DNA of 49,592 nt from a candidate division WOR-1 bacterium RIFOXYB2_FULL_37_13. Lineage in GTDB: Bacteria; Margulisbacteria; WOR-1; XYC2-FULL-46-14; XYC2-FULL-37-10. The DNA lies in the NCBI GenBank assembly GCA_001771535.1, contig MEUB01000033.1, positions 1 through 49,592 on the forward strand. The letters are read 5' to 3'. Both the position numbers and the translations under genes were made by a program. The notes under the pieces are model-generated. The model made no database searches, had not been told where the DNA came from, and worked only from the letters and a program-made list of their open reading frames with translations. Each line of letters begins with the position of its first letter. The first letter of the stretch is position 1. This document shows positions 1 through 49,592 of the stretch, piece after piece.

Positions 1-605
1 AAAATGGAGAACTTGTATGTACGGCTCCAAATATCCAAAGGTCTCCTGCTGTGGCAAAAGATGATGAAGGAAATGCTTTTATAGCTTGGGAAGATAAAGG
101 CTCCGGGAACTTTGATATATACGCCCAAAAAATAAACAAAAAAGGGCAAATTCTTTGGAGTCCGGACGGAAAGCCTGTTTGCCAAATGACAGGAGACCAA
201 AGAAATCCAATTGTTACTTCGACCGGATTTGTTTTTTGGGAAGATATTCGGTTGGGGAATTGGGATATTTATTATCAAAAAATTACAGAGAAGGGTGATA
301 TGCTTTTTGCGAAAGAAGGAATTCCTCTTGCGTATTTGCCTTTTGCGGAATATAGCGCTCAAGTGGTTGAGAATGAAGATAAAAATTTATTTATAGCGTG
401 GGCAGATCATACTGGGGAGCTTTATTTCCAAAAATTAACCATTGAGGGCAAACCTGCATTTGCAAATTCAGGATTTAGAATTAATGCTTTTAGTAAAGCG
501 GTTTATCCTCAAATTTCTCTTTCTAAAGACGATAATTTTTATGTTTTTTGGGGTGGAGAGGACAAAAAGGGAGATAAAGCTATTTATGGCCAAGAATTTA
601 AGTAG
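1..605 (+). CDS. C-terminal part of a repeat (beta-propeller-like) protein, truncated by the window edge
   Basis: The reading frame is open from the first bases, so the true start lies upstream; the first possible internal start (GTG at 51) is not convincing. The visible ~200 residues consist of units of roughly 45-50 residues built around the pattern F-x-W-E-D-x-R/G-x-G-N-x-D-I-Y-x-Q-K, for example FIAWEDKG...DIYAQK and VFWEDIRLGNWDIYYQK, each followed by a K-G-D/Q turn. Such W-E-D repeats are typical of extracellular beta-propeller proteins. No transmembrane segment or catalytic motif is visible in this part. Its last 20 bases overlap the start of the UbiA-family gene, so it probably heads or belongs to the same envelope operon. 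Exact function is not recognisable. Confidence 0.6.
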   Translation, partial: NGELVCTAPNIQRSPAVAKDDEGNAFIAWEDKGSGNFDIYAQKINKKGQILWSPDGKPVCQMTGDQRNPIVTSTGFVFWEDIRLGNWDIYYQKITEKGDMLFAKEGIPLAYLPFAEYSAQVVENEDKNLFIAWADHTGELYFQKLTIEGKPAFANSGFRINAFSKAVYPQISLSKDDNFYVFWGGEDKKGDKAIYGQEFK

Positions 606-1488
606 AATCATCCTCCTTCAAATTAAAACCTTGCGCCCAAAACAATGGATAAAAAACTTTTTTTTGTTTGCCGGGGTGATATTCTCTCAAAATATTTTTA
701 ATTTACAATTATTTCTGAAAACTTTTTTTGCTTTTGTCCTGTTTTGTTTAATATCAAGCAGTATTTATATACTCAATGATATTGTTGACAAAAACAAAGA
801 TAAGGCGCATGAGGAAAAGAAATCAAGGCCTATTGCCTCCGGCGAATTAAAAATTATTCATGCTTTATTGGTTTTTTTCCCCTTTGTTTTATTTTCAATC
901 TTTTTTTCTTTTTATTTAAATACAGGATTTGGCGTTTTAGTGGTGCTCTATTTTTTGTTGGGAGTAATTTATTCTCTTTATCTTAAGAATTTAGTCATTA
1001 TTGATTCTCTTTCTATTGCGGGGTTCTTTCTTTTAAGGGTTATTGCGGGAGCTGTTGTTGTAAATGTCGCGATGTCTTCATGGTTTTTGCTTTGTGCTAC
1101 ATTCCTTTCGTTGTTTATAGCTTTTCATAAAAGAAGGAATGAAATTGTTTTGTTAAATAACGAGGCTTCGGCGCATAGAAAAGTTTTAGATAAATACTCT
1201 TTGGGGTTTTTGGATCAAATGATAGCAGTTGTTACCGCTTTAACTATTATGTCATATTCTTTATATACAATGTCGCCTGAAACAGTTGAAAAATTTGGGA
1301 CGACAAACTTGATTTTTACAATACCGTTTGTTTTATATGGTCTGTTCAGGTATCTTTACCTTGTTCATCAAGAAAAAAAAGGGGGTAGCCCTACAGATCT
1401 TGTTGTTGGCGATTGCGGTCTTTTTGTGAATATTGTTTTGTGGGTAGTTTTGGTTTTTATTATACTTTATGTGAGGAGGCAGTTATGA
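586..1488 (+). CDS. UbiA-family prenyltransferase, decaprenyl-phosphate phosphoribosyltransferase-like
   Basis: A 300-residue multi-pass membrane protein with the UbiA first aspartate-rich motif NDIVDKNKD followed by KSRPIASG, and the second-half motif DSLSIAGFFLLRVIAGA. The N-terminal LRPKQWIKN is characteristic of the branch that transfers phosphoribose from PRPP to polyprenyl phosphate (DPPR synthase) rather than ubiquinone-type aromatic prenylation. The ATG at 586 is chosen because it fits the family N-terminus and has a GGGAGA element upstream; a longer in-frame extension would run back through the preceding gene. It overlaps that gene by 20 bp and the epimerase by 4 bp (ATGA). With the epimerase and glycosyltransferases downstream it likely makes a lipid-linked pentose donor; the exact sugar is inferred. 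Confidence 0.8.
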   Translation: MAKNLSRIILLQIKTLRPKQWIKNFFLFAGVIFSQNIFNLQLFLKTFFAFVLFCLISSSIYILNDIVDKNKDKAHEEKKSRPIASGELKIIHALLVFFPFVLFSIFFSFYLNTGFGVLVVLYFLLGVIYSLYLKNLVIIDSLSIAGFFLLRVIAGAVVVNVAMSSWFLLCATFLSLFIAFHKRRNEIVLLNNEASAHRKVLDKYSLGFLDQMIAVVTALTIMSYSLYTMSPETVEKFGTTNLIFTIPFVLYGLFRYLYLVHQEKKGGSPTDLVVGDCGLFVNIVLWVVLVFIILYVRRQL

Positions 1489-2522
1489 GGTTTTTTGTTA
1501 CGGGTGGAGCAGGTTTTTTGGGTTATCATCTGGTAGACAAGCTTGCATCAAGCGGGCATAAAGTTGTTTTATTGGATATTGCTCCATTTAATAAAGAAGA
1601 ATATCCAAGCGGAGTTGAATTTTTAAATGGCGATGTGAGGGATGCAAGCTTTTTGGAAAAAGCAATGCATGGGATTGATGTTGTAATTCATGCCGCCGCG
1701 GCTTTGCCTTTGTGGAAATCAAAAGATATTTTTGAAATAAATGTTAACGGGACTGAAAATGTTTTATTGTCCGCGGTCAAAAATAAAATTGCCAGAGTGA
1801 TATTTATTTCATCTACGGCGGTTTATGGGGTTCCAAAAAAACATCCTCTATACGAAGATGACATGGTTGTAGGCGTTGGTCCATATGGAAAAAGCAAAAT
1901 TCAAGCCGAAGCTCTTTTGAGGTCTTTTAGGGAGAAAGGGATTTGCGCTTCCATAATTCGCCCAAAAACTTTTATAGGGACGGGCAGGCTTGGAGTTTTT
2001 CAGATTCTTTACGATTGGGTCGAGAGCGGAAAAAAAATCCCCATAATCGGAAATGGTAAAAACAGATATCAGCTTTTAGAGGTTTCCGATCTAGTAGAGG
2101 CAATTTATTTGGCATCTACAGTTAAGCCTGATTGCGCAAACCATACTTTTAACATAGGGGCGGAAAAGTTTGGGACTGTTTTAGAAGATGTAGGGAGTTT
2201 ATGCGATTTTGCCAAGACAGGCTCTGCAGTCTTAAAAACCCCCGCATGGCTTGTAAAACCGTTACTAATGCTGCTTGAAGCCTGCAAGCTTTCACCTCTT
2301 TATAAGTGGGTTTATGGTACGGCTGACACCGATTCTTTTGTTTCAATTGACAAAACAAAAGAACTTTTAAAGTGGGCTCCTAAATATAGCAATAGCGACG
2401 CGCTTATTAGGTCTTACAAATGGTATCTTGAACACAAAGGAGAAATTGTTGCGGGGACGGGCATTACTCACAGAATTGCTTGGAATCAAGGGATTTTGAG
2501 GTTTTTTAAAAAATTCTTATAA
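1485..2522 (+). CDS. NAD-dependent epimerase/dehydratase (extended SDR family)
   Basis: A 345-residue Rossmann-fold sugar-nucleotide-type enzyme. The nucleotide-binding GGAGFLG motif is at residues 7-13, the catalytic serine/threonine region is FISSTAVYG, and the YxxxK pair is in PYGKSK. A conserved arginine-proline stretch (IIRPKTFIG) also matches extended SDRs. The start is the ATG with a strong GAGGAGG site upstream, overlapping the UbiA stop by 4 bp, which implies translational coupling. Its position directly after a polyprenyl-phosphate phosphoribosyltransferase-like gene suggests epimerisation or reduction of a nucleotide- or lipid-linked sugar for envelope glycans. The C-terminal ~25 residues (after GEIVAGTG) look like a lineage-specific tail. 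Substrate cannot be read from sequence. Confidence 0.82.
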   Translation: MRFFVTGGAGFLGYHLVDKLASSGHKVVLLDIAPFNKEEYPSGVEFLNGDVRDASFLEKAMHGIDVVIHAAAALPLWKSKDIFEINVNGTENVLLSAVKNKIARVIFISSTAVYGVPKKHPLYEDDMVVGVGPYGKSKIQAEALLRSFREKGICASIIRPKTFIGTGRLGVFQILYDWVESGKKIPIIGNGKNRYQLLEVSDLVEAIYLASTVKPDCANHTFNIGAEKFGTVLEDVGSLCDFAKTGSAVLKTPAWLVKPLLMLLEACKLSPLYKWVYGTADTDSFVSIDKTKELLKWAPKYSNSDALIRSYKWYLEHKGEIVAGTGITHRIAWNQGILRFFKKFL

Positions 2523-2534
2523 GAGGGAGTTCTT

Positions 2535-4685
2535 TTGTTGTTAAAATCAATTCTAGTCAAATCGGATAAAAAAGATATTTTCATTGTTTTTCTTTTATTT
2601 TTTATTTCATTTGCGGCTTACATAAAAACTCTTTGCCCGACCATTTATCCGGGCGATAGCGGCGAATTAGTTGCTGCTGTCCATGTATTAGGGATACCTC
2701 ATCCGACAGGATATCCGTTATACTGCCTTTTAGGCAAACTGTTTACAATTTTGATCCCATTTGGCAGTATTGCGTACAAGGTTAACATAATGTCAGCTTT
2801 TTTTTCGTCATTAACGGTAAGCATTGTTTATTTGATAGTAAAAAGATTTGTAAGTTTTAAGAGTGTGGCTTTTGCCTCTGCCCTGCTTTTGGCTTTTTCT
2901 GCCGCATTTTGGTCGCAGGCTGTTATTGCCGAAGTATATGCTTTAAACAGTTTTTTTGTTGCCCTTTTAATCCTGATTGCCTTAATTTACGAACAAAATA
3001 GAAATGTTAATTATTTTTATTTTTTAATATTTGCTTATGGACTCGCGCTTACCAACCATTTAACGATTATCCTTTTAGCCCCTGCCATACTTTGTTTAAT
3101 AAAACCCGCCAAAAAAGAGGAATGGCATTTTTCTCTTCTTAAAGCTTTTTTCCCATTATTTTTATTTGTTTTGGGATTAAGCCTTTATTTGTACCTTCCA
3201 ATTCGCTCTATGGCGAATCCGCAGATAGACTGGGGAAATCCAGAGAATTTAAACAATTTTATCTATCATATAACAGCTGGGCAATATCAAAATAGGCTTT
3301 TTTCTCTGTCTTTTGCAAGCGTGGCGGGCAATTTTTTGTATTTTTTTGCACAAATTTCTCAACAGTGGCCAATTTGGCTTATTTGGCTTCCTTTGATAGG
3401 TGTTGTTAGTCTTTTTAAAAAAAGGGATAAATTTTTATTTTTTTCTTTAATTGCCACAAGCATCCTTTTATTGTTTAGTATAAATTATAATATTTCAGAT
3501 ATTGAAGTTTATTATATCCCTTCTTATATTTTGATCACGGTATTTATTGGGGTCGGAATTTCATCTGTTTTAGAGCTGTTTAAAAATAAAACTTCTTCTA
3601 CAAAAGCATTTTATGTTTTGTGTGGAGTATTTTTTTTGTTGCCTTTGGTTGTTTTTGCGGCAAACTATCGTTTAAATAATAACAGCGGCAACGAGATTGC
3701 TTACAAATATGCGACTGACATACTAAAAACATTGGACAAAAACGCTATTTTATTCGCGCAAGGCGATAATGTTGTTTTTCCTTTGTCATATTTGCAAATA
3801 GTTGAAAAACAACGATTGGATGTGTTGATAATAGATGAAAACATTAACCCCATAAACTTTTCACTTTTTGAAAAAGAGCGGAATCAGAAAAGAATAGAAT
3901 TCATAAAAAAAACAGTGGCAGGAAAGAATCGGCCTGTTTATTTTTCTTCAAATGAGAATCTTTATGATTATAATATTTATGATTATTTTTTGAAATCAAA
4001 AGGACTGCTTTGCAAGGTTGTTTCGATTGAAGCAGGAGCTCCTTTTGGAAATTATCATAAATTTTATAAATTAGATGGTTTACCAAAAGACTATTCTCAT
4101 CTGGACAAAAAAACAAGAGAGATATTGGCTTCTTATTATTTTCATGAAGGTGAAAATCTTAGGAAAGGTGATTTTTTGCCAGCTTTTAAGGTGTATTTTA
4201 AATCAGGGGAAATTGGCGACGATATCTCTTCTATGCATAATAACATTGGTTTAGCTTATGCAAAAAGAGGATGGCAGGAGCTTGCGTTGAAAGAATTTGA
4301 AAAAGCCATTAAACTTGACGATGGATTTGTGTCTGCCCATTACAATTTAGGGAATATTTACTTTATGCAAGATAGGCTTACAAACGCCCAAAAAGAACTT
4401 GAGCGAGCTATAGGGAGAGACAAGGATTTTGCGCTGGCTTACAACAGCTTGGGGATGGTTTATTTAAATCAAGGATTGTGGGATAACGCTGAAGAGATGT
4501 TTGCGCAATCAATCAAGGTTAATCCTTTGCTTATTGTCGGATATAATAATTTAGGTCATATAAATTGGCTGAAAAAAAACTATATTCAAGCAAAGCTTTA
4601 TTACCAAAAAGCTTTGGAGATAGATTGTGAAAATAAAAACGCTGAATATGGCATAGCGGAAGCGGATAGGATGTTAAAAAAGTGA
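2535..4685 (+). CDS. DUF2723 (PMT-like) integral membrane glycosyltransferase with C-terminal TPRs
   Basis: A 716-residue protein. Residues ~15-385 hold about ten hydrophobic helices, with the DUF2723 signature GDSGEL and HPTGYPLYCLLGKLF near the N-terminus; that acidic motif after the first helix resembles the catalytic acid of protein O-mannosyltransferase (GT-C) enzymes. Residues ~540-710 contain about four TPR units (for example ALKEFEKAIKLD). The start is TTG at 2535 or the adjacent TTG at 2538, with an AAGAGGGAG site at 2521-2529. The stop overlaps the start of its larger paralog by 4 bp (GTGA). Likely role: transfer of a lipid-linked sugar to secreted or membrane proteins; acceptor unknown. 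Confidence 0.82.
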   Translation: MLLKSILVKSDKKDIFIVFLLFFISFAAYIKTLCPTIYPGDSGELVAAVHVLGIPHPTGYPLYCLLGKLFTILIPFGSIAYKVNIMSAFFSSLTVSIVYLIVKRFVSFKSVAFASALLLAFSAAFWSQAVIAEVYALNSFFVALLILIALIYEQNRNVNYFYFLIFAYGLALTNHLTIILLAPAILCLIKPAKKEEWHFSLLKAFFPLFLFVLGLSLYLYLPIRSMANPQIDWGNPENLNNFIYHITAGQYQNRLFSLSFASVAGNFLYFFAQISQQWPIWLIWLPLIGVVSLFKKRDKFLFFSLIATSILLLFSINYNISDIEVYYIPSYILITVFIGVGISSVLELFKNKTSSTKAFYVLCGVFFLLPLVVFAANYRLNNNSGNEIAYKYATDILKTLDKNAILFAQGDNVVFPLSYLQIVEKQRLDVLIIDENINPINFSLFEKERNQKRIEFIKKTVAGKNRPVYFSSNENLYDYNIYDYFLKSKGLLCKVVSIEAGAPFGNYHKFYKLDGLPKDYSHLDKKTREILASYYFHEGENLRKGDFLPAFKVYFKSGEIGDDISSMHNNIGLAYAKRGWQELALKEFEKAIKLDDGFVSAHYNLGNIYFMQDRLTNAQKELERAIGRDKDFALAYNSLGMVYLNQGLWDNAEEMFAQSIKVNPLLIVGYNNLGHINWLKKNYIQAKLYYQKALEIDCENKNAEYGIAEADRMLKK

Positions 4686-7600
4686 AAAAAAACAACTTAA
4701 TTGAATATGCATTGGCAATATTTGTTTTTCTTGTTGCTTTTGGCGTTTATTTTAAAACAGTTTGTCCTACTGTTTATATAGGAGACAGTGGTGAGTTAAC
4801 AGCCGCCGCTTACACATTGGGGATTTCTCATCCTACAGGATACCCGCTGTTTTGTCTTCTTGGCAAACTGTTTACTATTATTATTCCTTTTGGCGAAATA
4901 GCCTTTAGGGTAAATTTGGCTTCCTCGTTTGCCGCCGCCGTTGCTGTTTTATTCGTTTATTTTTCCATGAGAATTCTGCAAAAATCAAAACTTATCGCTA
5001 TTTGCGCCTCTTTTATTTTTGCCTTTTCTTCCACTTTATGGTCACAGGCGGTAATTGCGGAAGTTTACGCTTTAAACGCGATGTTTTTTGCGATTGTCAT
5101 CTTTATTTTATTAAAATGGGACAAGGAAAAGGATGTAAAGTTGCTATATTGGCTCTCTTTTGTTTGTGGTGCAGGACTGACGCATCATAGGTCTTTCTTG
5201 TTCTTATTTCCCGCGATTATTTGGATAATTGTAATAGCTTCGCCAAAAGACATTTTAAAATTAAAATCAAGAAATCTGCTGTTCGCGTTTTTTTTATTTC
5301 TTTTAGGGTTGAGTTTTTATTTGTATATTCCTATTCGAATGCTTGCAAAGCCGGAAATAAACTGGAGGAATGTTTCTGACTTGTCGGGGATTATTTATCA
5401 TTTAACCGGTGCGCAGTACAAAACTCGGATGTTTGTTTTTGGGCTTAAGGATTTGTTTTTTAATTTTATTTTGTATGCTAAGCTGTTGTCACAACAATTT
5501 GCTCCTGGATTTTTCATTTTTGTTTTGCTCGGCATTTTTGCTTCTTTTAGAAGAAGCAAAAAAATATTTATTTTTTTGCTTCTTGTTTTTGCTTTTAATG
5601 TATTAATTGCTTTAAATTATAACATTCCAGATATCGAAGTTTACTATATACCCTCTTACATGATTGCGGTTGTTTGGATTGGCTATGCGTTGAGTTTTTT
5701 GTTGTCAAAGATTATAAGCCTGAAAATAAATAAGTACATTGTATATCTGTTTATTGCTTTTTCTTTTTTGGCGCCGCTTTCTAATAATTATTCCACTTCT
5801 GATAGAAGCAATTGTTTTGTGGGATATGATCTTGGATTGAATATGCTGAAGCAACTTAAAAAAAATTCTGTTTTTATTCCGGCAGGAGATCCGTTCGTTT
5901 TTATTCCCATTTATTTTCGCACAGTCTTAAAGATTCGTCCCGATGTTTCTATTTTTGATGAAAACGGCAATTTGGTGCTACTTGTTCCCTCTCTTGTAAA
6001 AGAGCAGAATCTTTTTGCGCTTGCCGACAATCCAAGCATGTCAAAAGAATTAAGACGGCAATTGATCTTGTATTCTGATAAAGATCTATACAGCGTAGGA
6101 GATAATAGCGATGAGAATCTTTTAGGGACTATCTTTGAGCCTCAAGGCTTGATTTTTAAAATTACAAAAAAGACAAAGTCCACTCTTGCTCCAAAAGATT
6201 ATTGGTATGATTATAATATACGGGGAATAGACAATATAGATTTATTGAAAGAGAAAGAGATTAGAATGGTTTTTGCCAGTTATTATTTTGCCCGTTTTAA
6301 GTATTTTCAGGCTATAAAGGATAAAAAAAATGCTAAAAAAATGTGCGAACAATTAGATGCTATGAGTTTTGATGTTGGGTTTATTCAAAGTACTTTAGCT
6401 GGTTTTTTTGCAGGAGAAGGGTTGACTAAAGAGGCATTAGAAAAACATACAAAAGCGTGTTCTCTTGATCCTTTCAATTCATATGTCCATTTTAATTTTG
6501 GAGTATGGTATTCAAATAATGGAAAATACAAAGAGGCGATTAAAGAATATGATAAAGCTATTCGATTTAAACCCGATTTCATATCAGCGTTTGTTAATAG
6601 AGGAATTTCTTATGCGGGGATAGGGGAAAATAATAAAGCAATTTATGACTATAAAACAGCATTGAGCTTTGATCCAAACAATATAGGAGCGCTAAATAAT
6701 TTGGGCATTGCTTATTCTTTTAAAGGATTGGACGATGATGCGTTAAAACAATATCAAAAAGCATTGGAGATAAATAACGCCAATTATTTTTCCCGATATA
6801 ATACAGCGTTGATTTATTTGCAGAGAGGAAAAATGAAAGAAGCGATTGCCGAACTGAAAAAAGCAATTTTTTATGTTCCAAACGAGGAGAAAACTTTTAA
6901 TGCGTTGGGAACGGCATATCTTAGCAAAGGCGACAAAAAAGAGGCAGAAAAAAACTTTAAGAAGGCATTGCTTATAGCTCCAAAATCTGCCGGAGCTCAT
7001 TACAACTTGGGATTTTTATATGAGAAATGGGGGAAACTCCATTTTGCGGAAAAAGAGTATAAAAAAACTATAAAATTAAATCCGAAATTTACTGAGCCAT
7101 ACAAAAGTTTGGGCTTTATGTATTTGAGCAATAAAAAAGACAAACCAAAAAGCGCTTATTATTTAAAGAAATATTTAGAATTAGATCCTTTTAATGATAA
7201 AGTTGAATGGATCAGGGATATCCTTCTTTCTCTTAATGTTAAAACATCGCCAGAAGCTTATGCCGCGCTTCAAAAGTTTGAAATTAAACATAAAGAATTG
7301 CCTATGGTTAAGAAGTTGCAAGAGGCGATTTTAAAATATCCTTATAATGCTTACGCCTATAAAGCTTTAGGAGATATTTATATGGGAAACAAAGAAAATC
7401 AAGATGCGGAATCTGCCTACAAAATGGCAATTATTATAAAGCCTGATTATTCTGAAGCTAATTGTAAATTGGGATTTCTTTATCAACAGCAGGGACGATA
7501 CAATCTTGCTGTTTTGTATTATAAAAGAGCATTAAGAGATAAGCCCAATAATGTTTTTGCCTTGGCAAATTTGGGCGCTATATTAGGAGAGCAGGGAAAA

Positions 7601-8047
7601 CATGATGAAGCACTAAAGTGGTTTGAAAATGTTTTAACAATAAATTCACTGCATTTTGAGAGTTTGAAAAATATTGGCGTTGCTTATTATGGCAAGGGTG
7701 AATATCACAAAGCTGTTGAAAGCTTTGAAAAGGCAATTAATTGTGGTCCTTACGAAATAGATGTTCATGTTAAGCTTGGCGCAGCTTTGTTTGAGCTTAA
7801 GCAATATGAACGAGCTGTCCGCGAATTTGAAGATGTGTTGAAAAAGATTCCCAAAAACACTGATATTCGCGCGCAATTTGCTTTGGTATTATATATTAAA
7901 GGCGACTATCCAAAAGCCTTGAAAGAGGTTAGGGCGGTTATTAAGCAAAAACCATGGGATGAAGTGGCCAGACAAATAGAAAAAGATGTTTTATTGAAAT
8001 TATCTCAACCAAACAAAACGAACCAGATAAAAAACAAAGGCAAATAA
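4682..8047 (+). CDS. DUF2723 (PMT-like) glycosyltransferase with a long TPR array (1121 residues)
   Basis: Paralog of the preceding gene. The N-terminal ~400 residues repeat the same membrane domain, including GDSGEL and HPTGYPLFCLLGKLF. A linker of ~150 residues follows, then two blocks of TPRs (about residues 565-840 and 875-1100, roughly a dozen units) separated by a non-TPR segment near PEAYAALQKFE. The start is GTG, overlapping the upstream stop by 4 bp, so translation is probably coupled. DUF2723 is a GT-C-like family related to protein O-mannosyltransferases; the TPR domain probably docks partner or acceptor proteins. It is about 400 residues longer than its neighbour almost entirely through extra TPRs. 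Confidence 0.82.
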   Translation: MKKNNLIEYALAIFVFLVAFGVYFKTVCPTVYIGDSGELTAAAYTLGISHPTGYPLFCLLGKLFTIIIPFGEIAFRVNLASSFAAAVAVLFVYFSMRILQKSKLIAICASFIFAFSSTLWSQAVIAEVYALNAMFFAIVIFILLKWDKEKDVKLLYWLSFVCGAGLTHHRSFLFLFPAIIWIIVIASPKDILKLKSRNLLFAFFLFLLGLSFYLYIPIRMLAKPEINWRNVSDLSGIIYHLTGAQYKTRMFVFGLKDLFFNFILYAKLLSQQFAPGFFIFVLLGIFASFRRSKKIFIFLLLVFAFNVLIALNYNIPDIEVYYIPSYMIAVVWIGYALSFLLSKIISLKINKYIVYLFIAFSFLAPLSNNYSTSDRSNCFVGYDLGLNMLKQLKKNSVFIPAGDPFVFIPIYFRTVLKIRPDVSIFDENGNLVLLVPSLVKEQNLFALADNPSMSKELRRQLILYSDKDLYSVGDNSDENLLGTIFEPQGLIFKITKKTKSTLAPKDYWYDYNIRGIDNIDLLKEKEIRMVFASYYFARFKYFQAIKDKKNAKKMCEQLDAMSFDVGFIQSTLAGFFAGEGLTKEALEKHTKACSLDPFNSYVHFNFGVWYSNNGKYKEAIKEYDKAIRFKPDFISAFVNRGISYAGIGENNKAIYDYKTALSFDPNNIGALNNLGIAYSFKGLDDDALKQYQKALEINNANYFSRYNTALIYLQRGKMKEAIAELKKAIFYVPNEEKTFNALGTAYLSKGDKKEAEKNFKKALLIAPKSAGAHYNLGFLYEKWGKLHFAEKEYKKTIKLNPKFTEPYKSLGFMYLSNKKDKPKSAYYLKKYLELDPFNDKVEWIRDILLSLNVKTSPEAYAALQKFEIKHKELPMVKKLQEAILKYPYNAYAYKALGDIYMGNKENQDAESAYKMAIIIKPDYSEANCKLGFLYQQQGRYNLAVLYYKRALRDKPNNVFALANLGAILGEQGKHDEALKWFENVLTINSLHFESLKNIGVAYYGKGEYHKAVESFEKAINCGPYEIDVHVKLGAALFELKQYERAVREFEDVLKKIPKNTDIRAQFALVLYIKGDYPKALKEVRAVIKQKPWDEVARQIEKDVLLKLSQPNKTNQIKNKGK

Positions 8048-8059
8048 AGGTATGGCAGA

Positions 8060-8617
8060 TTAGTCTTTGATTAAGAGTCCTTTTTGAGCCAAAATATTCC
8101 CGTCTGTCGTTTTAACCTGTACCTTCCAAGTCCCTGCCTGCTTTTCTCCTATCCCCACATAACTCCAAATATTACCCGGTTGTTTGAGTAATAAAAGCTT
8201 GATATCAGCATGAACTTCGCCGTTTGGAGCAATCCAAACATGTCTAATTGTTATGGGGACAGAAGGAGAGTCGCTTTTTGTATAGCAATAAACCATGCGC
8301 CCTTCGCTTTTTGATATGGAGGAGAGATTATCTGTTGGCAAATGAGAATCGCTTAACTTATTGGTAAAGATTATTTCTTCAATTTTTATCGGTGAGTTGT
8401 TTGTTTCTGTGTTGGGCTTTTTTTCTTCTTTGATTTTTTGCGATATGACTTGAGAACTATTTTCTATTTTGGTTTCTTTTATTTCTTGTTTTGGCTTTTC
8501 TTTTTCTGTCGGAACCATAGAAAAAGCAAAAAATAGAATTACTATCACGGCTCCATACAAAATAAAATAGGGCCATTTCGGTTCAGGCCTCTTAGTATAT
8601 CCGATAAAATCAGACAT
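8060..8617 (-). CDS. DUF2914-domain single-pass membrane protein
   Basis: A 185-residue protein with one N-terminal transmembrane helix (about residues 16-36, WPYFILYGAVIVILFFAFSM), a lysine/glutamate-rich linker, and a C-terminal domain matching DUF2914: VYCYT near the domain start, ITIRHVWIAPNG, then NIWSYVGIGEKQAGTWKVQV near the end. The domain would lie outside the cytoplasmic membrane. DUF2914 has no established biochemical role; it occurs fused to membrane anchors or envelope proteins. The gene is convergent with the DUF2723 gene and divergent from the ABC genes. Its promoter is so close to the ATG that the mRNA would be essentially leaderless. Confidence 0.68.
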   Translation of the reverse strand: MSDFIGYTKRPEPKWPYFILYGAVIVILFFAFSMVPTEKEKPKQEIKETKIENSSQVISQKIKEEKKPNTETNNSPIKIEEIIFTNKLSDSHLPTDNLSSISKSEGRMVYCYTKSDSPSVPITIRHVWIAPNGEVHADIKLLLLKQPGNIWSYVGIGEKQAGTWKVQVKTTDGNILAQKGLLIKD

Positions 8618-8626
8618 TTCCTTATT

Positions 8627-8635
8627 ATTATAGCA
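8627..8635 (-). promoter_or_regulatory. Extended -10 box (TGCTATAAT) for the DUF2914 gene
   Basis: On the minus strand TGC precedes a perfect TATAAT, with only 9 nt (AATAAGGAA) between the box and the ATG. A start site about 7 nt downstream of the box leaves a leader of 0-3 nt. Confidence 0.6.
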
Positions 8636-8667
8636 AAAATTTGCGTTTTCTGGTAATCTTTAAGTTG

Positions 8668-9438
8668 ATGTTGCAAGTAAAAACTCTCTCTACATTGTTC
8701 TATAAAGACGATTCTATTATAAAAGCGGTAGATGATTTCTCTTTTTATATTGAAAAAGGAGAAACTCTTGGTCTTTTGGGGGAGTCGGGCTCTGGCAAAT
8801 CGACAGTTGCTCTTTCGATTTTAAGGCTTATTTCAAAGCCAGGGAAGATCGTTTCAGGGGCAATTGAACTTGATGGTCAGGATATTTTAAAGTTGTCCGA
8901 TAAAGAGATTATAAACATTCGCGGGGCTAAGCTATCAATGATATTTCAAGACCCGTTTTCTTCCCTTAACCCTGTATTTACAATAGGAGATCAAATAGCT
9001 GAAACAATCTCTCTGCATCAGAAATTATCTAAAAAAGAATCTTGGAGAAAGGCAAAAGAAATGCTTCAAAAGGTGCAAATTGACCCTGATCGGATAAGAA
9101 ATTATCCCCATCAGTTTTCGGGAGGAATGCGCCAGCGGGTTATGATTGCAATGGCTCTTTCCTGTCAGCCTGAATTTTTAATTGCCGATGAACCTACAAC
9201 TGCGCTTGATGTTACTATTCAGGAGGGAGTTTTGAAATTGATCAAAGACCTTCAGCGGGAACTCGGGTTTGGGATGATTTTCATAACGCATAATTTTAGA
9301 ATTGCGAAAAAAGTTTGTGATCGATTTTGTGTAATGCAGAAAGGGAAACTTGTGGAAGAGGGGAGTCAAGTTTTCAATAAACCTCAAAAGCCGTATACCA
9401 AAAAACTTGTGGATTGCATGAATTTACTTTATGCTTAA
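8668..9438 (+). CDS. Peptide/nickel-type ABC transporter ATP-binding protein (DppD/OppD-like)
   Basis: A 256-residue ABC ATPase with Walker A GESGSGKST, Q-loop IFQDPFSSLNPV, signature FSGGMRQRV, Walker B FLIADEPTTALD and H-loop ITHNF. The QDPFSSLNPV sequence is typical of the dipeptide/oligopeptide/nickel (Dpp/Opp) family. In-frame TTG codons lie upstream (8641, 8665), but the ATG at 8668 gives the usual family N-terminus (LQVKTLSTLF). It overlaps its partner ATPase by 8 bp. The family usually has a short C-terminal oligopeptide extension; here only a remnant (PQKPYTKKLVDCM) is present. No permease or solute-binding gene lies next to it. Confidence 0.85.
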   Translation: MLQVKTLSTLFYKDDSIIKAVDDFSFYIEKGETLGLLGESGSGKSTVALSILRLISKPGKIVSGAIELDGQDILKLSDKEIINIRGAKLSMIFQDPFSSLNPVFTIGDQIAETISLHQKLSKKESWRKAKEMLQKVQIDPDRIRNYPHQFSGGMRQRVMIAMALSCQPEFLIADEPTTALDVTIQEGVLKLIKDLQRELGFGMIFITHNFRIAKKVCDRFCVMQKGKLVEEGSQVFNKPQKPYTKKLVDCMNLLYA

Positions 9439-10159
9439 AATTAAAAATATCAATAAAAATTTTGGCAGATTAGAAGTATTAAAAGGCATTTCTTTTGAAA
9501 TAAAAAGAGGGGAGAGTTTGGGGCTTCTTGGGGAATCGGGGGCAGGAAAATCGACACTGGCAAGGATTATTTTGGGGCTTATTCCAAAAGATTCCGGCGA
9601 TATTTTTTTAAATGGCCAACCTGTTGATTATTCAATCCGTGACATTAGAAAAATTTTTCAAATAATATTCCAAGACCCTTATACATCGCTCAACCCTAAA
9701 ATTAAGATTGGAGAAGCGATAGGAGAGCCGATTCTAATACATAAAATCCTGCCAAAAAATAAAATCAGACAAAAAGTTGAGGAGCTTTTATCTTTGGTTA
9801 GGCTTTCAAAGGAGCATTATAATCGGTATCCTCATGAATTATCCGGAGGAGAGAGGCAAAGGGTTGGAATTGCAAGAGCCTTGTCAGTTGGTCCAAGTTT
9901 TTTGATATTAGATGAACCTGTTTCATCGCTTGATTTAAGCGTTCAGATTGAGCTTTTAGATTTGCTTAAGAGGTTAAAAGATGAGCTAGGATTAACTTAT
10001 CTTCTCATTGCTCATGATTTGGCAGTTATAAAATATATTTGTGATAGAGTAATTGTTATAGAAAAAGGGGAAATTGTTGAGGATGATAAAGTTGACAAAG
10101 TCTTGACTAGTCCATCAGATGCTTATACAAAGAAACTGATTGAAGCTGGTTTGGGTTGA
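9431..10159 (+). CDS. Peptide/nickel-type ABC transporter ATP-binding protein (DppF/OppF-like)
   Basis: A 242-residue ABC ATPase with Walker A GESGAGKST, Q-loop IFQDPYTSLNPK, signature LSGGERQRV, Walker B FLILDEPVSSLD and H-loop LIAHDL. The sequence pairs with the upstream ATPase as the second nucleotide-binding subunit of a Dpp/Opp-like importer. The 8-bp overlap with the upstream gene supports co-expression at equal level. The C-terminal TSPSDAYTKKLIEA matches the Opp family tail. The membrane subunits and binding protein must be elsewhere in the genome, so the substrate (peptide, nickel, other) cannot be inferred. Confidence 0.85.
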   Translation: MLKIKNINKNFGRLEVLKGISFEIKRGESLGLLGESGAGKSTLARIILGLIPKDSGDIFLNGQPVDYSIRDIRKIFQIIFQDPYTSLNPKIKIGEAIGEPILIHKILPKNKIRQKVEELLSLVRLSKEHYNRYPHELSGGERQRVGIARALSVGPSFLILDEPVSSLDLSVQIELLDLLKRLKDELGLTYLLIAHDLAVIKYICDRVIVIEKGEIVEDDKVDKVLTSPSDAYTKKLIEAGLG

Positions 10160-10163
10160 TTTT

Positions 10164-10904
10164 TTACAAAACAAACGGATGTGTCGCGGAAAATATTATT
10201 CCATTTGCTGAAGGTGTGCCGTCTCCAATTCTTATTGACTGATAGCCAATAGAAAGCTCTGTCTTTCCTCCAAATCCAAAATCTGCGAGAATTCCTCCGT
10301 AAACCTGCCCGCCTAAATTACCTGATTTTCCATCTCTTCCTGCTAAATTGTAATTTAATCCAAACCCAATAAACGGATCCATCCCGGAGAAAGAACCTTC
10401 TTTTAAATATATAACCGCATCGGCATACAACGGAATTGCGTTTATAGGCTGGTCATCTGTTCCGTTTCCCATTAAATACCCCACCCCTATTTTGTATTCA
10501 ACAGCATCTTCTGCCAAGCCTATTTTTGATCCTATGAGCCATGGGTCAGCAAAAATAAAGTCTCCTCTAGCTGACAAAGCTCCGAGAAGCCCCTGCTGTC
10601 CTTTTAAATTAAATAAATATGATCCGCCGTATGCAGCGTTTAGCCCTAAACCTAAAAGCCCTTTTGTTGTTTCTGCTTTAACTTTGTATTCTTCAGTTGG
10701 AGGTTCGGGGGGCGCAGATAGTTCGGGAAGAATTCCTTCTTCGCTTGAGGTCTCAGGCGGTTCAATAGGAGCTATTTCAGGTTGGATAACTTTTTTAATT
10801 GTTTTTTTGACTATCTTGCTTTGGGCGAAAGTCAGATTGCTTGTGAAAAATATGAAGGTTAAAACCAGAATTAAAACGGTACAAACTTTATTTATTTTAC
10901 TCAT
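10164..10904 (-). CDS. Secreted small outer-membrane-like (beta-barrel) protein
   Basis: A 246-residue protein with a clear signal peptide (hydrophobic stretch about residues 9-24, cleavage near TFAQS). A proline/glutamate-rich linker (about residues 42-72) is followed by ~170 residues rich in glycine and alternating hydrophobic/polar residues (GLLGLGLNAAYGG, GSKIGLAEDAVEYKIGVGYL, FIGFGLNYNL, GFGGKTELSIGYQSIRIG), ending in THPFVL. This is the look of an eight-stranded outer-membrane barrel, although the last residue is leucine rather than the usual aromatic. No catalytic motif is seen. Convergent with the ABC operon, 4 bp apart. Confidence 0.6.
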   Translation of the reverse strand: MSKINKVCTVLILVLTFIFFTSNLTFAQSKIVKKTIKKVIQPEIAPIEPPETSSEEGILPELSAPPEPPTEEYKVKAETTKGLLGLGLNAAYGGSYLFNLKGQQGLLGALSARGDFIFADPWLIGSKIGLAEDAVEYKIGVGYLMGNGTDDQPINAIPLYADAVIYLKEGSFSGMDPFIGFGLNYNLAGRDGKSGNLGGQVYGGILADFGFGGKTELSIGYQSIRIGDGTPSANGIIFSATHPFVL

Positions 10905-10982
10905 GGCAATAAAACTGACTCCTTTTTATCCATTTGATATAATGGCTTTACAGTTGTAAGAATATCAAAAATCTTGAAATTG

Positions 10983-12098
10983 TCAATAACCACGAGTAGT
11001 AAGCCAATTTATTATATGATCTGCTATTTTTTCCGGATGTGTCAACATGCTGTCATGCGGAGCTCCCGGGATAATTTCATTTGAAACAAGCGACCCTAAC
11101 TTTGTCAGCAAATGGCCAACATCTTTTCCTGCTTTCATGGGAATTAAGCGGTCTTCTTCTCCCATCATATTTAGTACAGGAAGGGCTTGAATGTTAACTT
11201 TAAAATTAAAAGCAAGCGGAGGGATTAATCTAAATGGAGTAACAGACATTAGAAGATTAAGCCCCGAAAAAAAAGATTCTTTTTGATATCCTTCATAAAA
11301 ATATTCAAGGTCTCTTTTTGTAAAACCATCATAAAATTCCCCGTTAAAAAAAGCGTGAAAGGCTCCTTTTCTGGAAAAACCAAATGGATAGTGGGAAACA
11401 AGTTTGTCAATATTTGAGCCAAAACATCTTATCACAGGACGAGTAAGCCTTAACGGTGTTTCAATGTTTAATGTTGTGCTTAATAATATTGCGCCTTTTA
11501 CATTGGCCGGCAAAAATTGATCTAAAATAGTTATTCCTCTTAAAGAAGTGCAGCCTCCCATGCTGTGTCCAAAAGCAAAAACAGCTTTATCTTGGAACAA
11601 TCGTGCGAGTTCGATTAGTTTTTTTCCATTATTGATGGAATAATCTTCTATGCCGAATTTTGTAAATTCTTTTCTTCTTAAAGGGGTAGATCCATGATGT
11701 CCTGGCAGCGAATGGCATACGCAGGTTATTCCTCTTTTGGCCAACAACATGGCTAGCTTATGAAAATGTACGGGAGAATGTCCCATCCCGTGTGTTATAA
11801 GGACAACAATCTTTTTATCATTGTCAGGAGATGGAACATAAAATAAGGCATTGGAACCGTCTGTTTCCAGTCTTTTTTCTTGAATGGTTATTTTTTCTGT
11901 TGTAACCAGCTTGGAAGCGCTAAGATTTAAAGAGGATAAATGACGGGTTATGTCAGTACGAGTTAATATGAAATCACGGAGAGAAGTTTGATTTTTTGGG
12001 AATTCCTTGGTTTTTATTCTTGGCAATTTGCCAAGTTCAATTAGTTGGACAATATGGCGAGCGCTTAATGCTCCTGAGAAAAAAGTTGTTAAGCTCAT
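10983..12098 (-). CDS. Alpha/beta hydrolase (lysophospholipase/esterase-like)
   Basis: A 371-residue alpha/beta hydrolase. The nucleophile elbow is GHSMGG, the acid is in MGEEDRLIP, and the catalytic histidine in GAPHDSML. The oxyanion region reads LITHGMGHSPVHF and the strand before the elbow VFAFGHS. About 90 N-terminal residues precede the hydrolase core without recognisable family features. No signal peptide is visible, so it is probably cytoplasmic or membrane-associated through the N-terminal segment. It overlaps the upstream hydrolase gene by 4 bp (ATGA) and is translationally coupled to it. Substrate unknown. Confidence 0.72.
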   Translation of the reverse strand: MSLTTFFSGALSARHIVQLIELGKLPRIKTKEFPKNQTSLRDFILTRTDITRHLSSLNLSASKLVTTEKITIQEKRLETDGSNALFYVPSPDNDKKIVVLITHGMGHSPVHFHKLAMLLAKRGITCVCHSLPGHHGSTPLRRKEFTKFGIEDYSINNGKKLIELARLFQDKAVFAFGHSMGGCTSLRGITILDQFLPANVKGAILLSTTLNIETPLRLTRPVIRCFGSNIDKLVSHYPFGFSRKGAFHAFFNGEFYDGFTKRDLEYFYEGYQKESFFSGLNLLMSVTPFRLIPPLAFNFKVNIQALPVLNMMGEEDRLIPMKAGKDVGHLLTKLGSLVSNEIIPGAPHDSMLTHPEKIADHIINWLTTRGY

Positions 12099-13057
12099 TT
12101 TTGTTTTGTCCTTTTTTGTTCAATTAAAAAATCTAAAAATCCTACTGTGAAAGTTGCTGCTTCTTTGGGTTTTGTAACAGCATATTCATGTCCCCCTTCT
12201 ACTGTTTTGAGAAAACAAGGTTGTTGTTTTTTGTCGCAAAAACTTATTATATCTCCGCCTGTTCCTGCTGAAACCACATTGTCTTGATCTGCTTCAAAAA
12301 CATATACCAATTTACCAAAGAACCCTTCAGATCTTTTGTATTTGAGCACTGCCCCAATACAGCCAATCACAACATTTAAAGGTTCTGACTGTAAATTGAA
12401 CCCCACAGGAGGAAGCCCCCCATTAAAAAACATATTTGAAATTTGTCTATCTGTTGCCTTTACTTCTTTTGATGGAAGTTTTGGTATTTGAGAGACAAAG
12501 AAACCTGCCATTATTGCCCCCGCCCTAAATTTGGGGCCTGCCGGTTGTTGTAATAGTACCCCTGCTATATTAGTATCAAAAAGATCCGTATTGTTTTTAT
12601 GTAAATCGGCGAGTGCTTCTTTGGCGACTAAGCTTCCCATGCTGTGAGCAACTATTACCCATTTACGCGTTGGATCTGATCTTATTATTTCCGCGATATT
12701 TTCTGCTGTTGCCGTTGCGTAATCATATAAAGAAATATCTTTAAAAGCTTTTTTTGAAATCTTTGGTGCCCCTTCATGCCCAGGATAGGGGATTGCAACT
12801 ACCTTTGCTCCATCTTCAGCAATTGAGGTGAAATAGTCGTTATAGTTGCGTACGTTATGCCAAGCCCCCCCTAAAAAAATTATTCCGTAATTGGGATATG
12901 TATCATTTTGCGGAGAATAAGTTGTTATTGAATAGTTATAGGAATTATTATTTGTTTCAACCTTTATATTCCCATTTGCGGGTGCAGTTAAGTTGTTTTT
13001 TTTATCTTCGGTCGGAGCAACATAAAAAAATCTGTTTGTAACTGATAAATTGTCCAT
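12095..13057 (-). CDS. Alpha/beta hydrolase (second of a coupled pair)
   Basis: A 320-residue alpha/beta hydrolase with elbow AHSMGS, acid in FEADQDNVVS and histidine in EGGHEYAV. The oxyanion stretch is IIFLGGAWHNVRNY. The N-terminal ~55 residues are asparagine-rich and probably unstructured or a separate small strand domain. It heads a two-gene operon with the other hydrolase (4-bp overlap). The two proteins are clearly different in sequence, so they are not a recent duplication; a two-step deacylation or a heteromer is possible but unproven. The region upstream has only an AT-rich TAAAAT-like box 5 nt before the ATG and no Shine-Dalgarno site. Confidence 0.7.
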   Translation of the reverse strand: MDNLSVTNRFFYVAPTEDKKNNLTAPANGNIKVETNNNSYNYSITTYSPQNDTYPNYGIIFLGGAWHNVRNYNDYFTSIAEDGAKVVAIPYPGHEGAPKISKKAFKDISLYDYATATAENIAEIIRSDPTRKWVIVAHSMGSLVAKEALADLHKNNTDLFDTNIAGVLLQQPAGPKFRAGAIMAGFFVSQIPKLPSKEVKATDRQISNMFFNGGLPPVGFNLQSEPLNVVIGCIGAVLKYKRSEGFFGKLVYVFEADQDNVVSAGTGGDIISFCDKKQQPCFLKTVEGGHEYAVTKPKEAATFTVGFLDFLIEQKRTKQK

Positions 13058-13161
13058 ATTTTATTTTATCGTGAGCTTTTGCAGGTAATTTCATTTTTTA
13101 TTATAAGAGCTTCTAAAATAGATCTAAAGATTTTCAATATTATGAATGAGGTGGTTCATCC

Positions 13162-15171
13162 TTATAACATATTTACAGGATCAACATCTACCGAAACGCG
13201 CATATCTACTGGTATAATTATTTTAACTAAAGATTCTTTTACTGCAGTTTGCAAGGTAGCAATATTTTTTCCCTTAAGCAATATCTGCCATCTAAAATTG
13301 CCACGGATTTTTTCTATTGTTGCTTTTGCCGGACCGAGAATTTTACAATCTGCTGACAAAGTGAGTCTTTTTTCTAAAAATGTTTTTATATCACTAGAAA
13401 TTTTTATGATTTTTTCTTCTTCTTTCCCTTGAATAATTATATTTATCAAACTTGCAAAAGGAGGATAGGATAGAGACTCTCTTATTTGAATCTCTTCTTC
13501 ATAAAAGCTTTTATAGTCACAAGCCGCGGCATATTTTATAGCATAATGGTCGGGGTTTAATGTTTGAATTATAACTCTTCCTGGCAGGTTGTGTCTTCCT
13601 GCCCGCCCTGCGACCTGTGTCAATTGTTGAAAAGTTCTTTCCGAAGATCTAAAGTCAGGAATATACAGCATTGAATCGGCAGAGACTACCCCGACCAGTG
13701 TTACCTCTGCCAAATCAAGCCCCTTTGTCACCATTTGTGTGCCAATCAGGACATTTGCCTCTCCATGTGTAAACGCGGCAAATAACTTTTCATGCGATCC
13801 TTTTTTTGTAACGGAGTCTTTGTCAATTCTAATGATTTTAGCCTTGTGAAAAATTTCACCAACCTCCTCTTCAATCCTTTGTGTCCCACTTCCCAAAAAT
13901 GCCAGAGAGGTGCTTTGGCAGTTTGGGCAGATAATATTTATTCCGGCAGTAAAACCACAATAGCTGCAAATCAGTTTATTATCTTTAAAATGATAAGTAA
14001 GTGAGGTCGCGCAGTTTGGACACTTCACAGTATTTCCGCACTTCCTGCATGTTTGAAAAGTAAAAAAGCCTCTCCTGTTTATAAAAAGGATGATTTTTTC
14101 GTTTTTTTCCAGGGTTTCTTTTATTGCTTGTCTTAGTAATGGAGACAAAAGCTTTCTTTTTTCATTTTTCATGTCAACTATTTCTATGTAGGAAGGTCGG
14201 GGCTCAAAATGTAGCTCTACGAGTTTTATCTTTCCTGTTTTTGCTTTATAGTAAGTCTCAACGGAAGGGGCCGCCGATCCAAAAATTGCAACAACCCCAA
14301 ACTTTTCCGACATATATTCTGCCGCTTTCCTTGCGTCATATCGTGGATTTTGCTCCTGCTTGTATGCAGGTTCTTGTTCTTCATCCAATATTAAAACTTT
14401 CAGATTTTTTACCGGTGCAAAAAGGGCTACGCGGGTTCCCAAAACTATTTTTGATTCTCCTGTTGAGATTTTTCTCCATTCTTCAAAATACTCCTTATCT
14501 TTTAGTCCGCTGTGGAGTTCCGAAATTAAACTCCCAAATCTTTCCTTAAATCTTTTAACTATTTGTGATGTTAACCCGATTTCAGGGACTAATATGATTG
14601 CCCCTTTATTTCTCGCAATTGCCTCTTCTACGACTTTTAAATAAACTTCTGTCTTGCCGGAACCTGCAATTCCATGGAGCAGAAACCGATCTCCGTTTTG
14701 TTGATCTAATGACGGGAGAATCTGGTTGAGGGCATTTTGTTGGTGGGTGGTCGATATTGGGGCGCAAAAGGTTACTTCCCCCGTGGGGACGCGATTAATC
14801 GCGTCCCTCCCATCCCTCCCATCCACCGCAAACCTTTTTCTGCCTTCTTTTTTCTTGATGCTGGGAGGAAGCAGGGCTCTAAATGCGGACATAAAGAAAC
14901 ATTGGTAATATTCTGACATCCATTTTACTAATTTCAACCCTTGACTTGTAAATACTGGGTCTTTTGAAATGATTTGCAAAATGGGCTTTGTCTTTTCAAC
15001 TTCGCTTATTTGTGAAAAACCGACAACATATCCAACCCTTTTGCTGTTGCCAAAGGGAACCAAAACCTGATGGCCGATCGATAAAATTGCTTTTAACTCT
15101 TCGGGAATTTCATAATGGAATATCTTATTAAGCTTAGGCGGCGCTTTTGCGAGGATAATTTGAGCAAACAT
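13162..15171 (-). CDS. priA: Primosomal protein N' (replication restart helicase PriA)
   Basis: 669 residues. The N-terminal 3'-DNA-binding domain is followed by a helicase with Walker A HGIAGSGKTEVY and motif VI QVAGRAGR, and the PriA zinc region with paired cysteines (CRKCG, CPNC, CSYCG, CPNC). Two oddities: motif II reads DEEQ-EPAYKQ where PriA normally has DEEH; and a short insertion around residues 116-135 (GRDGRDAINRVPTGE) is encoded by a 22-bp perfect palindrome plus a 9-bp tandem repeat. The insertion sits in the linker between the DNA-binding and helicase domains and keeps the frame. It follows coaBC but has its own promoter box 6 nt before the ATG and no ribosome binding site. Confidence 0.93.
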   Translation of the reverse strand: MFAQIILAKAPPKLNKIFHYEIPEELKAILSIGHQVLVPFGNSKRVGYVVGFSQISEVEKTKPILQIISKDPVFTSQGLKLVKWMSEYYQCFFMSAFRALLPPSIKKKEGRKRFAVDGRDGRDAINRVPTGEVTFCAPISTTHQQNALNQILPSLDQQNGDRFLLHGIAGSGKTEVYLKVVEEAIARNKGAIILVPEIGLTSQIVKRFKERFGSLISELHSGLKDKEYFEEWRKISTGESKIVLGTRVALFAPVKNLKVLILDEEQEPAYKQEQNPRYDARKAAEYMSEKFGVVAIFGSAAPSVETYYKAKTGKIKLVELHFEPRPSYIEIVDMKNEKRKLLSPLLRQAIKETLEKNEKIILFINRRGFFTFQTCRKCGNTVKCPNCATSLTYHFKDNKLICSYCGFTAGINIICPNCQSTSLAFLGSGTQRIEEEVGEIFHKAKIIRIDKDSVTKKGSHEKLFAAFTHGEANVLIGTQMVTKGLDLAEVTLVGVVSADSMLYIPDFRSSERTFQQLTQVAGRAGRHNLPGRVIIQTLNPDHYAIKYAAACDYKSFYEEEIQIRESLSYPPFASLINIIIQGKEEEKIIKISSDIKTFLEKRLTLSADCKILGPAKATIEKIRGNFRWQILLKGKNIATLQTAVKESLVKIIIPVDMRVSVDVDPVNML
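14786..14823. repeat. Palindromic repeat element inserted in frame in priA
   Basis: Positions 14786-14807 form a perfect 22-bp palindrome with core GCGATTAATCGC and GGGAC/GTCCC ends. It is followed by two tandem copies of CCTCCCATC (14806-14823). Its GC-rich ends contrast with the AT-rich surroundings. The product segment (RDAINRVPT) lies in an interdomain linker of PriA. The form resembles the small palindromic repeats that many bacterial genomes scatter between, and sometimes inside, genes. Confidence 0.7.
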
Positions 15172-15177
15172 GATTTT

Positions 15178-15186
15178 AGTATAACA
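15178..15186 (-). promoter_or_regulatory. Extended -10 box (TGTTATACT) for priA
   Basis: On the minus strand TATACT preceded by TGT ends 6 nt before the priA ATG. Transcription would start at about the A of the start codon, giving a leaderless mRNA. No ribosome binding site lies upstream. It falls in the short gap after the coaBC stop. Confidence 0.6.
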
Positions 15187-15197
15187 TATTCATTTAA

Positions 15198-16397
15198 TCA
15201 GGAAATAAAGATTCTATCAAGTATCCTATGTGCCAAATCCTCTTTTTTAGCCTTGCAAAAATGTTCAATCCTGTCATTTTTGTCAACAATGCTTATTTCT
15301 GAATAATCGTCTCCAAATGCAGAAGGCTCATTTGCTACAATCATGTCAAGATTCTTCTTTATGAGCTTTTCTTTCGCGTTTTCTATTAAATTATCGCTTT
15401 CTAAAGCAAAACCGACTAGATATGTCCCATTTTTGCTCTTGCCAAGCTCTTCTAAAATATCTTTTGTCTTTTTAAGGTCAAGGGAAAATTCATCTTCATC
15501 CTTTTTTAATTTTTGAAAAAATTGTATCTTTGGCTGGTAATCAGCAACCGCTGCTGCCATTATAATTACATTGTTGTCATGCCTATGCTTCATTACCTCT
15601 TCATACATTGCCTGGCTTGAATCCGCATAGATTAAAGTCGTATTCAGCGGAGCTGTTTGGTTTGAATTTGCGGATATCAGGACAACCTGCGCTCCTCGAT
15701 CTGCAGCTGCCTTTGCTATGGCATAACCCATTTTTCCTGAAGATCTGTTGCCTATAAATCTTACAGGATCAATTGATTCCTGTGTTCCGCCAGCTGTTAC
15801 CAAAATCTTTTTACCCACAAGATCCTTTTTATCGTCTTTTTGTTTTTCTTTTTTAGTTAAAAATTCAACCGCTCTTTCCACGATCGTTTTTGGTTCAGAC
15901 ATCCTTCCTGATCCTTCATCTCCACAAGCAAGAAGCCCGACTTCTGGTTCGCAAAAGTTAAATCCGACAGTTTTTAATTTTGAACAATTCTCTTCTACAA
16001 TCGGATTCTCCCACATCTTTGTATTCATTGCGGGGGCTATTATTTTGGGGCAGACAGAGGACATAATTATTGTTGTCAAAGCGTCATCAGCCATTCCTTG
16101 AGCCAATTTGCCTATAATATTTGCTGTTGCCGGAGCAACTATTATCAAGTCAGCCTTTTGGGAAAGTGAAATATGAGGAACCGCTGAATTAGCGAGCTCT
16201 TCGCCAAACAAAGTTGTAATTACGGGATTTTTTGAAATAGTCCTGAAAGTAAGAGGAGAAACAAATTCCTTTGCCGCGTTTGTCATTACAACCCATACAT
16301 TCGCACCCAGCTTGTTTAATCTGGAAACTATATCTGCTGTTTTATAGGCTGATATTCCGCCGGTTACGCCGACGATGACAGTCTTTCCTTTAAGCAC
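15198..16397 (-). CDS. coaBC: Bifunctional phosphopantothenoylcysteine decarboxylase / phosphopantothenate-cysteine ligase
   Basis: 399 residues, two domains, catalysing the second and third steps of coenzyme A synthesis. CoaC part (1-~185): GVTGGISAYK at the N-terminus, active-site histidine in AVPHISLSQ, PAMNTKMW (PXMNXXMW motif) and the flap cysteine in LACGDEGSGRM. CoaB part (~195-399): VTAGGTQESIDPVRFIGNRS and SSGKMGYAIA for nucleotide binding, then the lysine-rich KLKKDED stretch and GFALES. It lies in the conserved gmk-rpoZ-coaBC-priA order and starts 15 bp after rpoZ ends. With panC about 8 kb away, both pantothenate and CoA synthesis genes fall in this window. Confidence 0.95.
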   Translation of the reverse strand: MLKGKTVIVGVTGGISAYKTADIVSRLNKLGANVWVVMTNAAKEFVSPLTFRTISKNPVITTLFGEELANSAVPHISLSQKADLIIVAPATANIIGKLAQGMADDALTTIIMSSVCPKIIAPAMNTKMWENPIVEENCSKLKTVGFNFCEPEVGLLACGDEGSGRMSEPKTIVERAVEFLTKKEKQKDDKKDLVGKKILVTAGGTQESIDPVRFIGNRSSGKMGYAIAKAAADRGAQVVLISANSNQTAPLNTTLIYADSSQAMYEEVMKHRHDNNVIIMAAAVADYQPKIQFFQKLKKDEDEFSLDLKKTKDILEELGKSKNGTYLVGFALESDNLIENAKEKLIKKNLDMIVANEPSAFGDDYSEISIVDKNDRIEHFCKAKKEDLAHRILDRIFIS

Positions 16398-16412
16398 GGG
16401 AGTAAAACCTTC

Positions 16413-16739
16413 TTATTTTTTCTTTTCTTTGTGTTCTTTTGTTGCAGACTTTTTGCCTGTTTTTGCCAACCTTGAAACAACTGCCGGCTCTTCTTCTGTT
16501 ACAACTTTAACTTCTACAGGTTTTTTTGATTCAGCTGTAACAAATTTTATGCGAATTTTGCCGCGAGCGATTTCTTTTATTGCAGTGATTATAGGGTTTG
16601 TAGGATCAAAATCATTGACGTATGGAAGAGACCCTTCTGTTATCTGTTTTGCCCTTCCTGCTACCGCGTTGCTTAATAAAAATTTGTTTTTTGCCTGCTT
16701 TAATAACATATCTACAGTTTCTTTAGTTTCTTTTGTCAA
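16413..16739 (-). CDS. rpoZ: DNA-directed RNA polymerase omega subunit
   Basis: 108 residues. The omega core is visible: NKFLLSNAVAGRAKQI at the first helices and a following segment PTNPIITAIKEIARGKI. The C-terminal ~45 residues form a charged lysine/glutamate tail (ending KEHKEKKK), common in omega proteins. It lies between gmk and coaBC, the usual neighbourhood. Omega helps assemble RNA polymerase by chaperoning the beta-prime subunit. A 64-bp gap separates it from gmk, without a visible terminator. Confidence 0.88.
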   Translation of the reverse strand: MTKETKETVDMLLKQAKNKFLLSNAVAGRAKQITEGSLPYVNDFDPTNPIITAIKEIARGKIRIKFVTAESKKPVEVKVVTEEEPAVVSRLAKTGKKSATKEHKEKKK

Positions 16740-16803
16740 TTTAATAACACCCTCTTTTTTATTTAAAATTCACTCACTCAAAACTCTACTTTCAACTTTC
16801 TAA

Positions 16804-17415
16804 TTAGTTGAGCAATGCCTTTTCTTTCTCAACATTAATTATAGCCCTAATCTTCTGAGCCGCGGAATCGACCTTGTCATTAACTACAATGTAGTCATAT
16901 TTTTCCATTACCTGCAATTCTGCTATTGCCGCGCGCAGGCGGTAATTAACAGCTTCTACCTTTTCGGTCTTTCTTCGCTTTAATCTGAAAGCTAAAATGT
17001 CGACAGATGGCGGGATCAGGAAAATAAATACCGCGGAACATTTTAGTTGATTGATATTTATCTTTTCTTTGATTTTGGAAGCGCCCTGAACGTCCACCTC
17101 TACGACAACTATATTGTTTTTTTCTATTTCTTCTTCTATGTACTTAATCGGTGTGCCATAATAATACTTATGAACTTGAGCCCATTCTAGAAATGAATTG
17201 TTTTTTACCTGTTCAAAAAAATCTTTTTCCGTTAGAAAATGGTAGTCTAATTTGTTTTTTTCCATAGGTCTTGGTGGTCTTGTGGTTGCAGAGATAGACA
17301 TTTTCAACTCAGGAAACACCTCAAGCAAACGCCTAACTACCGTAGATTTGCCAACTCCGGATGGTCCGGATATAACAACCAGAAAACCGCATCGAGTTTT
17401 TCTTCTCTTGGGCAT
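16804..17415 (-). CDS. gmk: Guanylate kinase
   Basis: 203 residues, the usual length. P-loop GPSGVGKST, GMP-binding SATTRPPRPME and YHFLTEKDF, followed by FLEWAQVHKYYYGTP and VDVQGASKI. It phosphorylates GMP to GDP with ATP. It heads the gmk-rpoZ-coaBC cluster. Just upstream on the minus strand is a TGGTATAAT box 14 nt before the ATG, and no Shine-Dalgarno site, so the operon mRNA should carry a leader of only about 7 nt. Confidence 0.95.
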   Translation of the reverse strand: MPKRRKTRCGFLVVISGPSGVGKSTVVRRLLEVFPELKMSISATTRPPRPMEKNKLDYHFLTEKDFFEQVKNNSFLEWAQVHKYYYGTPIKYIEEEIEKNNIVVVEVDVQGASKIKEKININQLKCSAVFIFLIPPSVDILAFRLKRRKTEKVEAVNYRLRAAIAELQVMEKYDYIVVNDKVDSAAQKIRAIINVEKEKALLN

Positions 17416-17429
17416 AATACAGAGATGTA

Positions 17430-17438
17430 ATTATACCA
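17430..17438 (-). promoter_or_regulatory. Extended -10 box (TGGTATAAT) for the gmk operon
   Basis: Perfect TATAAT with TGG just before it on the minus strand, 14 nt from the gmk ATG. The intervening bases contain no ribosome binding site. Confidence 0.6.
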
Positions 17439-17585
17439 AAAAAAGTTGATTTTTGCAAATTTATTTTCTACTTTAAAATAAATGGAAACTTTAATGCAAG
17501 AAATTCGATTACTTAAGCGATTAGTAATTAAAGTATTTCACTGCTTTCAAATTGAGCATATTATAAAAAGTGAGGTTGTTTTAAG

Positions 17586-18323
17586 GTGAAAAAATATATA
17601 ATTTTGATGAGCCTAGTTCTCTTGGGAATATTGTTTATATCGGGATGCGGAAAAATCGCAGAGGTTATAAAGGGCTTATCTGATGATACTGCTCAGGGGT
17701 ATGCGTCAGAAGGTGCAGCTATGTCTCAAGACATATATGCTTCTATTGCGGATTGGGCCGCGGGTGGGGAAGTTTCATCTTTTAATTTGTCAGAGGTTAA
17801 TGTTGCTACAGTAGTAACCCAGGAAACAGGTGGATGGTATCATATTACGGGAACAACTGACAGCGCTGTAATAGATTTGCATGTGAAGCTTAGTTTGAAT
17901 TCTCTTCTTCCTTCTTCATCCAAAACTAAAACTGTTTCTTTATATGGGACATATGTTTATACAGGAAGCGATGCGACAATTACCCAAACTTACGGGGATT
18001 CAAGCAATAACTTTACGGCAGAAACTACATGGTCAAATTCGAATTCTTCATTAGAGCAAATATCTCTGGATGGTATTATTAAAACTTATATTGTTGGAAT
18101 TGCGGGGCATACTACTTCTATGCAGCTTACTTTGTCTTCTCTCTACTTGTCGTTAACAGCGGCTGAAAATTATCCGAGTGGTACAATAGTTATTAATACT
18201 TCCTATGATGGGACGGTACAGCCTGCTATTACCCTTATTTTTAATGGGACTTCAACGGTCATTTTTCAGTATGACACAACGACTAGAACTTTTTCTATAA
18301 GGGGCATTTCTTTAACTGTGTGA
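17586..18323 (+). CDS. Lipoprotein of unknown function
   Basis: 245 residues beginning with a lipoprotein signal peptide: charged MKKY, a hydrophobic core, and lipobox ISGC with the cysteine near residue 21. The mature part is rich in serine, threonine and glycine and predicted to be all beta strand (for example TKTVSLYGTYVYTGSDATI), with no catalytic motif. The start is GTG with GTGAGG about 10 nt upstream. It sits just upstream of thrS, but thrS has its own promoter box overlapping the end of this gene, so the two need not be co-transcribed. No family is recognised. Confidence 0.68.
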   Translation: MKKYIILMSLVLLGILFISGCGKIAEVIKGLSDDTAQGYASEGAAMSQDIYASIADWAAGGEVSSFNLSEVNVATVVTQETGGWYHITGTTDSAVIDLHVKLSLNSLLPSSSKTKTVSLYGTYVYTGSDATITQTYGDSSNNFTAETTWSNSNSSLEQISLDGIIKTYIVGIAGHTTSMQLTLSSLYLSLTAAENYPSGTIVINTSYDGTVQPAITLIFNGTSTVIFQYDTTTRTFSIRGISLTV

Positions 18324-18329
18324 TATAAT
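18321..18329 (+). promoter_or_regulatory. Extended -10 box (TGATATAAT) for thrS
   Basis: TGA followed by perfect TATAAT, 9 nt before the thrS ATG. The TGA is also the lipoprotein stop codon. No Shine-Dalgarno sequence lies between; transcription would start within a few bases of the ATG. Confidence 0.62.
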
Positions 18330-18338
18330 TATTTAACA

Positions 18339-20054
18339 ATGGATTTAGAGATATTAAGGCATTCAACCTCCCATATTTTGGCCGCTGCTGTAAAAGCATT
18401 ATACCCTGAAGCAAGACTTGCCATAGGCCCTGCCATTTCTGAAGGATTTTACTATGACTTTGACATTCCCGATATCACTCTTTCTAATGAAGATTTAAAT
18501 AAAATAGAAGACAAGATGAGGGAAATAATAAAAGAAGGTTATCCTTTTGAAAAGTCGGAAATGACAAAGGATGAAGCCATCAGGTTTCTAGAAAACCGCG
18601 GCGAAAAGTATAAGATTGAATTGGTAAAAAACATTCCGGACGAAAAAGTCTCTTTTTATAAAACAGGAGATTTAATTGATCTTTGCCGAGGTCCCCATAT
18701 TAGTTCTTCAAAAGAGATAAAAGCGTTTAAACTTCTTCACACTGCGGGCGCTTATTGGAAAGGTATAGAGACCAATCCCATGCTCCAGCGTATTTACGGC
18801 ACGGCTTTTGACAACAAAAAAGATCTGGATGAATACTTGCAAAAGCTTGCCGAGGCAGAAAAACGGGACCATAGGAAACTTGGCAGAGAATTAGATCTTT
18901 TTAATATTTATCACGAAGAAGCGGGAGCAGGATTGGTTTATTACCATCCAAAAGGTGCAAGGCTCCGGTTTTTGGTTGAAGATTTTCTTCGTCGTGAGCA
19001 CTTAAAACGGGGTTATGAATTTGTGGTTATTCCCCATATTGCAAAGATCAACCTTTGGGACACTTCAGGGCACAGTGGCTATTATCGTGAAAATATGTAT
19101 TTTATGGAAATAGACAAACAGGAATATGTTTTAAAGCCGATGAATTGCCCTGGGCATATTTTAATTTATAAATCCAAGCTTCATAGCTATCGTGATATGC
19201 CTGTCCGTTTTTTTGAGCTTGGCACAGTATATCGCTATGAAAGATCGGGTGTTTTACATGGCCTTTTAAGGGTTCGTGGGTTTACCCAGGATGACGCTCA
19301 TATATTTACCACACCAGAAAAGCTTGGAGAAGAAATCTTGGATGTTATCGATTTCGCGTTCCAAATGCTAAAAACCTTTGGATTTGATTATGAAGTGTTT
19401 TTGTCCACAAGACCTGATAAGTATGTTGGCTCAGATGAAAATTGGGAGCATGCGACAGAAGCTTTAAAGGCCGCATTGGAGAAAAAAGGCGTCAAATATG
19501 AAATTGATCCGGGGGCGGGCGTTTTTTATGGGCCTAAAATAGATGTAAAAATGAAAGATGCGATAGGGAGGCTTTGGCAAGGCCCAACCATACAGGTTGA
19601 TTTTAATCTTCCGGAAAGGTTTGATCTTAACTATATTGCAGAAGACGGAACAAAAAAACGGCCTGTAATGATTCATAGGGTTGTATTGGGAAGTGTGGAG
19701 AGATTTTTGGGCGCTTTAATAGAAAATTATGCGGGAGCATTTCCTTTATGGATTGCTCCTGTCCAGGCAATTCTTCTTCCTATTGCTGATAGGCATTTAG
19801 AATATGCCAATAAATTAAAGAAAGAACTTGAAGAAAAAGAGCTTAGAGTTCAAATTGATTCCGGAAGAGAGAAAATAGGTCATAAAATACGTGAGGCACA
19901 ACTTCAAAAAATTCCTTACATGATAATTGTGGGAGATAAAGAAATTGAGAGCCAAAAACTGGCTGTGCGATCGAGAAAAGAAGGGGATATTGGGGCTTTT
20001 TCCGTTGGTGAGTTCATCAATAAACTTGGACAAGAGATAGACAGTCGAAGCTAA
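18339..20054 (+). CDS. thrS: Threonine-tRNA ligase lacking the N-terminal TGS domain
   Basis: 571 residues. It opens directly with the second editing-type domain (HSTSHILAAAV; the HxxxH pair of the zinc-dependent editing site), whereas full-length ThrS (~640 residues) begins with a ~60-residue TGS domain. The class II catalytic core follows: MNCPGH (zinc cysteine), RVRGFTQDDAHIF (motif 2), VQVDFNLPERFDL and HRVVLGSVERFLGALIE (motif 3), then the anticodon-binding domain. An in-frame TGA sits 15 bp before the ATG, so no longer N-terminus exists here. TGS-less ThrS is known in several bacterial groups. It is followed by infC-rpmI-rplT, a classical arrangement. Confidence 0.95.
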   Translation: MDLEILRHSTSHILAAAVKALYPEARLAIGPAISEGFYYDFDIPDITLSNEDLNKIEDKMREIIKEGYPFEKSEMTKDEAIRFLENRGEKYKIELVKNIPDEKVSFYKTGDLIDLCRGPHISSSKEIKAFKLLHTAGAYWKGIETNPMLQRIYGTAFDNKKDLDEYLQKLAEAEKRDHRKLGRELDLFNIYHEEAGAGLVYYHPKGARLRFLVEDFLRREHLKRGYEFVVIPHIAKINLWDTSGHSGYYRENMYFMEIDKQEYVLKPMNCPGHILIYKSKLHSYRDMPVRFFELGTVYRYERSGVLHGLLRVRGFTQDDAHIFTTPEKLGEEILDVIDFAFQMLKTFGFDYEVFLSTRPDKYVGSDENWEHATEALKAALEKKGVKYEIDPGAGVFYGPKIDVKMKDAIGRLWQGPTIQVDFNLPERFDLNYIAEDGTKKRPVMIHRVVLGSVERFLGALIENYAGAFPLWIAPVQAILLPIADRHLEYANKLKKELEEKELRVQIDSGREKIGHKIREAQLQKIPYMIIVGDKEIESQKLAVRSRKEGDIGAFSVGEFINKLGQEIDSRS

Positions 20055-20060
20055 ATAGGG

Positions 20061-20083
20061 TATAATTTATTTAAAAGAGGTGG
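20061..20083 (+). promoter_or_regulatory. infC promoter -10 box and ribosome binding site
   Basis: TATAAT at 20061-20066 lies just after the thrS stop, and AGAGGTGG at 20076-20083 lies 4 nt before the ATA codon at 20088. The excellent ribosome binding site at ideal distance is the main reason for placing the infC start at that ATA. Confidence 0.55.
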
Positions 20084-20087
20084 AAGT

Positions 20088-20594
20088 ATAGCAAAGAATT
20101 ACTATGTAAATGAGCGGATACGCGTATTGGAAGTGCGTCTTATTGATGATCAGGGTGAACAATTGGGAATAGTCAAAACTTTTGATGCTTTAGCGCGTGC
20201 TAGGGAAAAAGGGCTTGATTTGATCTTGATTTCTCCGGGAGCAACGCCTCCTGTTGCTAAGATCAGTGATTTTGGCAAGTTTAAATATCAGCAGACAAAA
20301 CATGAAAAAGAGGCTAGAAAATCTCAGCGTGCGTCAGTTTTAAAAGAGATAAAACTTTCTGCAAAAATTGGCGAGCATGATTTAATGGTGAGAGTTGATC
20401 ATGCGAATGAATTTCTCAAGAAGAAGTATAAGATTAAGGTAAGCTTGTTTTTTAAAGGTAGGGAAGTTACTCATAAAGAAATAGGGGAGAGAGTTATTCA
20501 GCGATTAATAGATGGCGTTGCTGACTTGGGGATGCCTGAAGGAATTGCTAAAATGGAAGGGAGGAATTTGGTGCTTATAGTAGTACCAAAATGA
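20088..20594 (+). CDS. infC: Translation initiation factor IF-3, with an AUA start codon
   Basis: 168 residues. IF-3 landmarks are the N-terminal NERIR followed by VRLIDDQGEQLG, the linker lysine-rich region, and the C-terminal domain from KEIKLSAKIGEHDL onward with VSLFFKGREVTH. The first ATG/GTG/TTG in frame (TTG 20127) would remove the conserved NERIR region. The only start that keeps it and has a strong ribosome site is ATA at 20088. Rare start codons (AUU, also AUA/AUC) in infC let IF-3 repress its own translation by rejecting non-canonical starts, so autoregulation is likely. It precedes rpmI and rplT. Confidence 0.93.
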   Translation: MAKNYYVNERIRVLEVRLIDDQGEQLGIVKTFDALARAREKGLDLILISPGATPPVAKISDFGKFKYQQTKHEKEARKSQRASVLKEIKLSAKIGEHDLMVRVDHANEFLKKKYKIKVSLFFKGREVTHKEIGERVIQRLIDGVADLGMPEGIAKMEGRNLVLIVVPK

Positions 20595-20598
20595 TATT

Positions 20599-20802
20599 AT
20601 GCCTAAACAAAAAACCAGAAAAGCAGCTGTTAAAAGATTTAAAATAACTGGAACTGGAAAAGTTATGCGCCGAGGAGCAAAAACGAAACATCTTCTTGAG
20701 TGTAAAAGTTCTTCGCAGAAAAGACGATATGCAAAAGATCGTGAAATAAGTAAAACAGACTATGAAAGGATAAAGGTGATGATTCCTTATGGTAAGAGTT
20801 AA
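20599..20802 (+). CDS. rpmI: 50S ribosomal protein L35
   Basis: 67 residues, strongly basic. The typical beginning [21 protein letters not shown] and the conserved [13 protein letters not shown] segment identify bacterial L35. It starts 4 bp after the infC stop without a clear ribosome site, suggesting coupling, and overlaps rplT by 14 bp. infC-rpmI-rplT is the standard order. In Proteobacteria and Firmicutes L20 represses this operon post-transcriptionally; the very short leader here makes an upstream L20-type structure unlikely (inference). Confidence 0.94.
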
Positions 20803-21136
20803 AAGAGGCAATGTTGCCCGCAAACGGCGTAAAAAAGTTTTAAAGAGAGCAAAAGGGTTTAGAGGTTCTTTAAAGAGATTATATCGTGTAGCCGCAAAAA
20901 TTGCAGTGATGAAAGCCATGAGGCACTCTACTGTTGATCGTAAGGACAGAAAAGGGAACTTTAGATCGCTTTGGATTGCCCGAATTAATGCCGCATTAAA
21001 GGGATTTGGCATATCTTATAGCAAATTTATAGGCGCGTTAAAAAAGAAGAATATTTTATTAGACCGTAAAATGCTGGCAGATTTAGCCGTATCTGATTCT
21101 GCTGCTTTTGCAAAGGTCGTAGAAGCTGTAAAATGA
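20789..21136 (+). CDS. rplT: 50S ribosomal protein L20
   Basis: 115 residues. The basic N-terminal extension ([15 protein letters not shown]) and the helical core [11 protein letters not shown]-like segment with [16 protein letters not shown] identify L20. The ATG lies inside the end of rpmI (14-bp overlap), so the two are translated from overlapping frames. L20 is essential for 50S assembly. The downstream DUF151 gene overlaps its stop by 4 bp. Confidence 0.95.
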
Positions 21137-21624
21137 TTCAAATGACTGTTGGAGGATTGGGTTTTGATCCGAGAAATTTATCTCCGGTAGTTTTACTGCG
21201 TGATCCTGAAGAACTTAATTTTCTTCCTATTTGGATCGGTGTTTTTGAAGCGGCAAGTATTGCGACTGTTCTTCAAGGCATTCTTCCTCCCCGGCCTATG
21301 ACTCACGACCTTTTCAAAGAAACTGTTGAAAAATTAAAAGGTAAAATAAGCAGGATTATCATAAGCGATGTTAAAGAAGGAACCTTTTTTTCAGTTATTG
21401 AAATTATGGGATCGGATGGAAAAATTATTCCTATTGATGCAAGGCCGTCTGATTCCATTGCTTTAGCTTTAAGAGCCGAAGCTCCGATTTTTGTTTCTGA
21501 AAATGTTATGATGCAGGCAAAGCTGGTTAATTCCGAGAAAGATGCGGAAGAAACACAAAAATTCAAAGAATTCATTAATAATTTAAAACCTGAAGATTTT
21601 ACAAAGTACTATAAAAAGGATTGA
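21133..21624 (+). CDS. Bifunctional nuclease (DUF151/BFN) family protein
   Basis: 163 residues with the BFN-domain features: VVLLRDPEE followed by [14 protein letters not shown] near the N-terminus, [19 protein letters not shown]-like strand pair (FFSVIEIMG) and the highly conserved [13 protein letters not shown]. The C-terminal part ([28 protein letters not shown]) is an acidic helix region in place of the UVR domain that some homologs carry. Members have reported DNase/RNase activity. It overlaps rplT by 4 bp (ATGA), so it is the last gene of the translation operon. Confidence 0.85.
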
Positions 21625-21639
21625 TTTTTTACAGCTTTT

Positions 21640-21999
21640 TTAACTTCTTGAGATAAGGAAAACTCCAAAACATATTACAATGATGCCAGCCCATCTTATT
21701 AAAGTTACGCTTTCTTTGAAAAATATTATTGAAGCTATGGCAACCGCGATATATGCTAAAGATACCATGGGATAAGCAAAAGATAGATCCATCCTGGATA
21801 AAACTGCCAGCCAAAAAATTGAAGAGATTCCGAAAAGTATAAAACCTGCCATTACCCATGGGTTTAATAACATAGGTATTATTTTAAAGATAATTTGATT
21901 TATCTGGAAAGAACCAAAAGCATTCATCCCGTTTTTCATGCAAAGTTGAGCAATCACCGCCAAAGAAATTGACACTAAAACCAGTAATATATTTGCCAT
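21640..21999 (-). CDS. Small EamA/SMR-type membrane transporter subunit
   Basis: 119 residues with four hydrophobic helices: ILLVLVSISLAVIAQ, MLLNPWVMAGFILFGISSIFW, a helix around DLSFAYPMVSLAYIAVAIAS, and TLIRWAGIIVICFGVFLIS. The glutamine/lysine end of helix 1 (AQLCMKNGM) and the motif LSFAYPM-(V)SLAY resemble undecaprenyl-linked sugar flippase subunits of the ArnE/F type in the drug/metabolite transporter superfamily. It would work as a dimer. It is the last gene of the topA-panC-pseudopilin operon, directly after a polyprenyl-phosphate-type glycosyltransferase, so lipid-linked sugar flipping is a reasonable inference. Its ribosome binding site is a run of nine G. Confidence 0.75.
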   Translation of the reverse strand: MANILLVLVSISLAVIAQLCMKNGMNAFGSFQINQIIFKIIPMLLNPWVMAGFILFGISSIFWLAVLSRMDLSFAYPMVSLAYIAVAIASIIFFKESVTLIRWAGIIVICFGVFLISRS

Positions 22000-22001
22000 T
22001 T

Positions 22002-22010
22002 CCCCCCCCC
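22002..22010 (-). promoter_or_regulatory. G9 homopolymer acting as ribosome binding site
   Basis: On the minus strand nine G residues end 2 nt before the ATG of the small transporter gene, in the place of the Shine-Dalgarno sequence. Such a tract is prone to slippage, so the spacing to the ATG could vary between cells. Confidence 0.5.
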
Positions 22011-22021
22011 TTTTTATTTGG

Positions 22022-22696
22022 TTACCTTTTTTTATTAAAAAATAAGTCTTTGTACAAGAGCCCTAATTGGCCTAAGTATTCAAAATAGGCTTTTAATCCC
22101 ATTTTACTGTTAGTCCCCGATCTATTTGCAAATATAATCGGAATTTCTTTTGCGTTTTGGTATCGTCCTTTTGCAAGCAATTCCAAGCAAATTTTGTAAC
22201 CTATAGGATTTAACTCAATGCCTTGGATGATTTCTCTTTTGAACATAAAAAAACCGGAGGTTACGTCTTTTATGTTAGTTATAAACTTTGCGGGCCAACG
22301 GGCTATGCCAGAAATAAATTTTTGCGGTAAAGATTCTCCCCTTTGGCCTCCTCCCTTAACAAGTCGGCTGCCTATTACAAAATCAGCTTCTTTTTTTTGT
22401 ATCAAATTCAGCATTTGAGGTAGTATTTCCGGCGGGTGTGAAAGATCTGCATCCATTACGCAGAGCAAATCTCCTTTTGCAAGCTTAAAACCATCGATTA
22501 CAGCTGAAGCTAAGCCTGTCTTTGTTGGCCTTACAAGCGTTATTATCCCTAGATTCTGGGCAAACCCCGCTGTTCCATCAGGGGAATTATCATCTACAAC
22601 TATAATTTCGCAGTTAGGAACTGCAGCTTTTATTCTTTCAAAAAGCTCTGCTATGTTTTTCTTTTCATTATATGTTGGGATTATAATTGAAAGCAC
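22022..22696 (-). CDS. Family 2 glycosyltransferase, polyprenyl/dolichyl-phosphate sugar transferase-like
   Basis: 224 residues, GT-A fold: N-terminal IIPTYNEKKNI, nucleotide-binding VVDDNSPDGT, and the DXD-region MDADLSHPPE, followed by VIGSRLVKGG. These motifs and the length match DPM1-type enzymes that load a sugar (often mannose or glucose) onto a polyprenyl phosphate. It has no C-terminal transmembrane pair, so it is the soluble/peripheral form. The start is GTG. It lies 3 bp after the last pseudopilin gene and is followed by the SMR-type protein that may flip its product. It could feed the DUF2723 transferases at the other end of the window (inference). Confidence 0.85.
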   Translation of the reverse strand: MLSIIIPTYNEKKNIAELFERIKAAVPNCEIIVVDDNSPDGTAGFAQNLGIITLVRPTKTGLASAVIDGFKLAKGDLLCVMDADLSHPPEILPQMLNLIQKKEADFVIGSRLVKGGGQRGESLPQKFISGIARWPAKFITNIKDVTSGFFMFKREIIQGIELNPIGYKICLELLAKGRYQNAKEIPIIFANRSGTNSKMGLKAYFEYLGQLGLLYKDLFFNKKR

Positions 22697-22699
22697 TAA

Positions 22700-23095
22700 T
22701 TAAAGTTCCTCGTAATTTCCGTCTTGAAACTTTATTATAACACATGATTTGCCGTAAAAGCCCATGCCGTAGATAATCGGGATGTTATATTCTTTTACAA
22801 TTTTTATATTGTATTCTTCTTTTGGTGTAATTTGAAGCCCTTTTGCTTCTGTTTTTAACCATTGGATTATGTTCCCATGATGGGGAAGGTCTGTGTACCA
22901 TGCTGGATTTTTATCTAATTCTGTTTTACCTGTTTCGAGCGCTCCTTCAGCAAGATAAAAAGCATAAAGTTCTTCTTTTTGCGCATGCAAAGATGAGGTT
23001 GTTGAAAAAATAATGCTTGCTAGGCCTATTCCAAGAGATAACAAAAGGCTGATTACTAAAATTACATATGTTAATGCTATTCCTTTGTTTTTCAT
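22700..23095 (-). CDS. PilX/GspK-like minor pseudopilin
   Basis: 131 residues. The N-terminus MKNKGIALTYVILVISLLLSLG has the short basic leader, a G-I-A-L start and a long hydrophobic helix seen in PilX/GspK-type minor pilins, without the strict FTLxE motif. The conserved FYLAEGALE region follows, also typical of PilX proteins. It is the fourth of four consecutive minor pseudopilin genes and starts 1 bp after the preceding stop. Minor pilins prime assembly of the type IV pilus or type II secretion pseudopilus; no assembly ATPase, prepilin peptidase or secretin is present in this window. Confidence 0.72.
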   Translation of the reverse strand: MKNKGIALTYVILVISLLLSLGIGLASIIFSTTSSLHAQKEELYAFYLAEGALETGKTELDKNPAWYTDLPHHGNIIQWLKTEAKGLQITPKEEYNIKIVKEYNIPIIYGMGFYGKSCVIIKFQDGNYEEL

Positions 23096-23096
23096 T

Positions 23097-23510
23097 TTAG
23101 TTCCTGCAATATACTTCCGATGTTATGCCATCTACCGAGAAAATTACAAGTTTTGGGTTAATAATTTCAAAATTCAAGGTTTTTATATCGTTTTCTTCCG
23201 TAATGTAAGAAGTATACTTGTCTTCTTTTCTAAAAACTTTGTAGTTTTTTATTCCATAGGAAACAGTGGAATCTTTTTTGAAAAAAATAACGGCATTTTT
23301 TGTTCCTTCGGCTTTTGTTGCAAATCGTCCGTCATTTGTTATGTTTCTTATGACAATTTGCTCTATTTGTATCGAATTTGTTTTATTTAAAATAGATTTA
23401 AATGACTTAAAGAATGAAGAAGAAAAATATGATCCGGCCATAAGCAGGATTGAAAACAAAAAAATGGCTATAATTATTTCAAGAAGGGTAAACCCTCTGG
23501 TTGTTTTCAT
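23097..23510 (-). CDS. PilW/GspJ-like minor pseudopilin
   Basis: 137 residues with a class prepilin N-terminus: MKTTRG followed by FTLLEIIIAIFLFSI, where the glutamate at mature position 5 is retained and cleavage is expected between G6 and F7. The C-terminal half is beta-rich and ends with two close cysteine-containing residues (VYCRN). Overlaps the upstream pseudopilin by 4 bp. Its size and place, third in the set, fit a PilW/GspJ role. Confidence 0.74.
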   Translation of the reverse strand: MKTTRGFTLLEIIIAIFLFSILLMAGSYFSSSFFKSFKSILNKTNSIQIEQIVIRNITNDGRFATKAEGTKNAVIFFKKDSTVSYGIKNYKVFRKEDKYTSYITEENDIKTLNFEIINPKLVIFSVDGITSEVYCRN

Positions 23511-23836
23511 GATTTTGACCTTAAGGAGTAAATTTCTATGGGTTTATGATTTTCTTCCCAGTTATAGATCAGGTAAATTTCTAATAATCCATCTGAAATC
23601 GTGGAAACATCTATTTTCCCATTAGTATTTGCAAAGGTTTTTGATTTTGTCTCTTCAAAGTTTTTTGATTTTAGTTCCTCCATTTGAGCCTGAGCAATAT
23701 TAAGCGAAGATATGAATTTTTGTGTTATGGTAGCGTTTGAAATCACGGTTCCAAAAAGTAAAAAGAAAAAACCTGAAACAAGGGATAAAATTGCAAATGC
23801 AATTAATACTTCAAGAAGAGTAAAGCCTTTTTTCAT
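23507..23836 (-). CDS. PilV/GspI-like minor pseudopilin
   Basis: 109 residues with the prepilin signal MKKG|FTLLEVLIAFAILSL (cleavage after glycine 4, glutamate at mature position 5). A helix-rich QAQMEELKSKNFEE segment follows, as in PilV/GspI proteins. It overlaps both neighbours by 4 bp, so the set is translated in coupled fashion. An AAGGG site lies just before the ATG. Confidence 0.75.
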   Translation of the reverse strand: MKKGFTLLEVLIAFAILSLVSGFFFLLFGTVISNATITQKFISSLNIAQAQMEELKSKNFEETKSKTFANTNGKIDVSTISDGLLEIYLIYNWEENHKPIEIYSLRSKS

Positions 23837-24225
23837 TCTACCCTTATCCTCCCAAAGGAAGAGATTATGATTTTTGCTGTTTGTTTTTTTAATGTCAGTA
23901 TAATTGTGCCAAAATATCCCGGGCAGGGATTGCCGGAAGACGCGAAACGAATTGTTTGAGGGTTTTGTATTGTTATTAATGGGGGAAGCTGTTTTACTTT
24001 GCTATCTGTTTTATAATTATTTGTTCCAAATACAATTTCACAAGATTCTTTTTGCGTTATAGCGTTTTGTTGGCATAAGCGCAGGTCTGAAACAATCATC
24101 CTTGTAACGGCTTTAAATCTTGCCTGATCACCAAATGATGACAATTGATAAGAGATAAACGCAAACAAGATGCCTATTATTGATAAGACTATAACTGTTT
24201 CTATTAAGGAGAAACCTTTTTTCAT
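23833..24225 (-). CDS. FimT/GspH-like minor pseudopilin
   Basis: 130 residues from the ATG at 24225; a GTG three codons upstream (24234) is also possible. The chosen start gives a perfect prepilin leader MKKG|FSLIETVIVLSIIGI. The segment ARFKAVTRMIVSDLRLCQQNAITQ matches the conserved helix of FimT/GspH proteins, and the C-terminal strand region includes PCPGYFGTI. First of four minor pseudopilin genes, starting a few bases after panC. Confidence 0.76.
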   Translation of the reverse strand: MKKGFSLIETVIVLSIIGILFAFISYQLSSFGDQARFKAVTRMIVSDLRLCQQNAITQKESCEIVFGTNNYKTDSKVKQLPPLITIQNPQTIRFASSGNPCPGYFGTIILTLKKQTAKIIISSFGRIRVE

Positions 24226-24240
24226 GGTTTTCACATTATA

Positions 24241-25095
24241 TTATTTGGGCTGCACAATCATACTGTCAATCAATCTTGTTTTACCGACTCTTGCGGCCAA
24301 AGCTACAAGAACTTTTTCTTTTTTTATCTCTTTTATTTCTATAAGAGTATCCGGATTGACGATAGTTATATAATCAATTCTAATTAGCGGTTCAAATCCT
24401 ATTAAACGGCTCAGGCCTACTATTATGCGGCGATAGTCTGTTTCTCCTCCTTCCAGATCTTTTTTTGCTCTGATTAATGTCTTGTATAATACTGCCGCAG
24501 CTTTCCGTTCTTTTGGTGATAGATATTTATTTCGAGAGCTCATTGCCAGCCCATCGTATTCCCTGATTGTGGGGCATATAATAACATCTATAGGATAGTT
24601 CAGGTCTTTGACAAGCTTTTTGACGATAAGCTGCTGTTGATAATCTTTTTCTCCAAAAAAAGCAAAATCCGGTCTTACAACATTAAATAATTTCGATAAA
24701 ATCGTTGTTACTCCTTTGAAATGCCCAAACCTGAATTTGCCGCATAGCTTTTTACTTATGGTTCCTTCCTCAACCCATGTGTCAAATGTATCAGGATACA
24801 ACTCTTTATCAGAAGGGGCAAAAATTGTAATGTGTTCAAAATGCCGCAAAGCTGTTTTATCTTTTAACAAAGTCCTGGGATATTTGTTGAAATCTTCATT
24901 GGGAGCAAATTGCGTCGGATTTACATATATTGAAACTACAACTATATTTGCCTTGTTGTGGGCAGCTTCAACTAACGATAAATGCCCTTCATGAAGGGCT
25001 CCCATCGTTGGAACCAGCGCTATAGTATGCCCACGTCCTTTGATTCGGTTGGCAAAATTTGCCATCTCTTTTACAGATTTTATTATTTTAATCAT
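24241..25095 (-). CDS. panC: Pantothenate synthetase
   Basis: 284 residues. It joins pantoate and beta-alanine with ATP. Motifs: VPTMGALHEGHLSLVE (HIGH-like), VVSIYVNPTQFAPNEDFNKYPR, FGEKDYQQQLIVKKL, and the KMSKS-equivalent GLAMSSRNKYLS. It is flanked by a 32-residue membrane peptide gene upstream and the pseudopilins downstream, all on the same strand with short gaps, so it sits inside a mixed operon. With coaBC it belongs to coenzyme A synthesis. Confidence 0.95.
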   Translation of the reverse strand: MIKIIKSVKEMANFANRIKGRGHTIALVPTMGALHEGHLSLVEAAHNKANIVVVSIYVNPTQFAPNEDFNKYPRTLLKDKTALRHFEHITIFAPSDKELYPDTFDTWVEEGTISKKLCGKFRFGHFKGVTTILSKLFNVVRPDFAFFGEKDYQQQLIVKKLVKDLNYPIDVIICPTIREYDGLAMSSRNKYLSPKERKAAAVLYKTLIRAKKDLEGGETDYRRIIVGLSRLIGFEPLIRIDYITIVNPDTLIEIKEIKKEKVLVALAARVGKTRLIDSMIVQPK

Positions 25096-25108
25096 TATCT
25101 TGTCTTGA

Positions 25109-25207
25109 TTATTGGATTATCAAACCATGGGCAAGCACCCAAAATAAGAGAGCAAGCCCCAATGCCAAAATCTTAAGCGCCCAATTCCTTGTAAAAAATT
25201 CTTTCAT
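25109..25207 (-). CDS. 32-residue membrane peptide resembling the YbbR/CdaR N-terminal anchor, coupled to topA
   Basis: A short open frame that begins inside the topA stop (ATGA overlap) and ends 13 bp before panC. It encodes MKEFFTRN, then WALKILALGLALLFWVLAHG and a short LIIQ tail. The pattern 'N-W-x-L-K-I-L-A-L-x-L-A-L-L-F-W' is what one sees at the start of YbbR/CdaR proteins (a single membrane helix before the YbbR domains), but no YbbR domain follows. The perfect overlap with topA and the coherent hydrophobic helix argue for translation. It could be a stand-alone small membrane protein or the relic of a larger one. Function unknown. Confidence 0.55.
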   Translation of the reverse strand: MKEFFTRNWALKILALGLALLFWVLAHGLIIQ

Positions 25208-27279
25208 ATTTTATCTCTTTGAAAGTCACATTCTTTATTGTTGCATTTTATATATATATTATTTTTAGTTGCTTTTTCTACAAGAGGCTTTCCGCATTTT
25301 GGGCAATTTTCCCCTATAGGCTTGTCCCAAAAAGCAACAGTACATTTTGGATAGTTGCTGCAAGAGTAAAAAATCTTGCCTTTTCTGGTTCGCCTGATCA
25401 ATATCTCTCCGTTACAATCTTCTTTTGTGCATTTAACGTTAAGGCTTTTAATTACGGGTTTTGTAAATTTACATTCAGGAAACCCTGAGCACGCAAAAAA
25501 CTTTCCGTATCGTCCGACTCTAATAACCAGGTTTTTCCCGCATTTCGGGCAAATTTCATCTGTAGGGATATCCTGTTTAATCTGCTTCATTTTTTCATTG
25601 GCAATTTTTAAGTCTTTTTCAAAAGGAGCATAAAATTCTTTTAAGACATTAATATAAGTGATTTTTCCCTCAAGAATTTCATCTAATTCATCTTCCATAT
25701 GAGCCGTAAAGGTATAATCCATTATTTCGGGAAAGAATTCATCTAGCAATTTTGTTATTGTTTCTCCCAGTTCCGTTGGGGTAAAGGTTTTATTCTCTCT
25801 TGTAACATAGCCTCTTGCTTCTATTGTATGCAATGTGGGGGCATATGTTGAAGGCCTTCCTATCCCCCTTGATTCGAGCTCTTTTATTAAAGAGGCTTCA
25901 TTGTAACGAGGGGGTGGTTCTGTGAAATGCTGTTTAGGTTCTATTGTTTCAAGAGCTAAAATGTCGCCTATGTTAAGTTCGGGAAGAATTTTTCTGTCCG
26001 CTTCTTCTTCTTTTTCTTCCTTGTCTTCTCTTGATTCCAAATATAATTGCATAAAACCGGCAAATTTTATGACTGATCCAGTTGCGCGGTATGTGTGTTT
26101 TCCTGCTTTTATGTCAATTGTTGTTCTGTCCATTATTGCCGGATTCATCTGGCAAGCAACGAACCTGTTCCAAATAAGAGTATACAACTTCAACTGGTCA
26201 GGGTTTAGGCTGGTTTTTATTGTTTCAGGATTACGTGTTACCAAGGTTGGACGAATGGCTTCGTGGGCGTCCTGGGCTGATTTTTTTGATTTATATAAAT
26301 GGGGTGTTTCAGGCAAAAATTCCTGTCCAATGCTTTCTTTTATATACTTTCTGACAAAATCCAAAGCTTCTTTAGCAATACGAACAGAATCGGTACGCAT
26401 GTAAGTTATGAGCCCAACCGCGCCTTCTCCTTCTATTTTTACTCCTTCGTAGAGTTGCTGAGCTATAGACATCGTTTTTTGTGCGGAGAATCCCAGCTTT
26501 CTTGCCGCATCCTGCTGTAACGTTGAAGTTATAAACGGTGGAGCCGAATGCCTTTTTTGTTCTTTCTTTTGTGCGTCACTTACAATAAATTGGTTATTTT
26601 TACTTTCGTCTACTATTTTTTTGGCTGCTTCTTCCTTTGAAATGATTTCTTTTGATAAATATTTGGCAAGAAATCGAGCCTCTTCCCCTTTATTTAATAA
26701 AGCTTCAATGCTCCAATATTCCTGCGGATTAAAAGCGCGGACTTCATTTTCACGTTCACAAATAAGTTTTACGGTAATTGATTGGACGCGTCCCGCGGAA
26801 AGGCCTCTTCTTACCTTTTTCCATAAAAGCGGAGAAAGTTTATATCCCACAAGCCGATCGAGAATTCTGCGCGTCTGCTGTGCGTCCACCCTGTTCATGT
26901 CTATTTTTCTTGGGTGTTTTATGGCGTTTGTTACCGCGTCTTTTGTGATTTCATGGAATTCTATTCTTTTAATTTTCTTATCTGATTTGATAAGGTATTT
27001 TAAATGCCATGCGATTGCTTCCCCTTCGCGGTCAGGGTCAGGGGCAAGATAAACTACAGCAACTTTTTCTGCCGCCTTTATAAGATTTTTTACTATTTTG
27101 CTTTTGCCTTTTATTGTTATATAGCTTGGAGCAAAGTCTTTTTCTACATCGACGCCGAGCTTGCTGGCCGGAAGGTCACGCACATGCCCTCCGCTGGCCA
27201 AAACTTTGAAATCTTTGCCTAAAAACTTTTCCAAAGTCTTTGCTTTTGCGGGCGATTCAACAATTACGAGGCTTTTCAT
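25204..27279 (-). CDS. topA: DNA topoisomerase I
   Basis: 691 residues, type IA topoisomerase. TOPRIM domain at the N-terminus (VIVESPAKAKTLEKFLG, and LAPDPDREGEAIAWHL), active-site tyrosine in ITYMRTDS, and three C-terminal zinc-ribbon units with cysteine pairs (CPKCGKN...C, CTKEDC...C, CPKCGKP...C). The ATG at 27279 matches the family N-terminus MKSLVIVESPAK; an upstream in-frame start would add only six residues. A TGTTAACAT box lies 8 nt before the ATG and no ribosome binding site is present. It heads a long minus-strand operon ending at the SMR-type gene. Confidence 0.95.
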   Translation of the reverse strand: MKSLVIVESPAKAKTLEKFLGKDFKVLASGGHVRDLPASKLGVDVEKDFAPSYITIKGKSKIVKNLIKAAEKVAVVYLAPDPDREGEAIAWHLKYLIKSDKKIKRIEFHEITKDAVTNAIKHPRKIDMNRVDAQQTRRILDRLVGYKLSPLLWKKVRRGLSAGRVQSITVKLICERENEVRAFNPQEYWSIEALLNKGEEARFLAKYLSKEIISKEEAAKKIVDESKNNQFIVSDAQKKEQKRHSAPPFITSTLQQDAARKLGFSAQKTMSIAQQLYEGVKIEGEGAVGLITYMRTDSVRIAKEALDFVRKYIKESIGQEFLPETPHLYKSKKSAQDAHEAIRPTLVTRNPETIKTSLNPDQLKLYTLIWNRFVACQMNPAIMDRTTIDIKAGKHTYRATGSVIKFAGFMQLYLESREDKEEKEEEADRKILPELNIGDILALETIEPKQHFTEPPPRYNEASLIKELESRGIGRPSTYAPTLHTIEARGYVTRENKTFTPTELGETITKLLDEFFPEIMDYTFTAHMEDELDEILEGKITYINVLKEFYAPFEKDLKIANEKMKQIKQDIPTDEICPKCGKNLVIRVGRYGKFFACSGFPECKFTKPVIKSLNVKCTKEDCNGEILIRRTRKGKIFYSCSNYPKCTVAFWDKPIGENCPKCGKPLVEKATKNNIYIKCNNKECDFQRDKI

Positions 27280-27407
27280 TTGTATTGATGTTAACATGTG
27301 ACATTTGTTCCTGTCAAATTTTGAATAAAAAATTCATTTCCAATATGTATGGAGCCTTGCTATAATAAGCACCAACTTGATAGCATATTGCCAAAATGAT
27401 GAGTCGG

Positions 27408-27416
27408 TGTTAAAAT
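27408..27416 (+). promoter_or_regulatory. Extended -10 box (TGTTAAAAT) for the Yip1-family gene
   Basis: TGT followed by TAAAAT, 10 nt before the ATG at 27427. A second, perfect TGCTATAAT lies at 27358-27366, about 60 nt upstream of the same gene, so two start sites are possible. No Shine-Dalgarno site is seen before the ATG. Confidence 0.5.
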
Positions 27417-27426
27417 TTTTCATATT

Positions 27427-28014
27427 ATGATGGAAAAAATATTTTCTTCAATGATTGAAATCCTTCTTAGGCCAAAAGAAGAATGGGAAGCCATAAAAAC
27501 TGAGGCAAATGATAAAAAAACAGTTATTCTATATCCTGTTTTTGTCGCGATAATTCCTGCTTTGGCTATATTGGTTGGTTACAGTATTGTTGGAATTCCC
27601 ATGCAATATGAATATGTCAGGATGCCTTTTGGGATGGCTGTTTTTTCTTCTTTAATGTTTGTTTTTTTGTCGTTTGCTGCAATTGCGGCAGTAGCTATTA
27701 TGATAAATATTTTTTGTAACTATTTTAAGATAGAGGGGAGTTGGTTGACTTATTTTAAGCTGGCGGCATATTCTTCAACAGCTCCTTTATTGGCGAATGT
27801 TTTCTATCTTATCCCTGTCGTGCAGTTTTTGAAAATCGTAGGATTTTATGGCTGTTTGACCTTGTTTGTTGGCCTTCCAGTGATGCTCGATATACCAAAA
27901 GAAAAAGAGATGCAATTTGTTGTAACTGTTATTGTTTTTGCAATTATTATTTCAATTGTATTTTTTGGAATTACAAAATATTTTATAGGACCGGTTTATT
28001 CCGAAGTTCTTTAA
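27427..28014 (+). CDS. Yip1-domain membrane protein
   Basis: 195 residues with an N-terminal cytoplasmic segment (ILLRPKEEWEAIK, the usual Yip1 opening with a P-x-x-x-W motif), then about five transmembrane helices, including VFVAIIPALAILVGYSIVG and a helix pair ending in GFYGCLTLFVGLPVML. This fits the bacterial Yip1 (PF04893) family. Its biochemical role in bacteria is unknown. It is a single gene, divergent from topA and convergent with hisG. Confidence 0.75.
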   Translation: MMEKIFSSMIEILLRPKEEWEAIKTEANDKKTVILYPVFVAIIPALAILVGYSIVGIPMQYEYVRMPFGMAVFSSLMFVFLSFAAIAAVAIMINIFCNYFKIEGSWLTYFKLAAYSSTAPLLANVFYLIPVVQFLKIVGFYGCLTLFVGLPVMLDIPKEKEMQFVVTVIVFAIIISIVFFGITKYFIGPVYSEVL

Positions 28015-28035
28015 AACTCGGGCTGTGTACCTTTT

Positions 28036-28908
28036 TTAGTAGATAACTTTGTTTAATGGATATTCCACAATTCCCGTAGCCCCTGCTCTTTTGAGTTTTG
28101 GGATTAGGTCTCTTACAACACTTTCGTCGATAATAGTATCCACATCCACCCATTTTGAATCTGACAATGACGAAATTGTTGGGGTTTGAAGGGCAGGCAA
28201 TAGAGAAAGGATGTTTTTCAGTCTGTGTGCCGGTACATTTAATTTTAAACCGACTTTGGTTTCGGCATTAAGCGCCCCTTGCAGAAGCATTAATATATTA
28301 TCCAGCTTTTGTCGTTTCCAGTCATCTTTTAAAGTTTCCTTATTGCTTATGACGACAGTATTTGATTCAAGAACTGTGTCGAGTATTTTTAAATTATTGG
28401 CTCGAAGAGAAGAGCCTGTTTCGGTTAATTCAACAATTGCATCTGCTAGCCGTGGAGGTTTTGCTTCTGTTGCTCCCCATGAATATTCGATGTTTGCATT
28501 TACTTTGTTCTGTTTGCAATATTTTTTTACAAAGTTTACAAGTTCTGTAGCTATTGTTTTTCCGTGCAGATTTTTTATGCTTTTAATTTTTGAATTTTCA
28601 GGAACGGCAAGAACCCAACGCACTTTGCGAAGTCCTTGTTTTGCATAAAGAAGATCGGCGACTTTTACAACCTTGCGACCAGATTCCATAACCCAGTCAA
28701 TGCCTGTAATTCCCGCGTCTAAAATTCCTGACTCGACATACCGTGGCATCTCTTGTGCCCTTATTAACATGCATTCGATTTCTGCATCGTCGATTTCAGG
28801 ATAATAGGAACGGGAGTTTACATTAACGGTAAAACCGGCTTTTTTTAGTAAATAAATGGTTGTGTCCTGGAGAGATCCCTTTGGTATTCCAAGCTTTAAT
28901 ATTGGCAT
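28036..28908 (-). CDS. hisG: ATP phosphoribosyltransferase (long form)
   Basis: 290 residues. First enzyme of histidine synthesis. Visible features: [12 protein letters not shown] at the N-terminus, [13 protein letters not shown] (PRPP-site region), [21 protein letters not shown], and [19 protein letters not shown]. The C-terminal ~80 residues form the HisG_C regulatory domain of the long form, so no HisZ partner is required. A clear AGGAGG site lies before the ATG. No other his gene is adjacent, so the pathway is dispersed in this genome. Confidence 0.92.
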
Positions 28909-29009
28909 AAATAGTCCTCCTGAGAATTTTTATTAATTTTAACATTTACAGAGAAGCAAATAAAGGGTTTTTTTGAAACTTTTCCAGGAAAATTACGATG
29001 TATTAAAAT

Positions 29010-29267
29010 ATGAGTAATCAGGTAGGCTCTTTCAATGCCGTGCGTTTTGTCAATTTTGATGTAAAAACTTCTTCGGTGAAAAGAGCCATTAATGGATGTA
29101 TCCTTAGAACAGGAAGCAGGTTGGAACAGGGACAGCTCTCTGATCAAGTAACTTTTCCTGAAAGATTAGACAGAATTCATGATCTTATTTTTCAAGAATT
29201 ATGCAGTAAGGGGAAATTATACGAGGCTACTCTTCTGGATATTGGAATAGGCAAGAAAACGGAATGA
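29010..29267 (+). pseudogene. Truncated N-terminal fragment of a SAM-methyltransferase-like gene
   Basis: 85 residues. The first ~45 residues are unrecognised; then VTFPERLDRIHDLIFQEL...LLDIGIG aligns by eye with the methyltransferase-like gene at 34521 (ITYCGRLREIHNFISDL...IADVGIG). The reading frame stops right after the SAM-binding glycine motif, so the rest of the catalytic domain is missing. The following 75 bp do not continue the domain. No ribosome binding site precedes the ATG. Most likely a decayed paralog; a genuine short protein cannot be excluded. Confidence 0.45.
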
Positions 29268-29343
29268 GGCCAGGCATTTATGGGATATGTATCATTTAGG
29301 ATAAATTGTTTTTTTTTCGATAATTTATTGGGAGAATTTTGTA

Positions 29344-30777
29344 ATGACAACTCAAAGTATTGTTGGTTATATTAGAGAAGCATATAAGGGAGGACTTAAT
29401 CGCCCTGATTCACCTATTGGAAAAGCCTATATTGATATTAGGGATAGAAGTATGAAGTTGTTACAGAAAAGGAGGGGAGTTGATGTAGATCATTATCGTT
29501 ACTTAGAAGCTTCTAGGGTTAAAGAAGGGATTACATATCTTGAGCAAATAGATAGTGTCTGTGAAATTTTGAAAAATAGAATCTCGAGGCAGGAGACTGC
29601 AACACCAAGGGAAATTGTGGAAGTTTTAAGTGAACTCCCAGTTCCAAATATTCTTGAAACAATTCCTGATCTTGACAAGGTATGTTTGAAGATTGAAGAA
29701 CAGAGGGTGCTTGATTGGTTAATTAGATATTTGAGGCATGATATGTCTGCTTCAAATTGGAATGGGATTTTTTTAGACTTTTTTGAGAAAGCTATATTTT
29801 TACACAGGGAAGTTGTCTCACAACCTTTTTTGGCAATTCCTTTGAATCCTTTTATTTTTGACATTGTGAGAAATTTCTCAGAATATAGTAGATATTATTT
29901 TAATTCTTTTTTAAGTTTATTCCTCGATCTTCCCTTAGTCTTCTTTGCCCCCAAAGGGGATTTAGAAGATTTGGGTGTTGGAATGATGTCGGGAGAGGAG
30001 TTGCCTTATTACATGATGGGGATTTCTTCTGCAATGAGCTTGAGGTTTATACCTTCTTTGTTTTATGTAGGAGATGGAAATTCTGAAAACTTGAAAGGGC
30101 TAAATAGAATATCTTTTGATGTGCGAAATGTTCAATTCAATTTACCGGTGGCATTGATTTCCCCTATTATTCTTGGTCAAGTTAAAAATCTTATGAGGAT
30201 TGTGGAGGAATCTACTTTTGTGATTGATCAGGAAAAACGGGAAGTTGTTGAATATAATAAAACACATTTGGCAAAGGTTTTAAGGGGAGAGAAATTGTCA
30301 GATGGAATCTCTTTTAAGGTGGTGGGAAGACAATTAACTGATAAATTTTGGGAACTTATTGTTTTTGATACAGGAGATGGGATTGTTGTTTCTGATCTTT
30401 TGCCATCGGTTGCAAAAGTTTGCAGCGAATCATCTTTTGATGTCCCTCCATTTTTGCATGAAGCTGCAATTAGATGGAAGGGTGAAAGATCCGATGCTAC
30501 TGCTTTTAATGCGTTTTCCTATGGTACGTTACTCGAATCACTTTTTCTATACGGGGTGTCAGGCAGAGGCCGCAAAAATTTTGCTGCATCAAGTGGAATT
30601 GGATTGGGTGGAATTGGCCTTCTTTGCGGGAAATATGGGGACGTAAAGCCGGGACATAGATATCCTTCAGGATATTATATGTCTCATATTTTTCCCACTA
30701 GTCTTGCAGTTTCGCATGATGAACTTTTAGTTTTTTCAAATCGATACTATGCTGACTACAAAGGGGTGTATAATTGA
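29344..30777 (+). CDS. Orphan GHKL ATPase with a histidine-kinase-like H-box (477 residues)
   Basis: Not a recognised family by name, but a kinase core can be read. Residues 130-140 (LRHDMSASNWN) look like the H-box of 'RHD' sensor kinases, with candidate phospho-acceptor H132. Residues ~277-290 (LGQVKNLMRIVEES) resemble an N-box. Residues 340-346 (FDTGDGI) are a standard G1 box, and 416-422 (SSGIGLG) followed by GLLCGKYGD a G2 box. There is no membrane segment, PAS, GAF or receiver domain; the N-terminal ~120 residues and the region 145-270 are unfamiliar. A GGGAG site precedes the ATG. It stands alone with no response regulator nearby. It could be a kinase, a phosphatase or an ATP-binding regulator. 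Confidence 0.6.
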   Translation: MTTQSIVGYIREAYKGGLNRPDSPIGKAYIDIRDRSMKLLQKRRGVDVDHYRYLEASRVKEGITYLEQIDSVCEILKNRISRQETATPREIVEVLSELPVPNILETIPDLDKVCLKIEEQRVLDWLIRYLRHDMSASNWNGIFLDFFEKAIFLHREVVSQPFLAIPLNPFIFDIVRNFSEYSRYYFNSFLSLFLDLPLVFFAPKGDLEDLGVGMMSGEELPYYMMGISSAMSLRFIPSLFYVGDGNSENLKGLNRISFDVRNVQFNLPVALISPIILGQVKNLMRIVEESTFVIDQEKREVVEYNKTHLAKVLRGEKLSDGISFKVVGRQLTDKFWELIVFDTGDGIVVSDLLPSVAKVCSESSFDVPPFLHEAAIRWKGERSDATAFNAFSYGTLLESLFLYGVSGRGRKNFAASSGIGLGGIGLLCGKYGDVKPGHRYPSGYYMSHIFPTSLAVSHDELLVFSNRYYADYKGVYN

Positions 30778-30856
30778 CGTTTGATTTGTAGTAACTGTAT
30801 AAATAACAATTATCTGAATAGTTACAAGCTTACTTGTTAGAATTAGAAAATTTTCG

Positions 30857-30865
30857 TGATATAAT
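30857..30865 (+). promoter_or_regulatory. Extended -10 box (TGATATAAT) for dapL
   Basis: TGA plus perfect TATAAT ending 12 nt before the dapL ATG. The predicted leader is about 5 nt and holds no ribosome binding site. Confidence 0.6.
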
Positions 30866-30877
30866 AATTCAAACATA

Positions 30878-32035
30878 ATGCGAAAATCTAAAAGGCTTGA
30901 TCAAATTCCTCCATATTTGTTTGTAAAAATTGAAGAGAAAAAGGCGGAGCTTCAAAAACAGGGAATCGATATAATTGACTTTGGAATAGGGGATCCTGAT
31001 CTTGAAACACCTTCTCATGTTTTCAAAAAAATGCACGAAGTCCTTGAAACAAAAGATTCCTCAAACTATCCAAGCACAAAAGGGGAACTATCTTTTCGCA
31101 AAGCTGTTGCTGATTGGTACAAAAAAAGATTTAATGTTGACCTTGATCCTGTAAATGAAGTTTGTTCGCTTATTGGTTCAAAAGAAGGACTTTCTCATCT
31201 TTTCTTTGCGTATGTTGATCCGGGGGATATGACTCTTGTTCCTGATCCTTCTTATCCAGTTTACGGAATAGGCACGCTGCTTGCTGGCGGAACCTCTTAT
31301 TATTTGCCACTTAAAAAAGAAAACAACTTTTTACCAGATTTAGATAATATTCCAAAAGATATTTTAAAAAAATCAAAACTCTTGTTCATAAATTATCCAA
31401 ACAACCCCACAAGTGCGGTTGCGGATAGATCGTTTTTTGAAAAAGCCGTTAAATTCTGTAAAGAGAATAATCTTTTGCTTGTTTCAGACCTTGCATACTC
31501 TGAAATGGGTTATGATGGATATAAACCTATGAGCGTCTTGGAAATTCCAGGAGCAAAAGATATTGCAATAGAATTTCACTCACTCTCCAAAACTTACAAC
31601 ATGACAGGGTGGCGTATCGGTATGGCTGTCGGAAATAAAGAGGCCGTTCAGGCTTTGGCTACTATTAAATCAAATGTTGATAGTGGCGTTTTTAAGGCTA
31701 TACAGTTTGCTGCAATTGAAGCACTTACGGCTTCACAAGAGACAGTTTCTAAAAATAATAAAGTTTTTGAAGAGCGCAGGAATATTTTGTTTGAGGGGCT
31801 TTTATCCCTTGGATTTAATTTCCCAAAACCAAAAGCCACTTTCTATATGTGGGTTCCTGTTCCAACTGGCGAAACCTCTGCATCATTTGCACAAAAGCTT
31901 CTTGAAAAATGTGGCATTCTTGTGGTTCCAGGCAATGGTTATGGAGCAGAGGGCGAAGGATATGTTCGCTTTGCAATAACGATTCCAAAGGCAAGAATTG
32001 AAGAAGCCATTGTCAGAATGAAGAAAGAGTTATAA
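30878..32035 (+). CDS. dapL: LL-diaminopimelate aminotransferase
   Basis: 385 residues, fold type I PLP aminotransferase. Family-specific stretches: RLDQIPPYLF at the start, GIGDPDLETP, SNYPSTKGELSFRKAV, LIGSKEGLSHL, INYPNNPTSA, DLAYSEMGYDG, and SLSKTYNMTGWRIG with the PLP lysine. These fit DapL rather than aspartate aminotransferase. DapL converts tetrahydrodipicolinate directly to LL-diaminopimelate with glutamate as amino donor, a short lysine/peptidoglycan route. It is a single transcription unit with its own promoter box and a strong terminator. Confidence 0.9.
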   Translation: MRKSKRLDQIPPYLFVKIEEKKAELQKQGIDIIDFGIGDPDLETPSHVFKKMHEVLETKDSSNYPSTKGELSFRKAVADWYKKRFNVDLDPVNEVCSLIGSKEGLSHLFFAYVDPGDMTLVPDPSYPVYGIGTLLAGGTSYYLPLKKENNFLPDLDNIPKDILKKSKLLFINYPNNPTSAVADRSFFEKAVKFCKENNLLLVSDLAYSEMGYDGYKPMSVLEIPGAKDIAIEFHSLSKTYNMTGWRIGMAVGNKEAVQALATIKSNVDSGVFKAIQFAAIEALTASQETVSKNNKVFEERRNILFEGLLSLGFNFPKPKATFYMWVPVPTGETSASFAQKLLEKCGILVVPGNGYGAEGEGYVRFAITIPKARIEEAIVRMKKEL

Positions 32036-32043
32036 TAAAAAAA

Positions 32044-32070
32044 AGCCCGAACAGGCTCGGGCTCTTTTTA
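32044..32070 (+). terminator. Rho-independent terminator after dapL
   Basis: A 7-bp GC-rich stem AGCCCGA/TCGGGCT around a 6-nt loop, followed by CTTTTTAT. It begins 8 bp after the dapL stop. Being preceded by an A-run it may also work in reverse. Confidence 0.88.
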
Positions 32071-32138
32071 TATGAACTTTTTTCTATATATATATCGTAC
32101 AATCCATCCGGGAATTTCACTTTATTTTAAAATTCTTC

Positions 32139-32144
32139 TATAAT
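32139..32144 (+). promoter_or_regulatory. -10 box (TATAAT) for ispH, leaderless configuration
   Basis: Perfect TATAAT ending 7 nt before the ATG at 32152. An upstream ATG (32143) overlaps the box and cannot be in the transcript. TTTCAC at 32115-32120, 18 nt upstream, may be a weak -35. Confidence 0.58.
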
Positions 32145-32151
32145 GATACAT

Positions 32152-32985
32152 ATGCAAATTTTAATGGCGGAGTATGCCGGCTTTTGTGAGGGGGTAGAGC
32201 GTGCTTATCGTATTGCGCTTGAACAGGTTAAACAGAAAAAAGAGATATTTATGCTTGGCAATCTGGTGCACAATACTCAAGTTGTCAGGAAATTTGAAGA
32301 ACTAGGCGCTAGGATTGTGAAAACTGTTTCTGAAATTCCGGAAGGGACAAAGGGGATTATTATTATTTCAGCTCATGGCGTCTCTCCTATGGTTTATGAT
32401 GAAATAAATAAGAAGGGGCTTGAGCTTGTCGATACGACTTGTCCTTGGGTAAAAAACGCGCAGAAACTATCCAAGAATCTTGCTGAAAAAGGAATACAGG
32501 TTATAGTTGTGGGAGACAAGAACCATCCTGAAGTTAAAGGGATTGTTGCATGGTCGGGAGGGAGAGCTCTGGTGGTTGAGGAGCCGGAAGGCTTGGCCTC
32601 TATAAAACTTGCCGGTAAGATTGGCGTTATTGCTCAAACAACGCAATCGATTGAAAATTTCGAAAGGGTTGTAAAGAAGCTTAAAGAAAGAACAGATAAT
32701 CTTATAATCCATAAGACCATATGCGGCGCAACTGCTAAACGGCAAAAGGCGGCGATTGATATTGCAAAACAAGTTGATTTGATGCTTGTCATTGGCGATC
32801 AAAAAAGCGCTAATACAAACAGATTGACAGAGTTGTGTAAAGAGACAGGAACAAAAACGCATCAAATTCAAACGGTTTCGGAATTAAATGCTAAGTGGCT
32901 GGAAGGGAAAGATAAAGTTGGTATTACCGCTGGAGCTTCGACGCCGGATTGGGTGATTGACGAGGTCATTAAAATTCTAGAATAG
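32152..32985 (+). CDS. ispH: 4-hydroxy-3-methylbut-2-enyl diphosphate reductase
   Basis: 277 residues, the last enzyme of the MEP isoprenoid pathway, an iron-sulfur protein. The three cluster cysteines are in GFCEGV, DTTCPWV and KTICGAT, and the substrate-binding TTQS and SANTNRL motifs are present. The ATG at 32152 is preferred over 32143 because MQILMAEYAGFCEGV is the family N-terminus and because the -10 box overlaps the earlier ATG. Position five residue in the first motif is glutamate where most homologs have phenylalanine. It gives isopentenyl diphosphate for the polyprenyl carriers used by the glycosylation genes of the window. Confidence 0.93.
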   Translation: MQILMAEYAGFCEGVERAYRIALEQVKQKKEIFMLGNLVHNTQVVRKFEELGARIVKTVSEIPEGTKGIIIISAHGVSPMVYDEINKKGLELVDTTCPWVKNAQKLSKNLAEKGIQVIVVGDKNHPEVKGIVAWSGGRALVVEEPEGLASIKLAGKIGVIAQTTQSIENFERVVKKLKERTDNLIIHKTICGATAKRQKAAIDIAKQVDLMLVIGDQKSANTNRLTELCKETGTKTHQIQTVSELNAKWLEGKDKVGITAGASTPDWVIDEVIKILE

Positions 32986-33085
32986 ATGTCAATAGATAGT
33001 CTTCACGTTTATTTTTTTCAACAAACATGTTTTTGCCGTGAAATTTTTAAATCCCTTATGCGATAAACAAATAGGGGAGAATTAT

Positions 33086-33784
33086 ATGCCTTCTATTTCT
33101 GTTTGTCCAAAAGTTTTTACAGCAAGTACGCCTGCAGGAATACCTCCACAGACTTTGCAAGCTCATTTTAACCGCGGCTTTTATCAATTAGGGATTACTC
33201 CTGCAACTTTAGGCAGGAGTGTTCTTATAACACCAAACTTATGCGGACCTGGATTGCCAGAACATCATTATTCCATGACAAGCAGGGATGCTGTTGTTGC
33301 GGCTGTACAACTTATTAGAAGCTTTGGGGTTGAAGAAATAGGGTTAGCAGCTCATCCGGCCGATTATGTTGCGAAACTTGAAATGAGGGATCAATTTTTT
33401 GATGCCATAGGAATAAGAAGTTTGGCATCGGAACTAGGATTTAAGTTTTATGATTTAGGCATTGAGGGGTTTGAGGAGAGAGAGGGAATATTTGTATCTT
33501 CTGTTTTAAATCGATATGAAACTATTTTAAATATAATGCCTCCTAAAACACATCATCAGTCGGTTGTTTCTTTAGCTCTTAAAAATATAGGAATGGGGTG
33601 TACTGATCATCGTAGCAATATGCATGAATCTTTGACAGATGCTGTTGTCAGGGCAAATATTTTTATTAGACAAGAAAGGAATGTAATAGATATTGTGCAT
33701 GGGGGGTGGGGGCAAGAAGAGAATGGACCTCATTTTGGCATAGGCAATTTGCCGGGGGACTTAATCAAGTTGTATGGGAGATAG
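33086..33784 (+). CDS. DUF362-family protein, probably cut short by a frameshift
   Basis: 232 residues from the ATG with AGGGGAG 6 nt upstream. Features of DUF362: VLITPNLCGPG (the K/T-P-N stretch), VVAAVQLIRSFGVEEIGLAAHPAD, LNIMPPKTHHQSVVSLALKNIGMG, and IVHGGWGQEENGPHFGIGNLPG near the end. The frame stops seven residues after LPGD, before the domain's usual C-terminal part. The next reading frame continues with coding-looking sequence, joined at a GGGGG run (33754-33758); one extra G would fuse them. DUF362 proteins are often associated with iron-sulfur clusters, but I see no ferredoxin motif here. Whether the break is real, programmed or an assembly error is open. Confidence 0.6.
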   Translation: MPSISVCPKVFTASTPAGIPPQTLQAHFNRGFYQLGITPATLGRSVLITPNLCGPGLPEHHYSMTSRDAVVAAVQLIRSFGVEEIGLAAHPADYVAKLEMRDQFFDAIGIRSLASELGFKFYDLGIEGFEEREGIFVSSVLNRYETILNIMPPKTHHQSVVSLALKNIGMGCTDHRSNMHESLTDAVVRANIFIRQERNVIDIVHGGWGQEENGPHFGIGNLPGDLIKLYGR

Positions 33785-34131
33785 CAAGATTGGTTGCAAC
33801 AAGAAGTCTTACTTTTAAAGTTACTGAAGAAGAGGGTCAAATGAGTTTACGATATCCTGACGGGGAGTTCAGGAAAGATCTTGCTTCTTCTGAAACTTTA
33901 ATATTGCCAGGTGCTGATAATTTTGCCTGCCAATTAAATAGCATTGGCATTAATCAGATAACTGTTTTAAGAGGTGTTGACAGAACTCTTCTTTATCAGG
34001 TTCTGGAAGAAAACCTGTATAATCCCGAAACAAAAAAAGAGCTTCTTATAGCTGCGGGAGTTAGTGTCGGCGCTTTTTCCGGAGTTGCGACTTTATATTA
34101 TTTAGCAAAAATGTTGCTTGGGCTTTTATAA
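33757..34131 (+). other. Out-of-frame continuation of the DUF362 gene, with C-terminal membrane helix
   Basis: About 124 codons without a stop, +1 relative to the DUF362 gene, reading GLNQVVWEIARLVATRSL, then a charged region (TEEEGQMSLRYPDGEFRKDL), and ending with a transmembrane helix LLIAAGVSVGAFSGVATLYYLAK. The sequence before 33754 in this frame is only the shadow of DUF362. If it is a separate gene, the ATG at 33841 with GAGGG just before it is the best start. More likely it is the original C-terminus of the DUF362 protein, which would then be tail-anchored. Confidence 0.45.
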
Positions 34132-34391
34132 CTTTGCGTCCAAACCGTCCAAAAACTTATCAACCTGCTTAATATATTCTTTAAAGTCAATGATTGCGGA
34201 TGGAAGGATATTATAAACCTTCTCATCATCAATATCCATATATTCGTGACATTATATATTCATGAGTTATAACATTTCTCATTCCTCCCGCCCCTTTTAT
34301 TTTTTGGGCCAACTCGTTAGTAATCAGCCCGACTTCAGCCGCCCTTAAAAAAGATGAAGTATAATCTTTCGGTGGCCTTTTGTTTTTTTTG
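34126..34391 (-). pseudogene. Decayed hepT (DUF86/HEPN toxin) copy
   Basis: This stretch is nearly identical at the DNA level to the 3' two thirds of the intact hepT at 35800-36246, in the same orientation. The first ~65 codons are missing. A 16-nt imperfect tandem duplication (34238-34253 and 34254-34269) lies immediately after the codons for the active-site motif RNVITHEY and shifts the frame to a stop ten residues later. The original stop codon region (LDGLDAKL, TAA) remains and overlaps the end of the DUF362 frame. It cannot give a working HEPN protein. The rest of the gap to 34520 shows nothing recognisable. Confidence 0.85.
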
Positions 34392-34520
34392 GGTGCAATT
34401 TAGGGATGTTTTTTTCGATATATAAAGGTGAGAGCTGAATAATTAAGTTTTTGGCAACTTGCAACCAAACATCGCGCTTTCAAAAGAGAATTTTTCAGAG
34501 TCCTCAAAAGGATAGTTATT

Positions 34521-35177
34521 ATGAATAAGGGTTTATCTATTGGTGTTCCAGCGAAAGTTTTTGCTTCACAAATAACATATTGTGGAAGATTAAGAGAGAT
34601 TCATAATTTTATTTCTGATCTTGCTTTTCAATATTTATTTGAATATATGTCGAGAGGGATTTATGATAGGGTTATCATAGCTGATGTGGGAATAGGAGCA
34701 GGAAACCAAGCTCCGTTAGAAAGAGGAGTTACTACAAGAGAGTTGGCATCTCGGCTTTTGGGATCACGTATTGAAGTTTTGGGTATAGATTTAGATTTAC
34801 AGCCTTTGTTTGAAGCTATCGAAATGAATTTAAAATTACCCGATGAATATCCTCCTTTTGTTTTGCCGAATTTAAGATATTTTGAAAAAGATGTTGTCAG
34901 AGGCCCTTTTTTAGAGCAAAAATCTGTAGATATTATTTTTTGTACTAACGCAATAAAAAATATTTCTGATCCTTCTTCAAAAAACATGATGTTTAGGAAT
35001 ATTTTTAGAGCATTAAAAGCTGGAGGAGCATTTGTATATAATACAGGAGTTTCGCGCCATTTGGTTGATTATTTGTATTTTAAGAAGCCAGAATCGGATC
35101 CGAAAGAATTTATAGATTTTGACTTTTTATTGAGAGCATCAAAACCTTTTTATGAGCATTTTTGCAAGCCTTTTTAG
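34521..35177 (+). CDS. SAM-dependent methyltransferase-like protein
   Basis: 218 residues, class I methyltransferase core: IIADVGIGAGNQAP (motif I), VLGIDLDLQP (acidic end of beta 2), SVDIIFCTNAIKNI (motif II region) and NIFRALKAGGAFVYNTG (motif III region). The N-terminal helix region (GRLREIHNFISDL) is also present in the truncated frame at 29010. An AAAGGA site lies before the ATG. No target can be deduced; the arrangement of an N-terminal helical segment before the SAM domain vaguely recalls CheR-type enzymes. It lies between a decayed and an intact hepT copy. Confidence 0.68.
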   Translation: MNKGLSIGVPAKVFASQITYCGRLREIHNFISDLAFQYLFEYMSRGIYDRVIIADVGIGAGNQAPLERGVTTRELASRLLGSRIEVLGIDLDLQPLFEAIEMNLKLPDEYPPFVLPNLRYFEKDVVRGPFLEQKSVDIIFCTNAIKNISDPSSKNMMFRNIFRALKAGGAFVYNTGVSRHLVDYLYFKKPESDPKEFIDFDFLLRASKPFYEHFCKPF

Positions 35178-35263
35178 TCCTATTGCTGCGGAGCTGGTGC
35201 TTGAAATTTTAGAAGAAATAATCGGATAATATAGATAATACAAGGAAGAGACAGGAGGCCGCT

Positions 35264-35746
35264 ATGAATTTTCATGTTTCAGGAAGAGTGGGCAAATATT
35301 TTATAAGTGTAAGCCATGAAGCACGGACACCTCATGCAAGAAATAAAATTTGGCGAACCATATACAAGTGTTCTTCTCAAGAGGTAAAACTTGAAATGTT
35401 AAGAGCATCATTAAATGCTGTTGTTTCAGGCTCCGGATTTTTGGCATATGTAGATACGGATTTATTGACTAAGACAGCAGTTTCTAAAGATTTAGAGCAA
35501 TGGTCGACAGAAATGGGGATGCAGAAAGCGGCGGAGCTTTTTCGTGCAATACCTTTTCCTTTTAGTCTGTATGTAAGCCCAGGATTTAGTCGACAGACAA
35601 AAGTACTATTTTTACTTGCTCATTATAAGGGAAATGAAGAGTATGTAAAACAAGTTCTTAATAATGGCTTTTGGTCGTCTCCTGAAGATATTGTTATGAT
35701 ACAAGAAATAGGCCAAGCCTTGAATTTGACTATTGAATATAAATAA
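35264..35746 (+). CDS. Hypothetical protein, 160 residues
   Basis: No family recognised. The protein begins with a strand-rich segment (VSGRVGKYFISVSHEA) and continues with amphipathic helices (EVKLEMLRASLNAVVSG, KAAELFRAIPFPF, EEYVKQVLNNGF). No signal peptide, membrane helix or cysteine pattern. It has a good AGGAGG site 5 nt before the ATG. It follows the methyltransferase gene by about 90 bp on the same strand and may be co-transcribed. The neighbouring toxin-antitoxin genes run in the opposite direction. Confidence 0.55.
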   Translation: MNFHVSGRVGKYFISVSHEARTPHARNKIWRTIYKCSSQEVKLEMLRASLNAVVSGSGFLAYVDTDLLTKTAVSKDLEQWSTEMGMQKAAELFRAIPFPFSLYVSPGFSRQTKVLFLLAHYKGNEEYVKQVLNNGFWSSPEDIVMIQEIGQALNLTIEYK

Positions 35747-35799
35747 AAACAGCTACAGCGTTATATTCTACGGGACGACCATTCTACATAAAAAAATTG

Positions 35800-36246
35800 T
35801 CACTTGGTGTTTGATCCTTGATCTTCCAACCCATCCAAAAATCTATCAACTTGCTTAATATACTCTTTAAAATCAACAATTGCTGATGGAAGAATGTTAT
35901 AAACCTTCTCATCATCAATGTCCATATATTCGTGAGTTATGACATTTCTCATCCCGCCGGATCCTTTTATCTTTTGCGCTAAGCTCGGAGTAATTAAACC
36001 AACTTCAGCCGCCCTTAAAAAAGATGAAGTATAATCTTCCGGCGGCCTTTTTTCTTTTTCTACTACAACATGGCTGTTTATGTCAGATGCACATTCGACA
36101 ATTAATTGAATAAGTCGCTCTGTAGAATATTTTGTATAAGGGTCTGATAGATATTCATTAAAACTCTTTTTTGTAAAAGGTTCCAATTTATCAAGGTACA
36201 TATTGAGTCTTGCTAGCTTTCGACGAACTAAATCGATATCAATCAT
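35800..36246 (-). CDS. hepT: HepT-like HEPN ribonuclease toxin (DUF86)
   Basis: 148 residues, all helical. The HEPN catalytic motif RX4HXY is intact: R100-N-V-I-T-H105-E-Y107. In characterised HepT/MntA pairs the toxin cleaves RNA as a dimer, and the antitoxin neutralises it by adding AMP to the tyrosine of this motif. The LRAAEVGLITPSLAQKIKG segment is the usual HepT helix before the motif. It starts 2 bp after mntA, so both are co-expressed. A decayed copy lies about 1.7 kb away in the same orientation. Confidence 0.88.
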   Translation of the reverse strand: MIDIDLVRRKLARLNMYLDKLEPFTKKSFNEYLSDPYTKYSTERLIQLIVECASDINSHVVVEKEKRPPEDYTSSFLRAAEVGLITPSLAQKIKGSGGMRNVITHEYMDIDDEKVYNILPSAIVDFKEYIKQVDRFLDGLEDQGSNTK

Positions 36247-36248
36247 TG

Positions 36249-36656
36249 TTAATTCCTCCCAATAGCCCTTTTTATGTAAAGCTTTTCAAGCTCCCTGAAT
36301 TTTTTGGTGTCCATGTATTTTGCTATTGATCCAATTTTATAGTTATTAAAATCACCTTTTTGATCTTCATATAAAACTTTTCCGTTTAAAGCAACCTGGT
36401 AGTTTATCATCGGTTCTGTTCCGTTAAGAAAAGCGGGATCAAAATTGTCGCCAAAAAGTTCTCCAAAATCACCAATTATCTTAAAATAACCAACTTTTGG
36501 AGCATCTTTAAAGAGAATTCCCACATCAATATCACTTTTTCCCGTAGCGGTTCCTTTTGCATAAGAACCATGAAGAATGAGAAGTTTTACATTATGTTTT
36601 TTGCACAATTTTTCTATTTTTTCTTTTTGAATTTCTAATTTAGGCATAAAAACCAT
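36249..36656 (-). CDS. mntA: MntA-like minimal nucleotidyltransferase antitoxin
   Basis: 135 residues with the nucleotidyltransferase signature GSYAKGTATGKSDIDVGIL (GSX10DXD), the two metal-binding aspartates being in DID, and the region ending DFNNYKIGSIAKYMD. In the HepT/MntA (type VII) system it uses ATP to AMPylate the toxin. A TTG three bases earlier is possible, but ATG at 36656 lies exactly 7 nt after an extended -10 box, so it would be the first codon of a leaderless mRNA. An inner ATG (MPKLE) is a further option. Confidence 0.88.
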   Translation of the reverse strand: MVFMPKLEIQKEKIEKLCKKHNVKLLILHGSYAKGTATGKSDIDVGILFKDAPKVGYFKIIGDFGELFGDNFDPAFLNGTEPMINYQVALNGKVLYEDQKGDFNNYKIGSIAKYMDTKKFRELEKLYIKRAIGRN

Positions 36657-36663
36657 CAATAAG

Positions 36664-36672
36664 ATTATAACA
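36664..36672 (-). promoter_or_regulatory. Extended -10 box (TGTTATAAT) for the mntA-hepT operon
   Basis: On the minus strand TGT precedes a perfect TATAAT that ends 7 nt before the mntA ATG, placing the transcription start at the start codon. No ribosome binding site is present. Confidence 0.62.
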
Positions 36673-36745
36673 TAATTTCGAACTTCAATATTTGAAATTA
36701 CTGTTTTGAGCCCTGTTTTTCGAGGCGAATTCAGAAGTAAGACAT

Positions 36746-36754
36746 TGTTATAAT
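36746..36754 (+). promoter_or_regulatory. Extended -10 box (TGTTATAAT) upstream of the phosphodiester glycosidase gene
   Basis: TGT plus perfect TATAAT, about 50 nt before the ATG at 36807. Unlike the leaderless cases this leaves a leader of ~45 nt, and here a GAAGG ribosome site is indeed found 6 nt before the ATG. Confidence 0.5.
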
Positions 36755-36806
36755 TATATCAGATGATATACTAGATAAAAAGGTTTCAAGCTGTCGAAGG
36801 TTCAAG

Positions 36807-38360
36807 ATGGAACTTATATATAGTATGAAAATCAAATTCTATCTATTTTTGTTAATATTTTTTTTATTTCAGTTAACTTCTTTTTCATCAGAAAACCCTG
36901 TTTTGGTTGAAGAAGGGGAATTTTCTTACAATAGTTTTGTAACTCTTGAAAAAATCCGCTTTGGACAAGATAACCAGAAACTCCGAATTGTAATGGATTT
37001 TAGCAATCTTGCTTATTATAATGTCGCGACAAAAGAAGGAGAGCTGGATATTTATCTTTTCAACTCAAAATCAGCTGATGGGCTTCCAGATCTGCTTGAA
37101 ATTAATGATTTTATTGCGAAATATATTAAGCTTGAAAAATATAAAGAGGGGCTTTTGTTAAGGATTTTTTTGAAAAATCATACTTCTTATAATATATTTT
37201 CATTAGAGATTCCCTCAAGACTGGTCGTTGATTTTGGTCGTACTTTTACTCGAGCCAAAGAGCAGAAACAGATATGTGACGGGATTGATTTATACAATAT
37301 CGAAAAAAGTGTTGGCTCAAAACTGGTTACTGCTCAAGTACTTGAAGTTGACCCTGAAAAAGTACTTATTTCCCCTGCCGTTTTTGAACCGGAAGTTGAT
37401 TTTTTAGGCTCTGTTCTCAGGTTTTTTAACCCTAAAAGCCAGGAAAAACAGCCGGGCTTTTGTCTTGGTACAGTTTCAAAGATTGCAGAGCAAAAAGGGG
37501 CTATTGCGGCTGTTAATGGAACCTATTTTTCATGGAACGGGGTTCCTCTTGGTGTTTTCATGATAAACGGAGAAATTATTTCTTATCCTATTTTTGACAG
37601 GACAGCTTTGGTTATAACAGAAGACAAAGGTTTTTACATAGACAATATAACCATGGACTCTTATTTTCAACATGGAGAGGTTAAATATGCTATTACCGGA
37701 ATCAACGAACCCAGCTCTTCAAATAAAGATATTGTTTTATATACGCCAAGATATGGGGCGGCCGCAAGTGCAAAAGGCACCGCTTTTAATATTGTCGTAA
37801 AAAATGGCGAAGTTGAATCCTTGAGTTCCGGGAATACTATTATCCCATCCGATGGATTTATTATTTCCGCAGGAGATATGTACACTGAATTTTTATCTTC
37901 ATCTGTTAAAAGGGAAGATAAAATTAAAGTGGTTATTAACATAATTCCGTACTCCACAAGCATTAAAGGGAATCTGTTGCACTTGATCGGCGGAGGGCCG
38001 AGGCTTTTGAAGTCCGGAAGAATATATATTTCAAAATATCAGGAAAAATTCCGTTCAGACATTGCAAAAGGCCGGGCAGCAAGGACCGCTGTCGGGATAA
38101 CAGATGGCGGTAAATTATTATTTGTTACCGTTGACGGCAAACTGAGAAAAGGTGAAAAAGAAGAAAAAAGCGCAAGCAGCGCGGGAATGTCTCTTACTGA
38201 GCTTGCGTATTTTATGCAATCTCTGGGAGCTGTAGACGCGTTAAATCTGGATGGTGGAGGATCAAGTACGATGGTTGTAAACGGAAAAGTAAGGAATAAT
38301 CCTGTAGATGGCAATCAAAGGAAAGTTGGAAACGCTATATTAATTAAACCACTTTATTAA
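36807..38360 (+). CDS. Secreted AMIN-domain phosphodiester glycosidase (NAGPA/DUF2233 family)
   Basis: 517 residues. Signal peptide in the first ~28 residues (hydrophobic FYLFLLIFFLFQ); ATG 36807 has GAAGG upstream, and a second ATG six codons later is possible. Residues ~45-150 look like an AMIN domain (VTLEKIRFGQDNQKLRIVMDF ... IPSRLVVDF), which in other proteins binds peptidoglycan. Residues ~270-517 form the NAGPA-type domain: AAVNGTYFSW, GGPRLL, RAARTAVGITD and NLDGGGSSTMVVNG near the end. Bacterial NAGPA proteins are exo-glycosidases or cell wall-associated phosphodiesterases. Together these suggest an envelope hydrolase targeted to peptidoglycan. Confidence 0.85.
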   Translation: MELIYSMKIKFYLFLLIFFLFQLTSFSSENPVLVEEGEFSYNSFVTLEKIRFGQDNQKLRIVMDFSNLAYYNVATKEGELDIYLFNSKSADGLPDLLEINDFIAKYIKLEKYKEGLLLRIFLKNHTSYNIFSLEIPSRLVVDFGRTFTRAKEQKQICDGIDLYNIEKSVGSKLVTAQVLEVDPEKVLISPAVFEPEVDFLGSVLRFFNPKSQEKQPGFCLGTVSKIAEQKGAIAAVNGTYFSWNGVPLGVFMINGEIISYPIFDRTALVITEDKGFYIDNITMDSYFQHGEVKYAITGINEPSSSNKDIVLYTPRYGAAASAKGTAFNIVVKNGEVESLSSGNTIIPSDGFIISAGDMYTEFLSSSVKREDKIKVVINIIPYSTSIKGNLLHLIGGGPRLLKSGRIYISKYQEKFRSDIAKGRAARTAVGITDGGKLLFVTVDGKLRKGEKEEKSASSAGMSLTELAYFMQSLGAVDALNLDGGGSSTMVVNGKVRNNPVDGNQRKVGNAILIKPLY

Positions 38361-38465
38361 AACATGTGCAATTTTCTTTGTTTTTCTACGAAAATAATTT
38401 AAAACAAACAAACTAGAATTGGGATCTGAGGTCTATTTTGCAGCAATACCAAGGGGGAATATAAA

Positions 38466-39827
38466 ATGAGCTTACAAGGAGCAGCAATATCAGGAAGAAG
38501 GATTGCCCATATTAAGAAATCGACCGAAATATGGGATCGGTTATCAACTTCCGAGAGAGAAAGAATTTGCAAAGTTATTACAGGTGATCAAACTTTAGGA
38601 ACAAAAAAAGTTTGGGAAGATGGAGGGAGATCGGTCATTATCAGGCTTGAAAAGCCGATAGACTCTGTTACCGCAATAAAAGCTAAAGGGGTACGCCCGA
38701 AAAAGAGGAAAGGTTGTCTAAGTCCTCATTTTGGAAAAGGATCTGACCCAATGCCAATAATAGCTACCTCAGAAGGGTCTTTAACTATCGGAGAAGTAGT
38801 TTTTGCACCCGAAGGTTCTACAACAAGCGCAGAAAATGAATTTGGGATAGCATCAATTCTTGGAAAAAGATATGCTTATCAAGATAAAGCTGTTTTGTGG
38901 GGAGAATATCCTAACCTTTTGTTCAATACAAACGACACCAGTAGGCCGTGTAGCTTTGTGCTGCATGGATTAAGTACATTTGAGACTATATCCTTTAGCT
39001 CGCTTTTATACAAACTTGATGAAGAATATAAAGGAATTGACGATGACGCTGAAAGGATATGTACAAGAATTGGTCGGATTTTAAAAGATTTTCACAAAGG
39101 AGAAGAACCTGTCGCTGCCGATGATTGTGCTACTGCTGATGGTCAAATAATACATAGATATCCTCATTTAGGTAATTTTAGAATTAATGGTTGTAGTTTG
39201 GATCCCGATTCATTAACTATTTCTGATTTTGATTCAAGTTTTCTGGTTCATAATATGTCTCCATTGCATATGGCTGCATGGAGATATGCGGATATAATGC
39301 GAACTCTGCAAGCTTTTGTGTATTTATCAGAAAGCCATAGCAGAAGACCCCTTGCTAATACTCCTATAACAATAACGATTCATCCTTTTTTAGTGGGATA
39401 TGGTATTGAGCAATCAGTTATTAATAACATTAGGCTGGAAGAAATCCAAAACTTGGTTTATGAGGATTATTTAAAAATTGTAAAGGTTCCTGTTTTTGAA
39501 GTACATAAGTTATCTTATACTTCTAATGGTACAGATAAAATATTAGAGGGTTTAAGGGCAAGCGGCTATGTTGGGTTTATGGGAATTCCTAGTGGGTGTC
39601 ATAATGCAGCAATTCTTCCAAAGTTTCTTTCTGTTGACCCTGAAGTTTTTATCGGAGATTTATCCCTGTGCGGGTTGCCTCAGGAAACAGCTAAAGGAGC
39701 TTTTAATACTCTTAAAAAAGCTTCTGTCGACTTTGAGTATACTGGAACGCTCCCCTTAATTATTGACGGGAAACCAAGAAACTGGCTGATGGAATCTGTC
39801 ATGAAAATGACAGGCGCTATAAAGTAG
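38466..39827 (+). CDS. Divergent kinase-fold (APH/protein-kinase-like) protein
   Basis: 453 residues, not recognised by name. Kinase landmarks appear in order: a lysine in TAIKAKG (K72, VAIK-like), an acidic pair E123/E125 in SAENEFG, the helix RIGRILKDFHKG (201-212), a Brenner-type HxxHLGNF (230-238, with H-L-G-N as in aminoglycoside phosphotransferases) and ISDFDSS (252-258) as the metal-binding DFG/DFD site. The usual catalytic aspartate before H-L-G-N is missing (H-R-Y-P-H), so activity is uncertain. The C-terminal ~170 residues are unfamiliar. A good AAGGGGG site precedes the ATG. Confidence 0.5.
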   Translation: MSLQGAAISGRRIAHIKKSTEIWDRLSTSERERICKVITGDQTLGTKKVWEDGGRSVIIRLEKPIDSVTAIKAKGVRPKKRKGCLSPHFGKGSDPMPIIATSEGSLTIGEVVFAPEGSTTSAENEFGIASILGKRYAYQDKAVLWGEYPNLLFNTNDTSRPCSFVLHGLSTFETISFSSLLYKLDEEYKGIDDDAERICTRIGRILKDFHKGEEPVAADDCATADGQIIHRYPHLGNFRINGCSLDPDSLTISDFDSSFLVHNMSPLHMAAWRYADIMRTLQAFVYLSESHSRRPLANTPITITIHPFLVGYGIEQSVINNIRLEEIQNLVYEDYLKIVKVPVFEVHKLSYTSNGTDKILEGLRASGYVGFMGIPSGCHNAAILPKFLSVDPEVFIGDLSLCGLPQETAKGAFNTLKKASVDFEYTGTLPLIIDGKPRNWLMESVMKMTGAIK

Positions 39828-39849
39828 AGAGTATATAGTAAAGACATAG

Positions 39850-40149
39850 CTACATCATCCTCGCATACCCCTCCAAATGCGCCTTAAACTCTTCAGATAG
39901 CGGAACTTTTTCGTCCCAACGGGCGAGGAGGTCGGAGCCTTTTTCAATTACAGTGGCTGGTATCTTTGTTACAGAATAAAAAGCTCCCTCTGATAAGCCA
40001 TCAACTGTTTCCATGTCAAAAAACTGCAGAGAGACTTTTTCTGTGTCAATTTTCCACCTGCTGAAAAATGTTTCAAATTTCTTCATCGTAGTCTTGCAAA
40101 ACTCGCACCCTGATTTTCCGAATACCTTAATGTCTATCTCTTTTGCCAT
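39850..40149 (-). CDS. Glutaredoxin/thioredoxin-like redoxin linked to NrdD
   Basis: 99 residues, thioredoxin-fold. Active site C-E-F-C in GKSGCEFCKTTMKKF, and the cis-proline in KIPATVIEKG. It is the last gene of the nrdR-nrdD-nrdD operon, with an AGGAGG site before the ATG. Some anaerobic ribonucleotide reductases use a redoxin instead of formate as electron donor, and genes for NrdH/glutaredoxin-like proteins lie beside such nrdD genes. This protein is the likely reductant of one or both NrdD enzymes. Confidence 0.78.
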   Translation of the reverse strand: MAKEIDIKVFGKSGCEFCKTTMKKFETFFSRWKIDTEKVSLQFFDMETVDGLSEGAFYSVTKIPATVIEKGSDLLARWDEKVPLSEEFKAHLEGYARMM

Positions 40150-40174
40150 TTTAGTTTCCTCCTGTTTTTAATGG

Positions 40175-40191
40175 ACACAACAGTGTTGTGT
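40175..40191. repeat. Palindrome between nrdD and the redoxin gene
   Basis: ACACAACA and its reverse complement TGTTGTGT around a single G, with GGA/TTCC-type flanks. It lies in the 61-bp gap between the second nrdD and the redoxin gene and has no T-run, so it is not a standard terminator. It could form a hairpin affecting the redoxin level. Confidence 0.6.
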
Positions 40192-40210
40192 TCCTACTCT
40201 CTGCTTTCCG

Positions 40211-42310
40211 CTAACTGTTTACTGTTGCTGTTCGGTGCCTTTCTTTCAATTCCCCCGTTTTCCCCTTATTCCACCCCTGTATTCTCGAATAATATCCTGT
40301 TATCCTTGTAATTCCTTCAATGTTTGGAGATGAACAGCTTGGACAATGGTCTTTTAGTCCCCTTGAGGTCTTTCCGCAATCGTTGCATGCCGTAAACTCC
40401 GGGGAAAAAGCAATTTGGCTGTTTTGAGTTTCGCGGAATGTTTTTACAATAAAGTTGGCAATGGACTCGGAGTTGGGTTTGCTTTCGCCAAGCCAGATAT
40501 GGGTCAGCGCCCCCGCGTCAATAAGAGGATGAAATAATCCTTCGAGCTTTACTTTGTCGATAGGATTCTGCTGTAAAGATATATTGAAATACGTAGAATT
40601 TGAATAATATATCTCCCCTGATTCCTTTAGCCCTTTTACAACCCTATGGGCCTCTTTTGGAAAATGTTTAATATCGAGTTTTGCAAACCGATATGCGGTT
40701 GATTCGGCGGGTGTCTGTTCCAAAACAAAATGCATCCCATACTCAGTTGAAAGTTCTTCGCATTTTATTTTCATGTGAGAAATTATCTTAAGTCCAAGTT
40801 TTAAGGCCTCTTTGTCTTCATGCAGTTCTTTTCCCATATGATATTCAACCATTTCGTTTAACCCTAAAATGCCGATCAGATGCGTAACTCTGCGCATCCT
40901 CAAATATTTTTCGCCGTCCCTGTTTATCGCGAGCATAGACAATGGGCCGTCAGCGCCTTCGTTTAAAAGCGATTCAATAAAGGCTCTCTTTTGTTTGTGT
41001 GCCTTTGCGCAAAGTGCTATCTGTTTACTTATAAGATCAAAAAGCGTGTCTGTATCTCCGTTTGATCTGTAAGCAATCCTTGGAAGATTGAGAGTCGTAT
41101 TTTGAATCGCAGAATACCTCATTCTCCAAGGCTCCTTCGCGTCGTCCAAATCAGACTTTTCAAGTTTAAATGAAAGTCTGCAGCATTCGGATATCTTTGC
41201 TGTTTCTCCTCTGTCAAAAACAAAATAAGTGTTCCCTTTTTCAGCCGCAACTTCGGAAATAAGTCTTAAAAAATTATCGTGCCCCTCCTCCGTGAAAAAC
41301 TTTTCTGTTATGTGTACAAGCGGTTTTGGAAAGAAAAACGGCCTCCCTGCGGCATCTCCCTCCTTATAAACTTCAAACATTGCCTTTGCGAAAATTTGCG
41401 CTTCTTTCTTGTACTCCTTGTATTTTTTCCCTGTGTATCGTCCTTGATGCCCTATAGCGTCAGTCTCTTCAAAATGTTTTGGAACTTCATAATAAATGTT
41501 TAGATCTGAAAAAAGCCCCTGTCCTCCCTGTGAAATAGCAATTGTCGCAAAATCTGTTATAAGTTTTTTTGCCAGTTTTTTTATTGCTGCAGAATCCAAG
41601 CCGACAAGATATGGGGCAATAAATAAATTAACCGCATCCCATCCGATTGCTCCGGCAAAATGGCCATGAAGAGCCACAGAAAAATGCACCAGTTGTGAAA
41701 TAAGCTCTTCCGCGTCTTCGGGTGGGGCAAAAGTAAAATTGGCATCAGGCAGGTTTAACCCAAATTTTTTTATGTATTCAACAGATTGACCCGAACAATA
41801 CGGCCTGTCGACAAAACCCAAATCGTGAAGATGGATATCTCCAATCATGTGCGCGTCTGCTACATCAGGCGAAAAAACATTGAGCAGAGCAAATTCCTTT
41901 TTGATGTTTTCTGCAAGAGTTAAATTGGTAGCTCCGGGAGAGTGGGACGTATTGGCATTTTCCTTGTTTTTGTGGAAGATTATTTTCTTTACATCATATA
42001 CTGGCGACCCCAACCTTGTGTGCTTTCTTCTGGCATCTTCAAACCCGTATTCCAGGAGCTTTATGTCTACAAGTTCGCGGATAAGAGGTGCTGTTATGTT
42101 TTTCAACTCCAAACTTTCAATCTGTTTTTCAACTTCTACCCCAATTATGTTTGCAATCGCGGCTTTTATGCCTGTTTCACGTACAAGTGCTTCAACAATC
42201 TTTTGCCTGTCCCATCCGGAAATATCATCTGCGGATGTCCTAACAAAGACCGAAAGATCGGTTGCTTCTTCTTTTGCTATAGACTGCCTTTCAAGTGTCT
42301 CTGTTGTCAT
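40211..42310 (-). CDS. nrdD: Anaerobic ribonucleoside-triphosphate reductase, second copy
   Basis: 699 residues, class III (glycyl radical) ribonucleotide reductase. N-terminal ATP-cone (about residues 15-110), then the barrel domain with PYCSGQS, ECCRLSF (thiyl cysteine region with two adjacent cysteines), and the C-terminal zinc site C642/C645/C656/C659 in CNDCGK...CPSC, followed by RITGYY with glycyl radical G672. Starts 4 bp after its paralog stops, with GGAGGTG reading into the end of the upstream gene. All catalytic elements are present, so it should be active. The activating enzyme NrdG is not in the window. Confidence 0.93.
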   Translation of the reverse strand: MTTETLERQSIAKEEATDLSVFVRTSADDISGWDRQKIVEALVRETGIKAAIANIIGVEVEKQIESLELKNITAPLIRELVDIKLLEYGFEDARRKHTRLGSPVYDVKKIIFHKNKENANTSHSPGATNLTLAENIKKEFALLNVFSPDVADAHMIGDIHLHDLGFVDRPYCSGQSVEYIKKFGLNLPDANFTFAPPEDAEELISQLVHFSVALHGHFAGAIGWDAVNLFIAPYLVGLDSAAIKKLAKKLITDFATIAISQGGQGLFSDLNIYYEVPKHFEETDAIGHQGRYTGKKYKEYKKEAQIFAKAMFEVYKEGDAAGRPFFFPKPLVHITEKFFTEEGHDNFLRLISEVAAEKGNTYFVFDRGETAKISECCRLSFKLEKSDLDDAKEPWRMRYSAIQNTTLNLPRIAYRSNGDTDTLFDLISKQIALCAKAHKQKRAFIESLLNEGADGPLSMLAINRDGEKYLRMRRVTHLIGILGLNEMVEYHMGKELHEDKEALKLGLKIISHMKIKCEELSTEYGMHFVLEQTPAESTAYRFAKLDIKHFPKEAHRVVKGLKESGEIYYSNSTYFNISLQQNPIDKVKLEGLFHPLIDAGALTHIWLGESKPNSESIANFIVKTFRETQNSQIAFSPEFTACNDCGKTSRGLKDHCPSCSSPNIEGITRITGYYSRIQGWNKGKTGELKERHRTATVNS

Positions 42311-42314
42311 TTTT

Positions 42315-44447
42315 TTACACCTCCACGCGATGACGTGCTTTTAGCTCTCCCTTTTTCCCTTTGTTCCATCCAGTGATCTTTGAGAAATATCCTGTGATTC
42401 TTGTTATTCCATCGATATTCTCCGAACTGCACGAAGGGCAATTATCCTTTAATCCGCGCGCGATTTTTCCGCAATCGTTGCATGATGTGAATTCAGGAGA
42501 AAAAGCAATCTGGCTGTTTTGAGTTTCTCGCATCGTCTTTGTTACAAAATTTGCGATACTTGCTGGATTTGGCTTGCTTTCCCCCAGCCAAACGTGGGTT
42601 AAAGCTCCCGCGTCTATTAAAGGATGGAATAAACCTTCCTGCTTTACCTTATCAACAGGATTTTGTTGATATGAAACATTAAAATATGTCGAATTGGTGT
42701 AATAAATTTCTTTTGTGCTAAAGAATCCTTTTACAACTGTACTTGCCTGATTAAAGAAATGTTCTAAATCCAGTTTAGCAAAACGATAAGCAGTTGATTC
42801 TGCCGGAGTCTGCTCCAACACAAAATGTATTCCGTATTTTTTCGACATCTCATCGCATTTTAATTTCATATAAGAAATAACTTTTAGTCCAAATTTCAAG
42901 GCTTCTTTGCTTTCATGCAATTCTTTTCCAAAATGATATTGAACCATTTCATTTAAACCCAAAATCCCCATAAGATAAGAGACCCTGAACATTCGCAGAT
43001 ATGGCTGCCCGTCTCTTTTCATTGCAAGCATGGATAACGGCCCATTTTGTCCCAGAGATAAAATTTCTTCTATGAATTTCTTTTTTTGCACATGGGCATT
43101 TGCCGCCATTTCCAGCATTTGATCAAGAAGTTCAAATAACTTTTCAGTAGATCCTTCTGCTCGGAAGGCAAGCCTTGGCAGGTTTACTGTTACGTTTTGA
43201 AGCGCGGAATATCTCATTCTCCATGGTTCTTTGGCATCGTCCAAATCCGACTGTTCCAGTTTAAATGAGAGTCTGCAGCATTCGGATATTTTTGCGGTTT
43301 CACCGCGATCGAATACAAAGTAGGTATTTCCCATCTCTGTCGCGACTTCTGATATGTGGTGTAAAAATTTTTCATGCCCTTCTGTCTTGAAAAACTTTTC
43401 CGTCATGTGAACAAGAGGTTTTGGGAAGAAAAAAGGCCTTCCAGATCCGTCTCCTTCTTTATATACATCAAAAAGTGCCCATACAAAACGCTGTGCCTCC
43501 TTTTCATACTCGCCGTATTTTTTTCCTGTATATTTTCCTCCGGGACCTATGGCTTCCACATTTTCAAAATGTTTTGGAACCTCCCAGTATAGGTTGATAT
43601 CGGAAAAGATTGCCTGTCCGCCGCGAGCAACGGCCTGTTGGCTGTATTCATATATCATCATTTGCGCGATTTGATAAATTTCTTTATCTGATCTTCCCTC
43701 CAGAAATGGGGCAAAGAAAAGGTTTACAGCATCCCATCCTATTGCTCCCGCGAAAACGCCTTGAAGAGCCGCGGAAAATTTTACCATTTGCGCAAGAAGA
43801 ACTTCCGCGTGTTTTGCGGGCTTGGCAATGCTCAACGCGTTTGGGAGATCAAGTCCGAACTTTTTGACGTATTCGACCGATTGTCCCGAGCAATAAGGCC
43901 TGTCAATAAAGCCTAAATCATGCAGATGAAGGTCTCCTCTCATGTGGGCGTCGCCTATGTCCTGTGAGAAAACATGAAGAAGCGCCAACTCTTTTTTTAT
44001 GCTTTCGGCAAGGCTGAGGTTTGTAGCTTCGGGTCCATGAGGGACGTTTGCATTTTCCTTGTTTGGAGCAAAGACTATCTGTTTCACATCATACAAAGGG
44101 AGCCCAAGCCGAGTGTGCTTGCGTCGAGCCTCCTCCAGCCCATATTCCAAAAGTTTTACATCGACAAGTTCGCGGATGAGCGGGGCTGTTATTGTTTTAA
44201 TCCGCAGGCTTGAAATTTGACGTTCAACTTCGTGTCCTATAATTTCTGCTATGTCGCGGCTTAGCTCTGTTTCCCTTATAAGCGCGTCTATTATTTTTTC
44301 CCTGTTCCATCCTACAATATCTTCCCCTGATGTCCTTACAAACAAAGCCAAATCGGTGGCATCATCATTTCTGTTCTTTTGATAATCAAGCATTTCCTCT
44401 TCTTTTTGGCTCAATTCTTTTTTTTCTGTTGTTAGTACCAGATTCAT
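42315..44447 (-). CDS. nrdD: Anaerobic ribonucleoside-triphosphate reductase, first copy
   Basis: 710 residues, closely related to the downstream copy over its whole length. ATP-cone near residues 28-125, PYCSGQS, ECCRLSF, the four-cysteine zinc site (C656, C659, C670, C673) and RITGYF with glycyl radical G686. A GGAGGG site precedes the ATG, and the gene overlaps nrdR by 4 bp. The two copies differ at many scattered positions in the ATP-cone and barrel, so the duplication is not recent. They may form homodimers with different regulation, or a heterodimer. Confidence 0.94.
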   Translation of the reverse strand: MNLVLTTEKKELSQKEEEMLDYQKNRNDDATDLALFVRTSGEDIVGWNREKIIDALIRETELSRDIAEIIGHEVERQISSLRIKTITAPLIRELVDVKLLEYGLEEARRKHTRLGLPLYDVKQIVFAPNKENANVPHGPEATNLSLAESIKKELALLHVFSQDIGDAHMRGDLHLHDLGFIDRPYCSGQSVEYVKKFGLDLPNALSIAKPAKHAEVLLAQMVKFSAALQGVFAGAIGWDAVNLFFAPFLEGRSDKEIYQIAQMMIYEYSQQAVARGGQAIFSDINLYWEVPKHFENVEAIGPGGKYTGKKYGEYEKEAQRFVWALFDVYKEGDGSGRPFFFPKPLVHMTEKFFKTEGHEKFLHHISEVATEMGNTYFVFDRGETAKISECCRLSFKLEQSDLDDAKEPWRMRYSALQNVTVNLPRLAFRAEGSTEKLFELLDQMLEMAANAHVQKKKFIEEILSLGQNGPLSMLAMKRDGQPYLRMFRVSYLMGILGLNEMVQYHFGKELHESKEALKFGLKVISYMKLKCDEMSKKYGIHFVLEQTPAESTAYRFAKLDLEHFFNQASTVVKGFFSTKEIYYTNSTYFNVSYQQNPVDKVKQEGLFHPLIDAGALTHVWLGESKPNPASIANFVTKTMRETQNSQIAFSPEFTSCNDCGKIARGLKDNCPSCSSENIDGITRITGYFSKITGWNKGKKGELKARHRVEV

Positions 44448-44893
44448 AATTTTTCCCTCCTTATAAACTTTACAAACTCTGCGACATTCTTAAACTGCCT
44501 GTAAACCGATGCGAATCTGATATATGCCGCCTGGTCGAGACTTCCAAGCTTTGCAAGTGTTATTTCTCCAATTTTTGAGCTTGAGACGATTCGCCCTTTT
44601 TCATGCTGGAGCTCTTCTTCAACTTCGCTTACCATCTTTTCTATGCGATCCATGTTTATCGGCCGCTTATGGCAGGCTCTAAGGACTCCGGAAAGCAGCT
44701 TTTCCCTGTTATACGATTCTTTGTGTCCGTTCCGTTTTATTACCCATAACGGCTTTTCTTCTATGCGCTCGTAAGAAGTAAATCGGCGTTTACATGAGAG
44801 GCATTCTCTTCTTCTTCTGATTGACTGTCCGTTCTCTGTAATGCGAGATTCAAGTACTTTATCATTCTCTTTTTCGCAGAAAGGACATTTCAT
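44444..44893 (-). CDS. nrdR: Transcriptional repressor NrdR
   Basis: 149 residues. Zinc ribbon CPFCEKENDKVLESR ... ECLSCKRRFTSYE at the N-terminus, and an ATP-cone (WVIKRNGHKESYNREKLL) sensing dATP/ATP. It represses ribonucleotide reductase genes. A start nine codons earlier (44920) is possible in frame, but MKCPFC is the family N-terminus and the -10 box would fall at the longer start. AGAGG lies ~12 nt upstream of the ATG. As first gene of the nrdR-nrdD-nrdD-redoxin operon it probably controls its own operon. Confidence 0.94.
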   Translation of the reverse strand: MKCPFCEKENDKVLESRITENGQSIRRRRECLSCKRRFTSYERIEEKPLWVIKRNGHKESYNREKLLSGVLRACHKRPINMDRIEKMVSEVEEELQHEKGRIVSSSKIGEITLAKLGSLDQAAYIRFASVYRQFKNVAEFVKFIRREKL

Positions 44894-44922
44894 GCTTATC
44901 GCTACCTCTAGTGAGCTCAACT

Positions 44923-44951
44923 AGGATATCCTACTACATGTGTGGTGTCAA
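44923..44951 (-). promoter_or_regulatory. Promoter of the nrdR-nrdD operon
   Basis: On the minus strand a perfect TTGACA (44946-44951) and TATCCT (44923-44928) are separated by 17 nt, about 30 nt upstream of the nrdR ATG. This is the best canonical two-box promoter in the window. Confidence 0.68.
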
Positions 44952-44964
44952 CCGCTAGATGTAG
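44934..44964. promoter_or_regulatory. Inverted repeat overlapping the nrdR promoter, candidate operator
   Basis: CTACAT (44934-44939) and ATGTAG (44959-44964) are inverted and flank the -35 box; the arms are 25 bp apart centre to centre. It does not match the textbook NrdR box (ACACWATATWGTGT) well, so binding by NrdR is inference. Confidence 0.4.
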
Positions 44965-45061
44965 GGGTTTGGCTTTTCTTGTCTCCTAGATTTTGTTGTT
45001 GACATTATTTTATTTTTGGGGTTGCCGGAGAAATTGTTTTGTTATGTGGATGAAAGTTGCG

Positions 45062-45090
45062 TTGTATAAGGGAAAAAACTCCCTTATAAT
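45062..45090 (+). promoter_or_regulatory. Promoter with a 9-bp perfect inverted repeat (candidate operator)
   Basis: TATAAGGGA (45065-45073) and TCCCTTATA (45080-45088) form a perfect hairpin/operator around AAAAAC. A TATAAT (45085-45090) is built into the right arm and TTGTAT (45062-45067) lies 17 nt upstream. The palindrome therefore covers spacer and -10 box, the classic place for a repressor. The gene downstream is the unknown 301-residue protein. The remaining gap (44994-45150) shows nothing else clear. Confidence 0.5.
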
Positions 45091-45177
45091 TTACGCTACA
45101 ATCTGACATATAGCTTGTAATATTTTTTTATTGCTCTTATTGAAATTTTTTTGATTTTATTCAGACACTTAAATAAG

Positions 45178-46083
45178 ATGCTGCACTTATTTAATAACAG
45201 AAAAATACGAAGTTTTGAAAGATATCTGTTGCCTGCGCGTTCAATAAAGGGCAGCAGGAGTGCTCAGTCAACGGATAAATTACCAAGAGAAAGAGTATTA
45301 GCTCCTTTGCCTCAAGAGAAGATTTTGGAATGGATTCAAAGTCAAAATCATGACATAAACTTAAGGACTTCAATGAGGGATTCAGAACAGGTTGCATTTG
45401 CTTTGGGTTGGACAGAGTTGAGAGGCTTTACGGATGCGGAGATTTTAACGAGTATTGGGTTTAAGCATAACAGAAGAGGTTTATATCTGCTTAATATTTC
45501 AACATTTTTTCAATATTGGGAAAGAGCAGATGCTATCCCTTTTGGAAGTAGGGAAGATTCTTTTTCTACACCCGCAGATAAATTTGTGATAGCGCTTATG
45601 CGATTGGCTCCTTTAAAATATGTTGTTGAAAAGCCGACTTATCTCCAGGTCTTGGAAATGATGTATCATGCAAAAGGAATTATAAGCTTTGTCGTATCTA
45701 ATGTTATTGAAAAAAAAGAATCAAAACTGCCAAAAAAAACAAAGCCTATATTTTTGCCTTTGTTTGTAGCGGCTCCTTTTCCTAAAGATTTTTTTGGTAT
45801 TGAATCAGACGAAAAGCCTCATCGTAAGGACTTAAATAAAAAAGGACTTGGTGAATGGTTTTTTATTCGTTATGCAATCAATTTAACATCCGCATATTAT
45901 ATTGATTTTTTTAATATAGAAGATGAATCAACAATTATAATTTCCCAACTACAACAGACAGCGCAAAGGTTGTGGCCGGATAATTATGGAACGCAAAGAA
46001 ACTATATCGCGACAGTTTTGAAAAATTTGTGCTTGACCTATGTAATCCCTAAGAAATCAGGGAAATATTGCAATTTGGGTTAA
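45178..46083 (+). CDS. Hypothetical protein, 301 residues
   Basis: No family recognised. The protein is rich in basic and aromatic residues at the N-terminus (NNRKIRSFERYLLPARSIKG), then mixed alpha/beta. There is no signal peptide or membrane helix. A stretch RLAPLKYVVEKPTYLQVLEMMYHAKG and the C-terminal helix QQTAQRLWPDNYGTQRNYIATVLKNL are the most regular parts. An in-frame TTG at 45151 would add nine residues; neither start has a good ribosome site. It is convergent with the radical SAM gene and is preceded by an operator-like palindrome, so its expression may be switched. Confidence 0.5.
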   Translation: MLHLFNNRKIRSFERYLLPARSIKGSRSAQSTDKLPRERVLAPLPQEKILEWIQSQNHDINLRTSMRDSEQVAFALGWTELRGFTDAEILTSIGFKHNRRGLYLLNISTFFQYWERADAIPFGSREDSFSTPADKFVIALMRLAPLKYVVEKPTYLQVLEMMYHAKGIISFVVSNVIEKKESKLPKKTKPIFLPLFVAAPFPKDFFGIESDEKPHRKDLNKKGLGEWFFIRYAINLTSAYYIDFFNIEDESTIIISQLQQTAQRLWPDNYGTQRNYIATVLKNLCLTYVIPKKSGKYCNLG

Positions 46084-46129
46084 GGCTATACCGAAGTATT
46101 AACGCCAATTTTTTTAAATTTTTAGATCC

Positions 46130-49100
46130 TTACATTTGATGTTCAAAAGATATTGGATTATAAGCTGCAGGAGTAACATCTGGAGAATAGGCAGCTATTC
46201 TTGTATGAAGGGCGTTAATAAACAGGCTTTCTCCTGCTAATTGAATATATCGGTCTTTTATTTTATTCATATGAGCTATCATCTCCTCTCTTGTAAGAGG
46301 TCTATTATCCCCAGATGCTAAGAGTTGCTGTTCATATAAACTTTCAGGGGCAAAAACTCCCATGAGTGTTAAATAGCGAGGGAAAACTTTTGCCATCACT
46401 TCAGCTATTCCTTTTGCATGTTCATCAGCATATTTAATACCACCTAATCCGGGCATAACAGTCACAGAAGCAAAAATTTCAGCATTTCTTAAAAAATTTG
46501 CCGCCTCTAAAATTTCAGCTACAGTAAAACCTTTATCAACAAGACCTAAAACAGTATCGTCCCCAGCTTCACATCCCCAATAAACAAGATTTAATCCCTG
46601 ACGCTCTAAACGTCTCAAACCATCTTCCCCATGTCTTATTATTGCCTTGGTTGTGGCATAACTTTCTATTCTCCTTATATCTCCACCTTTGTATCTATTT
46701 ATGTATTCTAAAATTTCAACCAAACGATTTGTTGGCATAATAAAACCATTTCCACCACTCAAAAAAACTCTATTAAAATTATCAGCAAGATCTCTTTTCC
46801 CCATGTATTCTTGAATTAAAGCAAAATGATCTTTAAATCTGCCAAATCTAATTAAAGAAAATTCTTCTTTTTCATATAAACTACAATATGTACATTTACG
46901 CCAATCACAGCCCGTAGATATTTCAAATCTAATTACTTTTTTACCTGATGCACTCGGCGGAGCAAAAGGATAAGCAGAATAAAAATCTCTATCAGAATAA
47001 AGCAACCTAAGATTTAGTGGCAACTGCTTTCCTCTCGGATCATTTACTTGAGCTACAATAGTATCTAAAACTGATGAGCCTATAATCGAGCCTAAATTAT
47101 AAGTTGGACGTTTTCTTTTTAACGCAACAACAGGTTTTAAAAATCCATCTCTAATGCTAGCAATAAATAATTCCAAATATCCAGCTCGCACAAGTTTAAA
47201 TTCGTCACGTCTATCTAAGGGTGAATAATCATATTCCCTTGGATTATAATATCCCCATCGCAACGAAACCTCAAAATCATGGAGATTGACCTCTTTATCA
47301 ATTTGGGGCCATGTGGCTGATGAAAAATCTATTCTATGATCTCTTATCCGTCTAATTGCCAAATTGGTAGCTTTATTATCTTCTAAAAAGTACCCTTCAA
47401 AAAAATAATATCCCCCCTCATACTTTACAATATCTCCACCACTAAACCCAAAATCATCACGAATACAATCAACCCAATATTTACCACCTATTTGAACGCT
47501 TTCCAGCGGATAGACTAAATCAATAGCGGTAAAAGCAAATTCAAATAATGTTAAATCAGGATTTTCTGCAAAAGCATCTATTGCTGAATTAATAAATATT
47601 TTATATTGATCTAAGCTCACAACTGATTCTTTAAGTCTTTCTATTCTTTTAACAAGCTGTTTTCGCTGTTGTTCAAAAAAATCTTCGCTCAATGCGCCAC
47701 CTGAAGTAGCTATCGCATCTTTTATTTTTTCATCCACTTTTCTCAGAAATAGATCAATAATTCCAATCAAAACATCCCTGGTTTTATGAAATCTTTTTAT
47801 TATAAAACCAATAGAAGTTTTTCTTGAAATAGACAACTGACTTGTTAAAGTTTTTTTTAATTTAGCTTCAAATTCATCAAATAAAACATTAAAAGCATTA
47901 AAAACGACATCAACATATTCTGTATTACAAAAAAAATCTGTTCTAAACTCAACCATTTTATTAGGATCTCTAACAAGAGCCACATCCTGGTTAACAATAT
48001 GCCTAAAATCGTATGAATATCCTCTTTCAAAAATTTCACTGACACTATTCAAAACAACCGCAACAACATGTCTTGCGGCTTCTACTGGATTGGAATAACT
48101 ACTCACTAATGTTTCAAAATAAACAGGTTTATTACAAAAAACACATACTGATTGGTCTTCATTTGAGATATCAAAAAGAGGGGCAAGATAATTGGCAACT
48201 TCCTCCATGATGTCATTTAAGATTCGTGACATACTGTCTATAATATTTTCTTCTGGGATGGAAGTTCTTATTTTTAATCCTATCTTAAAACAAATCCCTT
48301 TTATTAACCATGAAAGGGCATTTATTATTATTTTTTCATAATCCAAACAAGCCCTACCCCTCGATATTAAATTAAGTATTTTATCAATTGAGCTTTCAGA
48401 ATAAGTTCCTTTCAAAAATGCCTGAAAATTGCCAAATATTCTGTTATGAGCTGACTCAAGAGCGGCTGGAGAATCACATGAGATTAACTCTCTTTCAAGG
48501 CGATGTCGATCTGCCAGTGGAAAAAGGTTGTTGGTTCTTCTTAAGACATCTGTAATTTCTGCTACTAATAAAGTGGTAACAAATCTATTAAAAACCATCT
48601 CAAGGGGCAAAGGTTCTTGCATCTGCACAGATTCTCTTGCTGAATGTAAGTCTGTAAGTTCTTTTAATCTATCAATTTTTTTGTCTGTTCGATCAACGGA
48701 ATATCCCGTCAAAGGGTTAAACCCATAATCTTTTTCAGGATTGTATTCCCCACGTTTTTTTATTATTCTTAATGTAGACCCAGTTGAGTCGTAATGTATT
48801 ACAGACTTCAGACCTCGATCATTGATTATCCTTCCCCATAATACAATTTGATATTCACTATAATTATTTACATAATTATATGAATATCCTTCAACAAAAA
48901 CTATTTGTTCACACCACAAAGACTTGTGAGAACTATCCGTAACAATATCGCCTGCACGAATACCATGAAAATGTGAGGCAACACAATCTACCTCTAAAGG
49001 TTTAACATTATCTGCAGAAATAACTCTTTTTGAAGGATATTCAAATTTATAGGTGTCACTGGAAGCAACAACAGGCAATACAGTAATAGGACGTGGAGAG

Positions 49101-49171
49101 TAAGATAGGCGCACCAATTTCTCAAAATGAGGAGGTAAAGAACGGTTTGCTATAGACAAGTTTGTTTCCAT
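46130..49171 (-). CDS. Large radical SAM protein with an internally duplicated N-terminal module
   Basis: 1013 residues. The radical SAM domain is C-terminal (about residues 740-1000): FEISTGCDWRKCTYC with C755, C760 and C763 (CX4CX2C rather than CX3CX2C; the 'C-x-W-x-K-C-T-x-C' form is known in some families), then LSGGNGF (GGE-like) and YWGCEAGDDTVLG, VTVMPGLGG. The first ~730 residues are unknown. Two segments resemble each other: residues 72-154 (GDIV ... FVEGYSY ... GEYNPEKDYGFNPL) and 578-652 (GDIV ... FFEGYFL ... GYYNPREYDYSPL). Between them is a mostly helical region with CVFC near residue 345. The reaction is unknown. The upstream partial gene on the same strand may be its partner. 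Confidence 0.72.
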   Translation of the reverse strand: METNLSIANRSLPPHFEKLVRLSYSPRPITVLPVVASSDTYKFEYPSKRVISADNVKPLEVDCVASHFHGIRAGDIVTDSSHKSLWCEQIVFVEGYSYNYVNNYSEYQIVLWGRIINDRGLKSVIHYDSTGSTLRIIKKRGEYNPEKDYGFNPLTGYSVDRTDKKIDRLKELTDLHSARESVQMQEPLPLEMVFNRFVTTLLVAEITDVLRRTNNLFPLADRHRLERELISCDSPAALESAHNRIFGNFQAFLKGTYSESSIDKILNLISRGRACLDYEKIIINALSWLIKGICFKIGLKIRTSIPEENIIDSMSRILNDIMEEVANYLAPLFDISNEDQSVCVFCNKPVYFETLVSSYSNPVEAARHVVAVVLNSVSEIFERGYSYDFRHIVNQDVALVRDPNKMVEFRTDFFCNTEYVDVVFNAFNVLFDEFEAKLKKTLTSQLSISRKTSIGFIIKRFHKTRDVLIGIIDLFLRKVDEKIKDAIATSGGALSEDFFEQQRKQLVKRIERLKESVVSLDQYKIFINSAIDAFAENPDLTLFEFAFTAIDLVYPLESVQIGGKYWVDCIRDDFGFSGGDIVKYEGGYYFFEGYFLEDNKATNLAIRRIRDHRIDFSSATWPQIDKEVNLHDFEVSLRWGYYNPREYDYSPLDRRDEFKLVRAGYLELFIASIRDGFLKPVVALKRKRPTYNLGSIIGSSVLDTIVAQVNDPRGKQLPLNLRLLYSDRDFYSAYPFAPPSASGKKVIRFEISTGCDWRKCTYCSLYEKEEFSLIRFGRFKDHFALIQEYMGKRDLADNFNRVFLSGGNGFIMPTNRLVEILEYINRYKGGDIRRIESYATTKAIIRHGEDGLRRLERQGLNLVYWGCEAGDDTVLGLVDKGFTVAEILEAANFLRNAEIFASVTVMPGLGGIKYADEHAKGIAEVMAKVFPRYLTLMGVFAPESLYEQQLLASGDNRPLTREEMIAHMNKIKDRYIQLAGESLFINALHTRIAAYSPDVTPAAYNPISFEHQM

Positions 49172-49186
49172 ATATAATTTATAAAT

Positions 49187-49592
49187 CTAAGTTAAGTCAT
49201 TTTCAATTCCAGACATAGGGACACAAACAAAAGTAGCAATAGTCCCTAAAGCATCTGAGTGTTTCATTATCTTTGAAATTAGTATCTGCCGATTGTTTGT
49301 ATCTTCCGGATAAAGATTCGAAAGTAAACAACCAATAAAAAATATTTTATCAAAAGGGTTTGCATTTGTTTGCTTCCAATCAAAAGAATTTGCTATATAA
49401 GAGGCACATTCAATAAAACAATCATCTGTTAACTTTAAAAAAGTAAAAATCCCAGCGGCAATTGATGCTTGTTCAGCCATATCTTCTTCAATAGAAAGAC
49501 GTACTTCTTGTTTTTTAGCAAACATTGCAACATAAAAGGTATCACTAGTGTCCCAACGTTGAAAGGGTAAAAACTCGATAAAGCTTGACAAT
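49187..49592 (-). CDS. Hypothetical protein, cut by the window edge
   Basis: At least 134 residues, helical, cysteine-containing (for example FIGCLLSNLYPED, CFIECASYIANSF), ending GIENDLT. The frame is open to the last base; a TTG at 49591 could be a start but the true start may lie beyond the window. It ends 15 bp before the radical SAM gene begins, so the two are probably one operon. No family is recognised and no motif suggests a function. Confidence 0.45.
   Translation of the reverse strand, partial: LSSFIEFLPFQRWDTSDTFYVAMFAKKQEVRLSIEEDMAEQASIAAGIFTFLKLTDDCFIECASYIANSFDWKQTNANPFDKIFFIGCLLSNLYPEDTNNRQILISKIMKHSDALGTIATFVCVPMSGIENDLT

Follow-up and report, generated by a model that had tools for sequence, protein, structure and literature searches.

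A radical SAM protein with a 735-residue N-terminus matching no family searched, encoded in a probably acquired gene block of a candidate division WOR-1 bacterium

The right end of the window, by which the whole 49,592-nucleotide stretch analysed here is meant (all of contig C33 of a candidate division WOR-1 bacterium), carries a gene for a radical SAM (rSAM) protein with 735 residues in front of its rSAM domain. The question is what such a protein might do, and whether it belongs to an undescribed enzyme system, for which the first-pass annotation had considered it the best candidate in the window. Table 1 summarizes the features of the locus.

Table 1. Features of the rSAM locus and its surroundings (window positions unless a contig or locus is named).
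Feature	Position	Strand	Basis or remark
Gene Z, 310 aa, convergent left neighbour, outside the block	45151..46083	+	40% identical relative in G001
33-bp direct repeat, left block edge	46037..46069	+	mate C13:1884-1916 in fmt 3' end; blastn 97%
1,013-aa radical SAM protein gene	46130..49171	-	uninterrupted ORF; Radical_SAM Pfam hit
Radical SAM domain, C-terminal, residues 736-1013	46133..46966	-	alignment with standalone family, ~30% identity; barrel model
CX4CX2C cluster-binding motif, C755/C760/C763	46883..46909	-	sequence; cysteines invariant in family alignment
Module 2, residues 551-657	47201..47521	-	internal alignment to residues 54-164
Inter-module stretch, residues 165-550	47522..48679	-	mostly helical, DSSP of AlphaFold2 model, pLDDT <50; no family match
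Module 1, residues 54-164	48680..49012	-	internal alignment to residues 551-657
Gene Y 3' part, ~300 aa when whole, IS-interrupted	49187..49541	-	ORF; frame continues in C13
Insertion-sequence (IS) copy, left end (TCACTAGTGTCCCAACGTTG...)	49542..49592	.	same end opens contig C15
Gene X, 352 aa	L013:715-1773	-	invariant CxCCF family

The C-terminal domain of the protein, which is encoded by a single 1,013-codon frame without internal stop, is a radical SAM domain; profile, alignment of relatives and structural model agree on this. Pfam Radical_SAM (PF04055) matches residues 750-916 with E=1.7e-10 and 41.7 bits against a curated cut-off of 29.5, and the cluster motif reads CDWRKCTYC (residues 755-763, C755-x4-C760-x2-C763), so the first-pass annotation was right in joining its repeated module to a CX4CX2C rSAM domain. 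An AlphaFold2 model built with a 58-row alignment gives the barrel a pLDDT of 70-97 over most of residues ~780-980. Its top matches in the PDB are rSAM enzymes with probability 1.00, the closest folds being MgmA, Elp3, viperin, MiaB and HemN, and the cluster motif and the conserved glycine-rich residues of the SAM site are intact in the predicted barrel. A near-palindrome within the coding region (window 48850-48888) is predicted to form an RNA hairpin (-14.9 kcal/mol, z = -4.8); it is A+T-rich and possibly incidental.

Relatives of this domain were found as standalone proteins. The scan of genome contigs gave 324 relatives among the pattern-matched candidates, of which 80 were kept, mostly from Gammaproteobacteria, and all 80 align to query residues ~696-1001 only. 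Except for one truncated ORF of 159 aa, these are full-length ORFs of 284-360 aa without homology to the window N-terminus. In each of the 79 full-length relatives measured the rSAM motif lies at most ~95 residues from the start, and the 735-residue extension was found in none of them. The scan, which used the conserved columns of a 2-row alignment, returned standalone relatives only, and a similar protein of ~290 aa occurs in only two genomes of the window's phylum. Members of this family, which is presumably COG1032-like, are annotated only as 'radical SAM protein' (e.g., Sulfuricurvum WP_013449951.1); two that were scanned against the NCBIfam models fell far below every cut-off, and a literature search on the CX4CX2C family found nothing useful. 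In 16-26 of the 80 loci (L031, L035 and other gammaproteobacterial ones) the family lies near genes which, read by eye, we take to encode ETF, ETF:quinone oxidoreductase and a DUF1285-like protein. Of 86 family positions that are nearly invariant, 42 are retained in the window copy, the three cysteines among them, and 44 are lost, for which reason the copy is regarded as a divergent relative rather than a member with the same function. Family FLADGDA has become FLSGGNG (residues 803-809) and RPPSEA has become APPSAS, while the columns of the C-terminal IFRS-(D/N)-HASNY are gapped or changed and that motif is lost.

The first-pass annotation described the N-terminus as unknown, and this held: searches of Pfam, NCBIfam, PHROGs and the PDB, of 74 genomes of the phylum and of phages, plasmids and viral contigs gave no relative of residues 1-735. 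Matches in phage records are confined to the rSAM part. Peptide-pattern scans, a method that detects close relatives only, gave no relative of the whole protein in the genome and viral contigs and none of the N-terminus in the viral contigs. Single-sequence AlphaFold2 folded residues 1-735 with a mean pLDDT of 32.8, and the helical region placed between the modules on first reading was recovered at low confidence. A PADLOC match to LmuB (E=0.0013, residues 245-535) was read as coiled-coil or helical similarity and rejected, and a defence-system role of the rSAM locus found no support.

Within this N-terminus the two modules are likely to share common descent by duplication, judging from their alignment, the statistics of which are modestly significant. 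The ordered pattern GDIV..F-x-EGY..G-x-YNP..Y..(N/S)PL, noticed from the start as a repeat, occurs exactly twice in the protein, starting at residues 74 and 579 (GDIV at 74 and 579, EGY at 94 and 592). The similarity extends further than had been stated: across ~105 residues the modules are identical at 32-33 positions in the same order, with V-x-PLE, VDC, W and DR-x-D as additional common motifs. With BLOSUM62, the score of 49 was reached by 13 of 600 full shuffles (about 2%) when the halves were compared unselected and by 8 of 3000 for the chosen modules. For these the fraction did not exceed 0.3%, BLOSUM45 giving 0/3000; other matrices gave 1-15% for unselected comparisons, and BLASTP returned E=0.07. 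If no duplication took place, the short motifs would be alike by chance or by an aromatic, Asn/Pro-rich composition, and both the unselected shuffles, of which 1-15% attain the score according to the matrix used, and an unrelated helical pair inside the same protein, which scores 50, fit that account. It is nevertheless doubtful in view of the ordered identities, which include VDC, GDIV, F-x-EGY, G-x-YNP and PL, and of the BLOSUM45 result on the chosen modules. The duplicated domain of the first-pass annotation can therefore be retained as likely, not proven. Other carriers of it did not turn up, as a two-module profile matched nothing besides the window protein in the genomes of the phylum; its matches in the PDB, coronavirus spike chains, were chance matches via an N-P/Y-rich stretch.

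Upstream of the rSAM gene the window runs into an IS copy, whose opposite terminus is found where C59 and C13 end. Four contigs end in such termini, namely C33, C15, C13 and C59 (window 49542-49592; L003:22-82; L012; L011). The flanks in C33 and C13 have a common 7-bp target duplication, AAAGGTA, so C13 likely continues the window on the other side of the IS; C15 was rejected as the contig past the edge, since C33 and C15 run into the same IS end. Joining of C33 and C13 at the empty site yields one open frame, gene Y, which lies 15 bp before the rSAM start on the same strand. The small co-directional gene reported upstream of the rSAM gene is thus coding and co-directional, but it is a fragment of this IS-cut gene of ~300 aa and not a small gene. 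No relative of the Y 5' part was found in the phylum. Past Y, C13 continues with X, which is co-directional with Y and the rSAM gene, and then with fmt and def. X has no match in Pfam or the PDB. Its relatives in G003, G004 and G011 are 26-32% identical and have an invariant C-x-C-C-F motif, X itself carrying the conserved CDCC, and X is a member of a real family of the window's phylum. In G003 and G011 the relatives are encoded divergently from mnmA, with iscS/iscU-like genes close by, two of them stand in tandem in G004, and in these three genomes they are never beside an rSAM gene of the window type. The names mnmA, iscS, iscU, fmt, def and uvrA are our assignments, read from translated sequences and not from family searches.

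Without the IS, the X-Y-rSAM block measures ~5.3 kb and lies between Z and fmt, with the rSAM gene last. In G001, of the same family, the order is anaerobic ribonucleotide reductases, NrdR, Z, fmt, def and uvrA, where Z abuts fmt and the block is absent. The 33-bp direct repeat has one mismatch and only two copies in the genome, both flanking the block. This repeat, unique to the block, together with the absence of the block from the syntenic G001, suggests that the block is probably an acquired cassette. Its insertion in the window lineage is the simplest reading, although it could instead have been lost in G001. The block genes have a GC content of 32-35% against a regional mean of 37%, a weak signal given that 5 of 114 windows of 3 kb are as low. 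The repeat is longer than expected of a target duplication left by transposition, and no integrase gene could be recognised in the block. A 1,018-aa frame in G054 resembles Z weakly (29% over 65 aa). Further left (window 40211-44447, minus strand), a pair of paralogous genes for anaerobic ribonucleotide reductase lies side by side next to nrdR, and G001 has the pair too.

Considering its superfamily, the protein would bind a [4Fe-4S] cluster, reductively cleave S-adenosylmethionine and abstract hydrogen from a substrate. Radical SAM enzymes often acquire new chemistry via added domains. Since neither FLADGDA nor HASNY of the family is preserved in the window copy, the substrate might be other than that of the standalone relatives, and the N-terminus, in which a helical stretch would separate two related modules, might bind or position a large substrate or a partner. 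As a whole, the locus is best explained as encoding an acquired multidomain rSAM enzyme, the product of the last gene of a three-gene block, with an altered substrate and a substrate-handling N-terminus, an explanation to which we would give an even chance. The domain architecture itself is real and restricted to the lineage, and its N-terminus matches no family searched. That this N-terminus is an undescribed substrate-handling architecture, which together with X and Y gives the rSAM domain a new and probably macromolecular substrate, is a tentative idea that may well be wrong. That the locus is an enzyme system, for which it had been named a candidate, is not supported, as no recurring gene neighbourhood of the window rSAM was found and the collections searched held the architecture in no other genome, leaving it known from one. 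The genes past the window edge provided candidate partners, Y and X, and no precursor peptide.

A decaying or selfish acquired fragment, borne by recombination, now hit by an IS and with no present function, would account for the occurrence in a single genome and the absence of the block from relatives. Because Y carries an insertion, with the target duplication intact, the block may indeed be decaying; the 1,013-codon frame without a stop and the intact rSAM residues nevertheless make a functionless fragment unlikely. An enzyme acting on tRNA, nucleotides or another translation component, in which the N-terminus would bind RNA or protein, is suggested by Elp3 and MiaB among the fold neighbours, by the two genomes in which relatives of X stand beside mnmA and iscS/iscU-like genes, and by X adjoining fmt here. 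This is quite improbable, as many other folds match equally well, the block seems to have landed beside fmt by chance, and close relatives live without it. A RiPP maturase, in which the rSAM domain modifies a nearby-encoded precursor and the N-terminus recognises its leader, would suit a large rSAM protein with an accessory N-terminus beside uncharacterised genes, and family members are weakly similar to models of RiPP rSAM C-methyltransferases, but it is disfavoured and very unlikely because no precursor ORF was seen in the intergenic gaps of the block, which leave little room for one (15 bp for Y-rSAM, 46 bp for rSAM-Z, ~90 bp for Y-X and ~130 bp for X-fmt), and SPASM/twitch, B12-binding and leader-recognition domains, of which remote versions are possible, were not found with Pfam and NCBIfam.

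For the acquired multidomain rSAM enzyme, a library-orphan N-terminus fused to a common uncharacterised barrel with changed motifs makes a new activity plausible. Attention is also drawn to a widespread rSAM family of ~300 aa, the scanned members of which lie below all NCBIfam cut-offs, and to the CDCC proteins, a conserved family without a Pfam match. Among known systems, Elp3 and MiaB have a barrel fold similar to that of the window rSAM, whereas their acetyltransferase and TRAM/UPF0004 domains were not found in the window protein with Pfam and NCBIfam. For the rSAM core, the curated models closest in sequence, as well as one of the best fold matches, come from the B12-binding rSAM class (PhpK, HpnJ, BchE, MgmA and OxsB), but the sequence matches are all far below the curated cut-offs, and residues 1-735 gave no Pfam or NCBIfam match to a cobalamin-binding Rossmann domain, a diverged form of which is possible. 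The standalone CX4CX2C rSAMs of 284-310 aa can be aligned over the whole rSAM domain with ~30% identity to the window copy, and CX4CX2C, R-x-x-x-Y, GxE(S/A)GDD and GLGG are common to both. These relatives start at the rSAM domain and comprise ~300 residues, whereas the window protein reaches 1,013 aa through its 735-residue N-terminus.
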